This document shows positions 1-60,656 of a DNA stretch of 60,656 nt, in pieces; within the stretch, counting starts at the first letter, position 1; each line of letters starts with the position of its first letter. The DNA is taken from positions 1 through 60,656 of the IMG/VR virus record IMGVR_UViG_3300044691_000256, one strand, 5' to 3'. The notes below the pieces were generated by a model. It saw only the letters and a list, made by a program, of their open reading frames with translations, ran no database searches and was not told the DNA's origin. A program made the position numbers and the translations under genes. The DNA is from a virus.

Positions 1-51
1 TTGCCCGATTGCCTTTGATATTGCGTAATCGCCTTCACAGAAGATTAGATC

Positions 52-97
52 CCCCCACACCAGCGAGGAATAGAACTGGTCTTTGCTGGCGTGGGGG
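52..97 (-). terminator. Long hairpin after the leftmost gene
   Basis: CCCCCAC then CCAGC at 52-64 pairs with GCTGG then GTGGGGG at 85-97, giving 12 pairs and one A-C mismatch around a 20-nt loop. It lies just beyond the stop of the last leftward gene (137), so it probably ends leftward transcription. The T-run after it is poor. Nothing else is seen in positions 1-136. Confidence 0.55.
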
Positions 98-136
98 ATA
101 CTGGAGGAGCGGATGGAGGTTATGTGGCCAGCCATC

Positions 137-520
137 TTACGCGCCGGTTGGTACGGCCTGAACGTTCATGATAGCCACAATCGCAGAAATAAGGTTCTGG
201 ATGTAAGATGTGTCCGCGTGAATACCGGCCTGCGCCAGCAAGGACGTGACTGCCTGTTCGGACAAGAGAAGAACTTCCGCCGTTTTCTGCTGTCCGGTTC
301 CGTTCTGAACTCCCGACGCGGCGTACTTCTGCTCTACCAACAGAATTGCACTCTGGAGCAGGGTGGTTGCGCCCACAGCGGCGGTAGCTTCGGGGGCGAG
401 AGTGGGAAACAGCAGAGCTACCAATTTCTCAACAGGGATCGCATACTTGACTGCGAATCCCAGTCCCTTGAGAAAGTCCTTGCCTACTGCTTCGAGAAAA
501 CCGATAAACTTATTTGCCAT
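137..520 (-). CDS. Hydrophobic phage protein, possible holin or membrane-associated lysis factor
   Basis: A 127-residue protein with amphipathic and hydrophobic stretches at about residues 6-45 and 48-62 and a hydrophobic Ala/Ile-rich segment near the C-terminus. There is no clear signal peptide and no recognised domain. It is the last gene of the leftward operon and overlaps the endonuclease VII gene by 11 bases. Small hydrophobic proteins beside secreted and peptidase-like genes often serve in lysis, so a holin-like role is possible, but this is inferred from composition and position only. Confidence 0.6.
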   Translation of the reverse strand: MANKFIGFLEAVGKDFLKGLGFAVKYAIPVEKLVALLFPTLAPEATAAVGATTLLQSAILLVEQKYAASGVQNGTGQQKTAEVLLLSEQAVTSLLAQAGIHADTSYIQNLISAIVAIMNVQAVPTGA

Positions 521-950
521 TTGTTGCTCCTTGGAGTTTCAGGTTGAATTTCGTTATGTATCGCGCGGCGGCTTCCATGAGGGTGGGGTTATCCCGCCAC
601 TTGGCCAAACCTGAGTTACAGGCCCAGCAAAGAAGGCCGCGATTCGCGTTACGGGTAAGTAACCTCTTGACTGCTTTCTTTGCTTCTGATCTTGTGTGGC
701 CGGTTGCTTCGAAGTGCGGAGGGTCGAGTAAGCTGGTACTGGCAGTCCATTTTCCGGACGGGAGTTTCGACGCTGTTATCCTCTTGCGAACGAATTTGTG
801 ATCGTGATCCACGTGCAAACGCTTGCCTGTAGGCTCTTTGTAGCAGATGGCACAACAACCGTCTTGATCTTGAAGCATCACTTCGTATTCAACCAACGTG
901 ATGTTGTAGACCCGAACCAGCCGGGCGTTTACCTCCTTGTCCGTTGCCAT
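510..950 (-). CDS. Recombination endonuclease VII-like HNH nuclease
   Basis: 146 residues. A Cys-x2-Cys pair (about 33/36) is followed by HVDHDH (46-51), and a second pair lies in LLCWACNSGL near residue 110. This is the zinc and active-site pattern of phage T4 endonuclease VII, which resolves branched DNA during packaging and recombination. Between HVDHDH and LLCWAC is an unusual insert of about 50 residues (KLPSGKWTASTSLLDPPHF region) not found in the minimal family and possibly a small DNA-binding module. The start is coupled TAATG to the tiny membrane peptide upstream. The family is clear; the exact substrate is inferred. Confidence 0.85.
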   Translation of the reverse strand: MATDKEVNARLVRVYNITLVEYEVMLQDQDGCCAICYKEPTGKRLHVDHDHKFVRKRITASKLPSGKWTASTSLLDPPHFEATGHTRSEAKKAVKRLLTRNANRGLLCWACNSGLAKWRDNPTLMEAAARYITKFNLKLQGATNGK

Positions 951-1024
951 TATTTACCTTTGTGGATGTAACGAGTTGCCCAGATCCAAAGCAGAATGAG
1001 ACTGATGAAGATTGCTAATGCCAA
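950..1024 (-). CDS. Tiny single-helix membrane peptide
   Basis: TTG start with an AGGGG ribosome site six bases before it, giving about 24 residues. Residues 1-17 (MALAIFISLILLWIWAT) are almost entirely hydrophobic and followed by a basic tail. Its stop overlaps the next start as TAATG, suggesting translational coupling. It could be a lysis accessory peptide. The small size and non-ATG start keep confidence low. Confidence 0.4.
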   Translation of the reverse strand: MALAIFISLILLWIWATRYIHKGK

Positions 1025-1185
1025 GGGCCACCCCTGCCCCAAACGAATTTGCTGGGTATTTCTATCTGCCTTTCAGTGTCGCCATCAAGACAGTCTGGGC
1101 ATATTGGCGGAGGACTGTCCATTTTATGGACAAGGCGGTCAAACACTCTCAGGCAGTTTTCACACTTGTATGTGTAAATGGGCAT
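1015..1185 (-). CDS. FmdB-like zinc ribbon protein
   Basis: 56 residues beginning MPIYTYKCENCLRVF, with a second Cys pair in CPDCL near residue 30. This is the compact zinc ribbon of the FmdB family, small proteins of unknown or regulatory role common in bacteria and phages. A diverged copy of the dispersed 15-bp site (1117-1131) lies in it and reads VHKMD, in the same frame as VQKMD in other genes. It overlaps the small membrane peptide downstream. Confidence 0.75.
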   Translation of the reverse strand: MPIYTYKCENCLRVFDRLVHKMDSPPPICPDCLDGDTERQIEIPSKFVWGRGGPWH

Positions 1186-1191
1186 CGCGAC

Positions 1192-1464
1192 CTACTTCTT
1201 GACTGGGGTTTCGGGTTTGGCCGGGGTAGCCGCTTTCTGATTGGCCGCCTGGACCTCTTTGTTGAACTCTGCGATCTCCTGCTGGGTCTTCAGAAAGTCC
1301 TGAAATTCGGTCAAATCGCGGAGCTTGTTGTAGCTGACGTTGTACTTGTTCTGGAGCGCTTCGTAGTGTTTCTGGAACTCTGTCTGCTGGGCCGGGGTGA
1401 GTTGGGCGTAGACGGGAAACGAGAGGATAGAGAGCGTGAGGACTGCGGCGAGTTTTAGCTTCAT
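1192..1464 (-). CDS. Small secreted protein with Sec signal peptide
   Basis: 90 residues: basic N-terminus (MKLKL), hydrophobic core to about residue 17 and a VYA-Q cleavage site near residue 20. The mature part is a charged, probably helical domain ending in a Pro/Ala/Lys tail. It is likely exported to the periplasm, perhaps as a spanin-like or host-modifying factor. Its ATGA overlap couples it to the upstream metallopeptidase-like gene. No family was recognised. Confidence 0.75.
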   Translation of the reverse strand: MKLKLAAVLTLSILSFPVYAQLTPAQQTEFQKHYEALQNKYNVSYNKLRDLTEFQDFLKTQQEIAEFNKEVQAANQKAATPAKPETPVKK

Positions 1465-1925
1465 TTAGTTTCTCCTAGAAAGTATTTGGCTAGTTCTGGG
1501 TTGTCGTGAATCAAAGTGGTTGTTACGGAAGCAATCTTATCGAATGCCGGATGTGTACCGTATTCTTTGGAGTTGTAGTAGTCGTTGTGAGCCTCATTCG
1601 TTTCGTCGCAGGTGTGTGCGTGGAGCAGTTCGTGGAACACGGTTTCCTGTTGGATGGAATAGTCGAGACCTGATGAAATCCAGATTTGGTGGAGTTCGCA
1701 CGAGGTAATCGCCAACGCATCCATAAATTTCAACTCGACATCATTTTGACCGATCATTATGTTCCATCGCTCCCCGTGGACAATGACTTGTAGTGTTGTT
1801 TTGTTGGGAAGAATCTGCGGATATGGGGTGTGCGGATTCGGCCACGCCGCCAGCACGAGGACACCCGCGACCAAAGAGGTACCAAGACATCCCATCAAGA
1901 ACCCACCCATTCCGTTGATCTTCAT
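1461..1925 (-). CDS. HExxH metallopeptidase-like protein with N-terminal membrane anchor
   Basis: Start chosen at 1925 because it overlaps the upstream stop as ATGA; a longer frame would run into that gene. 154 residues. A hydrophobic segment near residues 8-28 could anchor or export the protein. VFHELLHAH near residue 115 carries the HExxH zinc-protease signature with a third His following. This suggests a zinc hydrolase acting in the envelope, possibly on peptidoglycan or a surface protein. The catalytic motif is seen directly; substrate and cleavage are inferred. Confidence 0.7.
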   Translation of the reverse strand: MKINGMGGFLMGCLGTSLVAGVLVLAAWPNPHTPYPQILPNKTTLQVIVHGERWNIMIGQNDVELKFMDALAITSCELHQIWISSGLDYSIQQETVFHELLHAHTCDETNEAHNDYYNSKEYGTHPAFDKIASVTTTLIHDNPELAKYFLGETK

Positions 1926-2275
1926 ACCTTCCTCCGATAAAAAGTAACCTGGCCCACCTGACACGTTCGTTCACCTTCGAATACCTTGTCCGAGTCCGTC
2001 CAGTCTGTAGCCCCGCCGGTTCTATCTGGTGTCGTGTCTGAGTAGATACCGTCAAGCACGGACAATAAGGACTGGAACTGTGGCTCGCGGGCGTCTGGCC
2101 ACCCCTTGGATTCGTCCAGAAAATGGACAGACTCTTCGTACATCGACTTACCAGAGATAGCCGATAGATTCCGCAGCGCCATCGCCCCGAAGCTCATCCC
2201 TCGGTACTGTTCATTTTTGAGCGACCGCCAGCAAGCCAGAGCGACGACAGCTTTCTCGAAGTCAAGACCTGTCAT
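1922..2275 (-). CDS. Hypothetical protein
   Basis: 117 residues, no recognised family. The N-terminal part (ALACWRSL, then a Gly/Met-rich segment and a Trp near 60) loosely resembles cell-wall hydrolases of the SleB type, but the resemblance is too weak to assign. A perfect copy of the dispersed site at 2114-2128 lies inside it in antisense orientation and reads VHFLD, one of few such exceptions. ATGA couplings join it to both neighbours. Confidence 0.6.
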   Translation of the reverse strand: MTGLDFEKAVVALACWRSLKNEQYRGMSFGAMALRNLSAISGKSMYEESVHFLDESKGWPDAREPQFQSLLSVLDGIYSDTTPDRTGGATDWTDSDKVFEGERTCQVGQVTFYRRKV

Positions 2276-2451
2276 CGCGACCGCCTCAATGCTCCATCAA
2301 TGTGACCCGACATAGCGGCCAGAATCACAACCGATACAACCAAACCTGTCGCGCTGTATTCCGGAGAATGACCTGACTTAGTCCAAAAATCTCCCAGAAG
2401 AAAACCAAAGATGAAGTTTAGAATGTAGAAGCACAATCTTTCACTACTCAT
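2272..2451 (-). CDS. Small two-helix membrane protein, holin-like
   Basis: 59 residues with a hydrophobic segment near residues 7-20 and a second near 35-47, plus a basic C-terminus (RRSR). The start overlaps the upstream stop by 8 bases and the end overlaps the next start as ATGA. Size and topology fit a small holin or other phage membrane protein, placed in the cluster with export and peptidase-like genes. Function is inferred from topology only. Confidence 0.6.
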   Translation of the reverse strand: MSSERLCFYILNFIFGFLLGDFWTKSGHSPEYSATGLVVSVVILAAMSGHIDGALRRSR

Positions 2452-2884
2452 CGCCGCCTCCGTTATATCCCGTACCGTCTGAAATACTCACTACCTTGCT
2501 GGAAAGTCGTTGTTCTCGCGGCGACCGCAGCGGAGTCAGAGTCTTAGCATGGGTAACCAAGCACTTGATCCCGCAGAACGCCAGTTGTGTTCCGTCGAAT
2601 AGTTCCAGTTTGGCCGTCCGCCACAAACCGTCAGGTAGCAGATCATTGTCCGCCGCTGTTTGTTCCTGGTTCCAGCTTAGGACTTGTGGCACGGGGCAGG
2701 CCGGGTTATCACACTGGAACTGTACGTCGGTAGAGGAGATGATAGGCTCCTTCTTGTCGATGAAGGCAAAATGACCTTCTACGGTTTTGACGCGGACAAC
2801 CTGTTTGATCTCTTCGTTGACGATCTGGACATCATCGCCCTCTGTGGTTCTTACAGTCAGGGTTTGTTTGAATTGGACTGGCAT
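2444..2884 (-). CDS. Hypothetical protein with possible zinc-binding cysteines
   Basis: 146 residues. An N-terminal beta-rich part precedes a Cys-x4-Cys pair near residue 58 (CDNPAC) and CGIKC near residue 105, which could together bind zinc. No family recognised. It is coupled to the methyltransferase by a TAATG overlap and to the small membrane protein at its end. Confidence 0.65.
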   Translation of the reverse strand: MPVQFKQTLTVRTTEGDDVQIVNEEIKQVVRVKTVEGHFAFIDKKEPIISSTDVQFQCDNPACPVPQVLSWNQEQTAADNDLLPDGLWRTAKLELFDGTQLAFCGIKCLVTHAKTLTPLRSPREQRLSSKVVSISDGTGYNGGGDE

Positions 2885-4131
2885 TAGCAGGCGACCTCTT
2901 CTAGTTCGTCCATTTTCTGGACAGGCTTGGTGATGAATAGCGGGACTGCCTTTTGGATTCGCGTATGTGACAGTTCAACGTACTCCGGGTTCAACTCAAT
3001 GCCGATGTAGTTCCGTTCGTTGCTTAGAGCGACCACGCCTGTTGTGCCGCTGCCGCTGAAAGGATCGAGTACCGTGCCACCCTTCGGGCATCCCGCCAAC
3101 ACGCAAGGTTCGATTAGCTTAGTCGGAAAGGTTGCGAAGTGGGCACCTTTGTACGGTGAAGTTGTAACCGTCCACACGCTACGTTTGTTCCGGCCTTTCG
3201 TGGGGTCGCCGTACTGTGTCCTGCCGTCGTGTAGACCCGCTGTTGACCTGTTCCCTTGTTCTACCAAATGTGCAGTCTTGTGCTTCGAGGTACCGGAGTT
3301 GTACGTCCTGTCGGGATAAGTAAAAGGCTCCCGGATCGCGTCGGCATCGTAAAAGTAAGTCTTAGACTTGGACAAGAGAAAGATGTATTCGTGGGATTTA
3401 GTGCATCGGTCGGTTACACTTTCTGGCATTGCGTTGGGTTTCTCCCAAATTATGTCCTGCCTCAAATACCATCCGGCAGATCTCAGCGCAAAAGCCAACA
3501 TCCAAGGAACTCCGACTAAGTCTTTCGGCTTGCATACGCGCACAGAGTCCATCCGAGCAGGAACACTATCAACATCCAAATCGCCATGTTGTACATTTCC
3601 GCCATCGCAAAGGGAACTCCCAAGACTGATATCAGGCATAGCCACCCGCCCGACCGGAACAGAAGCAAATCCACGCCTTTCATTCCCGTAAGACCCACCA
3701 CCACCTTTTCCGCCTCCCGCATATGTATCTCCCATGTTGACCCAAATGGTTCCATCGTTCCGTAGAACCCGCCGTACTTCGCTAAAAACCGAGACCAGAC
3801 GTGCAATAAACTCGTCAGGCGAGGCTTCCAAACCAATCTGGTTATCTACCCTAGACGCCCCGCATTTTCCGCAAAGTTTCTTGTAGCTTGCTTCCTGAAG
3901 ATGACCCTGCGAATCCTTAGAACCGACTAGCGTTGACTTCGCGACTGCTTTTTCCGCATCTACGCGACTCGGAAGAAGATGATCGCATTCCGCAGAACCG
4001 CCAACCCAAGAGGCTGTTCCGTAGTCCCGTAAACCCCAATAGGGTGGGCTAGTCACCACACAGTTCACGGATTCATCAGGCAATGTCCGCAGTTTCTCTA
4101 TTACATCGCCCTGTAAGATTTGATACTCCAC
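2884..4131 (-). CDS. Site-specific DNA methyltransferase, TSPPY type
   Basis: 415 residues. VVTSPPYWGLRDYG near residue 30 is the catalytic motif of amino-methyltransferases (N4-cytosine or N6-adenine). LDPFSGSGTTG near residue 360 is the AdoMet-binding motif, so the order is that of the beta class. The region between carries probable target recognition sequence with cysteines (residues 50-95). It probably modifies phage DNA against host restriction or alters gene expression. No partner restriction gene is adjacent. The C-terminus contains the dispersed site in frame (VQKMDELE), and this end shares a 33-bp identical stretch with a small gene at 38.5 kb. Confidence 0.9.
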   Translation of the reverse strand: MEYQILQGDVIEKLRTLPDESVNCVVTSPPYWGLRDYGTASWVGGSAECDHLLPSRVDAEKAVAKSTLVGSKDSQGHLQEASYKKLCGKCGASRVDNQIGLEASPDEFIARLVSVFSEVRRVLRNDGTIWVNMGDTYAGGGKGGGGSYGNERRGFASVPVGRVAMPDISLGSSLCDGGNVQHGDLDVDSVPARMDSVRVCKPKDLVGVPWMLAFALRSAGWYLRQDIIWEKPNAMPESVTDRCTKSHEYIFLLSKSKTYFYDADAIREPFTYPDRTYNSGTSKHKTAHLVEQGNRSTAGLHDGRTQYGDPTKGRNKRSVWTVTTSPYKGAHFATFPTKLIEPCVLAGCPKGGTVLDPFSGSGTTGVVALSNERNYIGIELNPEYVELSHTRIQKAVPLFITKPVQKMDELEEVAC

Positions 4132-4134
4132 GGT

Positions 4135-4647
4135 CTACCTCTTCTCGAAATACCTTCTAAGCATGTCTACTGCTTCTGTCTTCTGTACCCGGACCCAGTG
4201 CCTTGACTTGTTGACTGACTTTGCTACTTCTCTTTCAGTCATGCCCATGAAGTAGATTCTTCGAATTACGTACTTCTTGAACTTAGGCAGCGACTCCACG
4301 GCCCCCTCCAGATCCTGCTCGGTTGGGGATATTAGCATCAGAGATTTCATCCACGAGTCGTCACCTTTTTCTTCATAGCTAAGAGCGTCTACGGACATGG
4401 AGTTCTCGATGACGTTGCTGGCCGAGTTCGGTCTTCGCATCTCTACTACCGTGTTGTAAACGACGGTGTACGCGGCTCCGGCGGCTGCATCCTCACCTTC
4501 CCGCAGCATCCTGTCCAAGTAGTCCGACGCCTCAATCAAGGCAACGAAGCAGTTCTGCTTGAAGTCCTGCTTGTCCTCGTAAGTCATCCCTTTGCAGAGT
4601 TTGTTTACCGCGAGGTCGACTTGTTTTTCATACTTAAGTACGTCCAT
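4135..4647 (-). CDS. Sigma-70-like factor with region-4 helix-turn-helix
   Basis: Start chosen at 4647, one base after the upstream stop; the longer frame would lie inside the HNH gene. 170 residues. The last 60 (LPKFKKYVIRRIYFMGMTER region) form a typical sigma region 4, with helix-turn-helix EREVAKSVNKSRHWVRVQK. The first half has the helical look of region 2 but no motif I can certify. It may redirect host RNA polymerase to phage promoters or act as an anti-sigma or adapter. It lies in the early leftward operon. Confidence 0.7.
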   Translation of the reverse strand: MDVLKYEKQVDLAVNKLCKGMTYEDKQDFKQNCFVALIEASDYLDRMLREGEDAAAGAAYTVVYNTVVEMRRPNSASNVIENSMSVDALSYEEKGDDSWMKSLMLISPTEQDLEGAVESLPKFKKYVIRRIYFMGMTEREVAKSVNKSRHWVRVQKTEAVDMLRRYFEKR

Positions 4648-4648
4648 G

Positions 4649-5038
4649 TTATTTGTCGATCCTTGCTGTTTGCCAACGTCTATTGGCGTGCTGGGCTGAA
4701 TCCCCTGTTGTGTGGCAGGGTTTGCATAGAAACGTGGAATTATCGAGGCTGTATTCTCCGTACTGTCCATTTCGCAGTTCGCCTCTGGGGTGCTTCTCGT
4801 GCATCTCGCCTGTTGTCCTGTCTACCCATCGCCCACATATTTCGCATTTGTTATTGCAGCGGACAAATATCTGTTCTCTGATTGCCTTTACCGCTTCACC
4901 CTTGGGCCAGAGAGCTATCTTCCCGCCACCCAGTTCGAAAGCTATTGCGTCTTTGTTGTTCTTGAAGATTCTGGTGGGGTTTCCCGCGTCGTCCGCCGCT
5001 ACATACGATCTGCTAACTCCCACTGCCCGCGTCCTCAT
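4649..5038 (-). CDS. HNH endonuclease
   Basis: 129 residues. A Cys-x2-Cys knuckle (CEICG near 66), EMHEKHPRG near 80, an Asn in YSLDN and a final CKPCHTT give the HNH fold with its zinc site. The tail AQHANRRW is typical of phage HNH proteins that act in packaging or as homing nucleases. It lies between the sigma-like gene and an unknown gene. Overlap with the upstream gene is 26 bases. Confidence 0.85.
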   Translation of the reverse strand: MRTRAVGVSRSYVAADDAGNPTRIFKNNKDAIAFELGGGKIALWPKGEAVKAIREQIFVRCNNKCEICGRWVDRTTGEMHEKHPRGELRNGQYGEYSLDNSTFLCKPCHTTGDSAQHANRRWQTARIDK

Positions 5039-5360
5039 CTATGGGGTATGTTCCCTTGGTTTGTACCTTCCACCACTCTTTGAAGTAGGTAGCAGACTCG
5101 TGGGGTTCGCTCACGACCATCAGGCGGCTGGGCGCAAGTGGCCCCTTGAAATGTAGAATCTCAAGGTAAATATCTGCACCTTCCGCGACAGCCTTTCTCT
5201 GTGCCTCAGTGAGATGAAAGCGGGAAATCGCACTGTTCCCTTGTTCTCCGGGCAACGTGCGGAGCGGCAAGTACTCAGGTTGATCTTTGGCGTAAACCGT
5301 TTCGTACTTTTCTAGGCCGCCTACAACCGGACCGTCGTGTGAAGTCAAATAATCAAACAT
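5013..5360 (-). CDS. Hypothetical protein
   Basis: Start chosen at 5360, which has a strong AGAGGAGGAG ribosome site; the frame is open further upstream. 115 residues, acidic C-terminus, no recognised domain. It overlaps its neighbours slightly, as expected within this operon. Confidence 0.6.
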   Translation of the reverse strand: MFDYLTSHDGPVVGGLEKYETVYAKDQPEYLPLRTLPGEQGNSAISRFHLTEAQRKAVAEGADIYLEILHFKGPLAPSRLMVVSEPHESATYFKEWWKVQTKGTYPIDEDAGSGS

Positions 5361-5586
5361 TAGTCGACTCCTCCTCTTGTAAAGTTGCCAGCAGTCTTGA
5401 TCGCTTCCTGATTTGTCCGCCCTCACTTCTGTAGTACTTCTTTGGATCTAGAGGCCGTAGGGAGAGTCGGTGTCTGGGGGTGCGGGGCGTTTTGGGTTCG
5501 GTTGGCGGGTCGTCGCGGTACGGCTTAAAACTGCCCCCAAGGTCGTGCAACCACATCATCCACAAATTAAAGTTGTCTTGCTTCAC
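5353..5586 (-). CDS. Hypothetical basic protein
   Basis: 77 residues from a GTG start with a GAGG ribosome site. The middle is rich in Arg, Lys, Pro and Thr. A one-mismatch copy of the dispersed site (5598-5612) lies 11 bases before the start codon. No family recognised. Confidence 0.55.
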   Translation of the reverse strand: MKQDNFNLWMMWLHDLGGSFKPYRDDPPTEPKTPRTPRHRLSLRPLDPKKYYRSEGGQIRKRSRLLATLQEEESTNV

Positions 5587-5611
5587 TTGTTACCTCTGTC
5601 CATTTTCTGGA

Positions 5612-6280
5612 TTATTTACTGTAAGTACCCAGGAACTCTCTTGCAAATGCCAACAGTACGTCGCGGCGGATCATGTGGTCTGGAAGATTAGGGTCGATTG
5701 GAACCTCTCTCTTCGCGACTTCTGCCGCTTGTTGAATCTCGGCCCACTGGTCGGGTTCGTAGTACGCCCCCCAGTCCCGCCAAACACCTTTTATGTCTTC
5801 TGTCTGCTTGAGTGAATTATACACAATTGTTTTTAATTGCGCAACTGTGACTGTGTCGTCGAGGGCCGAGGCCAGAAGTCCCGGTTCCACGCGGCGTCCT
5901 GACTGCTGGACATAGCGTTTCAGGAGCGAGGCTTTGCTGATTCCCATCGTCTCCAAATCTGCCTGAGATATCTGCGGCAGGAGTTTCTGGGAGATCGCCG
6001 CGAACTCATATACGGCTGATCTCTGGCGGCCTATGCGGGCACAGATAGAGTCTACGAACGCCCCGGAGGACTCGTAGCCCCAGCCGATCCAGCACCGGCC
6101 CTGGATAGCCTTATCAGTCAGAAGCCCCAGCCGCACGTACGACCTAGATAGAGTTTTTTCATGTCTGCCGATTTCGTCCAGAAGTGACTCGACCTCTTCT
6201 TTGAGAACAGAGGCTTGTGACTTCTCTTCAAATCCCCAAGCCTCTATCTCTCCCTGCCCTATATCTAGTAGCTCTGTCAT
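5612..6280 (-). CDS. DNA-binding-like helical protein
   Basis: 222 residues, mostly helical. The stretch around residues 65-125 (GRCWIGWGYES through ARIGRQRSAVYEF) resembles the helix-turn-helix neighbourhood of DUF3102 and ParB/KorB-related phage proteins. The separate gene at 28513 has a comparable layout. It may bind phage DNA, and the dispersed site is one possible target. The family call is tentative. It starts directly after the upstream HNH stop. Confidence 0.6.
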   Translation of the reverse strand: MTELLDIGQGEIEAWGFEEKSQASVLKEEVESLLDEIGRHEKTLSRSYVRLGLLTDKAIQGRCWIGWGYESSGAFVDSICARIGRQRSAVYEFAAISQKLLPQISQADLETMGISKASLLKRYVQQSGRRVEPGLLASALDDTVTVAQLKTIVYNSLKQTEDIKGVWRDWGAYYEPDQWAEIQQAAEVAKREVPIDPNLPDHMIRRDVLLAFAREFLGTYSK

Positions 6281-6928
6281 CTAGGCCGCCTTGCCCAAAT
6301 CGAAATAGGACTGCGGTTCCCGCCTATTCTTGGCTTGATTCTCTTTGGCCCACAGAGGTTGAAGATTCATGTAATGGCAGCACAACAAAACGTGCTGGCG
6401 GTTGGTCAAGTCGAAATCCTTCATAGAAGTTCGGTGGTCAATATTCCATTGATCGGCGTAGCGACCGTAGTTATCCCAAGTCATGCCTGGTTTGAACAAG
6501 GATTCGAGGTACACCCTTAATTCGGGTATGGAACACCCCAAATCCGCAACAAACTCTACCGTTTTCCTATTATTCCAAAGCGCGTGGTGGAGCTGGATTC
6601 TAAGAGAAGAAGAAATATGCGCCTGGGTTCCTTTTACCGGCGGTTTACGTACCCGATTGAGCCGGATTCTTCCGTTCTTCTCTAGATACGCCCTTGCATA
6701 ATCGTTGTCGCACGGAGCACATGTGTTGCTCCTCAGCCTAAACTTAACTTCGAGGCTGGAAACACCGCATCTCGAACAAAAGCGGACCTTATCTTTGTTC
6801 TTCTCTGCTAGAGCACGTTTTTGATCTCTGCGTACTGCTTTGTGGCACGAAGCACAAAGTCTTCTGCCGGGGATATACTCATCGTCTGTGGGAACTGTGC
6901 CACAGATCTTACAAGGTTTACGGGGCAT
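6281..6928 (-). CDS. HNH endonuclease with N-terminal zinc knuckles
   Basis: 215 residues. Two N-terminal Cys pairs (CKICG, then CASC; CSRCG, then CAPC) form zinc knuckles within residues 6-75. The C-terminal half has WNIDHRTSM near residue 162 and HYMNLQPLWAKEN near 187, a common phage HNH homing-nuclease pattern. It lies between the clamp gene and an unknown gene, a usual site for selfish HNH genes next to replication functions. Confidence 0.88.
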   Translation of the reverse strand: MPRKPCKICGTVPTDDEYIPGRRLCASCHKAVRRDQKRALAEKNKDKVRFCSRCGVSSLEVKFRLRSNTCAPCDNDYARAYLEKNGRIRLNRVRKPPVKGTQAHISSSLRIQLHHALWNNRKTVEFVADLGCSIPELRVYLESLFKPGMTWDNYGRYADQWNIDHRTSMKDFDLTNRQHVLLCCHYMNLQPLWAKENQAKNRREPQSYFDLGKAA

Positions 6929-6937
6929 AAAAATAAC

Positions 6938-7972
6938 CTAACTTGCCAAAACGGCTAGCAACATTCTTTTAGTACCGGCTTCGATCCAGATGGGTTGGCG
7001 GGGTCCGTTCAAACTTATACTTACCGGCCCAGAGATATTTGCGAAGAAGCTGAGTAAGTGATCTATGTTGACCTTAATAGTTGCCGGGGTTGGTTCGAAG
7101 TTCTCATCTGGTTCAAGTTGGACATAGTCTGCTTGATCGGTCGCGGCCCCGGCTAGGTCTGTTACCGTCACAACATTGTCGAGAAAATGGACAGCGATTC
7201 CCGGCTCGCCCTGATCTGACACTAAGGGCCGGACCGTCAACAGGGCGTTCTTGAACATGTCCGCGTCCACCCGATACTTCACCCCGAAAGATTTGGGGAT
7301 GAACGATTGGTAGTTGGGATATTCCCGACTAACGCGGTTTGCGTAAATATCAACGCTATTTGCGTAGAAGTGAAGGTAGCGGTCTGTTGACTCTACTTCT
7401 ACGGTGTCGCCTTCTAGGTTTACCAAGGCTTGGACGGCGGACATGGGAATCGTTAGGTCGAGGACAAAGTATCCTGTACAAACAGTCTTGGCTAGGGCCA
7501 GCCGCGCCCCGTCGGTCCCTGCGGCCTGTAGAACCCCATCCTTCGCCGTCAGCTTGACCACACCCCCAAACTGCTCCGCTATGTTCTTCGAAACCGACAC
7601 CGATGTGTAGGCCAGTAGTGACTTGACCTCTGGTAGAGGAAGGATAGTCGCGTCCTTCGTTGCAGGGGCCACAAACGGCTTTGCTGGCTTTGTCTCCAAC
7701 TTCACTGTGGCCCGCGCCGATTTCAGGACCAACGCCGCATCGTCTAGGTGGATTGCTATCTCCCCGCTCATTCTGGCTACGACTTGGAAAAGTTTGCGTC
7801 CGTCGGTCAAAATTACGAAGGGGTTCCTTGAGACAAAATTTGCTGTCCGCGCCGAGATCGTCAATTCAGGGCTGATACTAGTGATAGTGCCCAACTTCGA
7901 ATCTAGGAGGACATCACCTTTGGCGGACACGGATTTCAGAAGTCTTTTGAGGTCGGGCGCGGAAATTATCAT
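6938..7972 (-). CDS. dnaN: DNA polymerase sliding clamp, beta-clamp type
   Basis: 344 residues, close to the usual length of the bacterial beta subunit (about 365). The three-domain pattern is visible: SREYPNYQSFIP near residue 215 matches the conserved central motif of DnaN, and the C-terminus keeps the hydrophobic strand of the third domain, though ending AVLAS rather than the usual MPMR-type end. It should encircle DNA as a dimer and tether the polymerase, loaded by the phage clamp loader at 22241. Phage-encoded beta clamps are uncommon. ATGA coupling links it to the gene upstream. Confidence 0.85.
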   Translation of the reverse strand: MIISAPDLKRLLKSVSAKGDVLLDSKLGTITSISPELTISARTANFVSRNPFVILTDGRKLFQVVARMSGEIAIHLDDAALVLKSARATVKLETKPAKPFVAPATKDATILPLPEVKSLLAYTSVSVSKNIAEQFGGVVKLTAKDGVLQAAGTDGARLALAKTVCTGYFVLDLTIPMSAVQALVNLEGDTVEVESTDRYLHFYANSVDIYANRVSREYPNYQSFIPKSFGVKYRVDADMFKNALLTVRPLVSDQGEPGIAVHFLDNVVTVTDLAGAATDQADYVQLEPDENFEPTPATIKVNIDHLLSFFANISGPVSISLNGPRQPIWIEAGTKRMLLAVLAS

Positions 7973-8349
7973 TCGTGCACCGTCTTAGGCACAGGTTTGA
8001 ATAGTACAACCGGATGCTCGGCTCCCGCTTTGACATACATATAGCTCAGGACTTCACGTTTCGCGTCCGACCCAAAGGCGAGTTGCAGCAGAATTCGTTC
8101 CTCAACAGGTAGCTCCCGATCAAGAGTCAGAACTTTATGTCTGTTGCCGCTCTTGCTACGCCACTCCTCTGTACGGATAATCCCAAGCTGAGAACCAAAC
8201 TGCTGCTTCATCTCTTCGAACGTCTGCATACTGTCGATGTTGTCCAGATCAACCTGGAGTTGGTTTGGCTTCGCCTCGATCACTTCACACCCCTTAGAAG
8301 CAGCGGATTCCTTTATTTCTTCTAATGACCAAATGCTGAATTCACTCAT
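7969..8349 (-). CDS. Hypothetical protein between primase-helicase and clamp
   Basis: 126 residues, mixed alpha/beta, no recognised domain. It is coupled by ATGA overlaps at both ends to the primase-helicase and the sliding clamp, so it is probably made with them and may take part in replication. No catalytic motif seen. Confidence 0.7.
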   Translation of the reverse strand: MSEFSIWSLEEIKESAASKGCEVIEAKPNQLQVDLDNIDSMQTFEEMKQQFGSQLGIIRTEEWRSKSGNRHKVLTLDRELPVEERILLQLAFGSDAKREVLSYMYVKAGAEHPVVLFKPVPKTVHE

Positions 8350-10202
8350 TCTGGTTCTCCTGTATGTACGTAATCCAACGACATGAACGTTGCAAATTCT
8401 CCGACGAACATCAGCTCCGCCTGAGCAAGCCCCGCGCCTTTGTTCCGGGCCTTCAACAAAACCACTTTGGTCTTAGCTTCCAAATTGTCCCGCGCCGGAA
8501 CCCCAGAATCGTCAGATTTGACCACCTCGCGGTGCAAAGCCAGCAGCCCGTCCACATCGTCTGATGCCGTGCCAGACCCCTTCAAGTCCTGAATCTGAAC
8601 CACCTTGCCCCGCCTGGTGTTGTCCGCCTTCTTTGGTGCGCCAAGAGCAATGACAATGCATTTGTGCGTCTGAGCGATAGATTTTAGCCGCTTGTTTACT
8701 ACTGCTTGAAGAGACACTTCGTTACTTGCGCTCCGAACCATAATCGCCACATTGTCAATTACAAGAATGTCAATGTTAAGCCGCTTGATCGCAGCTTCCA
8801 TCAAGTCGAGGGCGGCCTCGGCCTCTAGCATCGGATCGTACCCGACGTAGTAGCCCACCTCGCCCATCTGCTCTGCGGCCTCTATAAAATCTTCCCGCGT
8901 GAGGTGGTTGCGGTGGCGTTTCAGTATGTGAGCCGTTGTAATAGTCGCAAACAGCGTGGGGTCCAGCTCGCACTGCCAATTAAGAACACGACGAGCGAAC
9001 GTAACCGCGTTGAATACACTCGTGTTCATCTGAAATGCAGTTTTGCCTGTGCCTGTCTGTGTTGCGAAGATACTAAGAACATCGCCAGGGACGATAATGA
9101 GCATGTCATCAACGTCTTTCCATCCGAATCTGAGCCTGTCCGGACGGTCGGCCTGTGGGCCTTTTCCTCCAGATAACATCACACCCTGAAGGGAGTAGAC
9201 ATCTTTCATCGGCTGGGCCAAAGCTTGCCCGATAAGTTTGTCCATTTTCTGGACGAAGCCGTTCTTGTCCTTTAGATACAACTCGTTGGCATCTTTTGAA
9301 TCACCCCAGTCTACGAGAAATGTGCGTTCCCCTAATTGGTTCCAGAGCTTGGTCATAGCCGCCCTGCCTGGATCATCATTATCCCCAGCCAGAACCACAC
9401 GGTTGGCGGACATCAACCTATCTTTTTCAGTCGGCCCTAGAGAGGTGCTTGCCGATGCCAAACTCACGGATCGAAACCCGGCCTGCTCAAGCGCCATTAC
9501 ATCCAGTTCACCCTCACATACCAACACGTCCGAGAATGGATCTATCGTGTCCGAGTTGTAAAGTGCGGTAGCCATCCCAGCCTGTTTGGAGAACGCCTTG
9601 CGCCCCGCCACAACTGACCTGTACTTCAGACTGACGACTTTGTTGTCCACGAGACAGGGAAAAACCAGCCACCCCCTATCCGAAATATCAAGGTTCTTGT
9701 CGTCGTCGCGCATCTTCAAGGTCTGTCGGAACCCCGTATGCAGCCTCTGAGCAGTCTCCAGAGATATCCCCCGGCCCGCCAGCCATGCCTGAGCTTCCTT
9801 ACTGTTAGCCAGATTGCGTTCGTAGACTCCGTATTCTTGGAGACTGAATACCTTGTAGCTCTTTGCGGCATCTTGCACCGCTGGCTTAAAGACCCTGTCG
9901 ACCGCTGCTGCCTGTTCTGCGTATTTGCTTGGCCCCACGCCCACTATGTTTTTCACCTTGTCCACTGCTTCACGAAACGAAATACCGTCTGCCTTCTCTA
10001 CGACCTGGATTACGTTGAATGACCCACAGCCAGCAAAGCAGTGACTGAGCATGTCTTTCTCGTACACAACGAAGGAGGAGACATTGTCCTTATGGAACGG
10101 GCATGACCCCATCCACTTATTCCCTTCCTTCCTGAGCTTTGTGTAGAGGCTGTAGACTTTCAGGACCGAGGGTGAATGCTTGAGGCTGTCTAGGTCTTCC
10201 AT
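8346..10202 (-). CDS. DNA primase-helicase, T7 gp4-like
   Basis: Start chosen at 10202 by its ATGA overlap; 618 residues. An N-terminal CHC2-type zinc site (CPFHKD, then CFAGCG, residues about 31-55) is followed by a Toprim region (VLVCEGELDVMAL near 225, and AGDNDDPGR). A DnaB-like helicase with Walker A QTGTGKTAF near 385 and Walker B DILVIDN near 480 completes it. It should unwind the fork and make primers in one chain. One in-frame copy of the dispersed site (9240-9254) reads VQKMD in the linker between primase and helicase parts. Confidence 0.93.
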   Translation of the reverse strand: MEDLDSLKHSPSVLKVYSLYTKLRKEGNKWMGSCPFHKDNVSSFVVYEKDMLSHCFAGCGSFNVIQVVEKADGISFREAVDKVKNIVGVGPSKYAEQAAAVDRVFKPAVQDAAKSYKVFSLQEYGVYERNLANSKEAQAWLAGRGISLETAQRLHTGFRQTLKMRDDDKNLDISDRGWLVFPCLVDNKVVSLKYRSVVAGRKAFSKQAGMATALYNSDTIDPFSDVLVCEGELDVMALEQAGFRSVSLASASTSLGPTEKDRLMSANRVVLAGDNDDPGRAAMTKLWNQLGERTFLVDWGDSKDANELYLKDKNGFVQKMDKLIGQALAQPMKDVYSLQGVMLSGGKGPQADRPDRLRFGWKDVDDMLIIVPGDVLSIFATQTGTGKTAFQMNTSVFNAVTFARRVLNWQCELDPTLFATITTAHILKRHRNHLTREDFIEAAEQMGEVGYYVGYDPMLEAEAALDLMEAAIKRLNIDILVIDNVAIMVRSASNEVSLQAVVNKRLKSIAQTHKCIVIALGAPKKADNTRRGKVVQIQDLKGSGTASDDVDGLLALHREVVKSDDSGVPARDNLEAKTKVVLLKARNKGAGLAQAELMFVGEFATFMSLDYVHTGEPE

Positions 10203-10414
10203 CAACTTCTCTCCAGTCCCAAAGCATCTTCTAGCGCGTGGCCCTCTTCGGTTGCTATCAGGTCGACACACCCAGCCAGCGCGAACCGGGCGGCGGCGTC
10301 CAGTTTCTGGAATCGAATGACGAGTTTGTCATACTCAGTTGCACCCACCCAATATCCTGGGGGAGTGTCGTTCCACGGATGCCTTATTACCTTGTCTGGA
10401 TCAAACATTGTCAT
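10202..10414 (-). CDS. Hypothetical protein
   Basis: 70 residues, start ATG at 10414 or 10408 with GGAG just before. It is ATGA-coupled to the primase-helicase. FQKLD near residue 35 marks a weak relative of the dispersed site (10298-10312). No family recognised. Confidence 0.6.
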   Translation of the reverse strand: MTMFDPDKVIRHPWNDTPPGYWVGATEYDKLVIRFQKLDAAARFALAGCVDLIATEEGHALEDALGLERS

Positions 10415-10613
10415 ATCTCTCCAACGGGTTCTTCATCATCAACTGCGTTATCATTTCTCCCGAATAATCCGTGGTCAGTGTGTACAGGTCACCGTTGCCA
10501 TCTACGCCGATTATCTGGTCCCGCCAAGACATAAGCTGAATAAAGCGGTGCGGATAAGAATAGTCTCCGTTGAGGCCGAGCCAGTTGCGGATTATTCTCT
10601 TGAGACCTTTCAT
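10401..10613 (-). CDS. Hypothetical protein
   Basis: 70 residues. ATG at 10613 is preceded by AAGGAG at a good distance, so it is preferred over a TTG two codons earlier. Basic N-terminus, no recognised domain. It overlaps the 3' part of the gene upstream. Confidence 0.55.
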   Translation of the reverse strand: MKGLKRIIRNWLGLNGDYSYPHRFIQLMSWRDQIIGVDGNGDLYTLTTDYSGEMITQLMMKNPLERYDNV

Positions 10614-10776
10614 TTCCAATCTCCTTGACCATAATTTCTGAACTCAAATCGATTGCGTTTTCCCACCCGTAGTGAACCATAAACTTCATCCCGCGCAGTT
10701 CTAAAAACCTACAGGCGAAGAGTATGTCCTCTTGGAATCGTTTTTGGTAGTACCGGCAGTACTGTTGGTAGTCCAT
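10489..10776 (-). CDS. Hypothetical protein overlapping the next gene
   Basis: 95 residues from an ATG after AAGGA. The first 55 residues look like a real aromatic-rich protein. The last 40 overlap the next gene in another frame by 125 bases and have an Arg/Gln/Pro composition typical of shadow frames. An old frameshift may have replaced the original end. A dispersed site (10813) and the CATGTCCGC motif lie just upstream. Confidence 0.45.
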   Translation of the reverse strand: MDYQQYCRYYQKRFQEDILFACRFLELRGMKFMVHYGWENAIDLSSEIMVKEIGNERSQENNPQLARPQRRLFLSAPLYSAYVLAGPDNRRRWQR

Positions 10777-10830
10777 TCATTCCTTAAGGCGCGGACATGT
10801 TTAGGGCGGTTTGTCCAGAAAATGGACGGT

Positions 10831-11013
10831 TTACAAATCGTAAGAACCGGGCGGGACGATCTCCCCGCAATCGAGGCAGATGTTGACGTTGTGTTCTTCT
10901 GGACTTGGCCGGGCATAGATTGTCATTCCGTGGTAGCAGGGGTGTTTCGGCTCGCCAATTTTCGTCTCGACCCACACAATTTTGGTTGTGAAATACGATG
11001 TTACTTTACTCAC
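10831..11013 (-). CDS. Small zinc-finger-like protein
   Basis: 60 residues from GTG with an AAAGGAGG ribosome site. HPC at residue 24 and a CLDC pair near 46 could bind zinc. A one-mismatch copy of the dispersed site (11026-11040) lies immediately before the ribosome site. Function unknown. Confidence 0.6.
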   Translation of the reverse strand: MSKVTSYFTTKIVWVETKIGEPKHPCYHGMTIYARPSPEEHNVNICLDCGEIVPPGSYDL

Positions 11014-11043
11014 CGGCCCTCCTTTGTCCAGAAAATGGATTAG

Positions 11044-11196
11044 TTAGTCGTTGTAATTTTCGCCATACATGACACATCCAACCGAAGCCAAAACCGTCCA
11101 GCCCCAGAAAGATAGGTCTGTAAGGTGCAGTAAATAACTGTGACCAAATCCGACAAAAACCAGCAGCATTCCAATAAATCTCAGAAGGGTCTTCAT
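11044..11196 (-). CDS. Small membrane protein
   Basis: 50 residues: helix at about 4-20 (LLRFIGMLLVFVGFG) and a second hydrophobic segment at 27-42. ATG with a GGAG site seven bases upstream. It follows its own strong promoter at 11239-11268. Role unknown; small phage membrane proteins often act in exclusion or lysis control. Confidence 0.65.
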   Translation of the reverse strand: MKTLLRFIGMLLVFVGFGHSYLLHLTDLSFWGWTVLASVGCVMYGENYND

Positions 11197-11238
11197 GTTT
11201 CTCCTATGTCCGCTCGGGACGATTTCCTATGTGTCTTG

Positions 11239-11268
11239 ATTATAGCAAAACTGTTTATAATTTGTCAA
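11239..11268 (-). promoter_or_regulatory. Strong sigma-70-type promoter, leftward
   Basis: Reading leftward: -35 TTGACA (11263-11268), 18-bp spacer, -10 TATAAT (11239-11244), both consensus. It lies over the 3' end of the Zn-ribbon gene and should transcribe the small membrane gene at 11196 and the genes beyond. GCGGACAT lies in its leader before the ribosome site. Confidence 0.85.
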
Positions 11269-11486
11269 ATAGCGTCGGTGGCCCCGCAGAACGGACACTG
11301 CAACTTTACAGTTCGATCCCGCCACATACAGTAAATACCTACGACCTTGCTGTAGAACAGGAACCGTCCGTCATCCTCTGTGCCGTAAGGCAGGTAGAAG
11401 GGACGACTCGCCTTCGGGATCTCCTGTGCGATCAGGTTAGCTTCGCAATGCGGACACGTCTGTGAGGTTGTGGTTAGTCGGGTCAT
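11265..11486 (-). CDS. Small zinc ribbon protein
   Basis: 73 residues with CPHC at residue 11 and CPFC near 67, a two-knuckle zinc ribbon. The start overlaps the phosphoesterase stop as ATGA. Such proteins may bind nucleic acid, but no specific role can be given. Confidence 0.7.
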   Translation of the reverse strand: MTRLTTTSQTCPHCEANLIAQEIPKASRPFYLPYGTEDDGRFLFYSKVVGIYCMWRDRTVKLQCPFCGATDAI

Positions 11487-12007
11487 TTGCCACCTTCGTC
11501 CATTTTCTGGATAATTCTCTTCTTCAAATCTTCCAAAGCGACCGGCGTGTAATCAACGACCTCAACACAGACGTTGTAATACTTCGGCCCGTAGTCTCGC
11601 GGCGGCACGTGAACATGTCCGTGTACGTTGGCGTGGTGTTTCCCTATGCTTTCAGGATGGACTGGGATGTGCGAGAACAGCATGTGGTCCAGAACTCGGG
11701 TCGCGTAGATTTCCTCAAAATACTTGAGATACTCCTTGATTGGGTGGGTGTCGTGATTTCCCCGTACAAGACGTTTGTGACCATTACACCTCCCTACCGT
11801 CGCGATACTGTGTTTGGCCATAGCTACGTCGCCCAGGTGGTACACCTTGTCCTGTGGCCGCACGACCGAATTCCACCGCTCGACCATTATTTCGTCCATC
11901 TCTTCGACCGAGGAGAATACACGGAGCGGCGACCCGTCCCCTCGTTTGAAATTGAGGATACCCGCGTGCCCGAAGTGTGTGTCCGAGATTATGAAGACGT
12001 TGGCCAT
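11483..12007 (-). CDS. Calcineurin-like metallophosphoesterase
   Basis: 174 residues. All metal-binding motifs are present in order: SDTHFGH (8-14), HLGDVA (about 57), RGNHDTHP (about 83) and HGHVH (about 129). This is a small single-domain phosphoesterase of the type found in phages, acting on nucleotides, RNA ends or cyclic nucleotides. The substrate cannot be told. The C-terminus carries the dispersed site read as IQKMD just before the stop. Confidence 0.88.
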   Translation of the reverse strand: MANVFIISDTHFGHAGILNFKRGDGSPLRVFSSVEEMDEIMVERWNSVVRPQDKVYHLGDVAMAKHSIATVGRCNGHKRLVRGNHDTHPIKEYLKYFEEIYATRVLDHMLFSHIPVHPESIGKHHANVHGHVHVPPRDYGPKYYNVCVEVVDYTPVALEDLKKRIIQKMDEGGK

Positions 12008-12010
12008 CAG

Positions 12011-12166
12011 TTACTCCTTGTCGAACAGTCCTTTGCTTGGTTTGGGGTACAGCACCGTGCCGATCAGCCCGTAAGCCTCGGCGATGTCATCCCAGTTACC
12101 GTGAGAGCACAGCTTTTGTGCCCGTTCTAGTGTTTTCCGATCCTCTGGACTCAAAATCGTCGTCAT
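12011..12166 (-). CDS. Hypothetical small protein
   Basis: 51 residues, ATG at 12166 chosen for its AAGGAG site. Charged and helical, no recognised family. A perfect dispersed site (12177-12191) directly precedes the ribosome site. Confidence 0.6.
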   Translation of the reverse strand: MTTILSPEDRKTLERAQKLCSHGNWDDIAEAYGLIGTVLYPKPSKGLFDKE

Positions 12167-12288
12167 TTTTCTCCTTGTCCATTTTCTGGACGCGGCCACA
12201 GCCCTCCAGGACGCGCCGCTAATTTCGTAACCATGTCCACGTACCTTTTCAACCCTTCCAACGCAGCCAGCAAAGATCCAGCACCCAA
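12163..12288 (-). CDS. Possible small protein continuing in frame after the preceding amber stop
   Basis: 41 codons from a TTG (12288) with GGAG nine bases upstream, ending in an ATGA overlap with the next start. It is in the same frame as the preceding gene, separated from it only by TAG and two codons. It could be made by re-initiation or by amber readthrough. The dispersed site at 12177 reads RPENGQ here. Confidence 0.35.
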   Translation of the reverse strand: MGAGSLLAALEGLKRYVDMVTKLAARPGGLWPRPENGQGEK

Positions 12289-12294
12289 ATCCGG

Positions 12295-13407
12295 CTACTC
12301 CAGTACGTCCTCAATCAACGCTTCCTCGGCTTCTTTGGCTTTACGACGTTCTTCTCTGTCTGACACTGACTCTGCCACCATGACTTCTCGGGCGCGGTCT
12401 GCTGCTGCTTGTTCAGACAGGCGGACATGTTGTTGCTTGCGGCGGGTGTAGCAAGATGCGTCAGCGCCCTCTACGAAGTCCTTAGCCGCGTAGCCCATCT
12501 TTTTGTCATCGTTGGTGTCCATTTTCTGGAAAAACTCCCGGAACGCTCCGATAACTTCGGGTTCGGTGTAATCGCTGAGCAATTTAGCCAGTGTGGTCTT
12601 CTGCTTATCGTTGAAAAGCACGGTGTTTCCAGACAAGAAGGTCATCTCTCGTGTGATGTTGATCACAGCCTTGTCGGCGGAGGGGCTAAAAGTTCCGTTG
12701 AAAAGGCCCGGAGCAATCCGCAGAAAGTCCGTGATGGGGTTGTTACTTGTCCCACCGACATTCGCCTCCGCCCATTCCTGAAACATTCGACCTACGGCGG
12801 TTCCTCCGTGGACAGTTGAATACTCCCGAAGCTTCTTTTTGTCGCTGTCCCAGATGTGCGGATCTAGGCCTAAGGTGAGATTGCAGATTTTCTTGATTTC
12901 CGTCAATGCGTTCATGTCCGTGTCCTTTTCGAAAATGGGTTCGGCGGGGTGCTCTTGCTTATGCTCCTGCTCTTGCTCTGCTAATGCTCTGCTATATGGC
13001 AAAGGCTTAGCTTCTGCTTGGCTTGGCTTAGCCCCGGCTTCCTCGTCGTTTAGTTTGTGCAACTTAGCTATACCGCCACGCCGACCGCTATCCGCCAGTT
13101 GGACTCTGGTGAGATCCTGTGCCGTGCGCTGAGTTTCCATCTTTTTGTTGACCAGCCGACCGTCTGGACGCTCCTGGAAGTAGGTACGAATCTCCTCCCA
13201 GTGTTCCTGCACGACGGCCACAGAGCACCCGCAAATCTCCGCCAGTTCGGACAATTCGTTTGGGATCGACCCTTCCGACCACTGTTCGTCCAGCAGCTCG
13301 CGATAGAGGCCACGGGCAATGAAGTGCATCCTCTGGACCTTACGACTTGCCCGCCAGTCACGCCAGAGCCATTTGTAGTACGGGAGTGCGTCTAAAACCT
13401 TGGCCAC
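12295..13407 (-). CDS. DUF1376-type phage replication protein
   Basis: 370 residues. The N-terminal 60 residues (PYYKWLWRDWRASRKVQRM onward, then GLYRELLDEQW) match the winged-helix DUF1376/YdaU domain that starts many phage replication initiators. A low-complexity Gln/Glu/Lys linker (residues 125-150) separates it from a C-terminal helical domain and a charged coiled coil. It probably binds the origin or recruits the helicase. The dispersed site is read in frame as FFQKMD near residue 295. Confidence 0.8.
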   Translation of the reverse strand: MAKVLDALPYYKWLWRDWRASRKVQRMHFIARGLYRELLDEQWSEGSIPNELSELAEICGCSVAVVQEHWEEIRTYFQERPDGRLVNKKMETQRTAQDLTRVQLADSGRRGGIAKLHKLNDEEAGAKPSQAEAKPLPYSRALAEQEQEHKQEHPAEPIFEKDTDMNALTEIKKICNLTLGLDPHIWDSDKKKLREYSTVHGGTAVGRMFQEWAEANVGGTSNNPITDFLRIAPGLFNGTFSPSADKAVINITREMTFLSGNTVLFNDKQKTTLAKLLSDYTEPEVIGAFREFFQKMDTNDDKKMGYAAKDFVEGADASCYTRRKQQHVRLSEQAAADRAREVMVAESVSDREERRKAKEAEEALIEDVLE

Positions 13408-13409
13408 GT

Positions 13410-14612
13410 TTATTCCTCACCAAATCCGAAGCTATCGTCGTCAACTTCTTCAGGTGCTGCGTCCATTTTCTGGACAAGGAGTTGATCCACGAGTGACTTA
13501 TCCCCGAGGCACAGGCCCCGGTGTGAGCAATAGAGGCAGCGCGTGTCTGGGAATCTTACGCCGGGGTTGCGGGGCCACGAGTCGGTCTGGTGGGCTGCGT
13601 GAATCTCTACGAGGTCTTTGGCTATCTGATCTCCGGCTTCCTGCTTCGCTTCGTCGTTGATGACCACAGCCAGGAACTGGACCTTCTGTTTGGTAAAGTT
13701 ATCGGAGTGCGCGGTCAGCAGGTCACCGAACATGATACGTTCCTGAATGATTGCTTCCTTGCGCTCAGTCGACCCCTTCCCTTTTACCTCGGCCAACATC
13801 TCCGCTATCTTCTGTAGCCCAGCCTCGCTGCTGAGAAGTGCGGTTTTTGTTTCCTCGTCGTACTTGAATATGGTCGCTTTGTCCCCGGAGGTCCAGTCGG
13901 CTGTGGATGTGAGAAATGTGACTTCAACACCCTTCTGGAAACTGTCGACAATCGACTTGGTGAACCACAGGAAGGCCCAAGTGTCGACGCCTGATAGCCA
14001 CGCATACGAGCGAATTTGCATGTCGAGGGCAAGAAGCCCGGCAGTCAGGTTTAGCTCCGCACCGCCAGTTTTGATATCGATTCCGATTGGTCGATGAGAC
14101 GCCCCGCCTGGAATCTTGACCTTCGGCAAAAGCGGGTGGACCCACGGACCCTTACTTAACATGTCCACGAACCCCCCTTGTTCTAGTCCCGAAAGGTCAG
14201 TTCCTGGAAAAACCTCTTTAGAATAAGACAGTTGAAACACAGGCGACACGATAGGAAACGTGGGCAGCAGGATTTCGTACAGCTTTAGCATCTGCGCCCC
14301 AGCCACGTACAGGTTCTGCCAGGATTGATCCCGTTTTGTGTACACAAGTTCGGTGTCATCCTTGTGCTTCAGGAACAGCAGCTTGAAATGATCGACGCCC
14401 GAATCTGGTTTGAGACCGTTGTCGTGGTAGTACTGGATCGCATCTTCCAGCGCCTTCCCGAACTGCATCGCCCCGGACTTCTCTTTGCGACGAATGCCGA
14501 GGATCTTCTCCTGCTTGTATTTGTAGCGGCAGGAGTTGAATAGCTGGCTGGAACTGTACGACCCCCGAGTGACTGGGTTGCCTTTTGGGTTGGTGTATAA
14601 AATTGCGCTCAT
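13410..14612 (-). CDS. PD-(D/E)XK nuclease, RecB/AddB-like, with probable Fe-S cluster cysteines
   Basis: 400 residues. SSSQLFNSCRYKYK near residue 20 and GIDIKTGG near 190 give the core of the PDDEXK_1 nuclease family. C28 together with CLYCSHRGLC (about 362-371) forms the four-cysteine pattern seen around Fe-S clusters in AddB, Cas4 and related exonucleases. It probably serves as the exonuclease partner of the Bet annealase at 19496. The dispersed site near the C-terminus reads VQKMD. Confidence 0.85.
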   Translation of the reverse strand: MSAILYTNPKGNPVTRGSYSSSQLFNSCRYKYKQEKILGIRRKEKSGAMQFGKALEDAIQYYHDNGLKPDSGVDHFKLLFLKHKDDTELVYTKRDQSWQNLYVAGAQMLKLYEILLPTFPIVSPVFQLSYSKEVFPGTDLSGLEQGGFVDMLSKGPWVHPLLPKVKIPGGASHRPIGIDIKTGGAELNLTAGLLALDMQIRSYAWLSGVDTWAFLWFTKSIVDSFQKGVEVTFLTSTADWTSGDKATIFKYDEETKTALLSSEAGLQKIAEMLAEVKGKGSTERKEAIIQERIMFGDLLTAHSDNFTKQKVQFLAVVINDEAKQEAGDQIAKDLVEIHAAHQTDSWPRNPGVRFPDTRCLYCSHRGLCLGDKSLVDQLLVQKMDAAPEEVDDDSFGFGEE

Positions 14613-15907
14613 GCGAATGCTGCCTCCAATTCGTCCATTTCCCGGACGGGGTTTACGAACTCAATTCTTTTGCGTGCAATCTCTATGTACGTTTCGTCCT
14701 GCTCAATCCCGATGAAGTCAAACCCCTCAAGTACCGCTGCCTTGCCTGTGCTGCCACTTCCAGTAAAAGGGTCTAGCACGACGCCGCCCGGAGGGGTAAT
14801 CAACCGGCACAGATACCGCATAAGTTCGGTTGGCTTAACTGTAGGGTGACTGTTGCTACTGTTGCTACTGTTGCTACTGTTGCGCTGGTAAGCGTTGTCA
14901 ATCGAAACAACACGTCCGTCGTGGCTGTACTGCTTCGCCTCTAAATCCTCACAGCCTTCATTCCTGTCCGTCTTGTTCGCTTTAGCACAATAGAAAAACC
15001 GGGCCGGGCTACCCTTGTCATCATACTCGGAACCTGTGGCTGTCATACCCCACCCCAAACCGGCGGACACTGACTTGCGCGGTCTGCCCTTCTTGCTGGT
15101 CGATTCCCCGTACTTAGCAAACTCTTTCAGAACCTCGTCTGATCCGTCATGAATCAGATTGGCCGGAAACCTTCCCTCATTGTTCACAGTCGCCTTATAG
15201 TCTGGCCTCTTCTCTTCCCCAAACCCCGACCACTTTTCCAGTACGTTGATGGGGATTGGCTCACCGGGAACCCGGCAGGCGTCAATATTGATTGCTCCCG
15301 TTCCGTGTTCAAGAACTGTCTGAATAACGGTTCCGATCAGCGGCTTACGTGCGAGAACAATTGGCTCGTGTGCTGGCTTCAGTGCTGTTCCCCACCCGTC
15401 CCACTTCTTTGCATCGTCGGTGGCAGGGGCGGTAAGATCGGGGCGAAATCCACTATTCAGGTGGTCGTTGTCTTGGCCATATATTTGCGAGGTTGCGTTG
15501 TGTTTGTATTCTTTCTTATCACCGAGTCGTATACGCGGACCAGTCACCTCCCGCTCGGCACCGGCAGACTTATCAACGGCCTTGGACACATCCATACTTT
15601 TCGGAAAGCCTGATCCGTAAACCCACATGATCTGGTCGCGAATCTGGAACCCAGCGTCTTCAATAGCTGAAGCCATGCGGTGATACGTCCGACTACCGCC
15701 AAAACTCAAAAGGTGTCCGCCCGGCTTCAGAACCCGCAAACACTCCTTCCACATGTCCACGTTGTACGCAATCCCAGTCGAGTCCCACCCCTTCCCCATA
15801 AACCCTAGTTCGTAGGGTGGATCGCAAATGAGACTGTCGATACTGTTATCGGCGATAGTAGGCAGTATGCTTCGACAATCACCTAGAACTAACTTATAAT
15901 GACTCAT
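14609..15907 (-). CDS. DNA adenine methyltransferase, DPPY type
   Basis: 432 residues. Catalytic ICDPPYELGF is near residue 28, and the AdoMet site VLDPFTGSGSTG near 385, the same order as the other methyltransferase but with DPPY, favouring N6-adenine. A long central region probably reads the target. A Ser-Asn repeat (about 343-352), encoded by 9-bp tandem units, precedes HPTVKP. A diverged dispersed site near the C-terminus reads VREMDELE, mirroring VQKMDELE of the methyltransferase at 2884. ATGA coupling joins it to the nuclease gene. Confidence 0.9.
   Translation of the reverse strand: MSHYKLVLGDCRSILPTIADNSIDSLICDPPYELGFMGKGWDSTGIAYNVDMWKECLRVLKPGGHLLSFGGSRTYHRMASAIEDAGFQIRDQIMWVYGSGFPKSMDVSKAVDKSAGAEREVTGPRIRLGDKKEYKHNATSQIYGQDNDHLNSGFRPDLTAPATDDAKKWDGWGTALKPAHEPIVLARKPLIGTVIQTVLEHGTGAINIDACRVPGEPIPINVLEKWSGFGEEKRPDYKATVNNEGRFPANLIHDGSDEVLKEFAKYGESTSKKGRPRKSVSAGLGWGMTATGSEYDDKGSPARFFYCAKANKTDRNEGCEDLEAKQYSHDGRVVSIDNAYQRNSSNSSNSSNSHPTVKPTELMRYLCRLITPPGGVVLDPFTGSGSTGKAAVLEGFDFIGIEQDETYIEIARKRIEFVNPVREMDELEAAFA
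14851..14883. repeat. 9-bp tandem repeat inside the methyltransferase gene
   Basis: TGTTGCTAC occurs three times plus a partial fourth. On the coding strand it gives repeated Ser-Ser-Asn. Changes in copy number keep the reading frame and would alter the linker length. Confidence 0.9.
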
Positions 15908-16370
15908 TTACCGCTCCTATTTCTTTTAGTGCCGCTTCGAGTGGGTAATCAAAGAAATACTTGCCAGTTCTGTTCCCAGCGTATTTGGACGGTTTTCCTT
16001 CGGCACCTGTTCTGATGTGAACAGTCCCCCTCAATTGGCTCGGCGGGAGATAGGCTATTTGCTTGCAGTCTGTGGCAACAAGTGCTAGTAGATCGAAGTC
16101 ATTGGGTTTATAGACTCTTTTTCCACCCTTCCCGGCACGTCTAACGAAGAACATATAAGAGGATCGGTGATGTTTTATTTGGGGAATCTTCTTGACGCGG
16201 CGTGTGGACTTTATTTGCACCCTCACCAATCGACCATCAATATCCACAGCTATGTCATAGGCGCAATTTTGATCTGTGAGGAAAGCGTTGTACCCGCGAA
16301 GCAGGAGATCCGCACAAACCAAATGTTCTGCCGCAGTGCCCAAAGCTAGGTCAGTAATTTCTGTAATCAT
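15894..16370 (-). CDS. PD-(D/E)XK nuclease of the intron-associated endonuclease family
   Basis: 158 residues. GTAAEHLVCADLLLRGY at 11-27, YDIAVDIDG near 38 and VQIKST near 50 form the Glu, Asp, Gln-x-Lys catalytic triad of the PDDEXK_5 family first seen with group I introns. It lies between two DNA-processing genes. It could be a repair or mobility nuclease; no intron is evident here. Confidence 0.75.
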   Translation of the reverse strand: MITEITDLALGTAAEHLVCADLLLRGYNAFLTDQNCAYDIAVDIDGRLVRVQIKSTRRVKKIPQIKHHRSSYMFFVRRAGKGGKRVYKPNDFDLLALVATDCKQIAYLPPSQLRGTVHIRTGAEGKPSKYAGNRTGKYFFDYPLEAALKEIGAVNESL

Positions 16371-16376
16371 AATCTT

Positions 16377-18158
16377 CTAGTTGAATGCCTCTTCTATCTC
16401 TGGTTTTGCGACGATCAAATCTTTCAAAAATACCGAGGGTTTGCCGTGGTATGACAGGTGTAGCTCTCTGGCCGCTCGGCTTATCCCGACGAAGAATATG
16501 TTGGCCTCTTCTTTTGGCTCTCCGAGCTTGTGTGGAAGAACTTCGTCGTTACAGGCCACCAAAAATACTCTCGGCCACTCTAACCCCTTACTGCTATGAA
16601 TTGTTCCTATCGCCACTGCTTTCTTCGACTTAGAGGCGGCGGACACTCGGCGAATGTACTCAAGAAATTCTTTCAGAGTAGGAAACCGGGCACTAATCCG
16701 TATCAGCTCTGAAAGGTTCTCGCGGGGCGAAGAGTCCGGAGTAGCTTCATCCGCGTAGTAATCGAACGCTTTCAAGTCTTGTAAGATATTTGCTACAGCT
16801 TTCTGACATGGCACGTCTTTGTATCGGGTCAGGGTATGTAAGAACTGGACGAAGTTGCCAAGATTCTTGTCGGGCAGCGAGTTGAGAATTGACCACGCAG
16901 ACGGTTTGGGGTCAGCCTCCTGACGTTTCTTGACGGTTGCGGCGATTTCGGTTTTCTTCAGGAACTTCGAAGGGTGGAACGGGGAGCGTAGTGCGCCCAT
17001 AACGTTTCCGTCGTGTAGAGCCACGGCGCAGCCTAAGAAGGAGACTGCGCTTCTAACTTCTGGCTGTCCCCAAAAGCCGCTGCCCCCGAGTAATTTGTAC
17101 TTTACCCCGGCGGTGCTGAGTGCGTCCTCAAAACTTCGGAGCATCCGGTTGGTTCGGGCTAGGATAGCGGTATCAGACACGGTAACTTTGCTGGCTACGT
17201 CTTTAGCCTCGTACGCCGCCGAAGCGTACCCAGTCACCACAGGACGTTCACCCTCCGCGTTAGTCGTGTGAAACTTGTCCGCCAGTTCCCTTACGGACCC
17301 GTACTTCTTGCAGAGATCGACTATCTGGGGTGACGAGCGAAAATTCCTAGACAGGTACAAGGTCTTCGCGCCGGGGAACATGACTCCGAAGTTCATAAAC
17401 AGGTCGCCAGCGGCTCCACGGAAGGAGTAAATCCCCTGTGCCGCATCGCCGACGGCTAGAAGATTCCCGTGCTGTTTGGACACGAGTTGCAGGAGCCGCC
17501 ACTCCAAAACGCTGTTATCTTGGGATTCGTCGGATTGGCAGAATTTGTATTGCCACCGACCCGCGACCGCCGGATTCTTCTCTAACAGGTTCACCATCTC
17601 GACCAATAAACTATCGAAATCGAGTACGCCTTCAGAGCGAAGCCGACTGTCATAGGCTTTAAACGAGAGAGCCAGCTTCTCATTCTTTCCTTCTTTCTCT
17701 GCGATCTTGATAGCTTCGGTAGGGGTGATCCGGTTGCGTTTTTGAAGGCTGATGTAGTTCGGCAACTCCTTCCAGCTTACGTCGAACTTCCGGGCCAGTT
17801 CGTTGATGATCTTGTTCGCCACAGGAGGGGTCGCCAATGGAAAATCTGCCAATTTGAACGGAAAGCTGTCTCGCTCCTCCGAGGCGAACTTCAGGGCGAT
17901 GGAGTGGAATGTTCCCCACCCAGCCACTCTGTCCATTTTCTGGACACCGATCTCTGCCTCCGACTTGTCCCGCATCGATTTGGCAGCCTGACTGGTGAAG
18001 GTCATAGACAACACGTCGTCGGGCGACACGCCTTCTTGGATCAGACGGACATACCGCAGGACCAGGCAAGTGCTTTTTGAGCCGCCCGGCCCCGCGAGGC
18101 ACCTAAAGTACCCATTGTCCGCGTCCACCACTTTTTTCTGCTCATCTGAAAGTTGCAT
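16377..18158 (-). CDS. UvrD/Rep-like superfamily 1 DNA helicase
   Basis: 593 residues. LAGPGGSKST near residue 21 is a modified Walker A. DESQDNS near 210 is motif II, GDAAQGIYSFRGA near 236 motif III, LSRNFRSSPQ near 265 motif IV, and IGTIHSSKGLEW near 523 motif V. It should unwind DNA 3' to 5' in replication or recombination. The dispersed site is read as VQKMD near residue 74. Its TAATG start overlap links it to the gene upstream. Confidence 0.92.
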   Translation of the reverse strand: MQLSDEQKKVVDADNGYFRCLAGPGGSKSTCLVLRYVRLIQEGVSPDDVLSMTFTSQAAKSMRDKSEAEIGVQKMDRVAGWGTFHSIALKFASEERDSFPFKLADFPLATPPVANKIINELARKFDVSWKELPNYISLQKRNRITPTEAIKIAEKEGKNEKLALSFKAYDSRLRSEGVLDFDSLLVEMVNLLEKNPAVAGRWQYKFCQSDESQDNSVLEWRLLQLVSKQHGNLLAVGDAAQGIYSFRGAAGDLFMNFGVMFPGAKTLYLSRNFRSSPQIVDLCKKYGSVRELADKFHTTNAEGERPVVTGYASAAYEAKDVASKVTVSDTAILARTNRMLRSFEDALSTAGVKYKLLGGSGFWGQPEVRSAVSFLGCAVALHDGNVMGALRSPFHPSKFLKKTEIAATVKKRQEADPKPSAWSILNSLPDKNLGNFVQFLHTLTRYKDVPCQKAVANILQDLKAFDYYADEATPDSSPRENLSELIRISARFPTLKEFLEYIRRVSAASKSKKAVAIGTIHSSKGLEWPRVFLVACNDEVLPHKLGEPKEEANIFFVGISRAARELHLSYHGKPSVFLKDLIVAKPEIEEAFN

Positions 18159-18415
18159 TAGTTAACCGTCAAGTCCTTCGGTGGAGCCGGTTCAGTTCGG
18201 CAGTGTTCGCAGACATGCTCTGATCCGTCGTCAAACCACAATTGCCGAAATTCATCGAACAAAAGAAAGGTGGCTATACCGCTGTGGAACGGAAGCATAA
18301 CTCCACCCTCGTGCCGGGCCTTGGCGACAAACTCGGCTGGTGACAGGTTTGTCTCGACGTTCCACCCATCACCGATTTCGTCTGTATGTGTTTCGATTGT
18401 TACTGAGTATGGCAC
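18158..18415 (-). CDS. Hypothetical protein
   Basis: 85 residues from GTG with an AGGAGG site. The C-terminal CEHC could be half a zinc site. No family recognised. A dispersed site and the CATGTCCGC-like motif lie in its leader. Confidence 0.6.
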   Translation of the reverse strand: MPYSVTIETHTDEIGDGWNVETNLSPAEFVAKARHEGGVMLPFHSGIATFLLFDEFRQLWFDDGSEHVCEHCRTEPAPPKDLTVN

Positions 18416-18427
18416 TGTTCCTCCTGA

Positions 18428-18492
18428 TTTGCGGACACGGTGTTTAGGTTATTGGCAATGCGGCGGCGTTGACTTCCGTCCATTTTCTGGAC
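18428..18492 (-). promoter_or_regulatory. Composite control element: dispersed site plus GTGTCCGC motif
   Basis: Leftward order: GTCCAGAAAATGGAC (18492-18478), about 30 bases including TAACCTAAAC, then GTGTCCGC, then AGGAGG and the start at 18415. The same arrangement recurs at 38.43-38.50 kb. TAACCT could be a -10 element. Probably a regulated promoter, unproven. Confidence 0.5.
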
Positions 18493-18496
18493 AAAG

Positions 18497-18754
18497 CTAA
18501 AAGGGAATCCAGTCGCTGTAACACACCTCACAACAGCAAGGCTCGTCAGTAAGGTACATCGGGTGGTGACAAACGGCACACAGGTGATGTCGGTAGAACC
18601 TCTTCATCTTCCACCGATGCCGGAGAGCGTAATAGCTGCGGAGCCACGACATCTCTCGTTCGATAAATCCGTCGTAGAGTCCCGCGCCGCACCCGACGCA
18701 GGACTGGCAATACTCATCGCAGGTACACCCCTTCAACTTACAAAGCAGTCTCAT
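18497..18754 (-). CDS. Cysteine-rich zinc-binding protein
   Basis: 85 residues with 12 cysteines, in CTCDEYCQSCVGCG near residue 10 and CAVC then CCCEVC toward the C-terminus. The spacing suggests two or three zinc sites. No family recognised. Confidence 0.65.
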   Translation of the reverse strand: MRLLCKLKGCTCDEYCQSCVGCGAGLYDGFIEREMSWLRSYYALRHRWKMKRFYRHHLCAVCHHPMYLTDEPCCCEVCYSDWIPF

Positions 18755-18765
18755 TGTCCGCGCTC

Positions 18766-19188
18766 CTAAAAGCCGTTCTCATCTGCAAACGGATCTTCAT
18801 TCGTTGTGGTTGGCCGCGCTACCGGAGCCGCAGCAGGACGTGATGCAGGGGCGGACTGGCGGGACTTCTCCCCGGACGAGGATTTGTCGAGCAGCTTGAG
18901 GTCTCGGACAATGATTTCGGCCCGGTACTGCTTCACGCCGTCTTTGTCCCAGGTCCGGGTCCGCTGGCTACCGATGATACCGATGAAGCTACCCTTCTTG
19001 AGATACTTGCCTGCGATGTCCGCCAGCTTTTCCCAAGCCACGATGTTGAACCACTCTACTGTCTTTGACTCACCATAGCCGTCGTCCACGCCCAAACTGA
19101 AGGATGCTACCGACTTGCCGCCGTTTGTGGCCCGGACCTCGACATCTTTGCCCAGCCGCCCTACCAATGTAATGTTCTGAAAACTCAC
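18766..19188 (-). CDS. ssb: Single-stranded DNA-binding protein
   Basis: 140 residues. The OB-fold is evident from ITLVGRLGKDVEVR at 6-19, FNIVAWEKLADI near 47 and KKGSFIGIIGS near 64. A disordered Ser/Pro/Ala-rich linker leads to the acidic tip DPFADENGF, the docking tail used by bacterial SSB to recruit repair and replication proteins. It sits with the Bet annealase in the recombination block and is ATGA-coupled to the gene upstream. Confidence 0.95.
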   Translation of the reverse strand: MSFQNITLVGRLGKDVEVRATNGGKSVASFSLGVDDGYGESKTVEWFNIVAWEKLADIAGKYLKKGSFIGIIGSQRTRTWDKDGVKQYRAEIIVRDLKLLDKSSSGEKSRQSAPASRPAAAPVARPTTTNEDPFADENGF

Positions 19189-19487
19189 GCTGATACCTCC
19201 TCTTTTGCTGTTTGTGCATCTGCCAAGGCAATCGCCGCCTTCAATCCTTCGTGAGAGTCAAAGTCATCGACCCACTCCAACTCCCACCCATCGGGATAGT
19301 GCTTGTCATAGTTCTCATGTTTCCAGTTAGAGCCGTCGAAACCCATGTCGTGTCGCGCCCAACCATGAGAGCAGAAGTGCCCGGCAATTGCGTGGCCGTC
19401 CTCTGAAAACGCCACCGGACACTCATCTCCATTCCTATATCGGGTGTTGACGAATACGAAAATCTTTGGTTTTCTTGCCGTTTCCAC
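19185..19487 (-). CDS. Hypothetical protein
   Basis: 100 residues, acidic, rich in Trp, His and Asp in the middle. No recognised domain. It sits between Bet and SSB with tight spacing, so a recombination accessory role is possible. Confidence 0.65.
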   Translation of the reverse strand: METARKPKIFVFVNTRYRNGDECPVAFSEDGHAIAGHFCSHGWARHDMGFDGSNWKHENYDKHYPDGWELEWVDDFDSHEGLKAAIALADAQTAKEEVSA

Positions 19488-19495
19488 GCTACCTC

Positions 19496-20638
19496 CTAAA
19501 ATTCGGGTTCTGGTTCGGGATTGATGAGTGCAAGAACCGCTTCCTTCGTACCTGCGGCCTCAAGTTGGGTCAAAACTTTCTTCCAGTCAGACTGGAGTTT
19601 TTCGGTAAGCGGTCGGCCAGCCTCGACGAATTTTTGCAGCAGACTCTTTTCGGACGCGGACAGACCTAGTTCGATCAGTGCCCGGATACGAGCCGAGTTA
19701 TCCTTTTTTTCATCATCGTTCGGAAGCCGAGCTTCGGGGTCTTGATTCTCGGCTATTTTCTCGTCGATAGCCGCCAACATGTCCTTGTGATCGGCTTCGA
19801 GCGCTGCATTCGTTTTCTCCTTCGCGGTCAGCTTCTTCGGCTTTTCAGGTTTATCCATTTTCTGGACGGTCTCTGCTGGTTTGTCCAGAATCACCTCTAC
19901 TAGAGTTTTATCGGCACCAGGTCTAGGCTCGTTTGTGGGTTGCGCGGCTTCGTGATTCACTTTGGGTACGGTTGGGGCTTTGGGGGCGGCGACCACGGCC
20001 TCGTGAGCAACGGGGATAGACTCGGCTACGTCATCCTTTTGAAGCTCCTCTTGGATGAACAAACCTGACAATTCCGAGGGAAACGCACGCGTAAGGCACG
20101 CAGATTCACTGCATTTTTCAAGCATTTCACAATTGCGACCGTTCGCGCTCCACATCGCAGTAAGTTGTGCCTCGCCGTCCTTCTTGTAAGTCTGGCAGTA
20201 GGCACCGAAGCGGCTAACCACAGTGAGAGGTATTTGAAAACCTGTCCGCAAAACAGAGGTACGAACCGCCCAAGGCTCCAGAGGAAGCATAGGATTCGTA
20301 GGGTCGGGCAAAGGAATCTCAGACTCGATGGTGGGTTGGTTCTGCGGGTCGAGGTAAATCCACTTGGTCGGGAGCTGCCCAGCATATAGTCCTGTAGCGT
20401 TGGCGATTTTCCGCTTGGCCCCGATGGTCACGATATAGATGGACTTCTTCTTTTTGACCTTGGCCTTGAGTTCCGGATCATACTCTTCTGATGTCCGAAT
20501 CTGCATAAGGATGTCGCGGACGGGGGCTAGGTTCCGATTCCGGCACTCGGCGATCCAAAGCTGAAACTGCTCATCTGTTGCGTTTGCGGCGTGTTCTTTC
20601 TTGAGGGCAGCCAGCTCCTCGGCACTATATTCCACCAT
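19496..20638 (-). CDS. bet: Bet/RecT-family single-strand annealing protein
   Basis: 380 residues. The N-terminal 190 residues carry the Bet core: TDEQFQLWIAECRNRNLAPV near 21-40, the Ser-Ile-Tyr-Ile strand near 86 and EKCSESACLTRAFPSELSGL near 173-192. This annealase pairs complementary strands during phage recombination, usually with an exonuclease, here probably the gene at 13410. A low-complexity Pro/Lys/Glu tail follows, containing the dispersed site as VQKMDKP, and then a helical C-terminus. It is the first gene of the leftward operon. Confidence 0.9.
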   Translation of the reverse strand: MVEYSAEELAALKKEHAANATDEQFQLWIAECRNRNLAPVRDILMQIRTSEEYDPELKAKVKKKKSIYIVTIGAKRKIANATGLYAGQLPTKWIYLDPQNQPTIESEIPLPDPTNPMLPLEPWAVRTSVLRTGFQIPLTVVSRFGAYCQTYKKDGEAQLTAMWSANGRNCEMLEKCSESACLTRAFPSELSGLFIQEELQKDDVAESIPVAHEAVVAAPKAPTVPKVNHEAAQPTNEPRPGADKTLVEVILDKPAETVQKMDKPEKPKKLTAKEKTNAALEADHKDMLAAIDEKIAENQDPEARLPNDDEKKDNSARIRALIELGLSASEKSLLQKFVEAGRPLTEKLQSDWKKVLTQLEAAGTKEAVLALINPEPEPEF

Positions 20639-20658
20639 AGAGTTCTCCTTGAGTCTCT

Positions 20659-20687
20659 AAATTAGCATTAGTTTCGTGGCTTGTCAA
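20659..20687 (-). promoter_or_regulatory. Leftward early promoter
   Basis: Leftward: -35 TTGACA (20682-20687), 17-bp spacer, -10 TAATTT (20659-20664). It faces the bet gene whose start is at 20638, so it is probably the main promoter of the leftward replication operon. It forms a divergent pair with 20694-20722. Confidence 0.8.
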
Positions 20688-20693
20688 ACGCAT

Positions 20694-20722
20694 TTGCCTT
20701 TCAGAAAACTCTGTGTTATTGT
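20694..20722 (+). promoter_or_regulatory. Rightward early promoter
   Basis: -35 TTGCCT (20694-20699), 17-bp spacer, -10 TATTGT (20717-20722). The start of transcription would fall near 20729, so the dispersed site at 20731-20745 would overlap the start, a position suited to an operator or to an RNA element at the 5' end. Confidence 0.65.
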
Positions 20723-20730
20723 TTTGATTA

Positions 20731-20745
20731 ATCCAGAAAATGGAC
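20731..20745 (+). repeat. Dispersed site at the predicted rightward transcription start
   Basis: ATCCAGAAAATGGAC, one terminal change from consensus, eight bases after the -10 element and 20 bases before the first start codon. Confidence 0.85.
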
Positions 20746-20765
20746 AAAGCAAAACAGGAGACCCC

Positions 20766-20924
20766 ATGAAAGTCCAATTCACACTGAGTATCGGGTACCC
20801 CGGTGCTGACCACGAAGAAGTGGTCGACTGCGACGACGAGGCTACCGACACGGAACTACAAGAAGCCTGGCAAGAGTGGACTTACAACTACATCGACGGC
20901 GGATACGAAAGGATGGAGAGCTAG
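20766..20924 (+). CDS. Small acidic phage protein
   Basis: 52 residues, ATG after CAGGAG. Begins MKVQFTLSIGYPGADHEE and ends in a Trp/Tyr-rich helix. This general pattern, a short beta strand then an acidic helix, is common in small phage proteins of unknown role. First gene of the rightward operon. Confidence 0.7.
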   Translation: MKVQFTLSIGYPGADHEEVVDCDDEATDTELQEAWQEWTYNYIDGGYERMES

Positions 20925-21295
20925 TGAACATACTAGGACTATTCCACGCATTATCACCCGAACTCGTCCAGAAAATGGACAGTGACCTCAAAGAATCCCA
21001 AGCCGCCTGCGAGCGCCAGCACAAGACACTGGTTTCACTAGGCACAGAACTGAAACAGCTATACGCGGACAAGGATGAACTAACCAAACATCTCGGCGAA
21101 TCAATTAGCTACGGGTGTGAACTCCAGCAAAAAGTCAGTGACGCCACCCGTAGGGCCGGAGATGCCATCCTTCTGGGGGCCGAGCTAAGGCAACAACTCG
21201 AAGACCGCACCACAGCATTTGATTTTCATGCCCGCCAAATCTCTACCCTCAAAGGCCAGATCACAAAACTGAAGAAGAGGCTGGCTAATGTCTAG
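20924..21295 (+). CDS. Coiled-coil protein
   Basis: 123 residues from a GTG that overlaps the preceding TAG. After residue 15 the chain is almost continuous heptad-like helix (leucines spaced with charged residues). The dispersed site at 20966 reads LVQKMD near residue 15. Possibly a structural or adapter protein. Function unknown. Confidence 0.65.
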   Translation: MNILGLFHALSPELVQKMDSDLKESQAACERQHKTLVSLGTELKQLYADKDELTKHLGESISYGCELQQKVSDATRRAGDAILLGAELRQQLEDRTTAFDFHARQISTLKGQITKLKKRLANV

Positions 21296-21596
21296 AAGTC
21301 TTGACAAGTCCCTCGGTCGCTCCTTTTCAGAGATAGGCGAGATACTGGGTCTAACACCGAAACAAGTAGAGCATACGTATGTCAAGGCAATGATCAAGCT
21401 GCGGGCCGAAAATCCAGAAAATGGACGGTATCTTCTGGAGCAAATCAACCTAGCGGGCCGGGACTACGCCAAAGTCACAAGCTGGAAGCCACAGAGCGGA
21501 CAAGGTGAAGCTGGCGGGCGATTCGAGGCTGGAATCCCACAGCTTGAAGATCCAGAACCAGCGCACGAGGAACTACCAGAGGAGATTTATGAGTAG
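21288..21596 (+). CDS. Small helix-turn-helix protein, sigma region 4-like
   Basis: 102 residues. SFSEIGEILGLTPKQVEHTY (12-31) is a good helix-turn-helix of the sigma region 4 or LuxR type. It is too short to be a complete sigma factor, so it is probably a transcriptional regulator. The dispersed site reads NPENGR near residue 43, a different frame from most. Acidic Pro/Glu tail. It could be one of the proteins that act at phage promoters. Confidence 0.75.
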   Translation: MSRSLDKSLGRSFSEIGEILGLTPKQVEHTYVKAMIKLRAENPENGRYLLEQINLAGRDYAKVTSWKPQSGQGEAGGRFEAGIPQLEDPEPAHEELPEEIYE

Positions 21597-22074
21597 ACAA
21601 CTGTTTTTAGACTGCGACGGGGTTCTCGCCAATTTCGACGCTTACGCCGAGGAAATTTTCGGTCTGCCACCCCGAGACGCCGAGAACAAACTCGGAACCA
21701 AGCGATTCTGGGTCGACCTCCAGAGCCACGATGGGTTCTATCGCAACCTGCCGCCGATGCCGGACGCCTTCGAACTGTTTGCTGCCGTGGAGCATCTGAA
21801 CCCGATCATCCTAACTGGACTACCGTTGGGAGACTGGGCCGAGCCACAGAAGCGTGAGTGGGGCGCTAAACACTTCCCGCACACAACAATGATCTGCTGC
21901 ATGTCCAAAGACAAGCGGAACCACATGAAACCGGGCGACATCCTCGTCGACGATTATCTGAAGTACCGGCATTTGTGGGAAGAGGCGGGCGGCGTATTCG
22001 TACACCATACGTCTGCAAAGTCGTCCATCGCCGCGCTGATCGAACTCGGGATTTTGAGTAGGGAGGGAAGATAA
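21589..22074 (+). CDS. HAD-family phosphatase, nucleotidase-like
   Basis: 161 residues from ATG at 21589, overlapping the upstream gene by 8 bases. LFLDCDGVLANFD at residues 5-17 contains the nucleophile Asp motif, LTGLP near 68 motif II, a Lys near 108 and ILVDDYLKYR near 117 the acidic motif. Resembles 5'-nucleotidase or 5'(3')-deoxyribonucleotidase enzymes of phages, which adjust nucleotide pools. Substrate inferred. Confidence 0.85.
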   Translation: MSRQLFLDCDGVLANFDAYAEEIFGLPPRDAENKLGTKRFWVDLQSHDGFYRNLPPMPDAFELFAAVEHLNPIILTGLPLGDWAEPQKREWGAKHFPHTTMICCMSKDKRNHMKPGDILVDDYLKYRHLWEEAGGVFVHHTSAKSSIAALIELGILSREGR

Positions 22075-22244
22075 TGTATATACGACAGTCCAGGAAATGG
22101 TCAGATAAGAACCGCTTCGCAGATCGTTTCGGTGGCGGATGGCGCTGGAAGTTTGGATTTCAGGCATCCGCCGGATTCCGTACGGTCATTGTTGACTTGT
22201 TCGCTTGGTCTTACCGAATTGAGCGCGGGGGACCGCCCAAATGA
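22074..22244 (+). CDS. Hypothetical small basic protein
   Basis: 56 residues, rich in Arg, Trp and Phe, with TAATG and ATGA overlaps on both sides, which strongly supports translation. It contains a weak relative of the dispersed site (22088-22102). Function unknown. Confidence 0.65.
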   Translation: MYIRQSRKWSDKNRFADRFGGGWRWKFGFQASAGFRTVIVDLFAWSYRIERGGPPK

Positions 22245-23197
22245 CACAAATTCTCTCCCTTTCACTCAGGCCCCAAAATCTCGCTTCATTCATCGGGAAC
22301 CCCAACGTGGTGTCCGCCATAGAAAACCAACTAGCCGAGAGAATCCCTGTAGGCATCTGGCTTTCGGGCGACCCCGGCACGGGCAAGACCACCCTGTCCA
22401 AGATCATCGCAAGGATGGTAAACGCGGGGATCGACGAGTCTCAACTGGACATTCAGGAGGTTAATGGGTCGAGCGAGAATGGGATCGACATGATCCGGGA
22501 GCTTGTCGAGCACGCGAAGTTCCGTCCATTTTCTGGAAGGCGTGTGTACATCCTGAACGAATTTCAGGGACTTACCGGCGCTGCCAAGCAAGCTTTACTC
22601 GCGCCTTTGGAGAGTACGAACGAGTCTACGTTGTGGATCTTCACTTCGATGACCGACCGGCTGGACAAGGATGAGAAGCTGGATAAGGCCCTCCGCCGCC
22701 GCCTCACACACTACGCTCTAAAAACCATGTCCGAGCTTGAAGTCCGCGCACTCTGCCAACGGGCGGCTGAAAACACTTCGGTTCAACTCGATACCACCTC
22801 GTTTATCACCCTGATGGTGAAATCCAAGATCGGGAGCGCGGGTGAAATTCTTGCGGCCTGGGAATTGTATGCGTCTGGAATCCCGCTGGCTGGCTGCGTT
22901 ACCTCAGCGGCCCATAACGCGGATTACAGGGAAATCGCTTCTTCAGTCCTTAAGGGGGATTGGAACCGATGCCGTGAACTTCTGGCTGGAATCCCTAACG
23001 CGGATAGTCGGGGGCTGCGGTCGATGATAAGCGGGTATCTTCGGTCTGCGCTGTTGAAATCCGAGGCCGGGCCGCGAGCTGACTCCTTAGCTAATTGTCT
23101 GGTCGGTTTAGGATCTGTCCAGTTCGAGGATGGCGTGGCGTTTGGTGTGTTGTGTGGTTTGTTGCAGAAGACTTGTAAGCAGATGGGAGGAAAATAA
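22241..23197 (+). CDS. Clamp loader AAA+ ATPase
   Basis: 318 residues. Walker A SGDPGTGKTT at about 42-51, Walker B region VYILNEFQ near 102-109, sensor 1 WIFTSM near 131 and an Arg-rich RRRL near 151 in the place of the SRC motif. Layout is that of DnaX or RFC small subunits. It should load the phage beta clamp at 6938. The Walker B Asp is Asn here, while the catalytic Glu is kept. An antisense copy of the dispersed site (22524) reads FRPFSGR. Confidence 0.85.
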   Translation: MTQILSLSLRPQNLASFIGNPNVVSAIENQLAERIPVGIWLSGDPGTGKTTLSKIIARMVNAGIDESQLDIQEVNGSSENGIDMIRELVEHAKFRPFSGRRVYILNEFQGLTGAAKQALLAPLESTNESTLWIFTSMTDRLDKDEKLDKALRRRLTHYALKTMSELEVRALCQRAAENTSVQLDTTSFITLMVKSKIGSAGEILAAWELYASGIPLAGCVTSAAHNADYREIASSVLKGDWNRCRELLAGIPNADSRGLRSMISGYLRSALLKSEAGPRADSLANCLVGLGSVQFEDGVAFGVLCGLLQKTCKQMGGK

Positions 23198-23391
23198 TGT
23201 CTTTCTATGTCTGGTGCGAGATCGTATGTGCCAAATGCAGCCGGACGTGCGCAGGTACATTTGCAACTCGGGACATTCCGAGGAAGTCCATGTCTGAAGA
23301 GGCAAAGAAGCGAGGGTGGGTTGCACGCGGCGAGAATTACTTCTGCCCGTTCTGTGAACTAGTTTCAAAGGAGGCCGTACATGTGGACTGA
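23197..23391 (+). CDS. Small zinc ribbon protein
   Basis: 64 residues. CAKC at about 11-14 and CPFC near 50-53 form a zinc ribbon with basic residues between them. Start is TAATG-coupled to the clamp loader. Confidence 0.7.
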   Translation: MSFYVWCEIVCAKCSRTCAGTFATRDIPRKSMSEEAKKRGWVARGENYFCPFCELVSKEAVHVD

Positions 23392-23845
23392 CGGAGATGT
23401 AGTTAGGTATCGACCAACGCAAGATTGGTGCCATCACGGGATCGCGATTGTGCGAGTTCCAGAAAATGGACAGCTTTGGGCCACAGACACCTACTGGGGT
23501 AACAGTCCTACGGATGGTAGCTACGTGGACGTAGAGTGCTTGGTCCCGGCCAACATCATCGGCAATACCCACACCTTCGGCAAAATACCCTACCCGCACG
23601 ATTACGACGACTTCAACGACGCGGACAAGTATTGGATACCGATGGGCGGCGGGTCAGCATACCAGAGGGTGAGGATCGGGGCCGCGCCCAACGTAGAGCT
23701 AAAGACATCCAGGCTCAAGTACGAAGTGGAAAAGGCTGAAGCCAAAATCCGCTCCGCCGAAAGCAGCCTGCGTTGGGCAATCAGGCAACTCGACGAATAC
23801 CTTGAAAGCTTGTCCGCAAAGGAGACCACCCATGTCCCGTTCTAA
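23381..23845 (+). CDS. Hypothetical protein with C-terminal coiled coil
   Basis: 154 residues. An aromatic, beta-rich first part is followed by a helical, heptad-like stretch from about residue 108 to 145. The dispersed site reads VPENGQ near residue 27. No family recognised. Confidence 0.65.
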   Translation: MWTDGDVVRYRPTQDWCHHGIAIVRVPENGQLWATDTYWGNSPTDGSYVDVECLVPANIIGNTHTFGKIPYPHDYDDFNDADKYWIPMGGGSAYQRVRIGAAPNVELKTSRLKYEVEKAEAKIRSAESSLRWAIRQLDEYLESLSAKETTHVPF

Positions 23846-23999
23846 AGAAGAATTAGCTTTGGAAATTCATCGGCTCCTCTCAGAACAAAGCTGGGTAGGA
23901 GACCTCAACAACCACACAATAGATGACATGACTGTGAATGGCTACTTTGACCTTGAGGTTGTTGCGGCGGGGCTGCTGGATTACCTCAGCCAATCTTAA
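23832..23999 (+). CDS. Hypothetical acidic protein
   Basis: 55 residues, overlapping the gene before it by 14 bases and converging on the leftward gene that follows. Mostly helical and acidic. Last gene of the rightward early operon. Confidence 0.6.
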   Translation: MSRSKEELALEIHRLLSEQSWVGDLNNHTIDDMTVNGYFDLEVVAAGLLDYLSQS

Positions 24000-24249
24000 C
24001 CTCGCTGGTGTCGAAGCTTACGTCTCTGGGGTGGTACGGGCCACACCCCTCTGGTATAAACTCTTTGCCCCGCAGCTTCCCCAAAACCCCACAGTGACAG
24101 CAAACCAGTTCCTTCATTGGGGGCCACAGAGTCACCACGACTCCTATTTCATGCCAGCAGTGCTTACATTCTGGCGGGACTCGGAGAGCACTCCTCAGAA
24201 CGGAGTCAAAATCTCCTTCCAGTGTTTTGGGTTTCGTCGACTTGGCCAT
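23986..24249 (-). CDS. Zinc ribbon protein
   Basis: 87 residues with CKHC near residue 28 and CCHCG near 50. The 3' end overlaps the convergent rightward gene by 14 bases. A dispersed site with one internal change (24274-24288) is just upstream. Confidence 0.65.
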   Translation of the reverse strand: MAKSTKPKTLEGDFDSVLRSALRVPPECKHCWHEIGVVVTLWPPMKELVCCHCGVLGKLRGKEFIPEGCGPYHPRDVSFDTSEVKIG

Positions 24250-24308
24250 GAGGAATTATATCCCACCTGCCCCGTTCATTTTCTGGACGGGCGCGGTGGC
24301 AGGGGTTG

Positions 24309-24563
24309 CTAGATTTTCTCGCTTGACGGCACGTACATGTAGAGAGTAACTGTCTCTTTTGACCAATCCGGCGTAGGCTTGCAAATCGCGGACAGCGGAA
24401 TCTGGTGCTTGAGCGTAGAGTCTCCTCGCCACGTGTAGTAGGTGTACATCGGTTCGTCCATTTTCTGGATAGCCGGGGCTACAGGCAACACACTCAACCA
24501 CTTGTCCGCTACAGGTGATAGCGCAGTCCCGAATCCCAGGCGGAAGAAAGATCGTCTGTTCAT
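24309..24563 (-). CDS. Small exported protein with twin-arginine-like signal
   Basis: 84 residues. NRRSFFRLGFG at 2-12 has the RR-x-F-h-R form of a Tat signal, followed by a short hydrophobic core to about residue 30. Export through Tat would be unusual for a phage protein. The dispersed site reads IQKMDEP near residue 34, just after the predicted leader. Function unknown. Confidence 0.6.
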   Translation of the reverse strand: MNRRSFFRLGFGTALSPVADKWLSVLPVAPAIQKMDEPMYTYYTWRGDSTLKHQIPLSAICKPTPDWSKETVTLYMYVPSSEKI

Positions 24564-24895
24564 TTCAAAACCGTGCTAAAGAACTGGATAGTCTTGCCTG
24601 TGTTCAGCGGCAGTGATTTCGTTGTGTGGAAAGCCGTGGGTGCCGTAAGGTTGGTCATGAACATCCTGTTAAACATCTGGCTGGTTTTGAACTGAGCCTC
24701 GGTCAGCGGCCCGTGCCACTCGCCGGGGTCTCCAACATCTGCGTTCGGGTCCAGATCCAGTTCAAACTCTTCGATTTCGTTGTACTCCTCATACTTCATG
24801 TGCCATGAGTTTTCAGCCGCCGCGCGTGTCGAATACACTCCGTACACTTGTCCGCTTTCATACTCGGGTAGAGAAACTACTAGGTAGATGGTCAT
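24560..24895 (-). CDS. Hypothetical protein
   Basis: 111 residues. The first 45 residues (IYLVVSLPEY, then VYSTRAAAE) look like a small alpha/beta fold common in phage proteins, with a very acidic middle. ATGA-coupled on both sides. Confidence 0.65.
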   Translation of the reverse strand: MTIYLVVSLPEYESGQVYGVYSTRAAAENSWHMKYEEYNEIEEFELDLDPNADVGDPGEWHGPLTEAQFKTSQMFNRMFMTNLTAPTAFHTTKSLPLNTGKTIQFFSTVLK

Positions 24896-32718: not shown

Positions 32719-33797
32719 TTCTCCTCCAGTAATCCCCTAAGCCTGGACCGCAGCTCGGGCACAAACGGTGTATAGTGCTTTTCGGCTACGGCTGTTGTGA
32801 TCCCTAACATTTTGGCTACGTCGTACATGGTGCCGCCGCGCAGCAAAATTGTTACGGCCAGCGTGTCACGAAACCTGTGGGGGCGGCAACCTGGAACTTT
32901 AGCACGGTCTCCCAAAGCGCGGACAAGGTTGTAGAGTTGAGTCCGGGTAGACGCCACGCCGTCTAGGACGAACCCCTCGTCCATCTTCTCCCGCATCAAC
33001 CATCTCACGAGGTACGCTTGGACCGGAATAACGACCTCCTTGCCTGTCTTGAGCATCGTCCGTCGTATCTCTTCGCTGTTGAAGTTGACTTCAGACCATT
33101 TCAGATCCACAGCATCCGACCCACGCAGTCCGGTCCACCGCAGAAGAGTGATAGCAAACTGTTCTTTGTCGGTCGCGCAGGCCGTCATTCGATCCATATC
33201 TTCATCCGTAAAAGGCTGCGTCACACTTCTCTCCGCTGTCGACTTCACTTTCTTGACCGGGTTCGCGCCGACCATATTTTCCTCCTTCGCAAAGCTGAAC
33301 ACCCCGCGTAACAGGTCCATCTCTTTTTCGAGCGCAGCCCCGTTACGGTATTGTGGTTTTGAGGCTGTTTCCGTTTCACGCCGGGAGCGGTATTTTTCCA
33401 TAACAGACTTGGTTATATATGTCAAGGGGGTACTGGCGGCGTTCGGTAGACTCTCTTCGAAGGTCTTGAGGTATCGGTCGTAGGCCCGCGCTGTGGATTT
33501 GGCCCATCCCTTGATGTGCTCTTTCCAATAAATGGACAACAGGTCGCCCCAGGTGCCGAGGGGCCGCACATCTACACCAACATGTCCGCTGAATCTTTTC
33601 CACGTCTGAGGAGGTAAGCTAGGCTCAAGGTCTATCCAGGCTTGACTACGCGGACCATCGGACATGGCAAAGCTGATTCGTGTCGCCAGCCGCTTCGCCG
33701 ACTTAGGATCTGAAGTCCCGAGCGGACCTCGTAAGCGCACCGGGCCAGACACGTAGTCTACGTGGTAGAGGTTGCCGCGCTTGCGAGTGGTGATCAC
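32715..33797 (-). CDS. Second tyrosine recombinase
   Basis: 360 residues. Core-binding domain about 70-175. Catalytic Arg in LLRWTGLRGSDAV (near 225), HRFRDTLAVTILL near 305 and Tyr in EKHYTPF near 342. No attachment repeats are evident beside it. It could resolve phage multimers, catalyse a second integration or be acquired. It lies within an operon of small genes, unlike the integrase at 29925. Confidence 0.88.
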   Translation of the reverse strand: MITTRKRGNLYHVDYVSGPVRLRGPLGTSDPKSAKRLATRISFAMSDGPRSQAWIDLEPSLPPQTWKRFSGHVGVDVRPLGTWGDLLSIYWKEHIKGWAKSTARAYDRYLKTFEESLPNAASTPLTYITKSVMEKYRSRRETETASKPQYRNGAALEKEMDLLRGVFSFAKEENMVGANPVKKVKSTAERSVTQPFTDEDMDRMTACATDKEQFAITLLRWTGLRGSDAVDLKWSEVNFNSEEIRRTMLKTGKEVVIPVQAYLVRWLMREKMDEGFVLDGVASTRTQLYNLVRALGDRAKVPGCRPHRFRDTLAVTILLRGGTMYDVAKMLGITTAVAEKHYTPFVPELRSRLRGLLEEK

Positions 33798-34012
33798 GTC
33801 AAGCTCCCTACCTCTTCCTTAAGGGTGGTGCGCCTATCAGCATAAGCAAACGCGGCCTCCCAAGAATCCCCGTTGAACATGGGGCGAGCGCCTCCTGCTC
33901 CTACTACAAAATCAAAGATACCCGGTGTACCTGCTGTCGATGGTCTGTGAAGTGCAATGGCGTGTCCGCCCCATCGTCTTTGCGCTTCCGTCAACGCTTC
34001 CTCGTGTGTCAT
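33794..34012 (-). CDS. Hypothetical protein
   Basis: 72 residues. The first half (HEEALTEAQRRWG) is a helix followed by a small beta region with conserved-looking Gly and Trp. ATGA-coupled to the second recombinase. Served by the TATAAT promoter at 34036. Confidence 0.65.
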   Translation of the reverse strand: MTHEEALTEAQRRWGGHAIALHRPSTAGTPGIFDFVVGAGGARPMFNGDSWEAAFAYADRRTTLKEEVGSLT

Positions 34013-34035
34013 ATCCCGCTCCTAAATTCAAATCA

Positions 34036-34125
34036 ATTATACCAAGCCCCGCGCTAAAAGCAAGCTAATTCGTCCAGAAAATGGACAACCGGGCCACATA
34101 CGCTAAAGCCATGTCCGCGTCTTAC
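34036..34125 (-). promoter_or_regulatory. Leftward promoter with dispersed site and CGGACATG motif upstream
   Basis: Leftward: motif GCGGACATGGC then GTGGCCCGG (34125-34088), perfect dispersed site (34086-34072), -35 TTGCTT (34058-34063), 16-bp spacer, -10 TATAAT (34036-34041), ribosome site and start at 34012. The same order, motif then site then promoter, is seen at 29.3 kb on the other strand. Probably a regulated promoter for the second recombinase operon. Confidence 0.65.
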
Positions 34126-34168
34126 CCTCCCTTGCTACTTAGTTGATGATGGGGTCGTGGACGGCTGG

Positions 34169-34402
34169 TTACTTGATTGCGGAATGGATTTTGTCCCACA
34201 TTTCTCTGCAATCTCGCATGCTTTGCCGGTGCGTGGGATCATATGACTCGTTTTGAGCCAAGTTGAAGCAAATATTAGACATCATCTGTCCACACTGGTG
34301 GCGGTGCATGAGTTCGTTCCGAACGGTAGCGAATAGTTTTCGCAGTTCCCTATTTTCAGATCTTGCATGGCGAAGCTGTGTTTCCGGCGATTGCTTTCTC
34401 AT
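34169..34402 (-). CDS. Hypothetical helical protein
   Basis: 77 residues, highly charged and helical, possible coiled coil over the first 30 residues. No family recognised. The 156-base gap downstream holds the regulatory element at 34036-34125. Confidence 0.6.
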   Translation of the reverse strand: MRKQSPETQLRHARSENRELRKLFATVRNELMHRHQCGQMMSNICFNLAQNESYDPTHRQSMRDCREMWDKIHSAIK

Positions 34403-35071
34403 CTAGTTCTCCTCTCCTGCATTTGTAGCTACGGGCTTGGCCTTGGGTTCAAGTAGGGAGTCAGCCCATCTGCAAATGAGGCAACGGTCATCACACAGGC
34501 CCAGTCCGGGATAATTGACGCCCTTCTTGCACGTCGATGAGTGGTGTACGCGACTCGGATTTTCTCGGTATTCCTTCACAACCTGCCGCAGGCCCTGGTG
34601 CAACTCCCTTTCTCTCGCTAACTCGATTACTAGCCTATGGTGCGCAATGCCGAATGCCATGATTCTCGCCTCGGCTTCTAATTCAGGCTCGAAATCCGTG
34701 GGCAGTTCTGAATCCACCATCACATACCGAAGCTGCAACTCTTGAAGTTTATTTCTGGTGCGTGCCAGTTCTTCCGCTGTGAATGGGAACCAAGTAGCAA
34801 GACTTGAATCCTCCCGCCACTTCGCTGGGTAATGGCTAAGTTCTCCCTTCAGCCTCTCCCTCTCTGCTTCTGATTGGGCTAGAGATGCGAGAGCGGTGCG
34901 GAGCTCGTCTTCTCTTTGCTTCAATGCCATCCTCCAGCGCTCCAGTCCAGACAGGTAGGGCGGCTGGATCTTGCACGTTTCGTCGCCACCTACAAGGTCG
35001 CAATCGCATACTCCGGGGTTGTGGTTTTGGGCCGGTATATCCAACTCGGGCAGTACCTGCTGTTCACTCAT
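34403..35071 (-). CDS. Hypothetical coiled-coil protein with C-terminal zinc site
   Basis: 222 residues from ATG at 35071, chosen for its GGAGGG site and ATGA overlap with the gene upstream. N-terminal CDCDL then a Cys near residue 36, a central coiled coil (about 45-85), a further helical region, and CKKG with CDDRCLIC near residue 195, which could bind zinc. Confidence 0.6.
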   Translation of the reverse strand: MSEQQVLPELDIPAQNHNPGVCDCDLVGGDETCKIQPPYLSGLERWRMALKQREDELRTALASLAQSEAERERLKGELSHYPAKWREDSSLATWFPFTAEELARTRNKLQELQLRYVMVDSELPTDFEPELEAEARIMAFGIAHHRLVIELARERELHQGLRQVVKEYRENPSRVHHSSTCKKGVNYPGLGLCDDRCLICRWADSLLEPKAKPVATNAGEEN

Positions 35072-35190
35072 CGTCCCTCCGCTAGCAGTTGTAGAATCAG
35101 TTTTAGGACTAGGTAGGTCACCGCAAAGAATATCCCCGTTGCCACTATTGCGCCCACGACTATCTTTACTAGGTTCATCACTCGTTCCAT
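35068..35190 (-). CDS. Single-helix membrane peptide
   Basis: 40 residues. Residues 6-37 are hydrophobic (KIVVGAIVATGIFFAVTYLV onward). GGAGGG before the ATG and ATGA at the end. Unknown role. Confidence 0.65.
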   Translation of the reverse strand: MERVMNLVKIVVGAIVATGIFFAVTYLVLKLILQLLAEGR

Positions 35191-35345
35191 CGTCCCTCCG
35201 CTGCTTCAAATGTGATTCGCTGGTGCCTAACACCGCAGACTAGTTCGTTGCGTTCATGCCAACACTTAGGGCAGCCGTTTGTGTATTCGGCATAGACTGC
35301 ACCACACTCTGGATTCTCACAAACCCAACCTTGTAAATGCTCCAT
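35178..35345 (-). CDS. Small zinc ribbon protein
   Basis: 55 residues. CENPEC at about 9-14 and CPKC at about 25-28 make a compact zinc ribbon. GGAGG precedes the ATG. Confidence 0.7.
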   Translation of the reverse strand: MEHLQGWVCENPECGAVYAEYTNGCPKCWHERNELVCGVRHQRITFEAAEGRWNE

Positions 35346-35355
35346 CGTTCCTCCG

Positions 35356-35532
35356 TCATGCTTGGCTGCGCTCTTCTTTGATGGCTTCTCTCAACGTGTA
35401 TCCCTCTTTGAGGTATTGCTCCCATACTTCCTTAGGTGTCTGCCTCACGAGGTCGTCAAACAGGTTGTCATAGAATGCTGGATTTTCGTTCGCGTATGTA
35501 ATTTCGTCATGTATGGGTGATTTAGTCTTCAT
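35356..35532 (-). CDS. Hypothetical acidic protein
   Basis: 58 residues from ATG at 35532 with GAGG upstream. Acidic and helical with Tyr and Asn. No family recognised. Confidence 0.55.
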   Translation of the reverse strand: MKTKSPIHDEITYANENPAFYDNLFDDLVRQTPKEVWEQYLKEGYTLREAIKEERSQA

Positions 35533-35998
35533 GGGTGGCCTCGGCATAGATCGCATCCACTATGGGTGCCAATCGTTTCAGGCACCTCATACACTTCCCC
35601 GCAACCGAATCGTTTTCATCCATGAACAGGTCAAGCGTCCAGCCGTAGTGCGGAACGATGCCACACGCAGAGCCAACTCTTTTGAGCTTCAATTCTTTTA
35701 ATGATCCGTTCGGTTCGGCCACAACCGCATGAAATTTCCACGCGGAGCGGCCAGCATTAAAGCCCGCCGAAGGTAGATCGGGGTTGGTTTCGCAGTTCAG
35801 CCATTGATAGCCTGCAGGTGTGGGCGTTTTCCCGTAAATCTCTCGGTCGCGCTCTCGCCGCTGCATATTAGTTTTATTACGTTCGGCTATTTTGGCGTTC
35901 AGTTCGGGCAATGATCGGTTGTAGTCATCGACCCATTTACGGCGCAAGGACTCCGACCACAAGAAGAAACCTTTGGGTAATTGAGGTTTACGGCTCAT
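35522..35998 (-). CDS. Hypothetical protein
   Basis: 158 residues. A charged N-terminal helix (MSRKPQLPKGFF onward) leads to a domain with CMRCLKRL near residue 137, maybe zinc-binding. No family recognised. Confidence 0.6.
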   Translation of the reverse strand: MSRKPQLPKGFFLWSESLRRKWVDDYNRSLPELNAKIAERNKTNMQRRERDREIYGKTPTPAGYQWLNCETNPDLPSAGFNAGRSAWKFHAVVAEPNGSLKELKLKRVGSACGIVPHYGWTLDLFMDENDSVAGKCMRCLKRLAPIVDAIYAEATHED

Positions 35999-37270
35999 CT
36001 ATTTGGCCTTCCCTTCTATGTGGTCCAACAGTCGCAGTATGGCATCAGGCGAGGCCGCATGGATGTATGCCCGCTTACGCGAGTCCGTTACGGTATATCT
36101 ATAGCGCCAATCCCAATCGTCTTCGGATGCCTCTTTTGCTGCTTTGGCAAATTCCCGCAAACTCCCCATCAATAGCTCCATCTCGGCTGTCCTCTCCGGT
36201 ACTGGGGTCTCCAGCGCGGCGTGTGCTATCGGGGCGAGTCTATGGTAGGTCTCGGTTGGGAGTTCATTAATATGCGGCATGATTGCAAGCAATGCGGCCC
36301 GTAACCCGTTGGCGGATGTCTTGGTATCAAGTTCATTGCAACTCTGAATATGCCCATGAGGTAGTGAGCAGTTTTCGTAGTCACAGTGCCACTGTGTCCT
36401 CTCCTCTACTGCAGGCTTGTTTTCACGGAATGCGGCCAGTTCTGATTCGGACTCTTCAGCTCTCTTCCTCCATGCAGCGTGCATAGCCTGTTCTGTCTGA
36501 AGCATGACCCGCCAGCGCAATCCGCAGGTACAGCTTCCCCCGGCATCGTATCCATGCACATCCTTCCACGCAGCACAGTTGCGCTTATGATCTAGCTCCT
36601 CTACTGGTGCATCAGCGGAGGGACGGAGACGCTTGTTTTCAGCCCCTAGGCGGACAACTTCATCTAAGAGTGTGCTGTAGTTGTCCAATGCCACTTGCAG
36701 AGGCGGCAACTCCTCGGGTGACTCTAGGGCTTCCGGTTTGGGTAGCTTGGCGGATGACCCTAGCGGGGCATAGGATTTCGGCATAAATCCCGTACACATG
36801 CAGGGCTTACCTTCGCCAACTCCAGCAAAAATCCTAAGATGCGCCATGCAACACGAGTTGAACTCATCTTCCCATTCGTGAACGGATACACTATGACCGC
36901 ATATGCAATTCTCTGAAGCGAAGGACTTCGCATAAGCCGGGGAAGAAGGCTTGGCGCAATACCAGCCAGCTCTTAGTCTTTCCTGACCCAAGCAAGGGGA
37001 CGCGCCACATAGGCATTTTCTTAGTAACGCCTGCTCGGCACTCATCCCATCTTCTACGGCAATGTACGATTTTGGTTCAGCAACATGCTCCCCATCCGCA
37101 CACTGCTGATGTAGGCCGCTGCCAAACTCAGCGACGTGGAGCCATTTGCCCTGACGCCAATGGATTACGCACCCACACCAGCAACACGGCGGATACCACG
37201 TCCACGGCTTTTGGGGGTCGCTTCCTTCCATCCGTACTGGCATCCCACCTTCTACGGTCTTAGTGTTCAT
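35999..37270 (-). CDS. Large cysteine-rich protein, multiple zinc-knuckle-like motifs
   Basis: 423 residues from ATG at 37270 with GGAG. The first 180 residues carry many Cys pairs (CCWCGC, CLCGASPC, CICGHSV, CMCTGF) set between His and Trp, and CTCGLRW lies near 255. A coiled coil follows, then a helical C-terminal domain. The repeated C-x-C-G units might be tandem zinc knuckles binding nucleic acid or protein. No family recognised. Confidence 0.6.
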   Translation of the reverse strand: MNTKTVEGGMPVRMEGSDPQKPWTWYPPCCWCGCVIHWRQGKWLHVAEFGSGLHQQCADGEHVAEPKSYIAVEDGMSAEQALLRKCLCGASPCLGQERLRAGWYCAKPSSPAYAKSFASENCICGHSVSVHEWEDEFNSCCMAHLRIFAGVGEGKPCMCTGFMPKSYAPLGSSAKLPKPEALESPEELPPLQVALDNYSTLLDEVVRLGAENKRLRPSADAPVEELDHKRNCAAWKDVHGYDAGGSCTCGLRWRVMLQTEQAMHAAWRKRAEESESELAAFRENKPAVEERTQWHCDYENCSLPHGHIQSCNELDTKTSANGLRAALLAIMPHINELPTETYHRLAPIAHAALETPVPERTAEMELLMGSLREFAKAAKEASEDDWDWRYRYTVTDSRKRAYIHAASPDAILRLLDHIEGKAK

Positions 37271-37502
37271 AAATTGTCTCCAGTTCTTCAATAAACTTCT
37301 CGCGGGGCATCACCTTGCAATTCCCAATAATGTTCGCCATGACTTCACAAGCTGCCTCGGATTCGCCGCGCCAATGAATCCCCGCATCGCTTATGAACAC
37401 TACGATGTGGCTAGTGTTTACAGCCTTCACCTGCTCAATGAGCGGCTTTAGTTCGCTTGCGGTCCCATCTTCTACGCTAAGGGGTTTCACTGATTTATTC
37501 AT
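37260..37502 (-). CDS. Hypothetical protein
   Basis: 80 residues, ATG at 37502 after GGAGG. A predicted alpha/beta core around IVVFISDAGIHWRG. No family recognised. Confidence 0.6.
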   Translation of the reverse strand: MNKSVKPLSVEDGTASELKPLIEQVKAVNTSHIVVFISDAGIHWRGESEAACEVMANIIGNCKVMPREKFIEELETIYEH

Positions 37503-37744
37503 TGACGGCCTCCGAAAACTGGCATCACGACGGCATTCAGTTCCCATTGGTTATGGTTCAATGGGTTCTTCCAAGGAACATAAACAGCGCCGCAACCTTC
37601 TGGGCAGTTGAACGGCTTCATGCCATCTTTGACTTCTAGTGTTAGATCGCCTTCAGCGCCGCATTCTTCGCACTCACATGCGAACTCAAAGACAATGTTC
37701 ACCAGATCGGCATAGGTTGCTACGTTCTTAGCCTGTGTTCTCAT
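37499..37744 (-). CDS. Zinc ribbon protein
   Basis: 81 residues with CECEECG near 23-29 and CPEGCG near 47-52. ATGA-coupled to the following gene. Confidence 0.65.
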   Translation of the reverse strand: MRTQAKNVATYADLVNIVFEFACECEECGAEGDLTLEVKDGMKPFNCPEGCGAVYVPWKNPLNHNQWELNAVVMPVFGGRQ

Positions 37745-37775
37745 TACTTGCTCTCCCCTAGAGGTGGAAATTGGG

Positions 37776-37982
37776 CTACTTGGTTACATGCGGTGCTGGC
37801 AATTTTCCTTCAGCTATGCGGCGTTCCAAGAACCTCTTCGCTTCACGCCACGCCTTCGCTCGACTTGACGTTCCATAGGCTAGATAGCGGTCATTGTAGT
37901 CATCATCGATGCAGTGATGTCCCGCTAGGTTCATATACCGGGCCTGCGGAATTACGTGCAGCACGAAACTCCTGTCGCTCAT
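37776..37982 (-). CDS. Hypothetical protein
   Basis: 68 residues from ATG at 37982 with AAAGGGAG; an alternative TTG lies seven codons upstream. Aromatic and basic, no recognised family. Confidence 0.55.
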   Translation of the reverse strand: MSDRSFVLHVIPQARYMNLAGHHCIDDDYNDRYLAYGTSSRAKAWREAKRFLERRIAEGKLPAPHVTK

Positions 37983-38013
37983 AATCTCCCTTTCAGTTAT
38001 CAAGAATGGTGGT

Positions 38014-38181
38014 CTACTCTGCTTCGTCTTTGATCTGATCCAGCTTCTTCCCAGTGAAGGTCTGCCAATTATGATCCCCGCCGTTCGCGCAATTTCCCAG
38101 GGTTACTATGTCCTTAGCTACAGCAACAGGGAGCGTTGCCACGTTGATTGCGGTTGCTACGATCTTGCCGAATAATCCCAT
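38014..38181 (-). CDS. Small phage protein
   Basis: 55 residues beginning MGLFGKIVATAINVATLPVA, an amphipathic helix start common in small phage or prophage proteins of unknown function. GGAGG precedes the ATG. Confidence 0.65.
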   Translation of the reverse strand: MGLFGKIVATAINVATLPVAVAKDIVTLGNCANGGDHNWQTFTGKKLDQIKDEAE

Positions 38182-38199
38182 AATTCCTCCGTTTGTGGT

Positions 38200-38427
38200 C
38201 TACTCTGCTTCAGGTGGGGCGGTGGTGCGCCAACCATCCAATGTCTGACTTAAAAGTGTAGCAGCGCAGCTAACTCCACAAATGTGTTTCAGCCGGGTAT
38301 CGCCGGTTTCGTGGTCTTCCCAAGGTTTGAAGGTTATTCCACCAGTTGCGGACGCGGACATTAACCAATGATTACTCGGCCCGCGAAGGACTCCGCACTG
38401 GTCACACTTGAATGCATCAACTCGCAC
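38200..38427 (-). CDS. Zinc-binding protein
   Basis: 75 residues from GTG. CDQCG at 8-12 and CGVSC near 50 make a zinc site. The start overlaps the preceding small gene by 11 bases. Confidence 0.6.
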   Translation of the reverse strand: MRVDAFKCDQCGVLRGPSNHWLMSASATGGITFKPWEDHETGDTRLKHICGVSCAATLLSQTLDGWRTTAPPEAE

Positions 38428-38542
38428 GTTTCGACTCCTTGGGGATCGCTTGCGGACATAGATAAAGCCTGGGGCGCGGGGTCCGGTCGTCCATTTTCTG
38501 GACAGGCTTGGTGATGAATCTAAATTCTATGGTTAGTTTCAT
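38417..38542 (-). CDS. Small protein sharing its VQKMD segment with the methyltransferase end
   Basis: 41 residues beginning MKLTIEFRFITKPVQKMD. An ATGA overlap with the gene upstream supports translation. A 33-bp stretch including the dispersed site (38489) is identical to the 3' end of the methyltransferase gene at 2884, so one is a copy of the other. The remainder is basic and unlike the methyltransferase. The CATGTCCGC-like motif lies within it. Confidence 0.5.
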   Translation of the reverse strand: MKLTIEFRFITKPVQKMDDRTPRPRLYLCPQAIPKESKRAS

Positions 38543-38727
38543 TTGCTAGCCTCTCGTCTTTCTAGTTCCGCTTGAATACGGGGGATTCTTTGATCTATCG
38601 TTTCGACAGCATCTGCATCAGCCCAGTCGTTTCCTCGTCCAGCCTGCGCACACTTCTCCAATGCGCCCAAAACAATCATCAGTTGGACGGCGGAGTAACG
38701 GTTAACTGGTTTCATTATCTTTTTCAT
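38539..38727 (-). CDS. Hypothetical helical protein
   Basis: 62 residues from ATG at 38727 (AAGG site, ATGA overlap with the gene upstream). Helical with a long acidic-basic tail. No family recognised. Confidence 0.6.
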   Translation of the reverse strand: MKKIMKPVNRYSAVQLMIVLGALEKCAQAGRGNDWADADAVETIDQRIPRIQAELERREASK

Positions 38728-38903
38728 GCCTGCCTTGTGTTCCCATGTTTCAGAGGAGAGCACGGTCCACTATGATTTATTTCCAATCCACAAAAACAGG
38801 GTTCCATCGAAAAGGTCTCACATATGCAGTCTTCACAGTCTCTGCCGCAGATATTCGGGTCGCAGGGACAAGGATGAGTGTGCGGTGCCGCAGAGATTTT
38901 CAT
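38724..38903 (-). CDS. Cysteine-rich mini-protein
   Basis: 59 residues with 10 cysteines (CPCDPNICGRDCEDCICE, then CFCG and a further Cys). ATGA overlaps at both ends strongly support translation. It resembles a metal-binding or disulfide-rich peptide. No family recognised. Confidence 0.6.
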   Translation of the reverse strand: MKISAAPHTHPCPCDPNICGRDCEDCICETFSMEPCFCGLEINHSGPCSPLKHGNTRQA

Positions 38904-39133
38904 GTCCGCTTCTTCGCATTCTTCTCTCGTCTAGCAGCCTCAACAGCCTGTTTCACGGCCAGGTCATAAACCGAGGCCCAGCTAATCTCGTACCCCGACC
39001 GCATACCCTTAAGGCGGACAACGGCATGATAGGGGTGAGCTTCCAGCAGGATTTCGCGGTTGCGCCCGGACTCACGCTTGCATTCCGATGTCTCGATCCG
39101 TAGCCGCGACCGTCTTTCGCTTAGAGCTGTCAT
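38900..39133 (-). CDS. Hypothetical helical protein
   Basis: 77 residues from ATG at 39133 with AAGGTGG before it; the frame remains open upstream through the leader RNA. Arg-rich start, then a beta-like stretch and an Ala/Lys helix. A recurrent small-phage-protein style, function unknown. Confidence 0.6.
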   Translation of the reverse strand: MTALSERRSRLRIETSECKRESGRNREILLEAHPYHAVVRLKGMRSGYEISWASVYDLAVKQAVEAARREKNAKKRT

Positions 39134-39276
39134 CGCGCCACCACCTTGAAAATCTCGTAAAACAACACAGCCCAGAACCCCGCCCCGCTCAGCAGAACCA
39201 GGATTACAGGCAGATTGATCTTGTGGTGGGTCTTTACTCCGAGGTTCTGACGATCCAAGCTTTCGTACATAAACAT
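39130..39276 (-). CDS. Small membrane protein behind structured leader
   Basis: 48 residues with a hydrophobic helix at about 20-43 (INLPVILVLLSGAGFWAVLF). GGAGG before the ATG. It is the first gene after the long structured leader RNA, so its expression may be controlled by that RNA. Confidence 0.65.
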   Translation of the reverse strand: MFMYESLDRQNLGVKTHHKINLPVILVLLSGAGFWAVLFYEIFKVVAR

Positions 39277-39460
39277 GTTTCCTCCAGTACAGCGGACATG
39301 TTGTTGATTCTGTGGCGGTTGTGCAAATTCGTAGAACCATTGGCGTGCTCACGCGAGAATCAGTTTGCCCACAAATGTGGTGCTGTCCTCTTAGGTCTTA
39401 CGGCTATCGGGGTTGTAATAAGACCCGGCCTTGTGAGCACACCAATCGTCCTACGAATCT
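39277..39460 (-). ncRNA. Structured 5' leader RNA with a 26-bp closing stem
   Basis: The transcript from the promoter at 39467-39494 begins with an arm (39433-39458) that pairs with 39327-39352 over 26 positions with only one mismatch and two G-U wobbles. Inside are a 7-bp helix (39419-39425 with 39394-39400) and a short CCACA/TGTGG hairpin (39369-39380), giving a three-way junction. It is followed by CATGTCCGC, a GGAGG site and the membrane gene. A related element lies at 45413-45496. Confidence 0.6.
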
Positions 39461-39466
39461 ACGATG

Positions 39467-39494
39467 ATTATACACAAGACGAAACAGTTGTCAA
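39467..39494 (-). promoter_or_regulatory. Strong leftward promoter of the structured leader
   Basis: -35 TTGACA (39489-39494), 16-bp spacer, -10 TATAAT (39467-39472), both consensus. A dispersed site (39504-39518) lies ten bases upstream of the -35. Confidence 0.85.
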
Positions 39495-39517
39495 TATCCA
39501 CTCGTCCAGAAAATGGA

Positions 39518-39796
39518 TTATTTAACCCGGACCAGCCGGTGAACTGGCTTTCCATGTTCGATACAGTAGACACAATCCAGGCAGACATCCCGCAAGACTG
39601 TGGCCCCAGACTCCCTCCATTCAGCCGAGAGTTCTACTCTGATCCCCGGCCCGGCTCCACATATTTCGCAATCGTGTTTGGAGAAGAAAGGTTTGAGCGG
39701 TTCGTCTATCTCGTCTACCGCTCTTTGGACATCTCTGGTTTTGGAAGTGAACGAATCTACCTTCTTGCAATATTTTGTAAGCGCGCTGTAAGGCAT
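39518..39796 (-). CDS. Zinc ribbon protein
   Basis: 92 residues. CEICG near 43 and CLDCVYC near 73 form a zinc site; basic C-terminus. The dispersed site at 39504 adjoins its stop codon. Confidence 0.65.
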   Translation of the reverse strand: MPYSALTKYCKKVDSFTSKTRDVQRAVDEIDEPLKPFFSKHDCEICGAGPGIRVELSAEWRESGATVLRDVCLDCVYCIEHGKPVHRLVRVK

Positions 39797-39826
39797 TACA
39801 ACCTCCTTTGAAATGTCGTGCCGAGG

Positions 39827-40021
39827 CTAGGCCGCTTTGTCCAGAAAATGGACAGGTTTGGCCCGATCCCCGAAATTCAGGGTACGAATGTAATCCCGAT
39901 TAACTTTTACTTGGTGCCAGTTGCGGATGATAGAGGCCCGTGTTCCCGGCTCGGCTAAGGATGCCCGAACGAATAAGTTCTCTAGGTGGTATCGGCAGTA
40001 ACGGAGTGCTTCAGTTTTCAA
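39827..40021 (-). CDS. Hypothetical protein
   Basis: 64 residues, helical, basic. The dispersed site (39839) lies near its end in antisense orientation and reads VHFLD. No family recognised. Confidence 0.6.
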   Translation of the reverse strand: MKTEALRYCRYHLENLFVRASLAEPGTRASIIRNWHQVKVNRDYIRTLNFGDRAKPVHFLDKAA

Positions 40022-40032
40022 CGTACTTCCTT

Positions 40033-40227
40033 TCAGATGGTTACAGCGGTTTTTACTTCAATCCGGCCCGACATCCGAGCCAACAACGCACAGTGTCCGC
40101 AGAGGTACCAGAACGGCGCGGCTCCGTTGTTCATTCCGGTAGTGGCGGGCCAATCGCAGCAGTCGCACACAATCCGGTCTGATTCGTTCTTTATCGAGTA
40201 GTCACTGGTGAAGAAGTTGTTAGACAT
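40033..40227 (-). CDS. Zinc-binding protein
   Basis: 64 residues from ATG at 40227 with AAGGA. CDCCDW near residue 21 and CGHC near 43 suggest a zinc ribbon. Confidence 0.6.
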   Translation of the reverse strand: MSNNFFTSDYSIKNESDRIVCDCCDWPATTGMNNGAAPFWYLCGHCALLARMSGRIEVKTAVTI

Positions 40228-40549
40228 GTTGGTTCCTTTTCCACTCAAACCACCCCAATGCTTGAGAGATGGTTTCGTAGAGGCCGCCAAAACTACGGCC
40301 ATCGCTAACCTGCCAGCCGTCGAATGTGTAGTGATTGGAGCAATGCCCTTTTGGAAGCCACTGGATGACGCGGTATTGCTGCGGGTTGTCAGCAGGAGCT
40401 ATGCACAACGCGGGCAGCCATTCTTGACGTTCCATATCTCCAGCCTTTACTTTGATGGCCTTGTCCAGATAACGGACAACAGTGAATCCGGCACGGTCCA
40501 AGGCGGCGAGATGTGATTCAGGTAAAGCGACCACTACAGGTTTTTTCAT
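40220..40549 (-). CDS. Hypothetical protein
   Basis: 109 residues, mixed alpha/beta, with Trp-rich C-terminal half. A diverged dispersed site (40463) reads VRYLD. ATGA-coupled to the gene before it. Confidence 0.65.
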   Translation of the reverse strand: MKKPVVVALPESHLAALDRAGFTVVRYLDKAIKVKAGDMERQEWLPALCIAPADNPQQYRVIQWLPKGHCSNHYTFDGWQVSDGRSFGGLYETISQALGWFEWKRNQHV

Positions 40550-41121
40550 GCCCGTTTCCTTGCCGCCTGAAGGTAGGCACCCAACACCGGGAACCGATCT
40601 TCAATCTCGCCCCAAGTGGGGTACTGACCGTGTTCCTTGCCGTATTCGCTGGGCCAAGCGGTGCTCGCCTTGTACTCAGTCTTGTATTGTTTGCGGGCAG
40701 CCAGCAGAGCTGCGAAATGTCCATCCAATTCGCGTAAAAGTGATTTCGTTCCCCACTCAGGCTCGCACGCCGTTAGCGACGGATAACCGTATCCACTCGC
40801 GCCGCAGACAGGAACCTTGCGCGGTAGTTCGATTCCGAACGCATTCTGATACTTGGCCACATCCTCGGTATCGTGATCGTAGACCCTCACGTTGCAATGA
40901 TCGTGGTGAGCAATGCAGCCATAACGAGACAACACCTCAAAATCGGCGGATGGGATCTTCGTCTCGAAATAGACGGCTATGGTCTCGGCAACCTCTGCCG
41001 CGCGTGCAGGGCTGGCGATACGATCCTGATAGTCCTGCCAAGCCTCTTGAACAACCTTGGACAGCAGCCCAGCATCAGCGCGGGGCTTGAAACGAGCTTT
41101 GCGGGTAATAGTTGTATCCAT
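40546..41121 (-). CDS. Hypothetical protein
   Basis: 191 residues from ATG at 41121, chosen because the longer frame would overlap another gene and an intergenic dispersed site (41208). Helical start, then a region with His, Cys and Gly clusters (CIAHHDHCNV near 69) and a helical end. No family recognised. The 109 bases upstream hold only the dispersed site. Confidence 0.65.
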   Translation of the reverse strand: MDTTITRKARFKPRADAGLLSKVVQEAWQDYQDRIASPARAAEVAETIAVYFETKIPSADFEVLSRYGCIAHHDHCNVRVYDHDTEDVAKYQNAFGIELPRKVPVCGASGYGYPSLTACEPEWGTKSLLRELDGHFAALLAARKQYKTEYKASTAWPSEYGKEHGQYPTWGEIEDRFPVLGAYLQAARKRA

Positions 41122-41230
41122 GTCCACTCTCTTTCTCAATCCCATTAGCCCCGGAGTAATCCAGGTTTCTAGCCACACTGCGTAGAAGTTGGGAGTATCG
41201 TGGCCGCGTCCAGAAAATGGACGGGTTGTG

Positions 41231-41434
41231 TTACCGAACGTGACAGAGGGCCACAAAGTCAGCTTTAGAGAGATCGCGCAACTCCTCCGCGAACTTCTGG
41301 TTGCCAAATTCGTGGGTCCAGGTCGACCGGCCAAGCGCGCGCTCCGCGTATTCTTGAATATCTGCAAACGGGCCACATGTGAAACCTGTGTACGCCCCGA
41401 TGATCGCCGCCTGTTCCTTAGTAAGTTGTTCCAT
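41231..41434 (-). CDS. Small phage protein
   Basis: 67 residues. KEQAAIIGAYTGFTCGPFAD then a helix with RALGR and an acidic end; this IIxAYTGxxCG pattern recurs in many small phage proteins of unknown role. The leader reads AAGGATAACGGACATG, a start-region sequence shared with neighbours at 42176 and 42406. Confidence 0.7.
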   Translation of the reverse strand: MEQLTKEQAAIIGAYTGFTCGPFADIQEYAERALGRSTWTHEFGNQKFAEELRDLSKADFVALCHVR

Positions 41435-41439
41435 GTCCG

Positions 41440-41625
41440 TTATCCTTTCCTCATGTCCTGATCCAACTGCAACGCAACCGCAAGCTGTTCCAGGTACCGT
41501 CTGTTTAACGTCGTTAGTGTTTTCTCAAACTCTTCGCTTGAGAGTCCGTCTGGGCAGTTCCAGCCGCGATACTCCCACTCACGGCGGATGATATTGGCTA
41601 GCTCGTCCTTTTGTAAGAGGGACAT
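41440..41625 (-). CDS. Hypothetical helical protein
   Basis: 61 residues, charged and helical. No family recognised. Confidence 0.6.
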   Translation of the reverse strand: MSLLQKDELANIIRREWEYRGWNCPDGLSSEEFEKTLTTLNRRYLEQLAVALQLDQDMRKG

Positions 41626-41704
41626 TTTGATAGACCTTTGTTATTCAGAAGTGTTTCATAAACCTTGCGCCGTGGCAATACTTATTATGGGCAAAATCGC
41701 GTCT

Positions 41705-41938
41705 TTATTCGGTGATCGCTTCGCCGCGCAGCCCGCCCGCGAGATACTGGAACCCGTTGACATCTACCACCAGCCCGTCAGCGGTTGCACCTTCCGCCAC
41801 ATCTACCGCGTACTGCATTGATTCTGTGTAAGGAACGCCTTCGTCGTCAACGTTCGATGTTAGCCAATCTCTGCCTTGATCCGAGACCCCGCAGAGAGCA
41901 TAGAAACCTTGTCCGTGGATGCTGATATCTGCCTGCAT
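41705..41938 (-). CDS. Hypothetical acidic protein
   Basis: 77 residues from ATG at 41938 with GGAGG. Begins MQADISIHGQGFYALCGVSD; alpha/beta and acidic. A dispersed site (41952) lies just before the ribosome site. Confidence 0.65.
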   Translation of the reverse strand: MQADISIHGQGFYALCGVSDQGRDWLTSNVDDEGVPYTESMQYAVDVAEGATADGLVVDVNGFQYLAGGLRGEAITE

Positions 41939-41969
41939 ATTACCTCCGTAAATCCAGAAAATGGACGAA

Positions 41970-42176
41970 CTAGATTGACAGCATCCGTGCGTTGTTTCGG
42001 CCTTCGCGCAACAGATCGCACGCATCGCAGAGGTTTCTAAAGGCTTGGGTTCCGCTATACGCGATGACTTGGTGATCTTGCGACCGGGACCGCACCAGAT
42101 AATCATTAGCAGATATCATAATGCGCTCTGCTTCCCGTGCGGCTACACGCGTAACCTTTCTCTTTGTGTTTTCCAT
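41970..42176 (-). CDS. Hypothetical basic protein
   Basis: 68 residues, Arg-rich and helical. GAGAGGATACGGACATG start region is shared with neighbours. A perfect dispersed site (42203) precedes it. Confidence 0.6.
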   Translation of the reverse strand: MENTKRKVTRVAAREAERIMISANDYLVRSRSQDHQVIAYSGTQAFRNLCDACDLLREGRNNARMLSI

Positions 42177-42232
42177 GTCCGTATCCTCTCAGTTTGGGGT
42201 TTGTCCAGAAAATGGACGAACTAGACGGGTGT

Positions 42233-42406
42233 TTAGTGCTTGGTTACATCCGTGATGATGGCCGCGCCGACCGACCAATTACCCCAATCGTTATTATTCT
42301 CCGGGGTCTCGTCCAGTGCACGGTTGATTGCTGTCTCTACTTCGTTTTCCCCGACCGCGGCCGGAACCGTAACAGTCAGAGTTAGTGTGATTGTTCGCAT
42401 TTTCAT
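42233..42406 (-). CDS. Hypothetical protein
   Basis: 57 residues beginning MKMRTITLTLTVTVPAAVGE, a beta strand followed by an acidic helix and a Trp-rich end. GAGAGGATAACGGACATG start region. Unknown role. Confidence 0.6.
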   Translation of the reverse strand: MKMRTITLTLTVTVPAAVGENEVETAINRALDETPENNNDWGNWSVGAAIITDVTKH

Positions 42407-42493
42407 GTCCGTTATCCTCTCAATTTTTGGCTACTGCTAGGGGCTGACTACTCCCCCTTTCATCCCAGCCAAGGGAATCATCAGGCAGTTGGT

Positions 42494-42817
42494 TTATTGC
42501 TTCCAGTGGAGATCGACAGGCACCAAATCCAAGAGCTTACCGGATGCTTTAGGTTCTGATTCCATGATCTCATCAGCTTCTTTCCAGTCCTGCGCGGCGA
42601 TCATGATGTAGTCCGCCGCGTGTACAGCATCCCAGTGTGCCGCGCCGGTAATACGGTTTCCACCAATGTGTTCATGGTAGGCAATCGCCACCGCTTGCGG
42701 GGATTTCAACCCTTGTGCATCAAAGGTTCGCTTGCCAGTATCTTGGCTGTGAAAGGGGGTGCCTCCGTTGTAGGCCATCCCATACCAACCATCGGTTTGC
42801 TTCCATATTGCGAGCAT
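42494..42817 (-). CDS. Hypothetical protein
   Basis: 107 residues; helix and beta mix with Trp and His. No family recognised. Its downstream gap (42407-42493) holds no gene. Upstream, 42818-42964 holds a GCCTGA/TCAGGC hairpin and two copies of TGCGGTAAATAT, and no gene. Confidence 0.65.
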   Translation of the reverse strand: MLAIWKQTDGWYGMAYNGGTPFHSQDTGKRTFDAQGLKSPQAVAIAYHEHIGGNRITGAAHWDAVHAADYIMIAAQDWKEADEIMESEPKASGKLLDLVPVDLHWKQ

Positions 42818-42964
42818 AATCTCCTCTTTTCCCCTCCATTAGTAGATGCTCAGGTTCGCCGCGTGAAGGCTGGAAGATGAACCCATTGCCTGATTACCGC
42901 TCAGGCGGGCGGGTGAGCTGTCAATGTTTACTGCTGCGGTAAATATGGCGTTTGCGGTAAATAT

Positions 42965-43309
42965 TCAGTTCCGTGCAAGCAAAGCAAGCATTTCTTCTGT
43001 AAAATCCCCCGCATCTGTAAAGACGCTGACCTCCTCCCCGTCCCTTGTTGTGGCGTACAGCGGCCAAGTGGATCGACTATTGAGCGGTCGTTCCAGATAA
43101 ATCTCCTCCCCACTCACCATAAGGCGAACATTGGAAACGGAGATTCCGCCCGTATCTTGGTTCTGGTGGATGTCGAACGGTTCTCCGTCGTGCTCCAATT
43201 CGACGCCGGGCCGATTAGCCGTCTCAAGGCAGATGTAAATGCGACCCAAGCACTTGAGCAGGTTTGATTCGTTGAATAGATCGCGGGGGATTACTCGGAG
43301 ATAGCTCAC
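42965..43309 (-). CDS. Hypothetical phage protein
   Basis: 114 residues from a GTG that overlaps the preceding TAG. Beta-rich with acidic loops; ends in a helix. No family recognised. Confidence 0.65.
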   Translation of the reverse strand: MSYLRVIPRDLFNESNLLKCLGRIYICLETANRPGVELEHDGEPFDIHQNQDTGGISVSNVRLMVSGEEIYLERPLNSRSTWPLYATTRDGEEVSVFTDAGDFTEEMLALLARN

Positions 43310-43674
43310 TAGCGCACCTCCGAGATAGGATCGCCGTCGTCGTCCAGCGTAAAGCCGTTCTCTTCCAACGTCCTCAGAATGAAAGCGTCAAGAGTACCGC
43401 AGTCCAGGTTACCCGTTTCGCCGTTCAATAGCTTGCGGATACCCTGTCCAATCTCAACCCACGAATCGCCGATTAGAGGATCAGCGGTGTGTATGTCCGC
43501 CTCATAGCGTTTCCGGTGCTCATCTGCATACTTGGACCAGTACAAAAGCATACGGACAATTGGAACCTCAAAGCCTCTCGGTGTATCAATTGCTTCATTG
43601 TGCCTTACTTGCTGTTGGTCTAAAGAAACGCTGTATCCGCCCGAAATCTTTTCTGTTGCCTTTATCTTTGCCAT
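43309..43674 (-). CDS. Hypothetical protein
   Basis: 121 residues from ATG at 43674 with AAGGAG. Basic beta-rich start, helical middle, acidic end. A perfect dispersed site (43724) lies 50 bases upstream. Confidence 0.65.
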   Translation of the reverse strand: MAKIKATEKISGGYSVSLDQQQVRHNEAIDTPRGFEVPIVRMLLYWSKYADEHRKRYEADIHTADPLIGDSWVEIGQGIRKLLNGETGNLDCGTLDAFILRTLEENGFTLDDDGDPISEVR

Positions 43675-43751
43675 TTGATGCTCCTTGTCTGCATATAGCG
43701 GCAAACACACTGTTTATACATCCGTCCAGAAAATGGACAACCGCCTGTAAG

Positions 43752-43991
43752 CTATTCCTTAACGTCCGGGAAGATGCTTCCGAAGTACCAGCATCCTCCC
43801 GTAATAAATTCGACAATGCGCCCCACATCCGACGCCTTGAAAGTGTAGGTGCGGTGGTTCATGCCTAGGTAGTGCGCCCGCGATTGTCCAACGTCTGAAG
43901 TTTCCACGGTGAATGCTTGCCGTTCGGTTACAGATGTTGCGCCCCAGCCGTTCGTTCCGGTGTGTTGCCTTTTCTCGCCTAATGCTTTCAT
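43752..43991 (-). CDS. Hypothetical protein
   Basis: 79 residues, beta-rich and aromatic. GGAGG before the ATG. A dispersed site (44026) lies 35 bases upstream. Confidence 0.6.
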   Translation of the reverse strand: MKALGEKRQHTGTNGWGATSVTERQAFTVETSDVGQSRAHYLGMNHRTYTFKASDVGRIVEFITGGCWYFGSIFPDVKE

Positions 43992-44049
43992 AACTCCTCC
44001 GTTTACATCATCTTTACAAAGTTGTGTCCATTTTCTGGATGGACTAAAG

Positions 44050-44265
44050 TTAGTACCCCAACCATTCTAGTACAGCCCGCCCGTTATACTCAGGCAGGGT
44101 ACCCAGCTCGGCCATAAACTCTATAGGCTCATGTCCGTGCTTTACAATCTCTGCTAAAGCCTCAGACTGAGAGACCATAGGTTCATCACAAAAGACTTCT
44201 TCTAGGGACATATCAGAACTCCGATCCAGGTTAGAGATGCGTTTAGACTTCGTTTGCCGTGGCAC
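44050..44265 (-). CDS. Hypothetical protein
   Basis: 71 residues from a GTG overlapping the preceding TAG. Basic start, then acidic and helical. No family recognised. Confidence 0.6.
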   Translation of the reverse strand: MPRQTKSKRISNLDRSSDMSLEEVFCDEPMVSQSEALAEIVKHGHEPIEFMAELGTLPEYNGRAVLEWLGY

Positions 44266-44555
44266 TAATCGGCTAGTGTCAAAGCAAGCTGGTTCTGCTC
44301 GGAAATTTCGCCGTTACTGTGAATCGTAAAGTTTGGGCAGAGCTTCATCTCTGCATCTGTTAGAGAATTCCAGGCGGCCATGTACAAACGGTAGGACGGA
44401 TGCCAGTTGGTCATAGCAACCCGTTTCGCGGTCTCGGCCCATTTCTTGCAATCGGCAACACAGCACTCGCGTACCATGTCTTGATTGCCGTAATGGTCGA
44501 TACCGCAGGAGTGTTCCCCTATGTATCTGTTTGATTCGACGCAAATGTAAGGCAT
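44265..44555 (-). CDS. Hypothetical protein with four cysteines
   Basis: 96 residues. CVES, CGIDH, CCVADCKKW and a later CPNF suggest metal binding or disulfides. GGAG precedes the ATG. Confidence 0.6.
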   Translation of the reverse strand: MPYICVESNRYIGEHSCGIDHYGNQDMVRECCVADCKKWAETAKRVAMTNWHPSYRLYMAAWNSLTDAEMKLCPNFTIHSNGEISEQNQLALTLAD

Positions 44556-44626
44556 GATTGCTCCGTGTTTCCCTCTCCGCTTTCTTCCTGTCAGACTTGA
44601 GACTGACCATTGGCGCGTTAGGACCG

Positions 44627-44974
44627 CTAGACATCAGCGGTATGTGTAAATCTCGGATGGCAGAAGATGTCCCGCTCGTTTCCATTTGGGCATATCCTTC
44701 CATGGTAGGTGGTGCAGCGACAATTTTTGCACTGGGCCGATTCTCCCATCAGAGCCGCTAGATTTTGCTCGCACCAAAACGAGTTGAGCATATCGCGTGA
44801 CGGAGCCACTTTGCCGCGAAAATCCGTTAGGAGCCATGCGCGGCCATCAGGTTCGCGAAACATGAAAACGTCTTTATGTGACGGGCCAGCAAACTCGAAC
44901 CCGTATTCTTGCATGAGTTTTGGAACGTCCGCAGACTTGGCAACGGAGAGATAAGCATGTTGTGCTCGTGTCAT
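44627..44974 (-). CDS. Hypothetical protein with zinc knuckle
   Basis: 115 residues. CKNCRC near residue 83 with C95 and C105 could bind zinc. Aromatic alpha/beta first half. GAAAGGA site before the ATG. Confidence 0.6.
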   Translation of the reverse strand: MTRAQHAYLSVAKSADVPKLMQEYGFEFAGPSHKDVFMFREPDGRAWLLTDFRGKVAPSRDMLNSFWCEQNLAALMGESAQCKNCRCTTYHGRICPNGNERDIFCHPRFTHTADV

Positions 44975-45047
44975 AGATTCCTTTCAGCCTGTCATCTTCA
45001 GGTACGGTAGGCAAGATCCGTACTACGGGCAGGTTCGCCCGTTTCGA

Positions 45048-45230
45048 CTAGTCGAGCACATTCCACTTGCCTACCTTGTTGCCGTTCGTGTCCATTACCA
45101 CGCCGGTGTTATCCGTTGTCAAAACTTCCTCCATCGGCGTCATGTGGAACGAATGACGGAAGGCATAAAAAACATCGTTGGCGGTTTGCATCGCATCGTT
45201 GCCCAGCTCGATCTCAAGTGTGAACTTCAT
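45048..45230 (-). CDS. Small phage protein
   Basis: 60 residues from ATG at 45230 with GAGG. KFTLEIELGNDAMQTANDVF is a pattern common in small phage proteins of unknown function. A perfect dispersed site lies 16 bases upstream. The gap between 44974 and 45048 has two hairpins only. Confidence 0.65.
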   Translation of the reverse strand: MKFTLEIELGNDAMQTANDVFYAFRHSFHMTPMEEVLTTDNTGVVMDTNGNKVGKWNVLD

Positions 45231-45245
45231 TTCATCCTCAATTCT

Positions 45246-45296
45246 GTCCATTTTCTGGACGGTTGGCGCGGGCTATGCACTATAAGCCATGTCCGC
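45246..45296 (-). promoter_or_regulatory. Composite element: CGGACATG motif then dispersed site
   Basis: Leftward: TTGCGGACATGGC, TATAGT, GCATAGCCCGCGCC, then GTCCAGAAAATGGAC and the ribosome site. The same motif and site pair occurs near 29.3, 34.1, 47.4 and 47.9 kb. Whether TATAGT is a -10 element is not clear. Confidence 0.5.
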
Positions 45297-45300
45297 AAGT

Positions 45301-45387
45301 CTATCGTTTATAAGGGTTAAGAGTAGACAGTTGAGCGGCCATAATCACAACTAAAGCCACAATAGAGGGAGAGAAGAGAAGATACAT
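45301..45387 (-). CDS. Tiny membrane peptide
   Basis: 28 residues, MYLLFSPSIVALVVIMAA and a polar end, with TAGGAG before the ATG. It follows the second structured RNA, just as the membrane gene at 39130 follows the first. Confidence 0.5.
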   Translation of the reverse strand: MYLLFSPSIVALVVIMAAQLSTLNPYKR

Positions 45388-45412
45388 AAAGACTCCTATC
45401 GGGTTTGTACAA

Positions 45413-45496
45413 CCATTGGTGCTCTCCTCAGAATTCGACTGAGCCGGAACCGTGTTCGCTGATTCCTTGGCTAATATCGCTAAAGAGCACCAATGG
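45413..45496 (-). ncRNA. Second structured leader RNA, related to 39277-39460
   Basis: CCATTGGTGCTCT pairs perfectly (13 bp) with AGAGCACCAATGG. Between them lie a hairpin AGCC-GGAA/TTCC-GGCT and a CTCAG/CTGAG hairpin, again a three-way junction. Both arms resemble those of the 39.4-kb element (ATTGGTG(T)GCTC and GAGCAC(G)CCAATGGTT). The closing arm contains GGAGAGCACCAATG, a ribosome site and start codon, so folding could hide them. No promoter is obvious. Confidence 0.5.
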
Positions 45497-45512
45497 GCAT
45501 ACAGCACCCATC

Positions 45513-45752
45513 CTAGAGAGTTCCGCCAAAGACGTGCAGATCGCCGCGAATGATCGCAACTTCCTTAACCTTGACGCGGGTAGGGTCAACATTGACCAAC
45601 AGCTCGGAACCCCGACCCTCTTCCTGAAACTTTTCCCACTCCGTCACCGCTTCATACTGTTGGGCTGACGCGTCACCGTGAAAGGTAACACCCTCGACAT
45701 CCGAGAAGGTTTTCTCGATGCGGCCAAAGTTCAAGCTAACAAAGACTGTCAT
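45513..45752 (-). CDS. Hypothetical protein
   Basis: 79 residues from ATG at 45752 with GGAG. Beta-rich, acidic. No family recognised. Confidence 0.6.
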   Translation of the reverse strand: MTVFVSLNFGRIEKTFSDVEGVTFHGDASAQQYEAVTEWEKFQEEGRGSELLVNVDPTRVKVKEVAIIRGDLHVFGGTL

Positions 45753-45786
45753 TTGCTTTTCTCCAGTAATCATGCTTACTCCATCC

Positions 45787-45815
45787 AATATGGACCGTCC
45801 AGATTATATTGTCAA
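45787..45815 (-). promoter_or_regulatory. Leftward promoter
   Basis: -35 TTGACA (45810-45815), 17-bp spacer, -10 CATATT (45787-45792). A GTCCA-TAT-TGGAT sequence, the arms of the dispersed site with a 3-bp centre, covers the -10. Confidence 0.65.
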
Positions 45816-46043
45816 CAGTTTTTTCAACTTTATTTTCAAATCGCTCAACCAAACCGACTGCCTTATCGATGTATAAGAGTGAGCCTGTAGTACGCGCCGC
45901 GCCCTAATCACTCAAATAGGCAATCAATCGGAGTATTGCGGACCGAACCCATGCGGTAAATACAGCGTCCAGGCTCACACTTTAATCCAGAAAATGGACA
46001 GTAAACTGTCTCAGCTCGCACGATAGACTAGTGGGGAAGTACC
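45816..46043. other. Gene-free stretch with a 9-bp inverted repeat and a dispersed site
   Basis: No gene is seen between 45753 and 46099. GTGAGCCTG (45879-45887) and CAGGCTCAC (45970-45978) are perfect inverted repeats around 82 bases, with small CCG/CGG pairs inside. A dispersed site (45985) follows. It may be a folded RNA or a DNA structure; the strand is undecided. Confidence 0.4.
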
Positions 46044-46075
46044 AAAAGGTAAGGCCACCCCGATTAGAGATGGCC
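46044..46075 (-). terminator. Leftward rho-independent terminator, copy 1
   Basis: Leftward: GGCCATC pairs with GGTGGCC (one G-U), loop of nine, then TTACCTTTT. It ends transcription of the genes at 46100-47039. Its neighbourhood is a diverged copy of that at 47474. Confidence 0.65.
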
Positions 46076-46099
46076 AAAGACTGCGGACAGGGTAAAGAC

Positions 46100-46495
46100 T
46101 TACTCTGGTAATCCTTCTGATGCAAGCTCTGCCTCAACTACACGCCGATACTCGCGGGTTGGATCAATGATGGCCCCAAGGGATGCAACCACGCCACCTT
46201 CGGAGTTATAGGCCACACAAGAATAGATTTCGTGCTCGTGTTCTTCGCCATTTTTCTCCGCGTCACACCAGTAGGCGTGATCTCCCAAAGCATCTTCGTA
46301 TGGAATGGAGTTTTCAAACTCCCACTCGAACGTGTAACCAAGTGCTGATGCGTCTCTTTCTGCCTTTGCCAGAGCACGGGCACATTTAGCCCGCCCCTGT
46401 CTAGGAGTTTCGGTCTTAGGATCGTAGGAGAAACCAGCATTCTTCAGAAAGAAGTAGAATGCTGCCTGTTTGGGAGAGAGAGTCTTAGAGTTCAT
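46100..46495 (-). CDS. Hypothetical phage protein
   Basis: 131 residues. Helical Lys-rich first half (SPKQAAFYFFLKNAGF onward), acidic middle with Trp, and a helical end. The style is common in phage small proteins; function unknown. Confidence 0.65.
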   Translation of the reverse strand: MNSKTLSPKQAAFYFFLKNAGFSYDPKTETPRQGRAKCARALAKAERDASALGYTFEWEFENSIPYEDALGDHAYWCDAEKNGEEHEHEIYSCVAYNSEGGVVASLGAIIDPTREYRRVVEAELASEGLPE

Positions 46496-47039
46496 TTTCG
46501 CTCACCTCCAACACGATACCCAAGTCCGCTATAAGCTTTGGCGTCAATCGGTCTAACGAGTCACCGTTCAAGTCTTTTGAGTAAATGCCATGCTTGTGAG
46601 TGTCGCGAACGTTAGGACCACTCGGACGAAACCTGAACCCCTCTTGAAACAGTTCGTTTTCCATCCAACCGTCTGAATCTGGAGTTTCCACTGTTTCCCA
46701 CCTCACAAACTCAGGTACCAGTTTGCCATTCGGGTAATCACGTGGGTATTCGGCTGGACGCTTGCCGTTCTCATCCCGCACTATCTTGACGTGGTCTCGC
46801 TTGAAACCGTACTCTTTTACGATCTCTTCAATCGTTTCGTCCGCTTCAGGAAAAAACTCATCCTCACAGATAGAGTAAGCTTCTTCCCAAGTTTGAGCAC
46901 GAACGATCCCGTTTATGCCCATGCTGTCGCGTGATATCCACAATGGGCCGAACCCATCATCGTAGGTTGGGATTTCATAACCAGAGCCATACTTCGCTCC
47001 AATCAACTGTTGGTCGTCTGTAATTACTTTGGTGGCCAT
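46485..47039 (-). CDS. Hypothetical protein
   Basis: 184 residues from ATG at 47039 with AAGGTGAG. Aromatic, acidic, alpha/beta. No family recognised. Served by the TTGACA promoter at 47081. Confidence 0.65.
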   Translation of the reverse strand: MATKVITDDQQLIGAKYGSGYEIPTYDDGFGPLWISRDSMGINGIVRAQTWEEAYSICEDEFFPEADETIEEIVKEYGFKRDHVKIVRDENGKRPAEYPRDYPNGKLVPEFVRWETVETPDSDGWMENELFQEGFRFRPSGPNVRDTHKHGIYSKDLNGDSLDRLTPKLIADLGIVLEVSENEL

Positions 47040-47080
47040 TTCTCTCACCTTTCAGATTGTAGTGACTTGCTTCTGTACCT

Positions 47081-47109
47081 AAGATGCACCTATCTGGGGA
47101 GGATGTCAA
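47081..47109 (-). promoter_or_regulatory. Leftward promoter
   Basis: -35 TTGACA (47104-47109), 17-bp spacer, weak -10 CATCTT (47081-47086). A perfect dispersed site (47135-47149) lies 25 bases upstream. Confidence 0.55.
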
Positions 47110-47190
47110 CATAATTCTTCAGAGTTTGCAAGTTGTCCAGAAAATGGACGGATCTACCGGCGCGGACCACTGGCCTAACGAACGGACAAT

Positions 47191-47370
47191 ATGCCAGTCA
47201 ATAACGCCCAACGTCTCGCCAGAGTGCTACTCAAGATAGCAGAATCACCTGATGCGACAATAGAACAGAGACTCGCGGCCACCGCGCAAATGATTGAATT
47301 AACACAGCCTAAGAAGCCACGAGTAGGGCGGCCAAAGAAGCCAGTCTCTAGCCTATTAGGGAGTAAGTAG
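47191..47370 (+). CDS. Small AT-hook-like protein on the opposite strand
   Basis: 59 residues. The C-terminal half has PKKPRVGRPKKPVSS, where GRP set in Lys/Arg is the AT-hook motif that binds AT-rich minor groove. The first half is helical. It is one of two rightward genes in a long leftward block. Ribosome site weak, so translation is likely but not certain. Confidence 0.55.
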   Translation: MPVNNAQRLARVLLKIAESPDATIEQRLAATAQMIELTQPKKPRVGRPKKPVSSLLGSK

Positions 47371-47473
47371 ATCGTCTCAGCTCGCACGATAGGGTGCGGT
47401 AACTGTCCATTTATTGGACGACGGCGCGGCCAGCCACATAATCTGAAGCCATGTCCGTGCTTTAGAGCAAACT
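47371..47473. promoter_or_regulatory. Control region with diverged dispersed site and GCCATGTCCG motif
   Basis: GTCTCAGCTCGCACGATAG here is repeated at about 46008. Then a diverged dispersed site (47405-47419), CCACATAATCTGAAGCCATGTCCG and TGCTTTAGAG. Its direction of action is unclear. Confidence 0.4.
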
Positions 47474-47499
47474 AAAAGGCCACCCCGAAGGATGACCTT
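47474..47499 (-). terminator. Leftward rho-independent terminator, copy 2
   Basis: Leftward: AAGGTCATC pairs with GGTGGCCTT (two G-U) around CTTCGG, followed by TTTT. It ends the gene at 47522-47680. Confidence 0.7.
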
Positions 47500-47521
47500 A
47501 GTACAGCGGACAGGTAAGAGC

Positions 47522-47680
47522 TTAGTTTGATTTCACCTTAACCAGACCTACTCCGTTGCAAGTAGAGCAACGCGGCCCAGATTCCCGCAGTGAACTACCA
47601 TAACCGTTGCAATTGGAACATACGATAAGCCCATGCTTCTCGGGTTCCATCATCATTTGAAAGGTGATTGCGATAGACAT
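47522..47680 (-). CDS. DnaJ-type zinc finger mini-protein
   Basis: 52 residues with CSNCNGYG and CSTCNGVG, the two CxxCxGxG halves of a DnaJ zinc centre without J-domain. GGAGG site before the ATG. It may bind unfolded protein or RNA; related mini-proteins occur in bacteria and phages. Confidence 0.75.
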   Translation of the reverse strand: MSIAITFQMMMEPEKHGLIVCSNCNGYGSSLRESGPRCSTCNGVGLVKVKSN

Positions 47681-47699
47681 TGTGTTTCCTCCAGTGTGG

Positions 47700-47882
47700 T
47701 TAGACTTCCGTTAGAAGGTGTATCTCAGAGACGGGCCAAAACTCTGTGATGATGTGTCCAAAGGGTAGCGATTCGCTGGAAGGTGTAATGAACTGAACGG
47801 TGACACCAGCGTCATTGATGCGGATAACCTCACCAATCGCCTTTGGATGTTCGATGCTGGTTACCAGTGTCCCGACTTTCAT
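47700..47882 (-). CDS. Hypothetical small beta-rich protein
   Basis: 60 residues, KVGTLVTSIEHPKAIGEVIR then another strand pair. The pattern suggests a KOW or SH3-like barrel. A TTGACA box lies at 47923-47928, but no good -10 follows it. Confidence 0.6.
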   Translation of the reverse strand: MKVGTLVTSIEHPKAIGEVIRINDAGVTVQFITPSSESLPFGHIITEFWPVSEIHLLTEV

Positions 47883-47941
47883 GTCTCACCTCGATTGATA
47901 CCGTCTCATGAGCTGGTTTTATTGTCAAGGATTATTTTCTT

Positions 47942-48020
47942 GTCCATTTTCTGGATTCTTGAGGTGTGGTAAAAAGCTGGCCCGCCCCATACATATTCAA
48001 GTCATGTCCGCTTACAAGTA
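47942..48020 (+). promoter_or_regulatory. Dispersed site and TCATGTCCGC motif between divergent genes
   Basis: Rightward: GTCCATTTTCTGGAT (47942-47956), then GGCCCGCCCC, TACATATTC, AAGTCATGTCCGC, a GGGAG site and the ATG at 48036. The motif ends just before the ribosome site, as at 18.4 and 38.5 kb. Confidence 0.5.
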
Positions 48021-48035
48021 AGGGAGTAGAACAGA

Positions 48036-48320
48036 ATGCTAGTCCAAGTCTCAGCCTGTAAATGTGACGCTTGCGGTCATATATGGCTGAAACCTGCTGT
48101 TATTCCTACTCATTGCGCCAAGTGTCACTCCCGCCAATGGAACAAGGGTAAGGCAGAGCGTGACGAATCAGCACAGGCTAGTGTGACAGTTGAGCACGTT
48201 GCCTTATCGTTGCCTCCGCTAGTTCACACGGCGACACTCAAAGTACCGTCAATGCTTCGACGTGTCCACAATAAGCGAGACTGCCGAGTTTATAAGTGTG
48301 GATTGTGCGCTGCTGCCTGA
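48036..48320 (+). CDS. Zinc ribbon protein
   Basis: 94 residues. CKCDACG at 8-14 and CAKC near 27 form a zinc ribbon followed by a basic tail (RQWNKGK). The second half has CRVYKCGLC. Start of the rightward right-hand region. Confidence 0.65.
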   Translation: MLVQVSACKCDACGHIWLKPAVIPTHCAKCHSRQWNKGKAERDESAQASVTVEHVALSLPPLVHTATLKVPSMLRRVHNKRDCRVYKCGLCAAA

Positions 48321-48771
48321 CTAGGGTTACGTGGATTAAGCGAGACTGATTTTTTCTCCGCAATTTGTCTAAGTTTTGTGGACACTGTGAGTTAGCCTGA
48401 GATTTTAAACGGCACGTTAGTCTATCACAAATAGAATCAACGATATAGCAACGTGTTGTGACAGTTTTGAGCCAGTTTGCAACGAAATGACGACCCAAGC
48501 GAGGGAGATTCGGCCAGTATCGACGCGGTTTTAGGGGTATCTGGCTATAGATATGCCCTCTGTGTTGTGACGCAGGTTGTTGATTGCAGATGGGTTAGCT
48601 CTGCCTGACCCGTCTAGGAGTCCCAGAAGCCGAAGGTGATGTACCCGGCATGTCCCCTCGACCGGCTTGCTACTCCTTCACTTCACCTAGCAATGGCCTA
48701 CTTCGATTTCTGGACGCCATCCGGACGAAAAAATAATTTTATATTTCTGGACGAAAAATGGACGGAGAACA
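48321..48771. other. Gene-free stretch before the structural genes
   Basis: No convincing gene or tRNA in about 450 bases. The last 60 bases are AT-rich (AATAATTTTATATT) and hold TTCTGGACG twice with CGAAAAATGGACGG, fragments resembling arms of the dispersed site. A late promoter may lie here but no clear -35/-10 pair was found. Confidence 0.4.
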
Positions 48772-48936
48772 ATGGCAAAGGTAAAAGAGGTAAAAGGCTT
48801 CAAGGCAAACCAGGCGAAGATCGCCAAATCTGAAGGCGTATCTCCAAAGTCAGCCGGAGCGATCATGGCAAGTTCTACCCGCAAGGCAAGTCCTGCGGCC
48901 AAGAAACGCAACCCCTCACTCAAAAAAGTCAAGTAA
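48772..48936 (+). CDS. Small basic phage protein
   Basis: 54 residues, FKANQAKIAKSEGVSPKSAG then SSTRKASPAAKKRNP. The pattern (lysine-rich, KANQAKIA) recurs in phage structural regions. First of the rightward late genes. Confidence 0.7.
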   Translation: MAKVKEVKGFKANQAKIAKSEGVSPKSAGAIMASSTRKASPAAKKRNPSLKKVK

Positions 48937-48950
48937 AGAAGGAGCCTGAT

Positions 48951-49238
48951 ATGGCCGCGTACGACGATCCAAGCGTTTACCCCAAAGAGTACTACAACTA
49001 CGGACCCACAAGCACGGACAAGACTTATAGCGGTGGCATTTTTGGTAGCCTCGCGGGCAACAACGCGCAGTCCCGTGCCCCGAAGTTCAAACTGGAACTG
49101 GCTTCGGGACCAATTACGGTAGAAGCTGTCGACATCAGGTGGGAAGACCGCTTCGTCAAGTTCTTCAAGACCGCAAACACTCTGGCCTTAGCCGTTCCGG
49201 ATCAAGATATCCGCACGATTCAGTTGGTAGTCGAGTAA
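48951..49238 (+). CDS. Hypothetical structural-region protein
   Basis: 95 residues, beta-rich with a Gly/Ser-rich middle. AGAAGGAG site. No family recognised. Confidence 0.65.
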   Translation: MAAYDDPSVYPKEYYNYGPTSTDKTYSGGIFGSLAGNNAQSRAPKFKLELASGPITVEAVDIRWEDRFVKFFKTANTLALAVPDQDIRTIQLVVE

Positions 49239-49245
49239 AGGGAAT

Positions 49246-49365
49246 ATGGAACCGATCCTCATCCTCGCCGAGTTCGCACTCATTGTCTACCTTGCCTACG
49301 AGAACCGCGAGTTGAAACTGGCTGCGCCGAAGCGGGATAAGACTGGGAAGTTCGCACCGAAATGA
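49246..49365 (+). CDS. Small membrane peptide
   Basis: 39 residues; hydrophobic helix at 3-18 (ILILAEFALIVYLAY), then a basic tail. ATGA-coupled to the lysozyme-like gene, so it may be a lysis accessory such as a holin-like peptide. Confidence 0.6.
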   Translation: MEPILILAEFALIVYLAYENRELKLAAPKRDKTGKFAPK

Positions 49366-49784
49366 CTCTCCAGGAAGCCATCGCGCACGAGGAAGGGTTT
49401 TACGATCCGCACTCTCGGTCAGGCCGCAATCATAATCCCGGCGATCTGAACTACGGTGACTTCGCACAAAAGCACGGAGCTACCCGGCTTGAGGTCATCC
49501 CACCCGGCTACAGTTCGAAGCCTCGGTTCGCTTACTTCCCAGACGACGTTACCGGGTTTGCTGCGATGACCGCACTCCTCCGACTTCCGGGCAAGTTCGA
49601 GACACACCCCGGACCCCCTGTAGTTAGAAAGCTGGTCGCGGGCTACGCAGGATCTACCGTGAGCGAATGCCTGAACCGCTGGGCACCACCTTCAGACGGA
49701 AACGATACAAGCGCGTACGAAGCCAACGTCTGTAAATGGGTTGGGTGTGGGCCGACGGACATCATAGATCATTTGTTGGGGTAG
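49362..49784 (+). CDS. Lysozyme/muramidase-like protein
   Basis: 140 residues. EEGFYDPHSRSGRNHNPGDL at about 9-28, then FAYFPDDVTGFAAMTALLR and a C-terminal SECLNRWAPPSDGNDT. This layout is that of small phage peptidoglycan hydrolases, in which the Glu near the N-terminus would be catalytic. Placed behind a membrane peptide, it is a plausible endolysin or tail lysozyme. Confidence 0.7.
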   Translation: MTLQEAIAHEEGFYDPHSRSGRNHNPGDLNYGDFAQKHGATRLEVIPPGYSSKPRFAYFPDDVTGFAAMTALLRLPGKFETHPGPPVVRKLVAGYAGSTVSECLNRWAPPSDGNDTSAYEANVCKWVGCGPTDIIDHLLG

Positions 49785-49786
49785 CC

Positions 49787-50161
49787 GTGACGAAGCCCGA
49801 GGAGATGTTTCACCTTTACAATAGCCGATACTTCCGGAACTCCCTGCCTAAATGCAAGATCGTGTGGGCGGACATGGATAGCTTTGGTGAATACTGCCCG
49901 GTCTATCACAAAGCTTATAAAACGGAGGCAGAGGCCAAGAAAGCTATTCGCACCGGAGAGTTCGCAACCAACGGTAAAGTTACCCACTGTATAAAACTTG
50001 CGCGCTGGTCTAAGAAGCAACGCAGACAATGGATGTTTACTCTGATCCACGAAATGGTACACGTTAAACTCCGCAACGAACCCGGCGATTACCACGGGCA
50101 TAAATTCCAGCGGGAAATGAAACGTTTGGCAAATTGTGGCGCGTTTGGTTATCTGTGGTAG
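49787..50161 (+). CDS. SprT-like zinc metalloprotease
   Basis: 124 residues from GTG at 49787. LYNSRYFRNSLPKCKIVW near 8-25 is the SprT family start and FTLIHEMVHVKLRN near 83-96 the HExxH zinc site. SprT-like phage proteins may process structural proteins or DNA-protein crosslinks. Role inferred. Confidence 0.85.
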   Translation: MTKPEEMFHLYNSRYFRNSLPKCKIVWADMDSFGEYCPVYHKAYKTEAEAKKAIRTGEFATNGKVTHCIKLARWSKKQRRQWMFTLIHEMVHVKLRNEPGDYHGHKFQREMKRLANCGAFGYLW

Positions 50162-50164
50162 GTT

Positions 50165-50497
50165 ATGGTCGGCTACTCTGAATCCCCGCATCCAGATATG
50201 GTCGATTCCTGGCGTTGTACTAGCTGCGACCGACTGATCTACAACACCTCCGTAGTCGACGGTCAGACCGTGCCTCGTCAAGGCGCTCCGTTACCGCTGT
50301 GGGCCGATAAGAATTTTCCCTCGGTTTGCAGCCTGTGCTACGAGATGTACTCGGCACTGGACAAAATCAAATCTGGATACTGGAGAGGTAGTACTGGTAG
50401 TACCACGAGTAAACCTCTCAACTCCGACAATTCATTCGACGTGTTCCTGAAACATGAGGGAACGGTCAAAAAATCAACACTACTTCCCTCAAAATAA
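50165..50497 (+). CDS. Hypothetical zinc-binding protein
   Basis: 110 residues with CTSCDRLI near 18 and CSLCYEMY near 55. The second half is Ser/Gly/Thr-rich. A short GTAGTACTGGTAGTACCAC palindromic stretch lies in it near 50388. No family recognised. Confidence 0.6.
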   Translation: MVGYSESPHPDMVDSWRCTSCDRLIYNTSVVDGQTVPRQGAPLPLWADKNFPSVCSLCYEMYSALDKIKSGYWRGSTGSTTSKPLNSDNSFDVFLKHEGTVKKSTLLPSK

Positions 50498-50509
50498 GGA
50501 ATAAAACTC

Positions 50510-51121
50510 ATGGCATCCGTAAACACCACCGTTGGTTATCAGAACCTCCCTGCCCAAGTCATCTCGACGGGTACCGAAACCGCATTGCTTGTACCCGCGC
50601 AGGGTTTGTACGCCGGTCTCCCCTCCCCCACTCTTACTGCTGGTGCGGGTCTTGCAATTGGTTTCCCGCCCGACATCGCTGGTGGCATCTATGACGGACA
50701 CCCGTTCGTCGTGAGCTTGTTTGGTAAGGTCACCACAGGCGGTTCCCTCACGTTCCTGCCCAACATCTACCAAGTGTCCGCCGCGACTCTGTTGGCGGGT
50801 ACCCAGGCTACGCTTGCCAATGACCACGTCGTAGTCACCACGACCGCGACTACCGTTGCCACCACGACCGTCAACTTCTCGATCCAGGCTCAGTTCATTT
50901 GGGACTCGACTTCGAAGATTCTCGGCGGACAGGTGCTTTCTGCCGCGATCAAGGGTGTCAACATCGTAGCCAACGGCGGAACGGTTAGCACGCAGCCAGC
51001 GACGACCATCGTTACTGCTGTCGGTATCAGCGATCTGAACTTCATCCCGTCGTTCACGTTCGGCACCGCCAATGCTGCAAACTCGGTTCAGGTCACGGAA
51101 TTCGTAATCGACCGCGCATAG
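50510..51121 (+). CDS. Structural protein, Thr/Ala/Gly-rich
   Basis: 203 residues, beta-rich, with many Thr and Ala and no catalytic motif. Composition and place among late genes suggest a capsid decoration or tail structural protein. Confidence 0.65.
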   Translation: MASVNTTVGYQNLPAQVISTGTETALLVPAQGLYAGLPSPTLTAGAGLAIGFPPDIAGGIYDGHPFVVSLFGKVTTGGSLTFLPNIYQVSAATLLAGTQATLANDHVVVTTTATTVATTTVNFSIQAQFIWDSTSKILGGQVLSAAIKGVNIVANGGTVSTQPATTIVTAVGISDLNFIPSFTFGTANAANSVQVTEFVIDRA

Positions 51122-51155
51122 CTCTCCTGGTTAGAGGTGCTGCCCGAACCTCAAT

Positions 51156-51180
51156 CCCCGTGTGAACCGGGGTACCTTTT
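51156..51180 (+). terminator. Rho-independent terminator
   Basis: CCCCG pairs with CGGGG around TGTGAAC, followed by TACCTTTT. A second hairpin (GAGGT/ACCTC) lies just before it. It separates the structural gene from the HNH insert. Confidence 0.7.
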
Positions 51181-51196
51181 CGAAAGCAAGAATTAA

Positions 51197-51949
51197 ATGG
51201 GCAATCCTTGGAAGGATCACGTCGGGTCAACATTCGGAGATTTAACCGTTGTTGCCTTACTAACTAAGACAAAGAAAACATCCAAATGGAAATGCCTTTG
51301 TAAATGTGGCTTGTATCACACGGTCAGTTCTAAGAATCTTGTGGGCGGACAAGTTACTCGTTGCTTTGAGTGCTATATCCAATCTAGGCGGAAAATACCG
51401 GAAGATTTAACAGGTAGACGATTTGGTGGGTTCGTAGTTCAGAAATATGCGGGGCGAGAAAGAACAAAAGGCGAGCATATATGGTTCTGCCTTTGTGACT
51501 GCGGGCGTACTGCGACAGTAAAGGATAGAAGACTCCACAACAACGTAGCCACTCGTTGCACCAAATGCGCCACCACAAAGCACGACCGATCTAAAAGTAA
51601 CGAATATTTTCTATTTGTCGACGCTAAATCCAGAGCCAAGAAGTATGGGATGGAGTTCACCCTTGAGTTGGACGACATCGTGGTTCCGGAATTATGCCCC
51701 TGTTTGGGAATTCCAATTCAGAGGAAAATTGAGCGCCCTGGTAATCTCTCAAAAGAAGATAGAGATAGCGGAATAAAGTATCGCCTTAACGACAATAGTG
51801 CCTCTCTGGATAGAATAGACAGTTCAAAAGACTACATCAAAGGCAATGTGTGGGTTATCAGCGCACGGGCCAACCGAATCAAAAATAACTCTACTCCGGA
51901 CGAGCTTGTTAAAATAGCGCGCGCTGTGAGACGAAGGCAAGCTGAATAA
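51197..51949 (+). CDS. HNH homing endonuclease
   Basis: 250 residues. Two zinc-ribbon-like units (CLCKCG to CFEC; CLCDCG to CTKC) precede CPCLGIPI near 172 and SASLDRIDSSKDYIKGNVWV near 209, the HNH signature. The gene is visibly more AT-rich than its neighbours, a sign of recent insertion between two structural genes. Confidence 0.85.
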   Translation: MGNPWKDHVGSTFGDLTVVALLTKTKKTSKWKCLCKCGLYHTVSSKNLVGGQVTRCFECYIQSRRKIPEDLTGRRFGGFVVQKYAGRERTKGEHIWFCLCDCGRTATVKDRRLHNNVATRCTKCATTKHDRSKSNEYFLFVDAKSRAKKYGMEFTLELDDIVVPELCPCLGIPIQRKIERPGNLSKEDRDSGIKYRLNDNSASLDRIDSSKDYIKGNVWVISARANRIKNNSTPDELVKIARAVRRRQAE

Positions 51950-51950
51950 G

Positions 51951-52280
51951 ATGGCAAATTCTTTGAACTCGCTCCCTTGTACGGTAGATCAGGATCTAGC
52001 CTCTTTTGGGGCGGGGCAGACCATGCAGTCCAAGCCCTTCGGCATCCGCGTATGGAAGATCGCTCTGGTCGCGGCTGCCGCAACAACCGCAGGCACGGTC
52101 ACAATAACGGAGCCGAACAGCGGTATTCCTCTCACCGCCCCTATGTTGGTCCCCGCTGGTTCCGCCACTGATACTGTTTTGTTCTACGACAACCCGACAC
52201 AGCTTTTGCAGTGGCGCGATTTTAAGGTCACAGGTGTTACGGCAACAGGAACACGACTCTTTATTTGGTACAGAGTGTAG
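51951..52280 (+). CDS. Structural protein
   Basis: 109 residues, beta-rich, Ala/Thr-rich, ending FIWYRV. Resembles small capsid or tail structural proteins in composition. Its stop shares a base with the tail spike start (TAGTG). Confidence 0.6.
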   Translation: MANSLNSLPCTVDQDLASFGAGQTMQSKPFGIRVWKIALVAAAATTAGTVTITEPNSGIPLTAPMLVPAGSATDTVLFYDNPTQLLQWRDFKVTGVTATGTRLFIWYRV

Positions 52281-54076
52281 TGGACAATGCACTAAAATTC
52301 GTTTTCGCGGCAACATTGCTCTTGTCTGGGGTGGCCTACGCTCAGATTCCGGTTACACCCGGAGGCGGGGGCGGAAGTTCCGCATCAGTCTGCCCGCTGA
52401 AGAATGCAACCAATATCTGCATCACCGAAGCACCGTACAACGCTGTGGGCAACGGCACGACCGATAACACCGCAGCATTTATCGCGGCCATCGCAGCACT
52501 CAACGCTCAACCAGGATGCGGAACCATTTGGGGGCCGGCTGGAGTCTTCGCTGTCAATGGTCCCTTGCTCGACACGAGCGGGGCTAACGCTGTTCTGCCC
52601 ATGCCGACGATTCCCAACTATGACCCGAATCTATGTCTGATTTCAATTCGAGGCTATCAGCCTGCAACGACTCCGAACGTGGGGTTTGTTATCAAGACTT
52701 CGCACACTGGAGGAGGGAGTTTTATCGGCGGATTCGACAGCGCTACGGGTGGGGGGTTCCCGCCATTTACCAACGTGTGGCTCGATTTGCAAGACGTTCT
52801 CCTGCTCGGACCCGATAACCCGGATTTCGTGATGGTGAACGCTCTGCACATCATCGACTTTACGCATAAAAACTTAGTCATCGAAACCGCCACGAATGCC
52901 CAACCTTCTAATGCTGCGGGATGGGGGATCAGATATCCAACTCTCGCGAACGGGACGCATCTTGTAGGGGAAGGATTCAACGCAATTCTCGGATTCTATA
53001 ACTGCCTTCAGACTGGAGAGCACCTGAACCTCTCTACGATGGATTGTGAGTTCTACGTAAATGGCATAGTAGCTGACAACGGAGCTAATATCGGAGCATA
53101 CCGGGGAAACACGGCTCACGTCACTTATGCATGGCTCGGGCCCGGAAACAATCAGATTGCCGCAGGGCCGAATAAATCAGCGCTGCAAATTGACACAGTT
53201 GATTTTGAGCACGGTACGGGACTGGCCGTCAATGACCCAAGCAATTTGATTTACGGGGTGGGCAACTACAACGTTCCGGAACCTATTGGCGCATACAACT
53301 ATTGCGCTATCCCCGTAAGCGGGGGAACAAACTTCACATTGAAGTCTTTGTGGTGCCCCGCCGTTACAAGCACCTTTGTTCCGACCCTAAATCTAGTGGA
53401 CAATTGGCAGTCTCAAGATGGTTCGGGCACAACTCTTGCTAATACGGGTTCGGATTCAACCAACTCCGCAGCAACTACTAGTGTGACGTGGGTATCCGCA
53501 ACCGGATTTACCGGTAATGTAGCTACCTACAACGGAACCTCGTCGCTTGCCACCGCGACGAGCGCGGCGAGTACTAATTTTGACGGGACGACGCCCTTCT
53601 CTGTCTGCGCATGGATCAACGTAAGCTCTTATGCGTTCAACGCAGCTTTCATCGCCGACAATTTGAATTCAACCGCAACGACAGGGTGGGGCCTTGGCAT
53701 ATTCGGCACGACGAGCGGTACTGCCGGAAGGATCATAGCCGACGTTATGAGCGCTTCGGGAAATGGGATTTTCATGCAGACTACCGCCGCCACCATCCCA
53801 GCAACCGGCACCCTGAATCTCGCCTGCATGACTTATGATGCAACGAAAACCGCAGCCGGGACTCTCGTTTACGTAAATGGATCTGTGGCGGCGACCACGG
53901 CCAGCCAAAACAACCTTACTGGGTCTATAGCCAGTGGACAGTCTGTGATGTTGGGAGAGTCGCGTTTTGGTGGGCAATTCTTCCCTGGAGCTATTGGCCG
54001 GGTGCGAGTATACAGCAGGTTGCTGTCTGCATCCGACATCTCGCAAATGTTCGCCCTTGGACCTAATACGTTCTAG
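52280..54076 (+). CDS. Tail spike-like protein: signal peptide, beta-helix and LamG domain
   Basis: 598 residues from GTG at 52280. An N-terminal hydrophobic stretch (KFVFAATLLLSGVAYAQ, residues 6-22) looks like a Sec signal peptide with AYA-Q cleavage. A Gly-rich linker leads to a pectate-lyase-like beta-helix (about 50-370, starting with the typical NAVGNGTTDNTAAF). The last 190 residues resemble a LamG/concanavalin-like domain with WINVSSYAF and AIGRVRVYSRLLS. It probably binds or degrades host polysaccharide. A signal peptide on a tail fibre is unusual. Confidence 0.8.
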   Translation: MDNALKFVFAATLLLSGVAYAQIPVTPGGGGGSSASVCPLKNATNICITEAPYNAVGNGTTDNTAAFIAAIAALNAQPGCGTIWGPAGVFAVNGPLLDTSGANAVLPMPTIPNYDPNLCLISIRGYQPATTPNVGFVIKTSHTGGGSFIGGFDSATGGGFPPFTNVWLDLQDVLLLGPDNPDFVMVNALHIIDFTHKNLVIETATNAQPSNAAGWGIRYPTLANGTHLVGEGFNAILGFYNCLQTGEHLNLSTMDCEFYVNGIVADNGANIGAYRGNTAHVTYAWLGPGNNQIAAGPNKSALQIDTVDFEHGTGLAVNDPSNLIYGVGNYNVPEPIGAYNYCAIPVSGGTNFTLKSLWCPAVTSTFVPTLNLVDNWQSQDGSGTTLANTGSDSTNSAATTSVTWVSATGFTGNVATYNGTSSLATATSAASTNFDGTTPFSVCAWINVSSYAFNAAFIADNLNSTATTGWGLGIFGTTSGTAGRIIADVMSASGNGIFMQTTAATIPATGTLNLACMTYDATKTAAGTLVYVNGSVAATTASQNNLTGSIASGQSVMLGESRFGGQFFPGAIGRVRVYSRLLSASDISQMFALGPNTF

Positions 54077-54315
54077 AGCGGCTTGTCGCTTATCTTGATG
54101 CCGTCATAGCCGCAGACGTTTTTAGCAAACGAGAGAGCGTCTTTCTCTTCTACGAATATTGCTGTATCCACTTTGTTGTAGACGTTCCATTCACCAAGGC
54201 TTTCATTCCACGAAACAACGGCGCATTGTCCTCTGCTTGGCGTGGAAAAGTACTGAGTGGCATGGTGCCGGTTGCATCCGCAGAGGAGCAGTAAGAGTAT
54301 CACACATCTTCGCAT
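54073..54315 (-). CDS. Small lipoprotein on the opposite strand, candidate lysogenic conversion gene
   Basis: 80 residues. MRRCVILLLLLCGCNRHH is a lipoprotein signal with a lipobox-like LCGC. The mature part has Cys and aromatic residues. It is the only leftward gene among the late genes and has its own dispersed site (54337) upstream. This is typical of a moron expressed in the prophage state, such as an exclusion lipoprotein. Function inferred. Confidence 0.6.
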   Translation of the reverse strand: MRRCVILLLLLCGCNRHHATQYFSTPSRGQCAVVSWNESLGEWNVYNKVDTAIFVEEKDALSFAKNVCGYDGIKISDKPL

Positions 54316-54374
54316 CCCGATATTCTAGCACGGCGCGTCCATTTTCTGGATAAAAGTTCTTCTAAAGGAATCTC

Positions 54375-54638
54375 ATGAAAGAAACACGTTCTAAATCAGG
54401 TATGGGCGGCGGCAAGAAGAAGTCAGGCAAGAAAGCCCATCACGTCTCCATCCATCACGCCAAAGGCGGCGGCTACATTATGAAACATCACTCGGCGGCT
54501 GAAGAGTCTGCCGAGGATGAGATGAGTCCCGCACCCGACATGGCTTCCCTTCAACAGCAACTACAGGGAGCAATGGCACAGCCCGGCGCGGCCCCGGCAC
54601 CCGCTGGTCCCCCGGCTGGCGCACCTCCGGGAATGTAA
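54375..54638 (+). CDS. Hypothetical basic Pro/Ala-rich protein
   Basis: 87 residues: Gly/Lys-rich start, a His-rich segment, then a Pro/Ala-rich tail. Low complexity. It lies directly before the terminase gene; a small-terminase or packaging role is possible but unsupported. Confidence 0.6.
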   Translation: MKETRSKSGMGGGKKKSGKKAHHVSIHHAKGGGYIMKHHSAAEESAEDEMSPAPDMASLQQQLQGAMAQPGAAPAPAGPPAGAPPGM

Positions 54639-54642
54639 CTGA

Positions 54643-56583
54643 ATGGCTGTAACTTTTGACAACCTAGTCCACCAGTATGAAGACGCTTGGCGGATACCGT
54701 CTAACGAGCTTTTCGATTATCTCCTCCTGAGCTACGAGGATTTGATCAACGAAGCCAAGCTGGGCATGGACCGAATCCCCAACTCCCCTCTTGGCCGAGA
54801 AGTACGCCGTCGTTGCAAGCAAGACCTCTTTTTTTTGGCTAGGTATTTCACGTGGGTCACGAACCCAGCTTTTACGGGTGTCGGAGTTGAGAATAATCTA
54901 ATTGACGAGGCGCATTACAAAGTTGTCTGCGACCTGTTTGTCGAAAAAGACGACCGCCGTGCGATTGTAGATCAGTCAAAATTTAAGACCCGCCTCTTGC
55001 TGTGGCCCCGTTCGGGCATGAAGTCGACCATCGACCACGTCGACACGGTTCAGTGGATCTTGAATTTCCCCGAGATCCGCATCCTGTACCTCACGGCCAG
55101 CGAAGACCTCGCCGAAGGTTTCGTTCAGGAGATCAAGGGTCACTTTGTTATCCAGCAAGACAATCCAAGCTGGATGGTATTGTTCTTCCCGGAGTTTTGT
55201 GTTGCTGAAAAAGACTTGGGTGCGGCAAACACCTTTACCTGTCCTGTGTGGGCGGCCAAACAAAGAAAAAGAAAAGAACCCACGGTATTCGCCGGATCGG
55301 TCGGGAAAAACAAATCGGGTTGGCACTACGAACTCATCAAGGCCGACGACGCTGTATCGGACAAGAATTCTGAAAGTTCCGAGCAGTGCGAAACGATTTC
55401 GAAGAAGTTGTACCTTGCCGAGAAACTGCTTGTCCTCGGAGGAGTGTACATTGACTACGTCGGCACACGATATTCGCCAGAAGACCACTACGGAAAAATC
55501 CTGGAGAAGAACCTGGGTGATCCTGACATCAAAGTTACGGAGGGTCAGAACTGGACTCTGTGGACGAACGAGACTACAGGCGTCAAGATTCTTGTCGGGG
55601 TAGCAATCAAGATAAAACTAGAGGTTGTCCAGAAACTGGAAGCCGAAGGTAAGCAAGCGACTTTTCAAACCGCCGGTGCGGATGGATGCAGTTATCTCCT
55701 CCCGCACATCATGTCTTACAACTGGCTGATGCAGGACTTGGCCAAGGACGAAAAGAGTTTTGAAGGACAGCGTAACCAGAACCCCCGAGTCACTTCTTCG
55801 ATTGTCTTTGATCGAATTACTTTGCTCAAACAGACTCGCCCTTGGTCTGAGATGCCGGTTCAAGGTCCGGTTTCACAGGTGTGGGACTTTGCCTTCAGCT
55901 CTAAGAAGGGCAGAGACTACTCCACCGCCTGTTCGATTATGTGGGGCGAGGACAAAGAAAAAAAGGTCTCGGTCGGATTCGTTCAGCAGATCGTTCGCGA
56001 CAAGTTCAATCACTACACTCTGGCGCAGGCAATCGTCGATCTTGCGATACGATACAGACCTTTTGTTATCGGAGTAGAAGATGCGGCGGGTTCTCGGTTT
56101 CTCGAACCCACGATCCTGGCGGCGGCCATCAAGACCAAAGACGCGCACATCATCCAACTGTGCAGCCACATAGACTGGATAACTCCGGATAATCAGAAGG
56201 ATGCAAAGAAAGTCCGCATGGCTTCCCTGTATCCCTGGCTCAAAGAGGATCGTCTCCGCTTTCTCAATACGTGCATGGCCCCGAACAGCATGGATGTCCT
56301 GTACGGAGAGTTCGAAAAGTGTCTCACCAGCCACCACCACGACGATATCCCCGACGTTCTTTCCATGCAGCCGCGCTACGCCCCCCGAGCAACACAGGCG
56401 ATTGTAGAGAACAACGAAGAGATGATGAGTAGGTCAGACACTCTCTGGAACATGATCTACACCGAGGGTACCGACCAATTCGGCAGAGTAGGCTACGGCC
56501 CGGCACCAGTCCCCTTCAACCCAGAGCAGGAAGACATGCTAGAGGATGAGCCGAACGTCGATAGTTATTTTCAGTTTAGCTAG
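54643..56583 (+). CDS. terL: Terminase large subunit
   Basis: 646 residues. ATPase: LLWPRSGMKST near 120 is the Walker A of the Terminase_6 group, with an acidic Walker B region near 225 (IKADDAVSDK). Nuclease: WDFAFSSKKGRDYS near 410, GVEDAAG near 475 and HHHDDIPDVL near 563 are the acidic RNase H-like motifs. It cuts and packages phage DNA into the head through the portal protein. Confidence 0.95.
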   Translation: MAVTFDNLVHQYEDAWRIPSNELFDYLLLSYEDLINEAKLGMDRIPNSPLGREVRRRCKQDLFFLARYFTWVTNPAFTGVGVENNLIDEAHYKVVCDLFVEKDDRRAIVDQSKFKTRLLLWPRSGMKSTIDHVDTVQWILNFPEIRILYLTASEDLAEGFVQEIKGHFVIQQDNPSWMVLFFPEFCVAEKDLGAANTFTCPVWAAKQRKRKEPTVFAGSVGKNKSGWHYELIKADDAVSDKNSESSEQCETISKKLYLAEKLLVLGGVYIDYVGTRYSPEDHYGKILEKNLGDPDIKVTEGQNWTLWTNETTGVKILVGVAIKIKLEVVQKLEAEGKQATFQTAGADGCSYLLPHIMSYNWLMQDLAKDEKSFEGQRNQNPRVTSSIVFDRITLLKQTRPWSEMPVQGPVSQVWDFAFSSKKGRDYSTACSIMWGEDKEKKVSVGFVQQIVRDKFNHYTLAQAIVDLAIRYRPFVIGVEDAAGSRFLEPTILAAAIKTKDAHIIQLCSHIDWITPDNQKDAKKVRMASLYPWLKEDRLRFLNTCMAPNSMDVLYGEFEKCLTSHHHDDIPDVLSMQPRYAPRATQAIVENNEEMMSRSDTLWNMIYTEGTDQFGRVGYGPAPVPFNPEQEDMLEDEPNVDSYFQFS

Positions 56584-56678
56584 ATCAGACGGCCCCGTTC
56601 GTTCACACGGGCAGAGGAAGGCAGCCTAAAACTGTCCATCCTGCGCCCGATTGGAACGTCGGGACACATTCAAAGTTT
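56584..56678. other. Hairpin-rich gap after the terminase
   Basis: Two small hairpins, CCCGT/ACGGG (near 56594) and CCCGA/TCGGG (near 56646), stand in this gap. With the tRNA-like element that follows, the whole 56584-56948 segment appears to be structured RNA or DNA. Confidence 0.45.
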
Positions 56679-56785
56679 TGCTGAGTGAGTGGAGAAACGG
56701 CATTCCACCTCGTTCAACATCAGAGGCGGGCCGCCCGAGGTTATGCGGCAACGGCTCGTGTGCAGGTTCGAATCCTGCCTCAGCA
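56679..56785 (+). tRNA. tRNA-like element with perfect acceptor and T arm
   Basis: TGCTGAG (56679-56685) pairs with CTCAGCA (56779-56785). GCAGG-TTCGAAT-CCTGC (56762-56778) is a perfect T arm directly before it. A GTGGA/TCCAC D-like arm follows the 5' acceptor and a CCTC/GAGG arm with loop GTTCAACATCA comes next. The total length (107) and an extra GCCGC/GCGGC hairpin are not those of a normal tRNA, and no anticodon can be fixed. Either a degenerate tRNA or a tRNA-mimicking structure. Confidence 0.4.
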
Positions 56786-56948
56786 GAAATTTAATAAGTG
56801 TGGTGGCACCTGATCGGGTAAGTAGTTTTCCACCAGGGGCAGAATAAGCGCCCCAAAGTTTCGTGGCCGAGAAGTGGCCACGGTAGTCCATTTTCTGGAC
56901 AAAACATAAATTCACTAAATTCCCAATTAAAGTACTAAGAAAGCATCC
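56786..56948. other. Hairpins and a dispersed site before the next head gene
   Basis: GGTGG/CCACC (56801-56834), GGGGC/GCCCC near 56836 and CGTGGCC/GGCCACG near 56863 are inverted repeats. A perfect dispersed site (56886-56900) lies in the opposite orientation to the genes. No gene is present. Confidence 0.5.
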
Positions 56949-57224
56949 ATGTCCGAAGATTTGATTAAACTTAGCCCCGCGATGGCCGATCCCGGCTCTG
57001 TCAGCGGTAAAGATTTCAAGGTAGCGGTTCCCAAAGCTGGCGAGGCTGGCGGCGCGAACGAGTTGGTAAAACTCTCCAAGTCCCAGGAGTCCCCGCGTGA
57101 CGTGGACGGTAAGGACTTCTCGGTCACGACCGCCAAGAGCGACGGAACCAGTGTTTCAATCGGCGCGTCTGTGGATTTCAAGACCGGCCTCGTTACCCCA
57201 TGCACTGTGACTTCCAAGAAATAG
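56949..57224 (+). CDS. Hypothetical structural-region protein
   Basis: 91 residues, Lys/Asp/Ser-rich, with a repeated GKDF motif (about residues 20 and 55). Between terminase and portal, so perhaps a head accessory protein. Confidence 0.6.
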   Translation: MSEDLIKLSPAMADPGSVSGKDFKVAVPKAGEAGGANELVKLSKSQESPRDVDGKDFSVTTAKSDGTSVSIGASVDFKTGLVTPCTVTSKK

Positions 57225-57251
57225 TCTCACCCTCCAAACAACAAGGCTGAG

Positions 57252-59321
57252 ATGATCATAGAAGCGCAGGTCCACGATACTGCTTTACCTATCACCCCGG
57301 AAGAGGCGAAGGCGGCACTGTCTACCGGATTATTCGCTGACGACCCTGCCCTCCGGTTGGTGGTTCAGGATACCGAACGCGCTGAATCCCACGAGATGAC
57401 GAAGTCGTGGATTTTGGGGTGGGACTCTGCCCGCCAGCTATACCAGTCGCCCCGCCGCCCCCGCTACTGGAGTGGTGGAACTACCGAAGCGGCCAGCATC
57501 AGCTTTTTCACGGTAGCTACGGCGGTCAACTCTCTGGTCCCCCAGATCATCGGTGGACTCTTTGCGGACAATCCTCCGTTCATGATCGAGGAGCACTCCG
57601 GAACGACCGACCAGGAAGCCCAGGCTATCGGCGGGGTACTCGCGTACCAGTTGGAAGATATCAACTTCCGCGAAGAACTTCGGCTGGGTGTTACGAACGC
57701 ATGTCTGTTCGGCACCACGATCTTCAAATGGGGCTGGGAGACTTACACCAAAGACCGGAAGATTTACAAGCGCAAAGCACCCGCAGTCACGATGCCCGCG
57801 CAGATCCCCGGAACTCCCGATATCCAGATAATGGACGACGACCTCGATGTAGAGATCGTCAAGGAAGTAATCGACCGGCCAACATTTGAGCACATAGTCA
57901 ACCTGAGACAAGTATTGGTTGACCCCAGCCTGAACGTACCGGACATTCGTAAAGCAAAGTACGTCATCCACCGGATGTTCATGACCTACCGCGATCTTGA
58001 GAAGCTTCGAGATCGGCCCGGCTTCGAGATTCCGTCCAAAGAGACAGTCCTCGAATGGTTCCTGCCGCCGGTTGAAGAGGCAGAGGGCGCGCCGCAAGAG
58101 CAGGGTGCTACAAACCCGCTGTACGACGCAAAAGCCGAACCGCGCTACGTCGATACTACTGTCAATCCCTTCGAACAGCCCTTAGAGGTTTTGGAGCGCT
58201 GGGATAATGGAAGCTACATCGTCGTACTGCAAAAGAAATTGACCATCTGCAACACCGAGAATCCCTACGGTAAGATCCCGTTCCTCTCGGTCGGCTGGTG
58301 GGACGTGCCGGAAGCGTTCTGGGGCCTCGGCCTTGGAAGAACAATCGGCAACGAACAGGAATTGCAAAAGGGTATCACGGATATCGCGCTCGACCAGGCG
58401 ACCCTCAACCTCAACGGCGTGTATGTCCGCGTTAGAGGAAAAAACATCCCGACCCAGAGCATACGAATTGCACCGGGCAAGATTATTGAAGTTGACGACA
58501 AAGACGGGTTCAAACCGCTTGATCGTCAGCCTGCCGTACCAGAAGCACAACAATTTCTGGCTATGTCGCAGGCGCGAGCTGAACAGGTATCGGGAGCAAA
58601 CGAAGCTTCCTCACAAGGTATCGCGGGCCAGTCAGGTCACTCCAACATGGCCCGGAGTTCAGCAGGCGCTCAGATTCTTGCCTCGGGCGCAAGCAACAGA
58701 GTTGAGGACTTCCTTGAGAAGTTGGCAGGACAAGTCCTCGTTCCGTTCCTCTACGAGATGTATGAAATGGATCGCGGGATGCTTCCGTTATCTCAACTGC
58801 GGTACATCCTCAACGATGAGTTGCAGCATGAGTTCGTCAAGGATGGTGGAGACTTAGTAGACCTGTTGAACGCCAAGGTGAAGTTCAGTATTCTCGCCGG
58901 GTCCAAGATGCAGGTCAAGCGGACAATGGCCCAGAGCCTCCCGCTGCTCACGCAGTACCTGATGAACCAGCAGACTCAAGAACAGTTGGCCTTGCAGAAT
59001 AAGAAGGTCGATGTTCTAGAGATATCCAGGATGTATTTTCGAATGAGCGGATGGACCACGGGCAATGACATTATTGTCGACATGACTCCGCAAGATCAGC
59101 AGAGACTGCAAGCCATGAATCCTGGGGCCGCAGCGCAGGCTAAACAGCAGGCACAGTTGCAGGGTCAATCTCAACTCCAGCAGCAGAAGTTTGAAAATGA
59201 ACAGCGCATTCTTGATCAAAGGAACACCGCGAAAGCCGCCGACGAAGTATTGCGACAAGTATTCGAAAAAGAGGCCACACCTCTAGCAGTCAACGGCGAA
59301 CCTAGCGCGACAGGACTCTAA
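57252..59321 (+). CDS. Portal protein, P22-like
   Basis: 689 residues. The order of segments (N-terminal helices, an ISFFTVATAVNSLVPQIIGG core helix near 85, a beta-rich wing, FLSVGWWDVPEAFWGLGLGR near 341, a long helical stalk and a Gln-rich C-terminal barrel) matches large podophage-type portals. It forms the ring through which DNA enters. Position after terminase agrees. Confidence 0.85.
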   Translation: MIIEAQVHDTALPITPEEAKAALSTGLFADDPALRLVVQDTERAESHEMTKSWILGWDSARQLYQSPRRPRYWSGGTTEAASISFFTVATAVNSLVPQIIGGLFADNPPFMIEEHSGTTDQEAQAIGGVLAYQLEDINFREELRLGVTNACLFGTTIFKWGWETYTKDRKIYKRKAPAVTMPAQIPGTPDIQIMDDDLDVEIVKEVIDRPTFEHIVNLRQVLVDPSLNVPDIRKAKYVIHRMFMTYRDLEKLRDRPGFEIPSKETVLEWFLPPVEEAEGAPQEQGATNPLYDAKAEPRYVDTTVNPFEQPLEVLERWDNGSYIVVLQKKLTICNTENPYGKIPFLSVGWWDVPEAFWGLGLGRTIGNEQELQKGITDIALDQATLNLNGVYVRVRGKNIPTQSIRIAPGKIIEVDDKDGFKPLDRQPAVPEAQQFLAMSQARAEQVSGANEASSQGIAGQSGHSNMARSSAGAQILASGASNRVEDFLEKLAGQVLVPFLYEMYEMDRGMLPLSQLRYILNDELQHEFVKDGGDLVDLLNAKVKFSILAGSKMQVKRTMAQSLPLLTQYLMNQQTQEQLALQNKKVDVLEISRMYFRMSGWTTGNDIIVDMTPQDQQRLQAMNPGAAAQAKQQAQLQGQSQLQQQKFENEQRILDQRNTAKAADEVLRQVFEKEATPLAVNGEPSATGL

Positions 59322-59327
59322 AGACTT

Positions 59328-59696
59328 ATGCAACCAGATGATAACGGTTTACTAAACGATATCGAGCAACTAAACGGCGCACCACTAGACGACGCAGACT
59401 ATGACGACGTTGCCCAGTGGCAGCGTGGGTTGGAACTACGAGGCGTAGTAACTACCCCGGCTTGGGAGATCATCCTCAACTCCCTCCAGTCTTACGCTGA
59501 TAAGGCCGCCGCAGCACTTCTTCAATTGCCCCCCGGCGACGAGCGAGTGATGTACGCACATGCCGCAGCCTCTGCCGCCGCGCAGATCAACACCAACTTT
59601 AGACTAGATGTCCAATCCGCGATAGAAGCGGCCAGCCAAGTCCCCGAAGTTCTCAAGCGAGGTCTCAGAAATGACATTACCCGAAGCGAGGGATAA
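59328..59696 (+). CDS. Hypothetical helical protein
   Basis: 122 residues, acidic N-terminus, then Ala-rich helices. It lies between portal and a scaffold-like protein; maybe a head assembly factor. Confidence 0.6.
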   Translation: MQPDDNGLLNDIEQLNGAPLDDADYDDVAQWQRGLELRGVVTTPAWEIILNSLQSYADKAAAALLQLPPGDERVMYAHAAASAAAQINTNFRLDVQSAIEAASQVPEVLKRGLRNDITRSEG

Positions 59697-59904
59697 GGCT
59701 AGAGAAAAGGGATTGACCACGTACTTCGGCTACATGCACGGCCAACAAGTAATCACCTACGAGCTGGGCTTTTTAGAACCGGCGGACAAATGTAACGTAG
59801 GTCTGTTGTGCGCGATGCCCGACGGATACTTCCGCTGGGTGGCGATGGGCCGAGGTAATAGCTGGGAACAAGCCTTCACAGATGTAGATTCACGAATCAA
59901 CTGA
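59671..59904 (+). CDS. Hypothetical protein
   Basis: 77 residues overlapping the preceding gene by 26 bases. Alpha/beta with Trp and Tyr. No family recognised. Confidence 0.6.
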   Translation: MTLPEARDKAREKGLTTYFGYMHGQQVITYELGFLEPADKCNVGLLCAMPDGYFRWVAMGRGNSWEQAFTDVDSRIN

Positions 59905-59965
59905 ACCGTCCAGAAAATGGACAAAAATCTCCGCTCCGCCCGGATTGGCGAAGGACAAAGTAAAC

Positions 59966-60100
59966 ATGGCAACTAACATAGACGAACTACGAACATTGGC
60001 ACAAGCACTGCTCGACGATACGCTCTCGGGATCGGCCAAAACCTCGGCAATCCGCACAATAAGTAAATATATGCTCGATGCCATTCGGGGAGGCAAATAA
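59966..60100 (+). CDS. Small helical protein
   Basis: 44 residues, helical and acidic with TAATG coupling to the next gene. A perfect dispersed site lies upstream (59908). Confidence 0.6.
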   Translation: MATNIDELRTLAQALLDDTLSGSAKTSAIRTISKYMLDAIRGGK

Positions 60101-60656
60101 TGGCAACGACCCCACAGACAGACCCTTGGCTTGACACAGAATTTGGAACCGTAGACTTCCAGCACTACGCCGAGGACAAACTCCTCGAACCCGATACCGA
60201 AACCGCGATGATCCAGCCGGACTTCGGACAGGTGACTGCCCCCGCTGAAGTTGTGACGAACGTCCCGGCCCCCGAGCCAGAACCAATCGTGGTCGAAGTC
60301 GAACCCGAAGGCCCCGAAGTAATCGACCTCGGCGACGGCTCTCGCATCGAGATTGAAAAGTCAAGCAAAGGCTGGAAGGCTTCCCTGCTCACAGGCACAG
60401 GCGGCGCAGAAAACTTCTACGGCAAGACCAAGAACGAGCTGATCCAGAACATCGCCGTGGGCAAGTTGAACGCCACCAAGAAAATTCGTGAGCTGAACAA
60501 GCAGGTCAAGTTCGGGACTGGTAAAGATTCGACCCCGGCCACACGGCCCGTCATCGCACAACCTAAAACCTTGTCCGCTGACGAAGTCTTCTCTATCAAA
60601 ACAAAGCTGGAGAGTAACCCCGACCTTGCGTTAGAAGAGTGGTTCCAGGCCAAGAC
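60100..60656 (+). CDS. Scaffold-like protein, truncated by the window end
   Basis: At least 185 residues. Acidic, Pro/Glu-rich start (about residues 25-85), then IDLGDGSRIEIEKSSKGWKA and FYGKTKNELIQNIAVGKLNA, and a helical region. Position after the portal and the acidic composition fit a scaffold or minor head protein. The end lies outside the window. Confidence 0.6.
   Translation, partial: MATTPQTDPWLDTEFGTVDFQHYAEDKLLEPDTETAMIQPDFGQVTAPAEVVTNVPAPEPEPIVVEVEPEGPEVIDLGDGSRIEIEKSSKGWKASLLTGTGGAENFYGKTKNELIQNIAVGKLNATKKIRELNKQVKFGTGKDSTPATRPVIAQPKTLSADEVFSIKTKLESNPDLALEEWFQAK

Follow-up and report, generated by a model that had tools for sequence, protein, structure and literature searches.

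The Phage and the Leader Locus

The DNA analysed here, hereafter the window, is a linear virus record of 60,656 bases from IMG/VR that carries genes for a terminase, a portal protein, a DNA polymerase, a primase-helicase, a RecT-like protein and two integrases. The two integrase genes differ from each other and lie on opposite strands (29925-31046 and 32715-33797), and there are also two DNA methyltransferase genes (2884-4131 and 14609-15907), both assigned to phrog_67. Searching with a portal profile recovered 245 relatives among viral contigs (80 of them were retained) and one match in a genome collection, a Candidatus Sulfotelmatobacter MAG. Since this MAG holds a relative of the portal gene, the host is likely an acidobacterium (Acidobacteriota). 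The phage itself belongs to a large uncultured family.

At the locus studied, all features lie on the minus strand. An ORF of 92 aa (39518-39796) is found upstream of a promoter, from which a leader RNA would be transcribed, and two small genes come after this RNA: the first (39130-39276) is an ORF for a 48-aa single-pass membrane protein (hydropathy 2.1), and the second (38900-39124), conserved in relatives, encodes 74 aa. The Shine-Dalgarno sequence of the 48-aa gene (GGAGG, 39281-39285) is situated outside the closed RNA domain. Domain searches recognised no family for either of these two genes, nor any antirepressor domain, and homology searches found no relatives of the 92-aa and 48-aa proteins. 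In L264, as in the window, a membrane ORF (65 aa in L264) stops 5 bp ahead of the 74-aa gene or its homologue, which supports the 48-aa ORF being a gene; under fixed ORF rules, such a membrane ORF was seen upstream of the 74-aa homologue in two of the ten regions inspected. The phage looks temperate and the 48-aa and 74-aa genes most likely form a short early operon, in which one trait of type I toxin-antitoxin systems is present, i.e., a small hydrophobic peptide together with a structured leader.

Promoter and Putative Operator

The promoter (39467-39494) is of the sigma-70 type and matches the consensus TTGACA-16-TATAAT at 12 of 12 positions, with an expected transcript start at A39460 or G39459; on the plus strand, no promoter-like site reaching at least 9/12 was found within 39300-39500. 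Nine nucleotides upstream of its -35 box sits a copy, with one mismatch, of the near-palindrome GTCCATTTTCTGGAC (39504-39518). This motif matches the window 73 times at two mismatches or fewer, against 27.9 expected, and its core form occurs in 43 copies (e.g., 2114, 9240, 34072, 39504, 59908), which fall within genes and between them, in both orientations. Its 13-bp core was counted in all 30 records preselected by a 17-base pattern, with up to 28 copies in G007, and the reversed control gave none. The near-palindrome is likely a repressor operator distributed phage-wide, its scattered copies resembling the stoperators of mycobacteriophages. A second recurrent word, CATGTCCG, is present at 23 places in the window (e.g., 34110, 39300, 47450), often by gene starts, one copy directly preceding the 48-aa gene, and the akin GCGGACAA is likewise frequent.

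A Strongly Structured Leader RNA

The leader RNA (39323-39460), as delineated by folding and a sliding scan, is predicted to form a three-way junction, about 135 nt in size, that a long stem closes. The two arms of this stem, P1 (5' arm, 39433-39458; 3' arm, 39327-39352), were located by an inverted-repeat search and, as DNA, make up a 26-nt inverted repeat that is 88% complementary with 80 nt between the arms, hence a unit of 132 bp. In the minus-strand RNA, 25 of the 26 positions pair (23 Watson-Crick and two G-U), the only exception being a G.G mismatch at the 12th position counted from the stem base. Inside the closing stem, the fold places hairpin P2 (39393-39426), with 9 bp and a 16-nt loop, and hairpin P3 (39355-39390), with an interrupted stem. 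Folding the RNA from 39462 to 39320 yields -69.6 kcal/mol, whereas its dinucleotide shuffles lie at -36.2 +/- 3.6 (z = -9.27), none of the 200 being equally stable, and its MFE and centroid structures are identical, with P1 closed around P2 and P3. Moreover, this site is the most structured of the whole window in a 150-nt sliding scan, and the closed domain is unchanged when the downstream leader is included in the fold. By these folding measures, the minus-strand leader RNA is genuinely and strongly structured, beyond what chance would produce.

These results bear out most of what an earlier note on this DNA had proposed from the letters alone, i.e., a structured leader behind a consensus promoter, a 26-bp closing stem in which two of the three differences become G-U pairs, two internal hairpins forming a three-way junction, and a stem ending 50 nt before the small membrane gene (ATG at 39276). 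Its statement that the transcript begins exactly at the arm fits an expected start 1-2 nt ahead of the P1 5' arm, this start being a predicted one. As for its reading of the wobbles as a sign of RNA-level selection, both G-U pairs do fall on the RNA strand, but two out of two would do so by chance in one case out of four, so that the argument is weak when taken alone.

Searches for Homologues

Rfam returned no match at the gathering threshold for the window RNA and, at E-values up to 10, a single weak snoRNA match on the opposite strand and outside the RNA. Patterns built from the arms and from P2 both gave zero matches in viral contigs. With blastn, 30 records that share the operator and 48 that share the portal gene yielded best E-values of 0.003-0.005, all due to the operator or to chance. 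In L046/L047, a promoter-like match precedes a tRNA-like sequence rather than the window RNA, and P2-loop matches in L182, L185, L187 and L025 have no similar fold; both sets were rejected. The covariance search in related phages that the earlier note had suggested was run with a single-sequence model, of low power by design, and found only the window among 47 records. Since no homologue was found in the phages searched, there is no covariation for the window RNA itself, and the supporting covariation comes from the array of another phage (see below). Finally, the literature searches, during which PMC2864571 and PMC8708148 were consulted, listed no RNA of this kind. The leader RNA is therefore, at the sequence level, single-copy, so far unique and outside every Rfam family checked, and the claim that it had not been described before holds within the scope of Rfam and of that literature.

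Two other explanations can be weighed at this point. The first is a DNA-level inverted repeat (a miniature transposable element, a recombination site or a replication site) that mimics an RNA, as a 132-bp unit with 26-bp terminal inverted repeats might suggest. Yet, the unit is single-copy and has no visible target duplication at its ends, no copies were found in the phages, plasmids and relatives searched, a consensus promoter adjoins it and the stems of the G005 array described below show an RNA-strand bias, all of which make this explanation improbable; the miniature transposon in particular was rejected on account of the single copy. The second is a riboswitch, an attenuator or a protein-binding autoregulatory leader of the 48-aa and 74-aa genes. 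While the leader position and the compact junction would suit such a role, no terminator-like site was found on the minus strand at the leader, the closed domain is not paired to the Shine-Dalgarno sequence in the predicted fold, no Rfam class was recognised and, in relatives, no such RNA lies ahead of the 74-aa gene. Hence, we give this second explanation little probability, and the suggestion of a riboswitch-like element is unsupported: no expression platform is seen, the Shine-Dalgarno sequence is outside the structured domain and neither of the genes that follow could be placed in a family.

Recurrence of the Architecture in Related Phages

An inverted-repeat scan of the window and its relatives (248 strands, 2.13 Mb), in which 24 or more of 26 positions had to pair as RNA and the arms had to enclose 40-200 nt, returned 30 matches, against none in 60 of the 248 strands after mononucleotide shuffling (1.07 Mb). 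Nine of the 30 were kept: the window, five on the plus strand of G005_L056 and one each in G008_L070, G053 (-4288) and G055 (8390). Those left out comprise at least seven tandem repeats and two matches in or across ORFs, the remainder having been set aside uninspected. On reference phages, the same scan gave one match in lambda and none in P1 (first 50 kb) and T7. G053, G008 and G055 each have a single element, which lies about 30 nt ahead of a Shine-Dalgarno sequence in G053 and 11 nt ahead of an ATG in G008.

The phage G005 (109 kb) has a different arrangement, since a largely ORF-poor stretch of 4.6 kb (L056:12850-17450) is occupied by long-stem domains nearly end to end, the longest-stemmed of which have closing stems of 22-57 pairs and are separated by gaps of 1-3 nt. 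This array has no match in Rfam. On the plus strand, the stems of seven domains have 22 G-U against four A.C oppositions, a count that is only indicative because the scan tolerates G-U and thereby favours it over A.C. Two paralogous domains (13796-14089 and 14091-14348) can be compared at 21 stem positions, of which five have changed on both sides while keeping the pair, 12 are unchanged, three have changed on one side and one is a shared G.G mismatch. Such a G.G mismatch is found in four of the 11 stems compared, and it is mid-stem in both the window and G008. No sequence similarity was detected between the G005 domains and the window RNA, so that a common origin would be conjecture. Altogether, the long-stem architecture recurs in the phage family without sequence similarity.

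Comparison with Known RNAs

A similar layout is that of the immI region (c4-icd-ant) of phage P1, whose c4 antisense RNA (RF01695) is covered in PMC8546580. The P1 record includes operator Oc4, promoter P2c4, the c4 RNA (48343-48419), target sites a2/b2, icd and ant, and in the predicted fold of its c4 RNA a long stem encloses two hairpins. The window likewise has a distributed operator by a sigma-70 promoter, a leader RNA in which two hairpins sit inside a long stem, and a small gene next, so that it might encode an antisense RNA cut from its own operon leader that blocks translation just downstream. However, the closing stem has about 17 bp in c4 against about 26 bp in the window, there is no sequence match, and the RF01695 covariance model does not match the window either at the gathering threshold or at E-values up to 10. 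Furthermore, complementarity between the loops and the downstream leader is significant in the P1 c4 control (p = 0.002) but not in the window (p = 0.31), nor was it detected in relatives (G053, 0.61; G008, 0.40; five G005 domains, 0.09-0.61). Against the downstream sequence, the score of the whole window RNA core is equalled by one of 40 shuffles and that of its two loops by 20-21 of 40, and single segments against the near leader give p = 0.10-0.42. Considering also that neither downstream gene has an antirepressor domain, an antisense role of this kind appears quite unlikely, and the earlier suggestion of an antisense-type regulator fails in the P1 c4 sense. Because its loops lack complementarity to the downstream leader, the window RNA is c4-like in layout and is not assigned to c4.

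Other known systems were also considered. The giant ornate RNAs GOLLD and ROOL recall G005, which also has a large structured non-coding region, but neither the G005 array nor the window RNA has an Rfam match to them or to any other family. A retron msr-msd was rejected, as there is no reverse transcriptase (PF00078 in none of seven records, window included).

A Putative RNase III Processing Stalk

In pre-rRNA and in the early messages of T7, the stalks cut by RNase III are long imperfect duplexes of about two helical turns that close a domain. The closing stem of the window RNA, of 24-28 bp, spans about two turns of A-form RNA and is thereby as long as the well-known duplexes that RNase III cuts; the window shares such a duplex, but with no rRNA or T7-type gene, and cutting in the window is putative. 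A precedent is CJnc190 of Campylobacter, which, according to PMC8687705, is excised by RNase III through a flanking intramolecular duplex. There too, a long intramolecular duplex joins both RNA ends and cleavage by RNase III is proposed on both sides; the differences are that CJnc190 is bacterial, stands as a gene of its own and has an antisense partner, and that its processing was demonstrated, while that of the window RNA is a proposal.

RNase III itself was searched with profile PF14622, which matched one of 43 phage records, and this record is G005 (E = 8e-27, in a 260-aa frame without stops). The corresponding gene, of about 250 aa, is located at L057:4803-5552 (G005:44803-45552). The co-occurrence of an RNase III gene and a stem array concerns this one record and was noticed post hoc. 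No RNase III gene was found in the window, but the Sulfotelmatobacter MAG with the related portal gene carries one, so that the window phage would find such an enzyme in its host.

Taken together, the stability of the fold (z = -9.27), the length of the stem, its recurrence in relatives, the covariation and the RNase III of G005, and the CJnc190 precedent lead us to suggest, tentatively and at somewhat less than even confidence, that the closing stem serves as a processing stalk for RNase III, whose cut frees a branched RNA and leaves a processed message end. Briefly, the consensus promoter beside the distributed operator would produce the leader RNA in one message with the 48-aa and 74-aa genes. 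RNase III would then cut the closing stem, releasing a branched RNA, compact and some 85-110 nt long, that would act as a small RNA, while the gene message would keep a processed 5' end; as long as the stem is uncut, it would bury the 5' end and the message would be protected. That a host enzyme does the cutting in the window phage, and that the freed RNA has a role, we infer; a search for its targets over 154 start-like sites found none (p = 0.73).

Alternatively, the leader may merely shield its 5' end from 5'-dependent decay and, as an insulator, leave the region of the Shine-Dalgarno sequence open, with no RNA being freed. The predicted start immediately before the stem and the position of the Shine-Dalgarno sequence outside the closed domain both agree with such a shield, but a plain hairpin would be enough for this purpose, and the inner hairpins and the tandem arrays of G005 would be superfluous, which is why we regard it as rather unlikely. 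The processing stalk can also be extended to the whole family, as a class of sequence-unrelated, long-stem branched RNAs, single ones in leaders or several in tandem arrays, that RNase III would excise, once by means of a phage-encoded enzyme, and of which the window would be a single-copy member with the central mismatch setting the cut. In this full form, the proposal is more doubtful still and should be taken as speculative.

Very little is known of structured RNAs in phages whose hosts are uncultured Acidobacteriota of the soil. Should the stems indeed act as processing stalks, small RNAs would arise in these phages much as rRNA matures, and a phage-encoded RNase III together with its substrate array would amount to a self-contained RNA-processing system.
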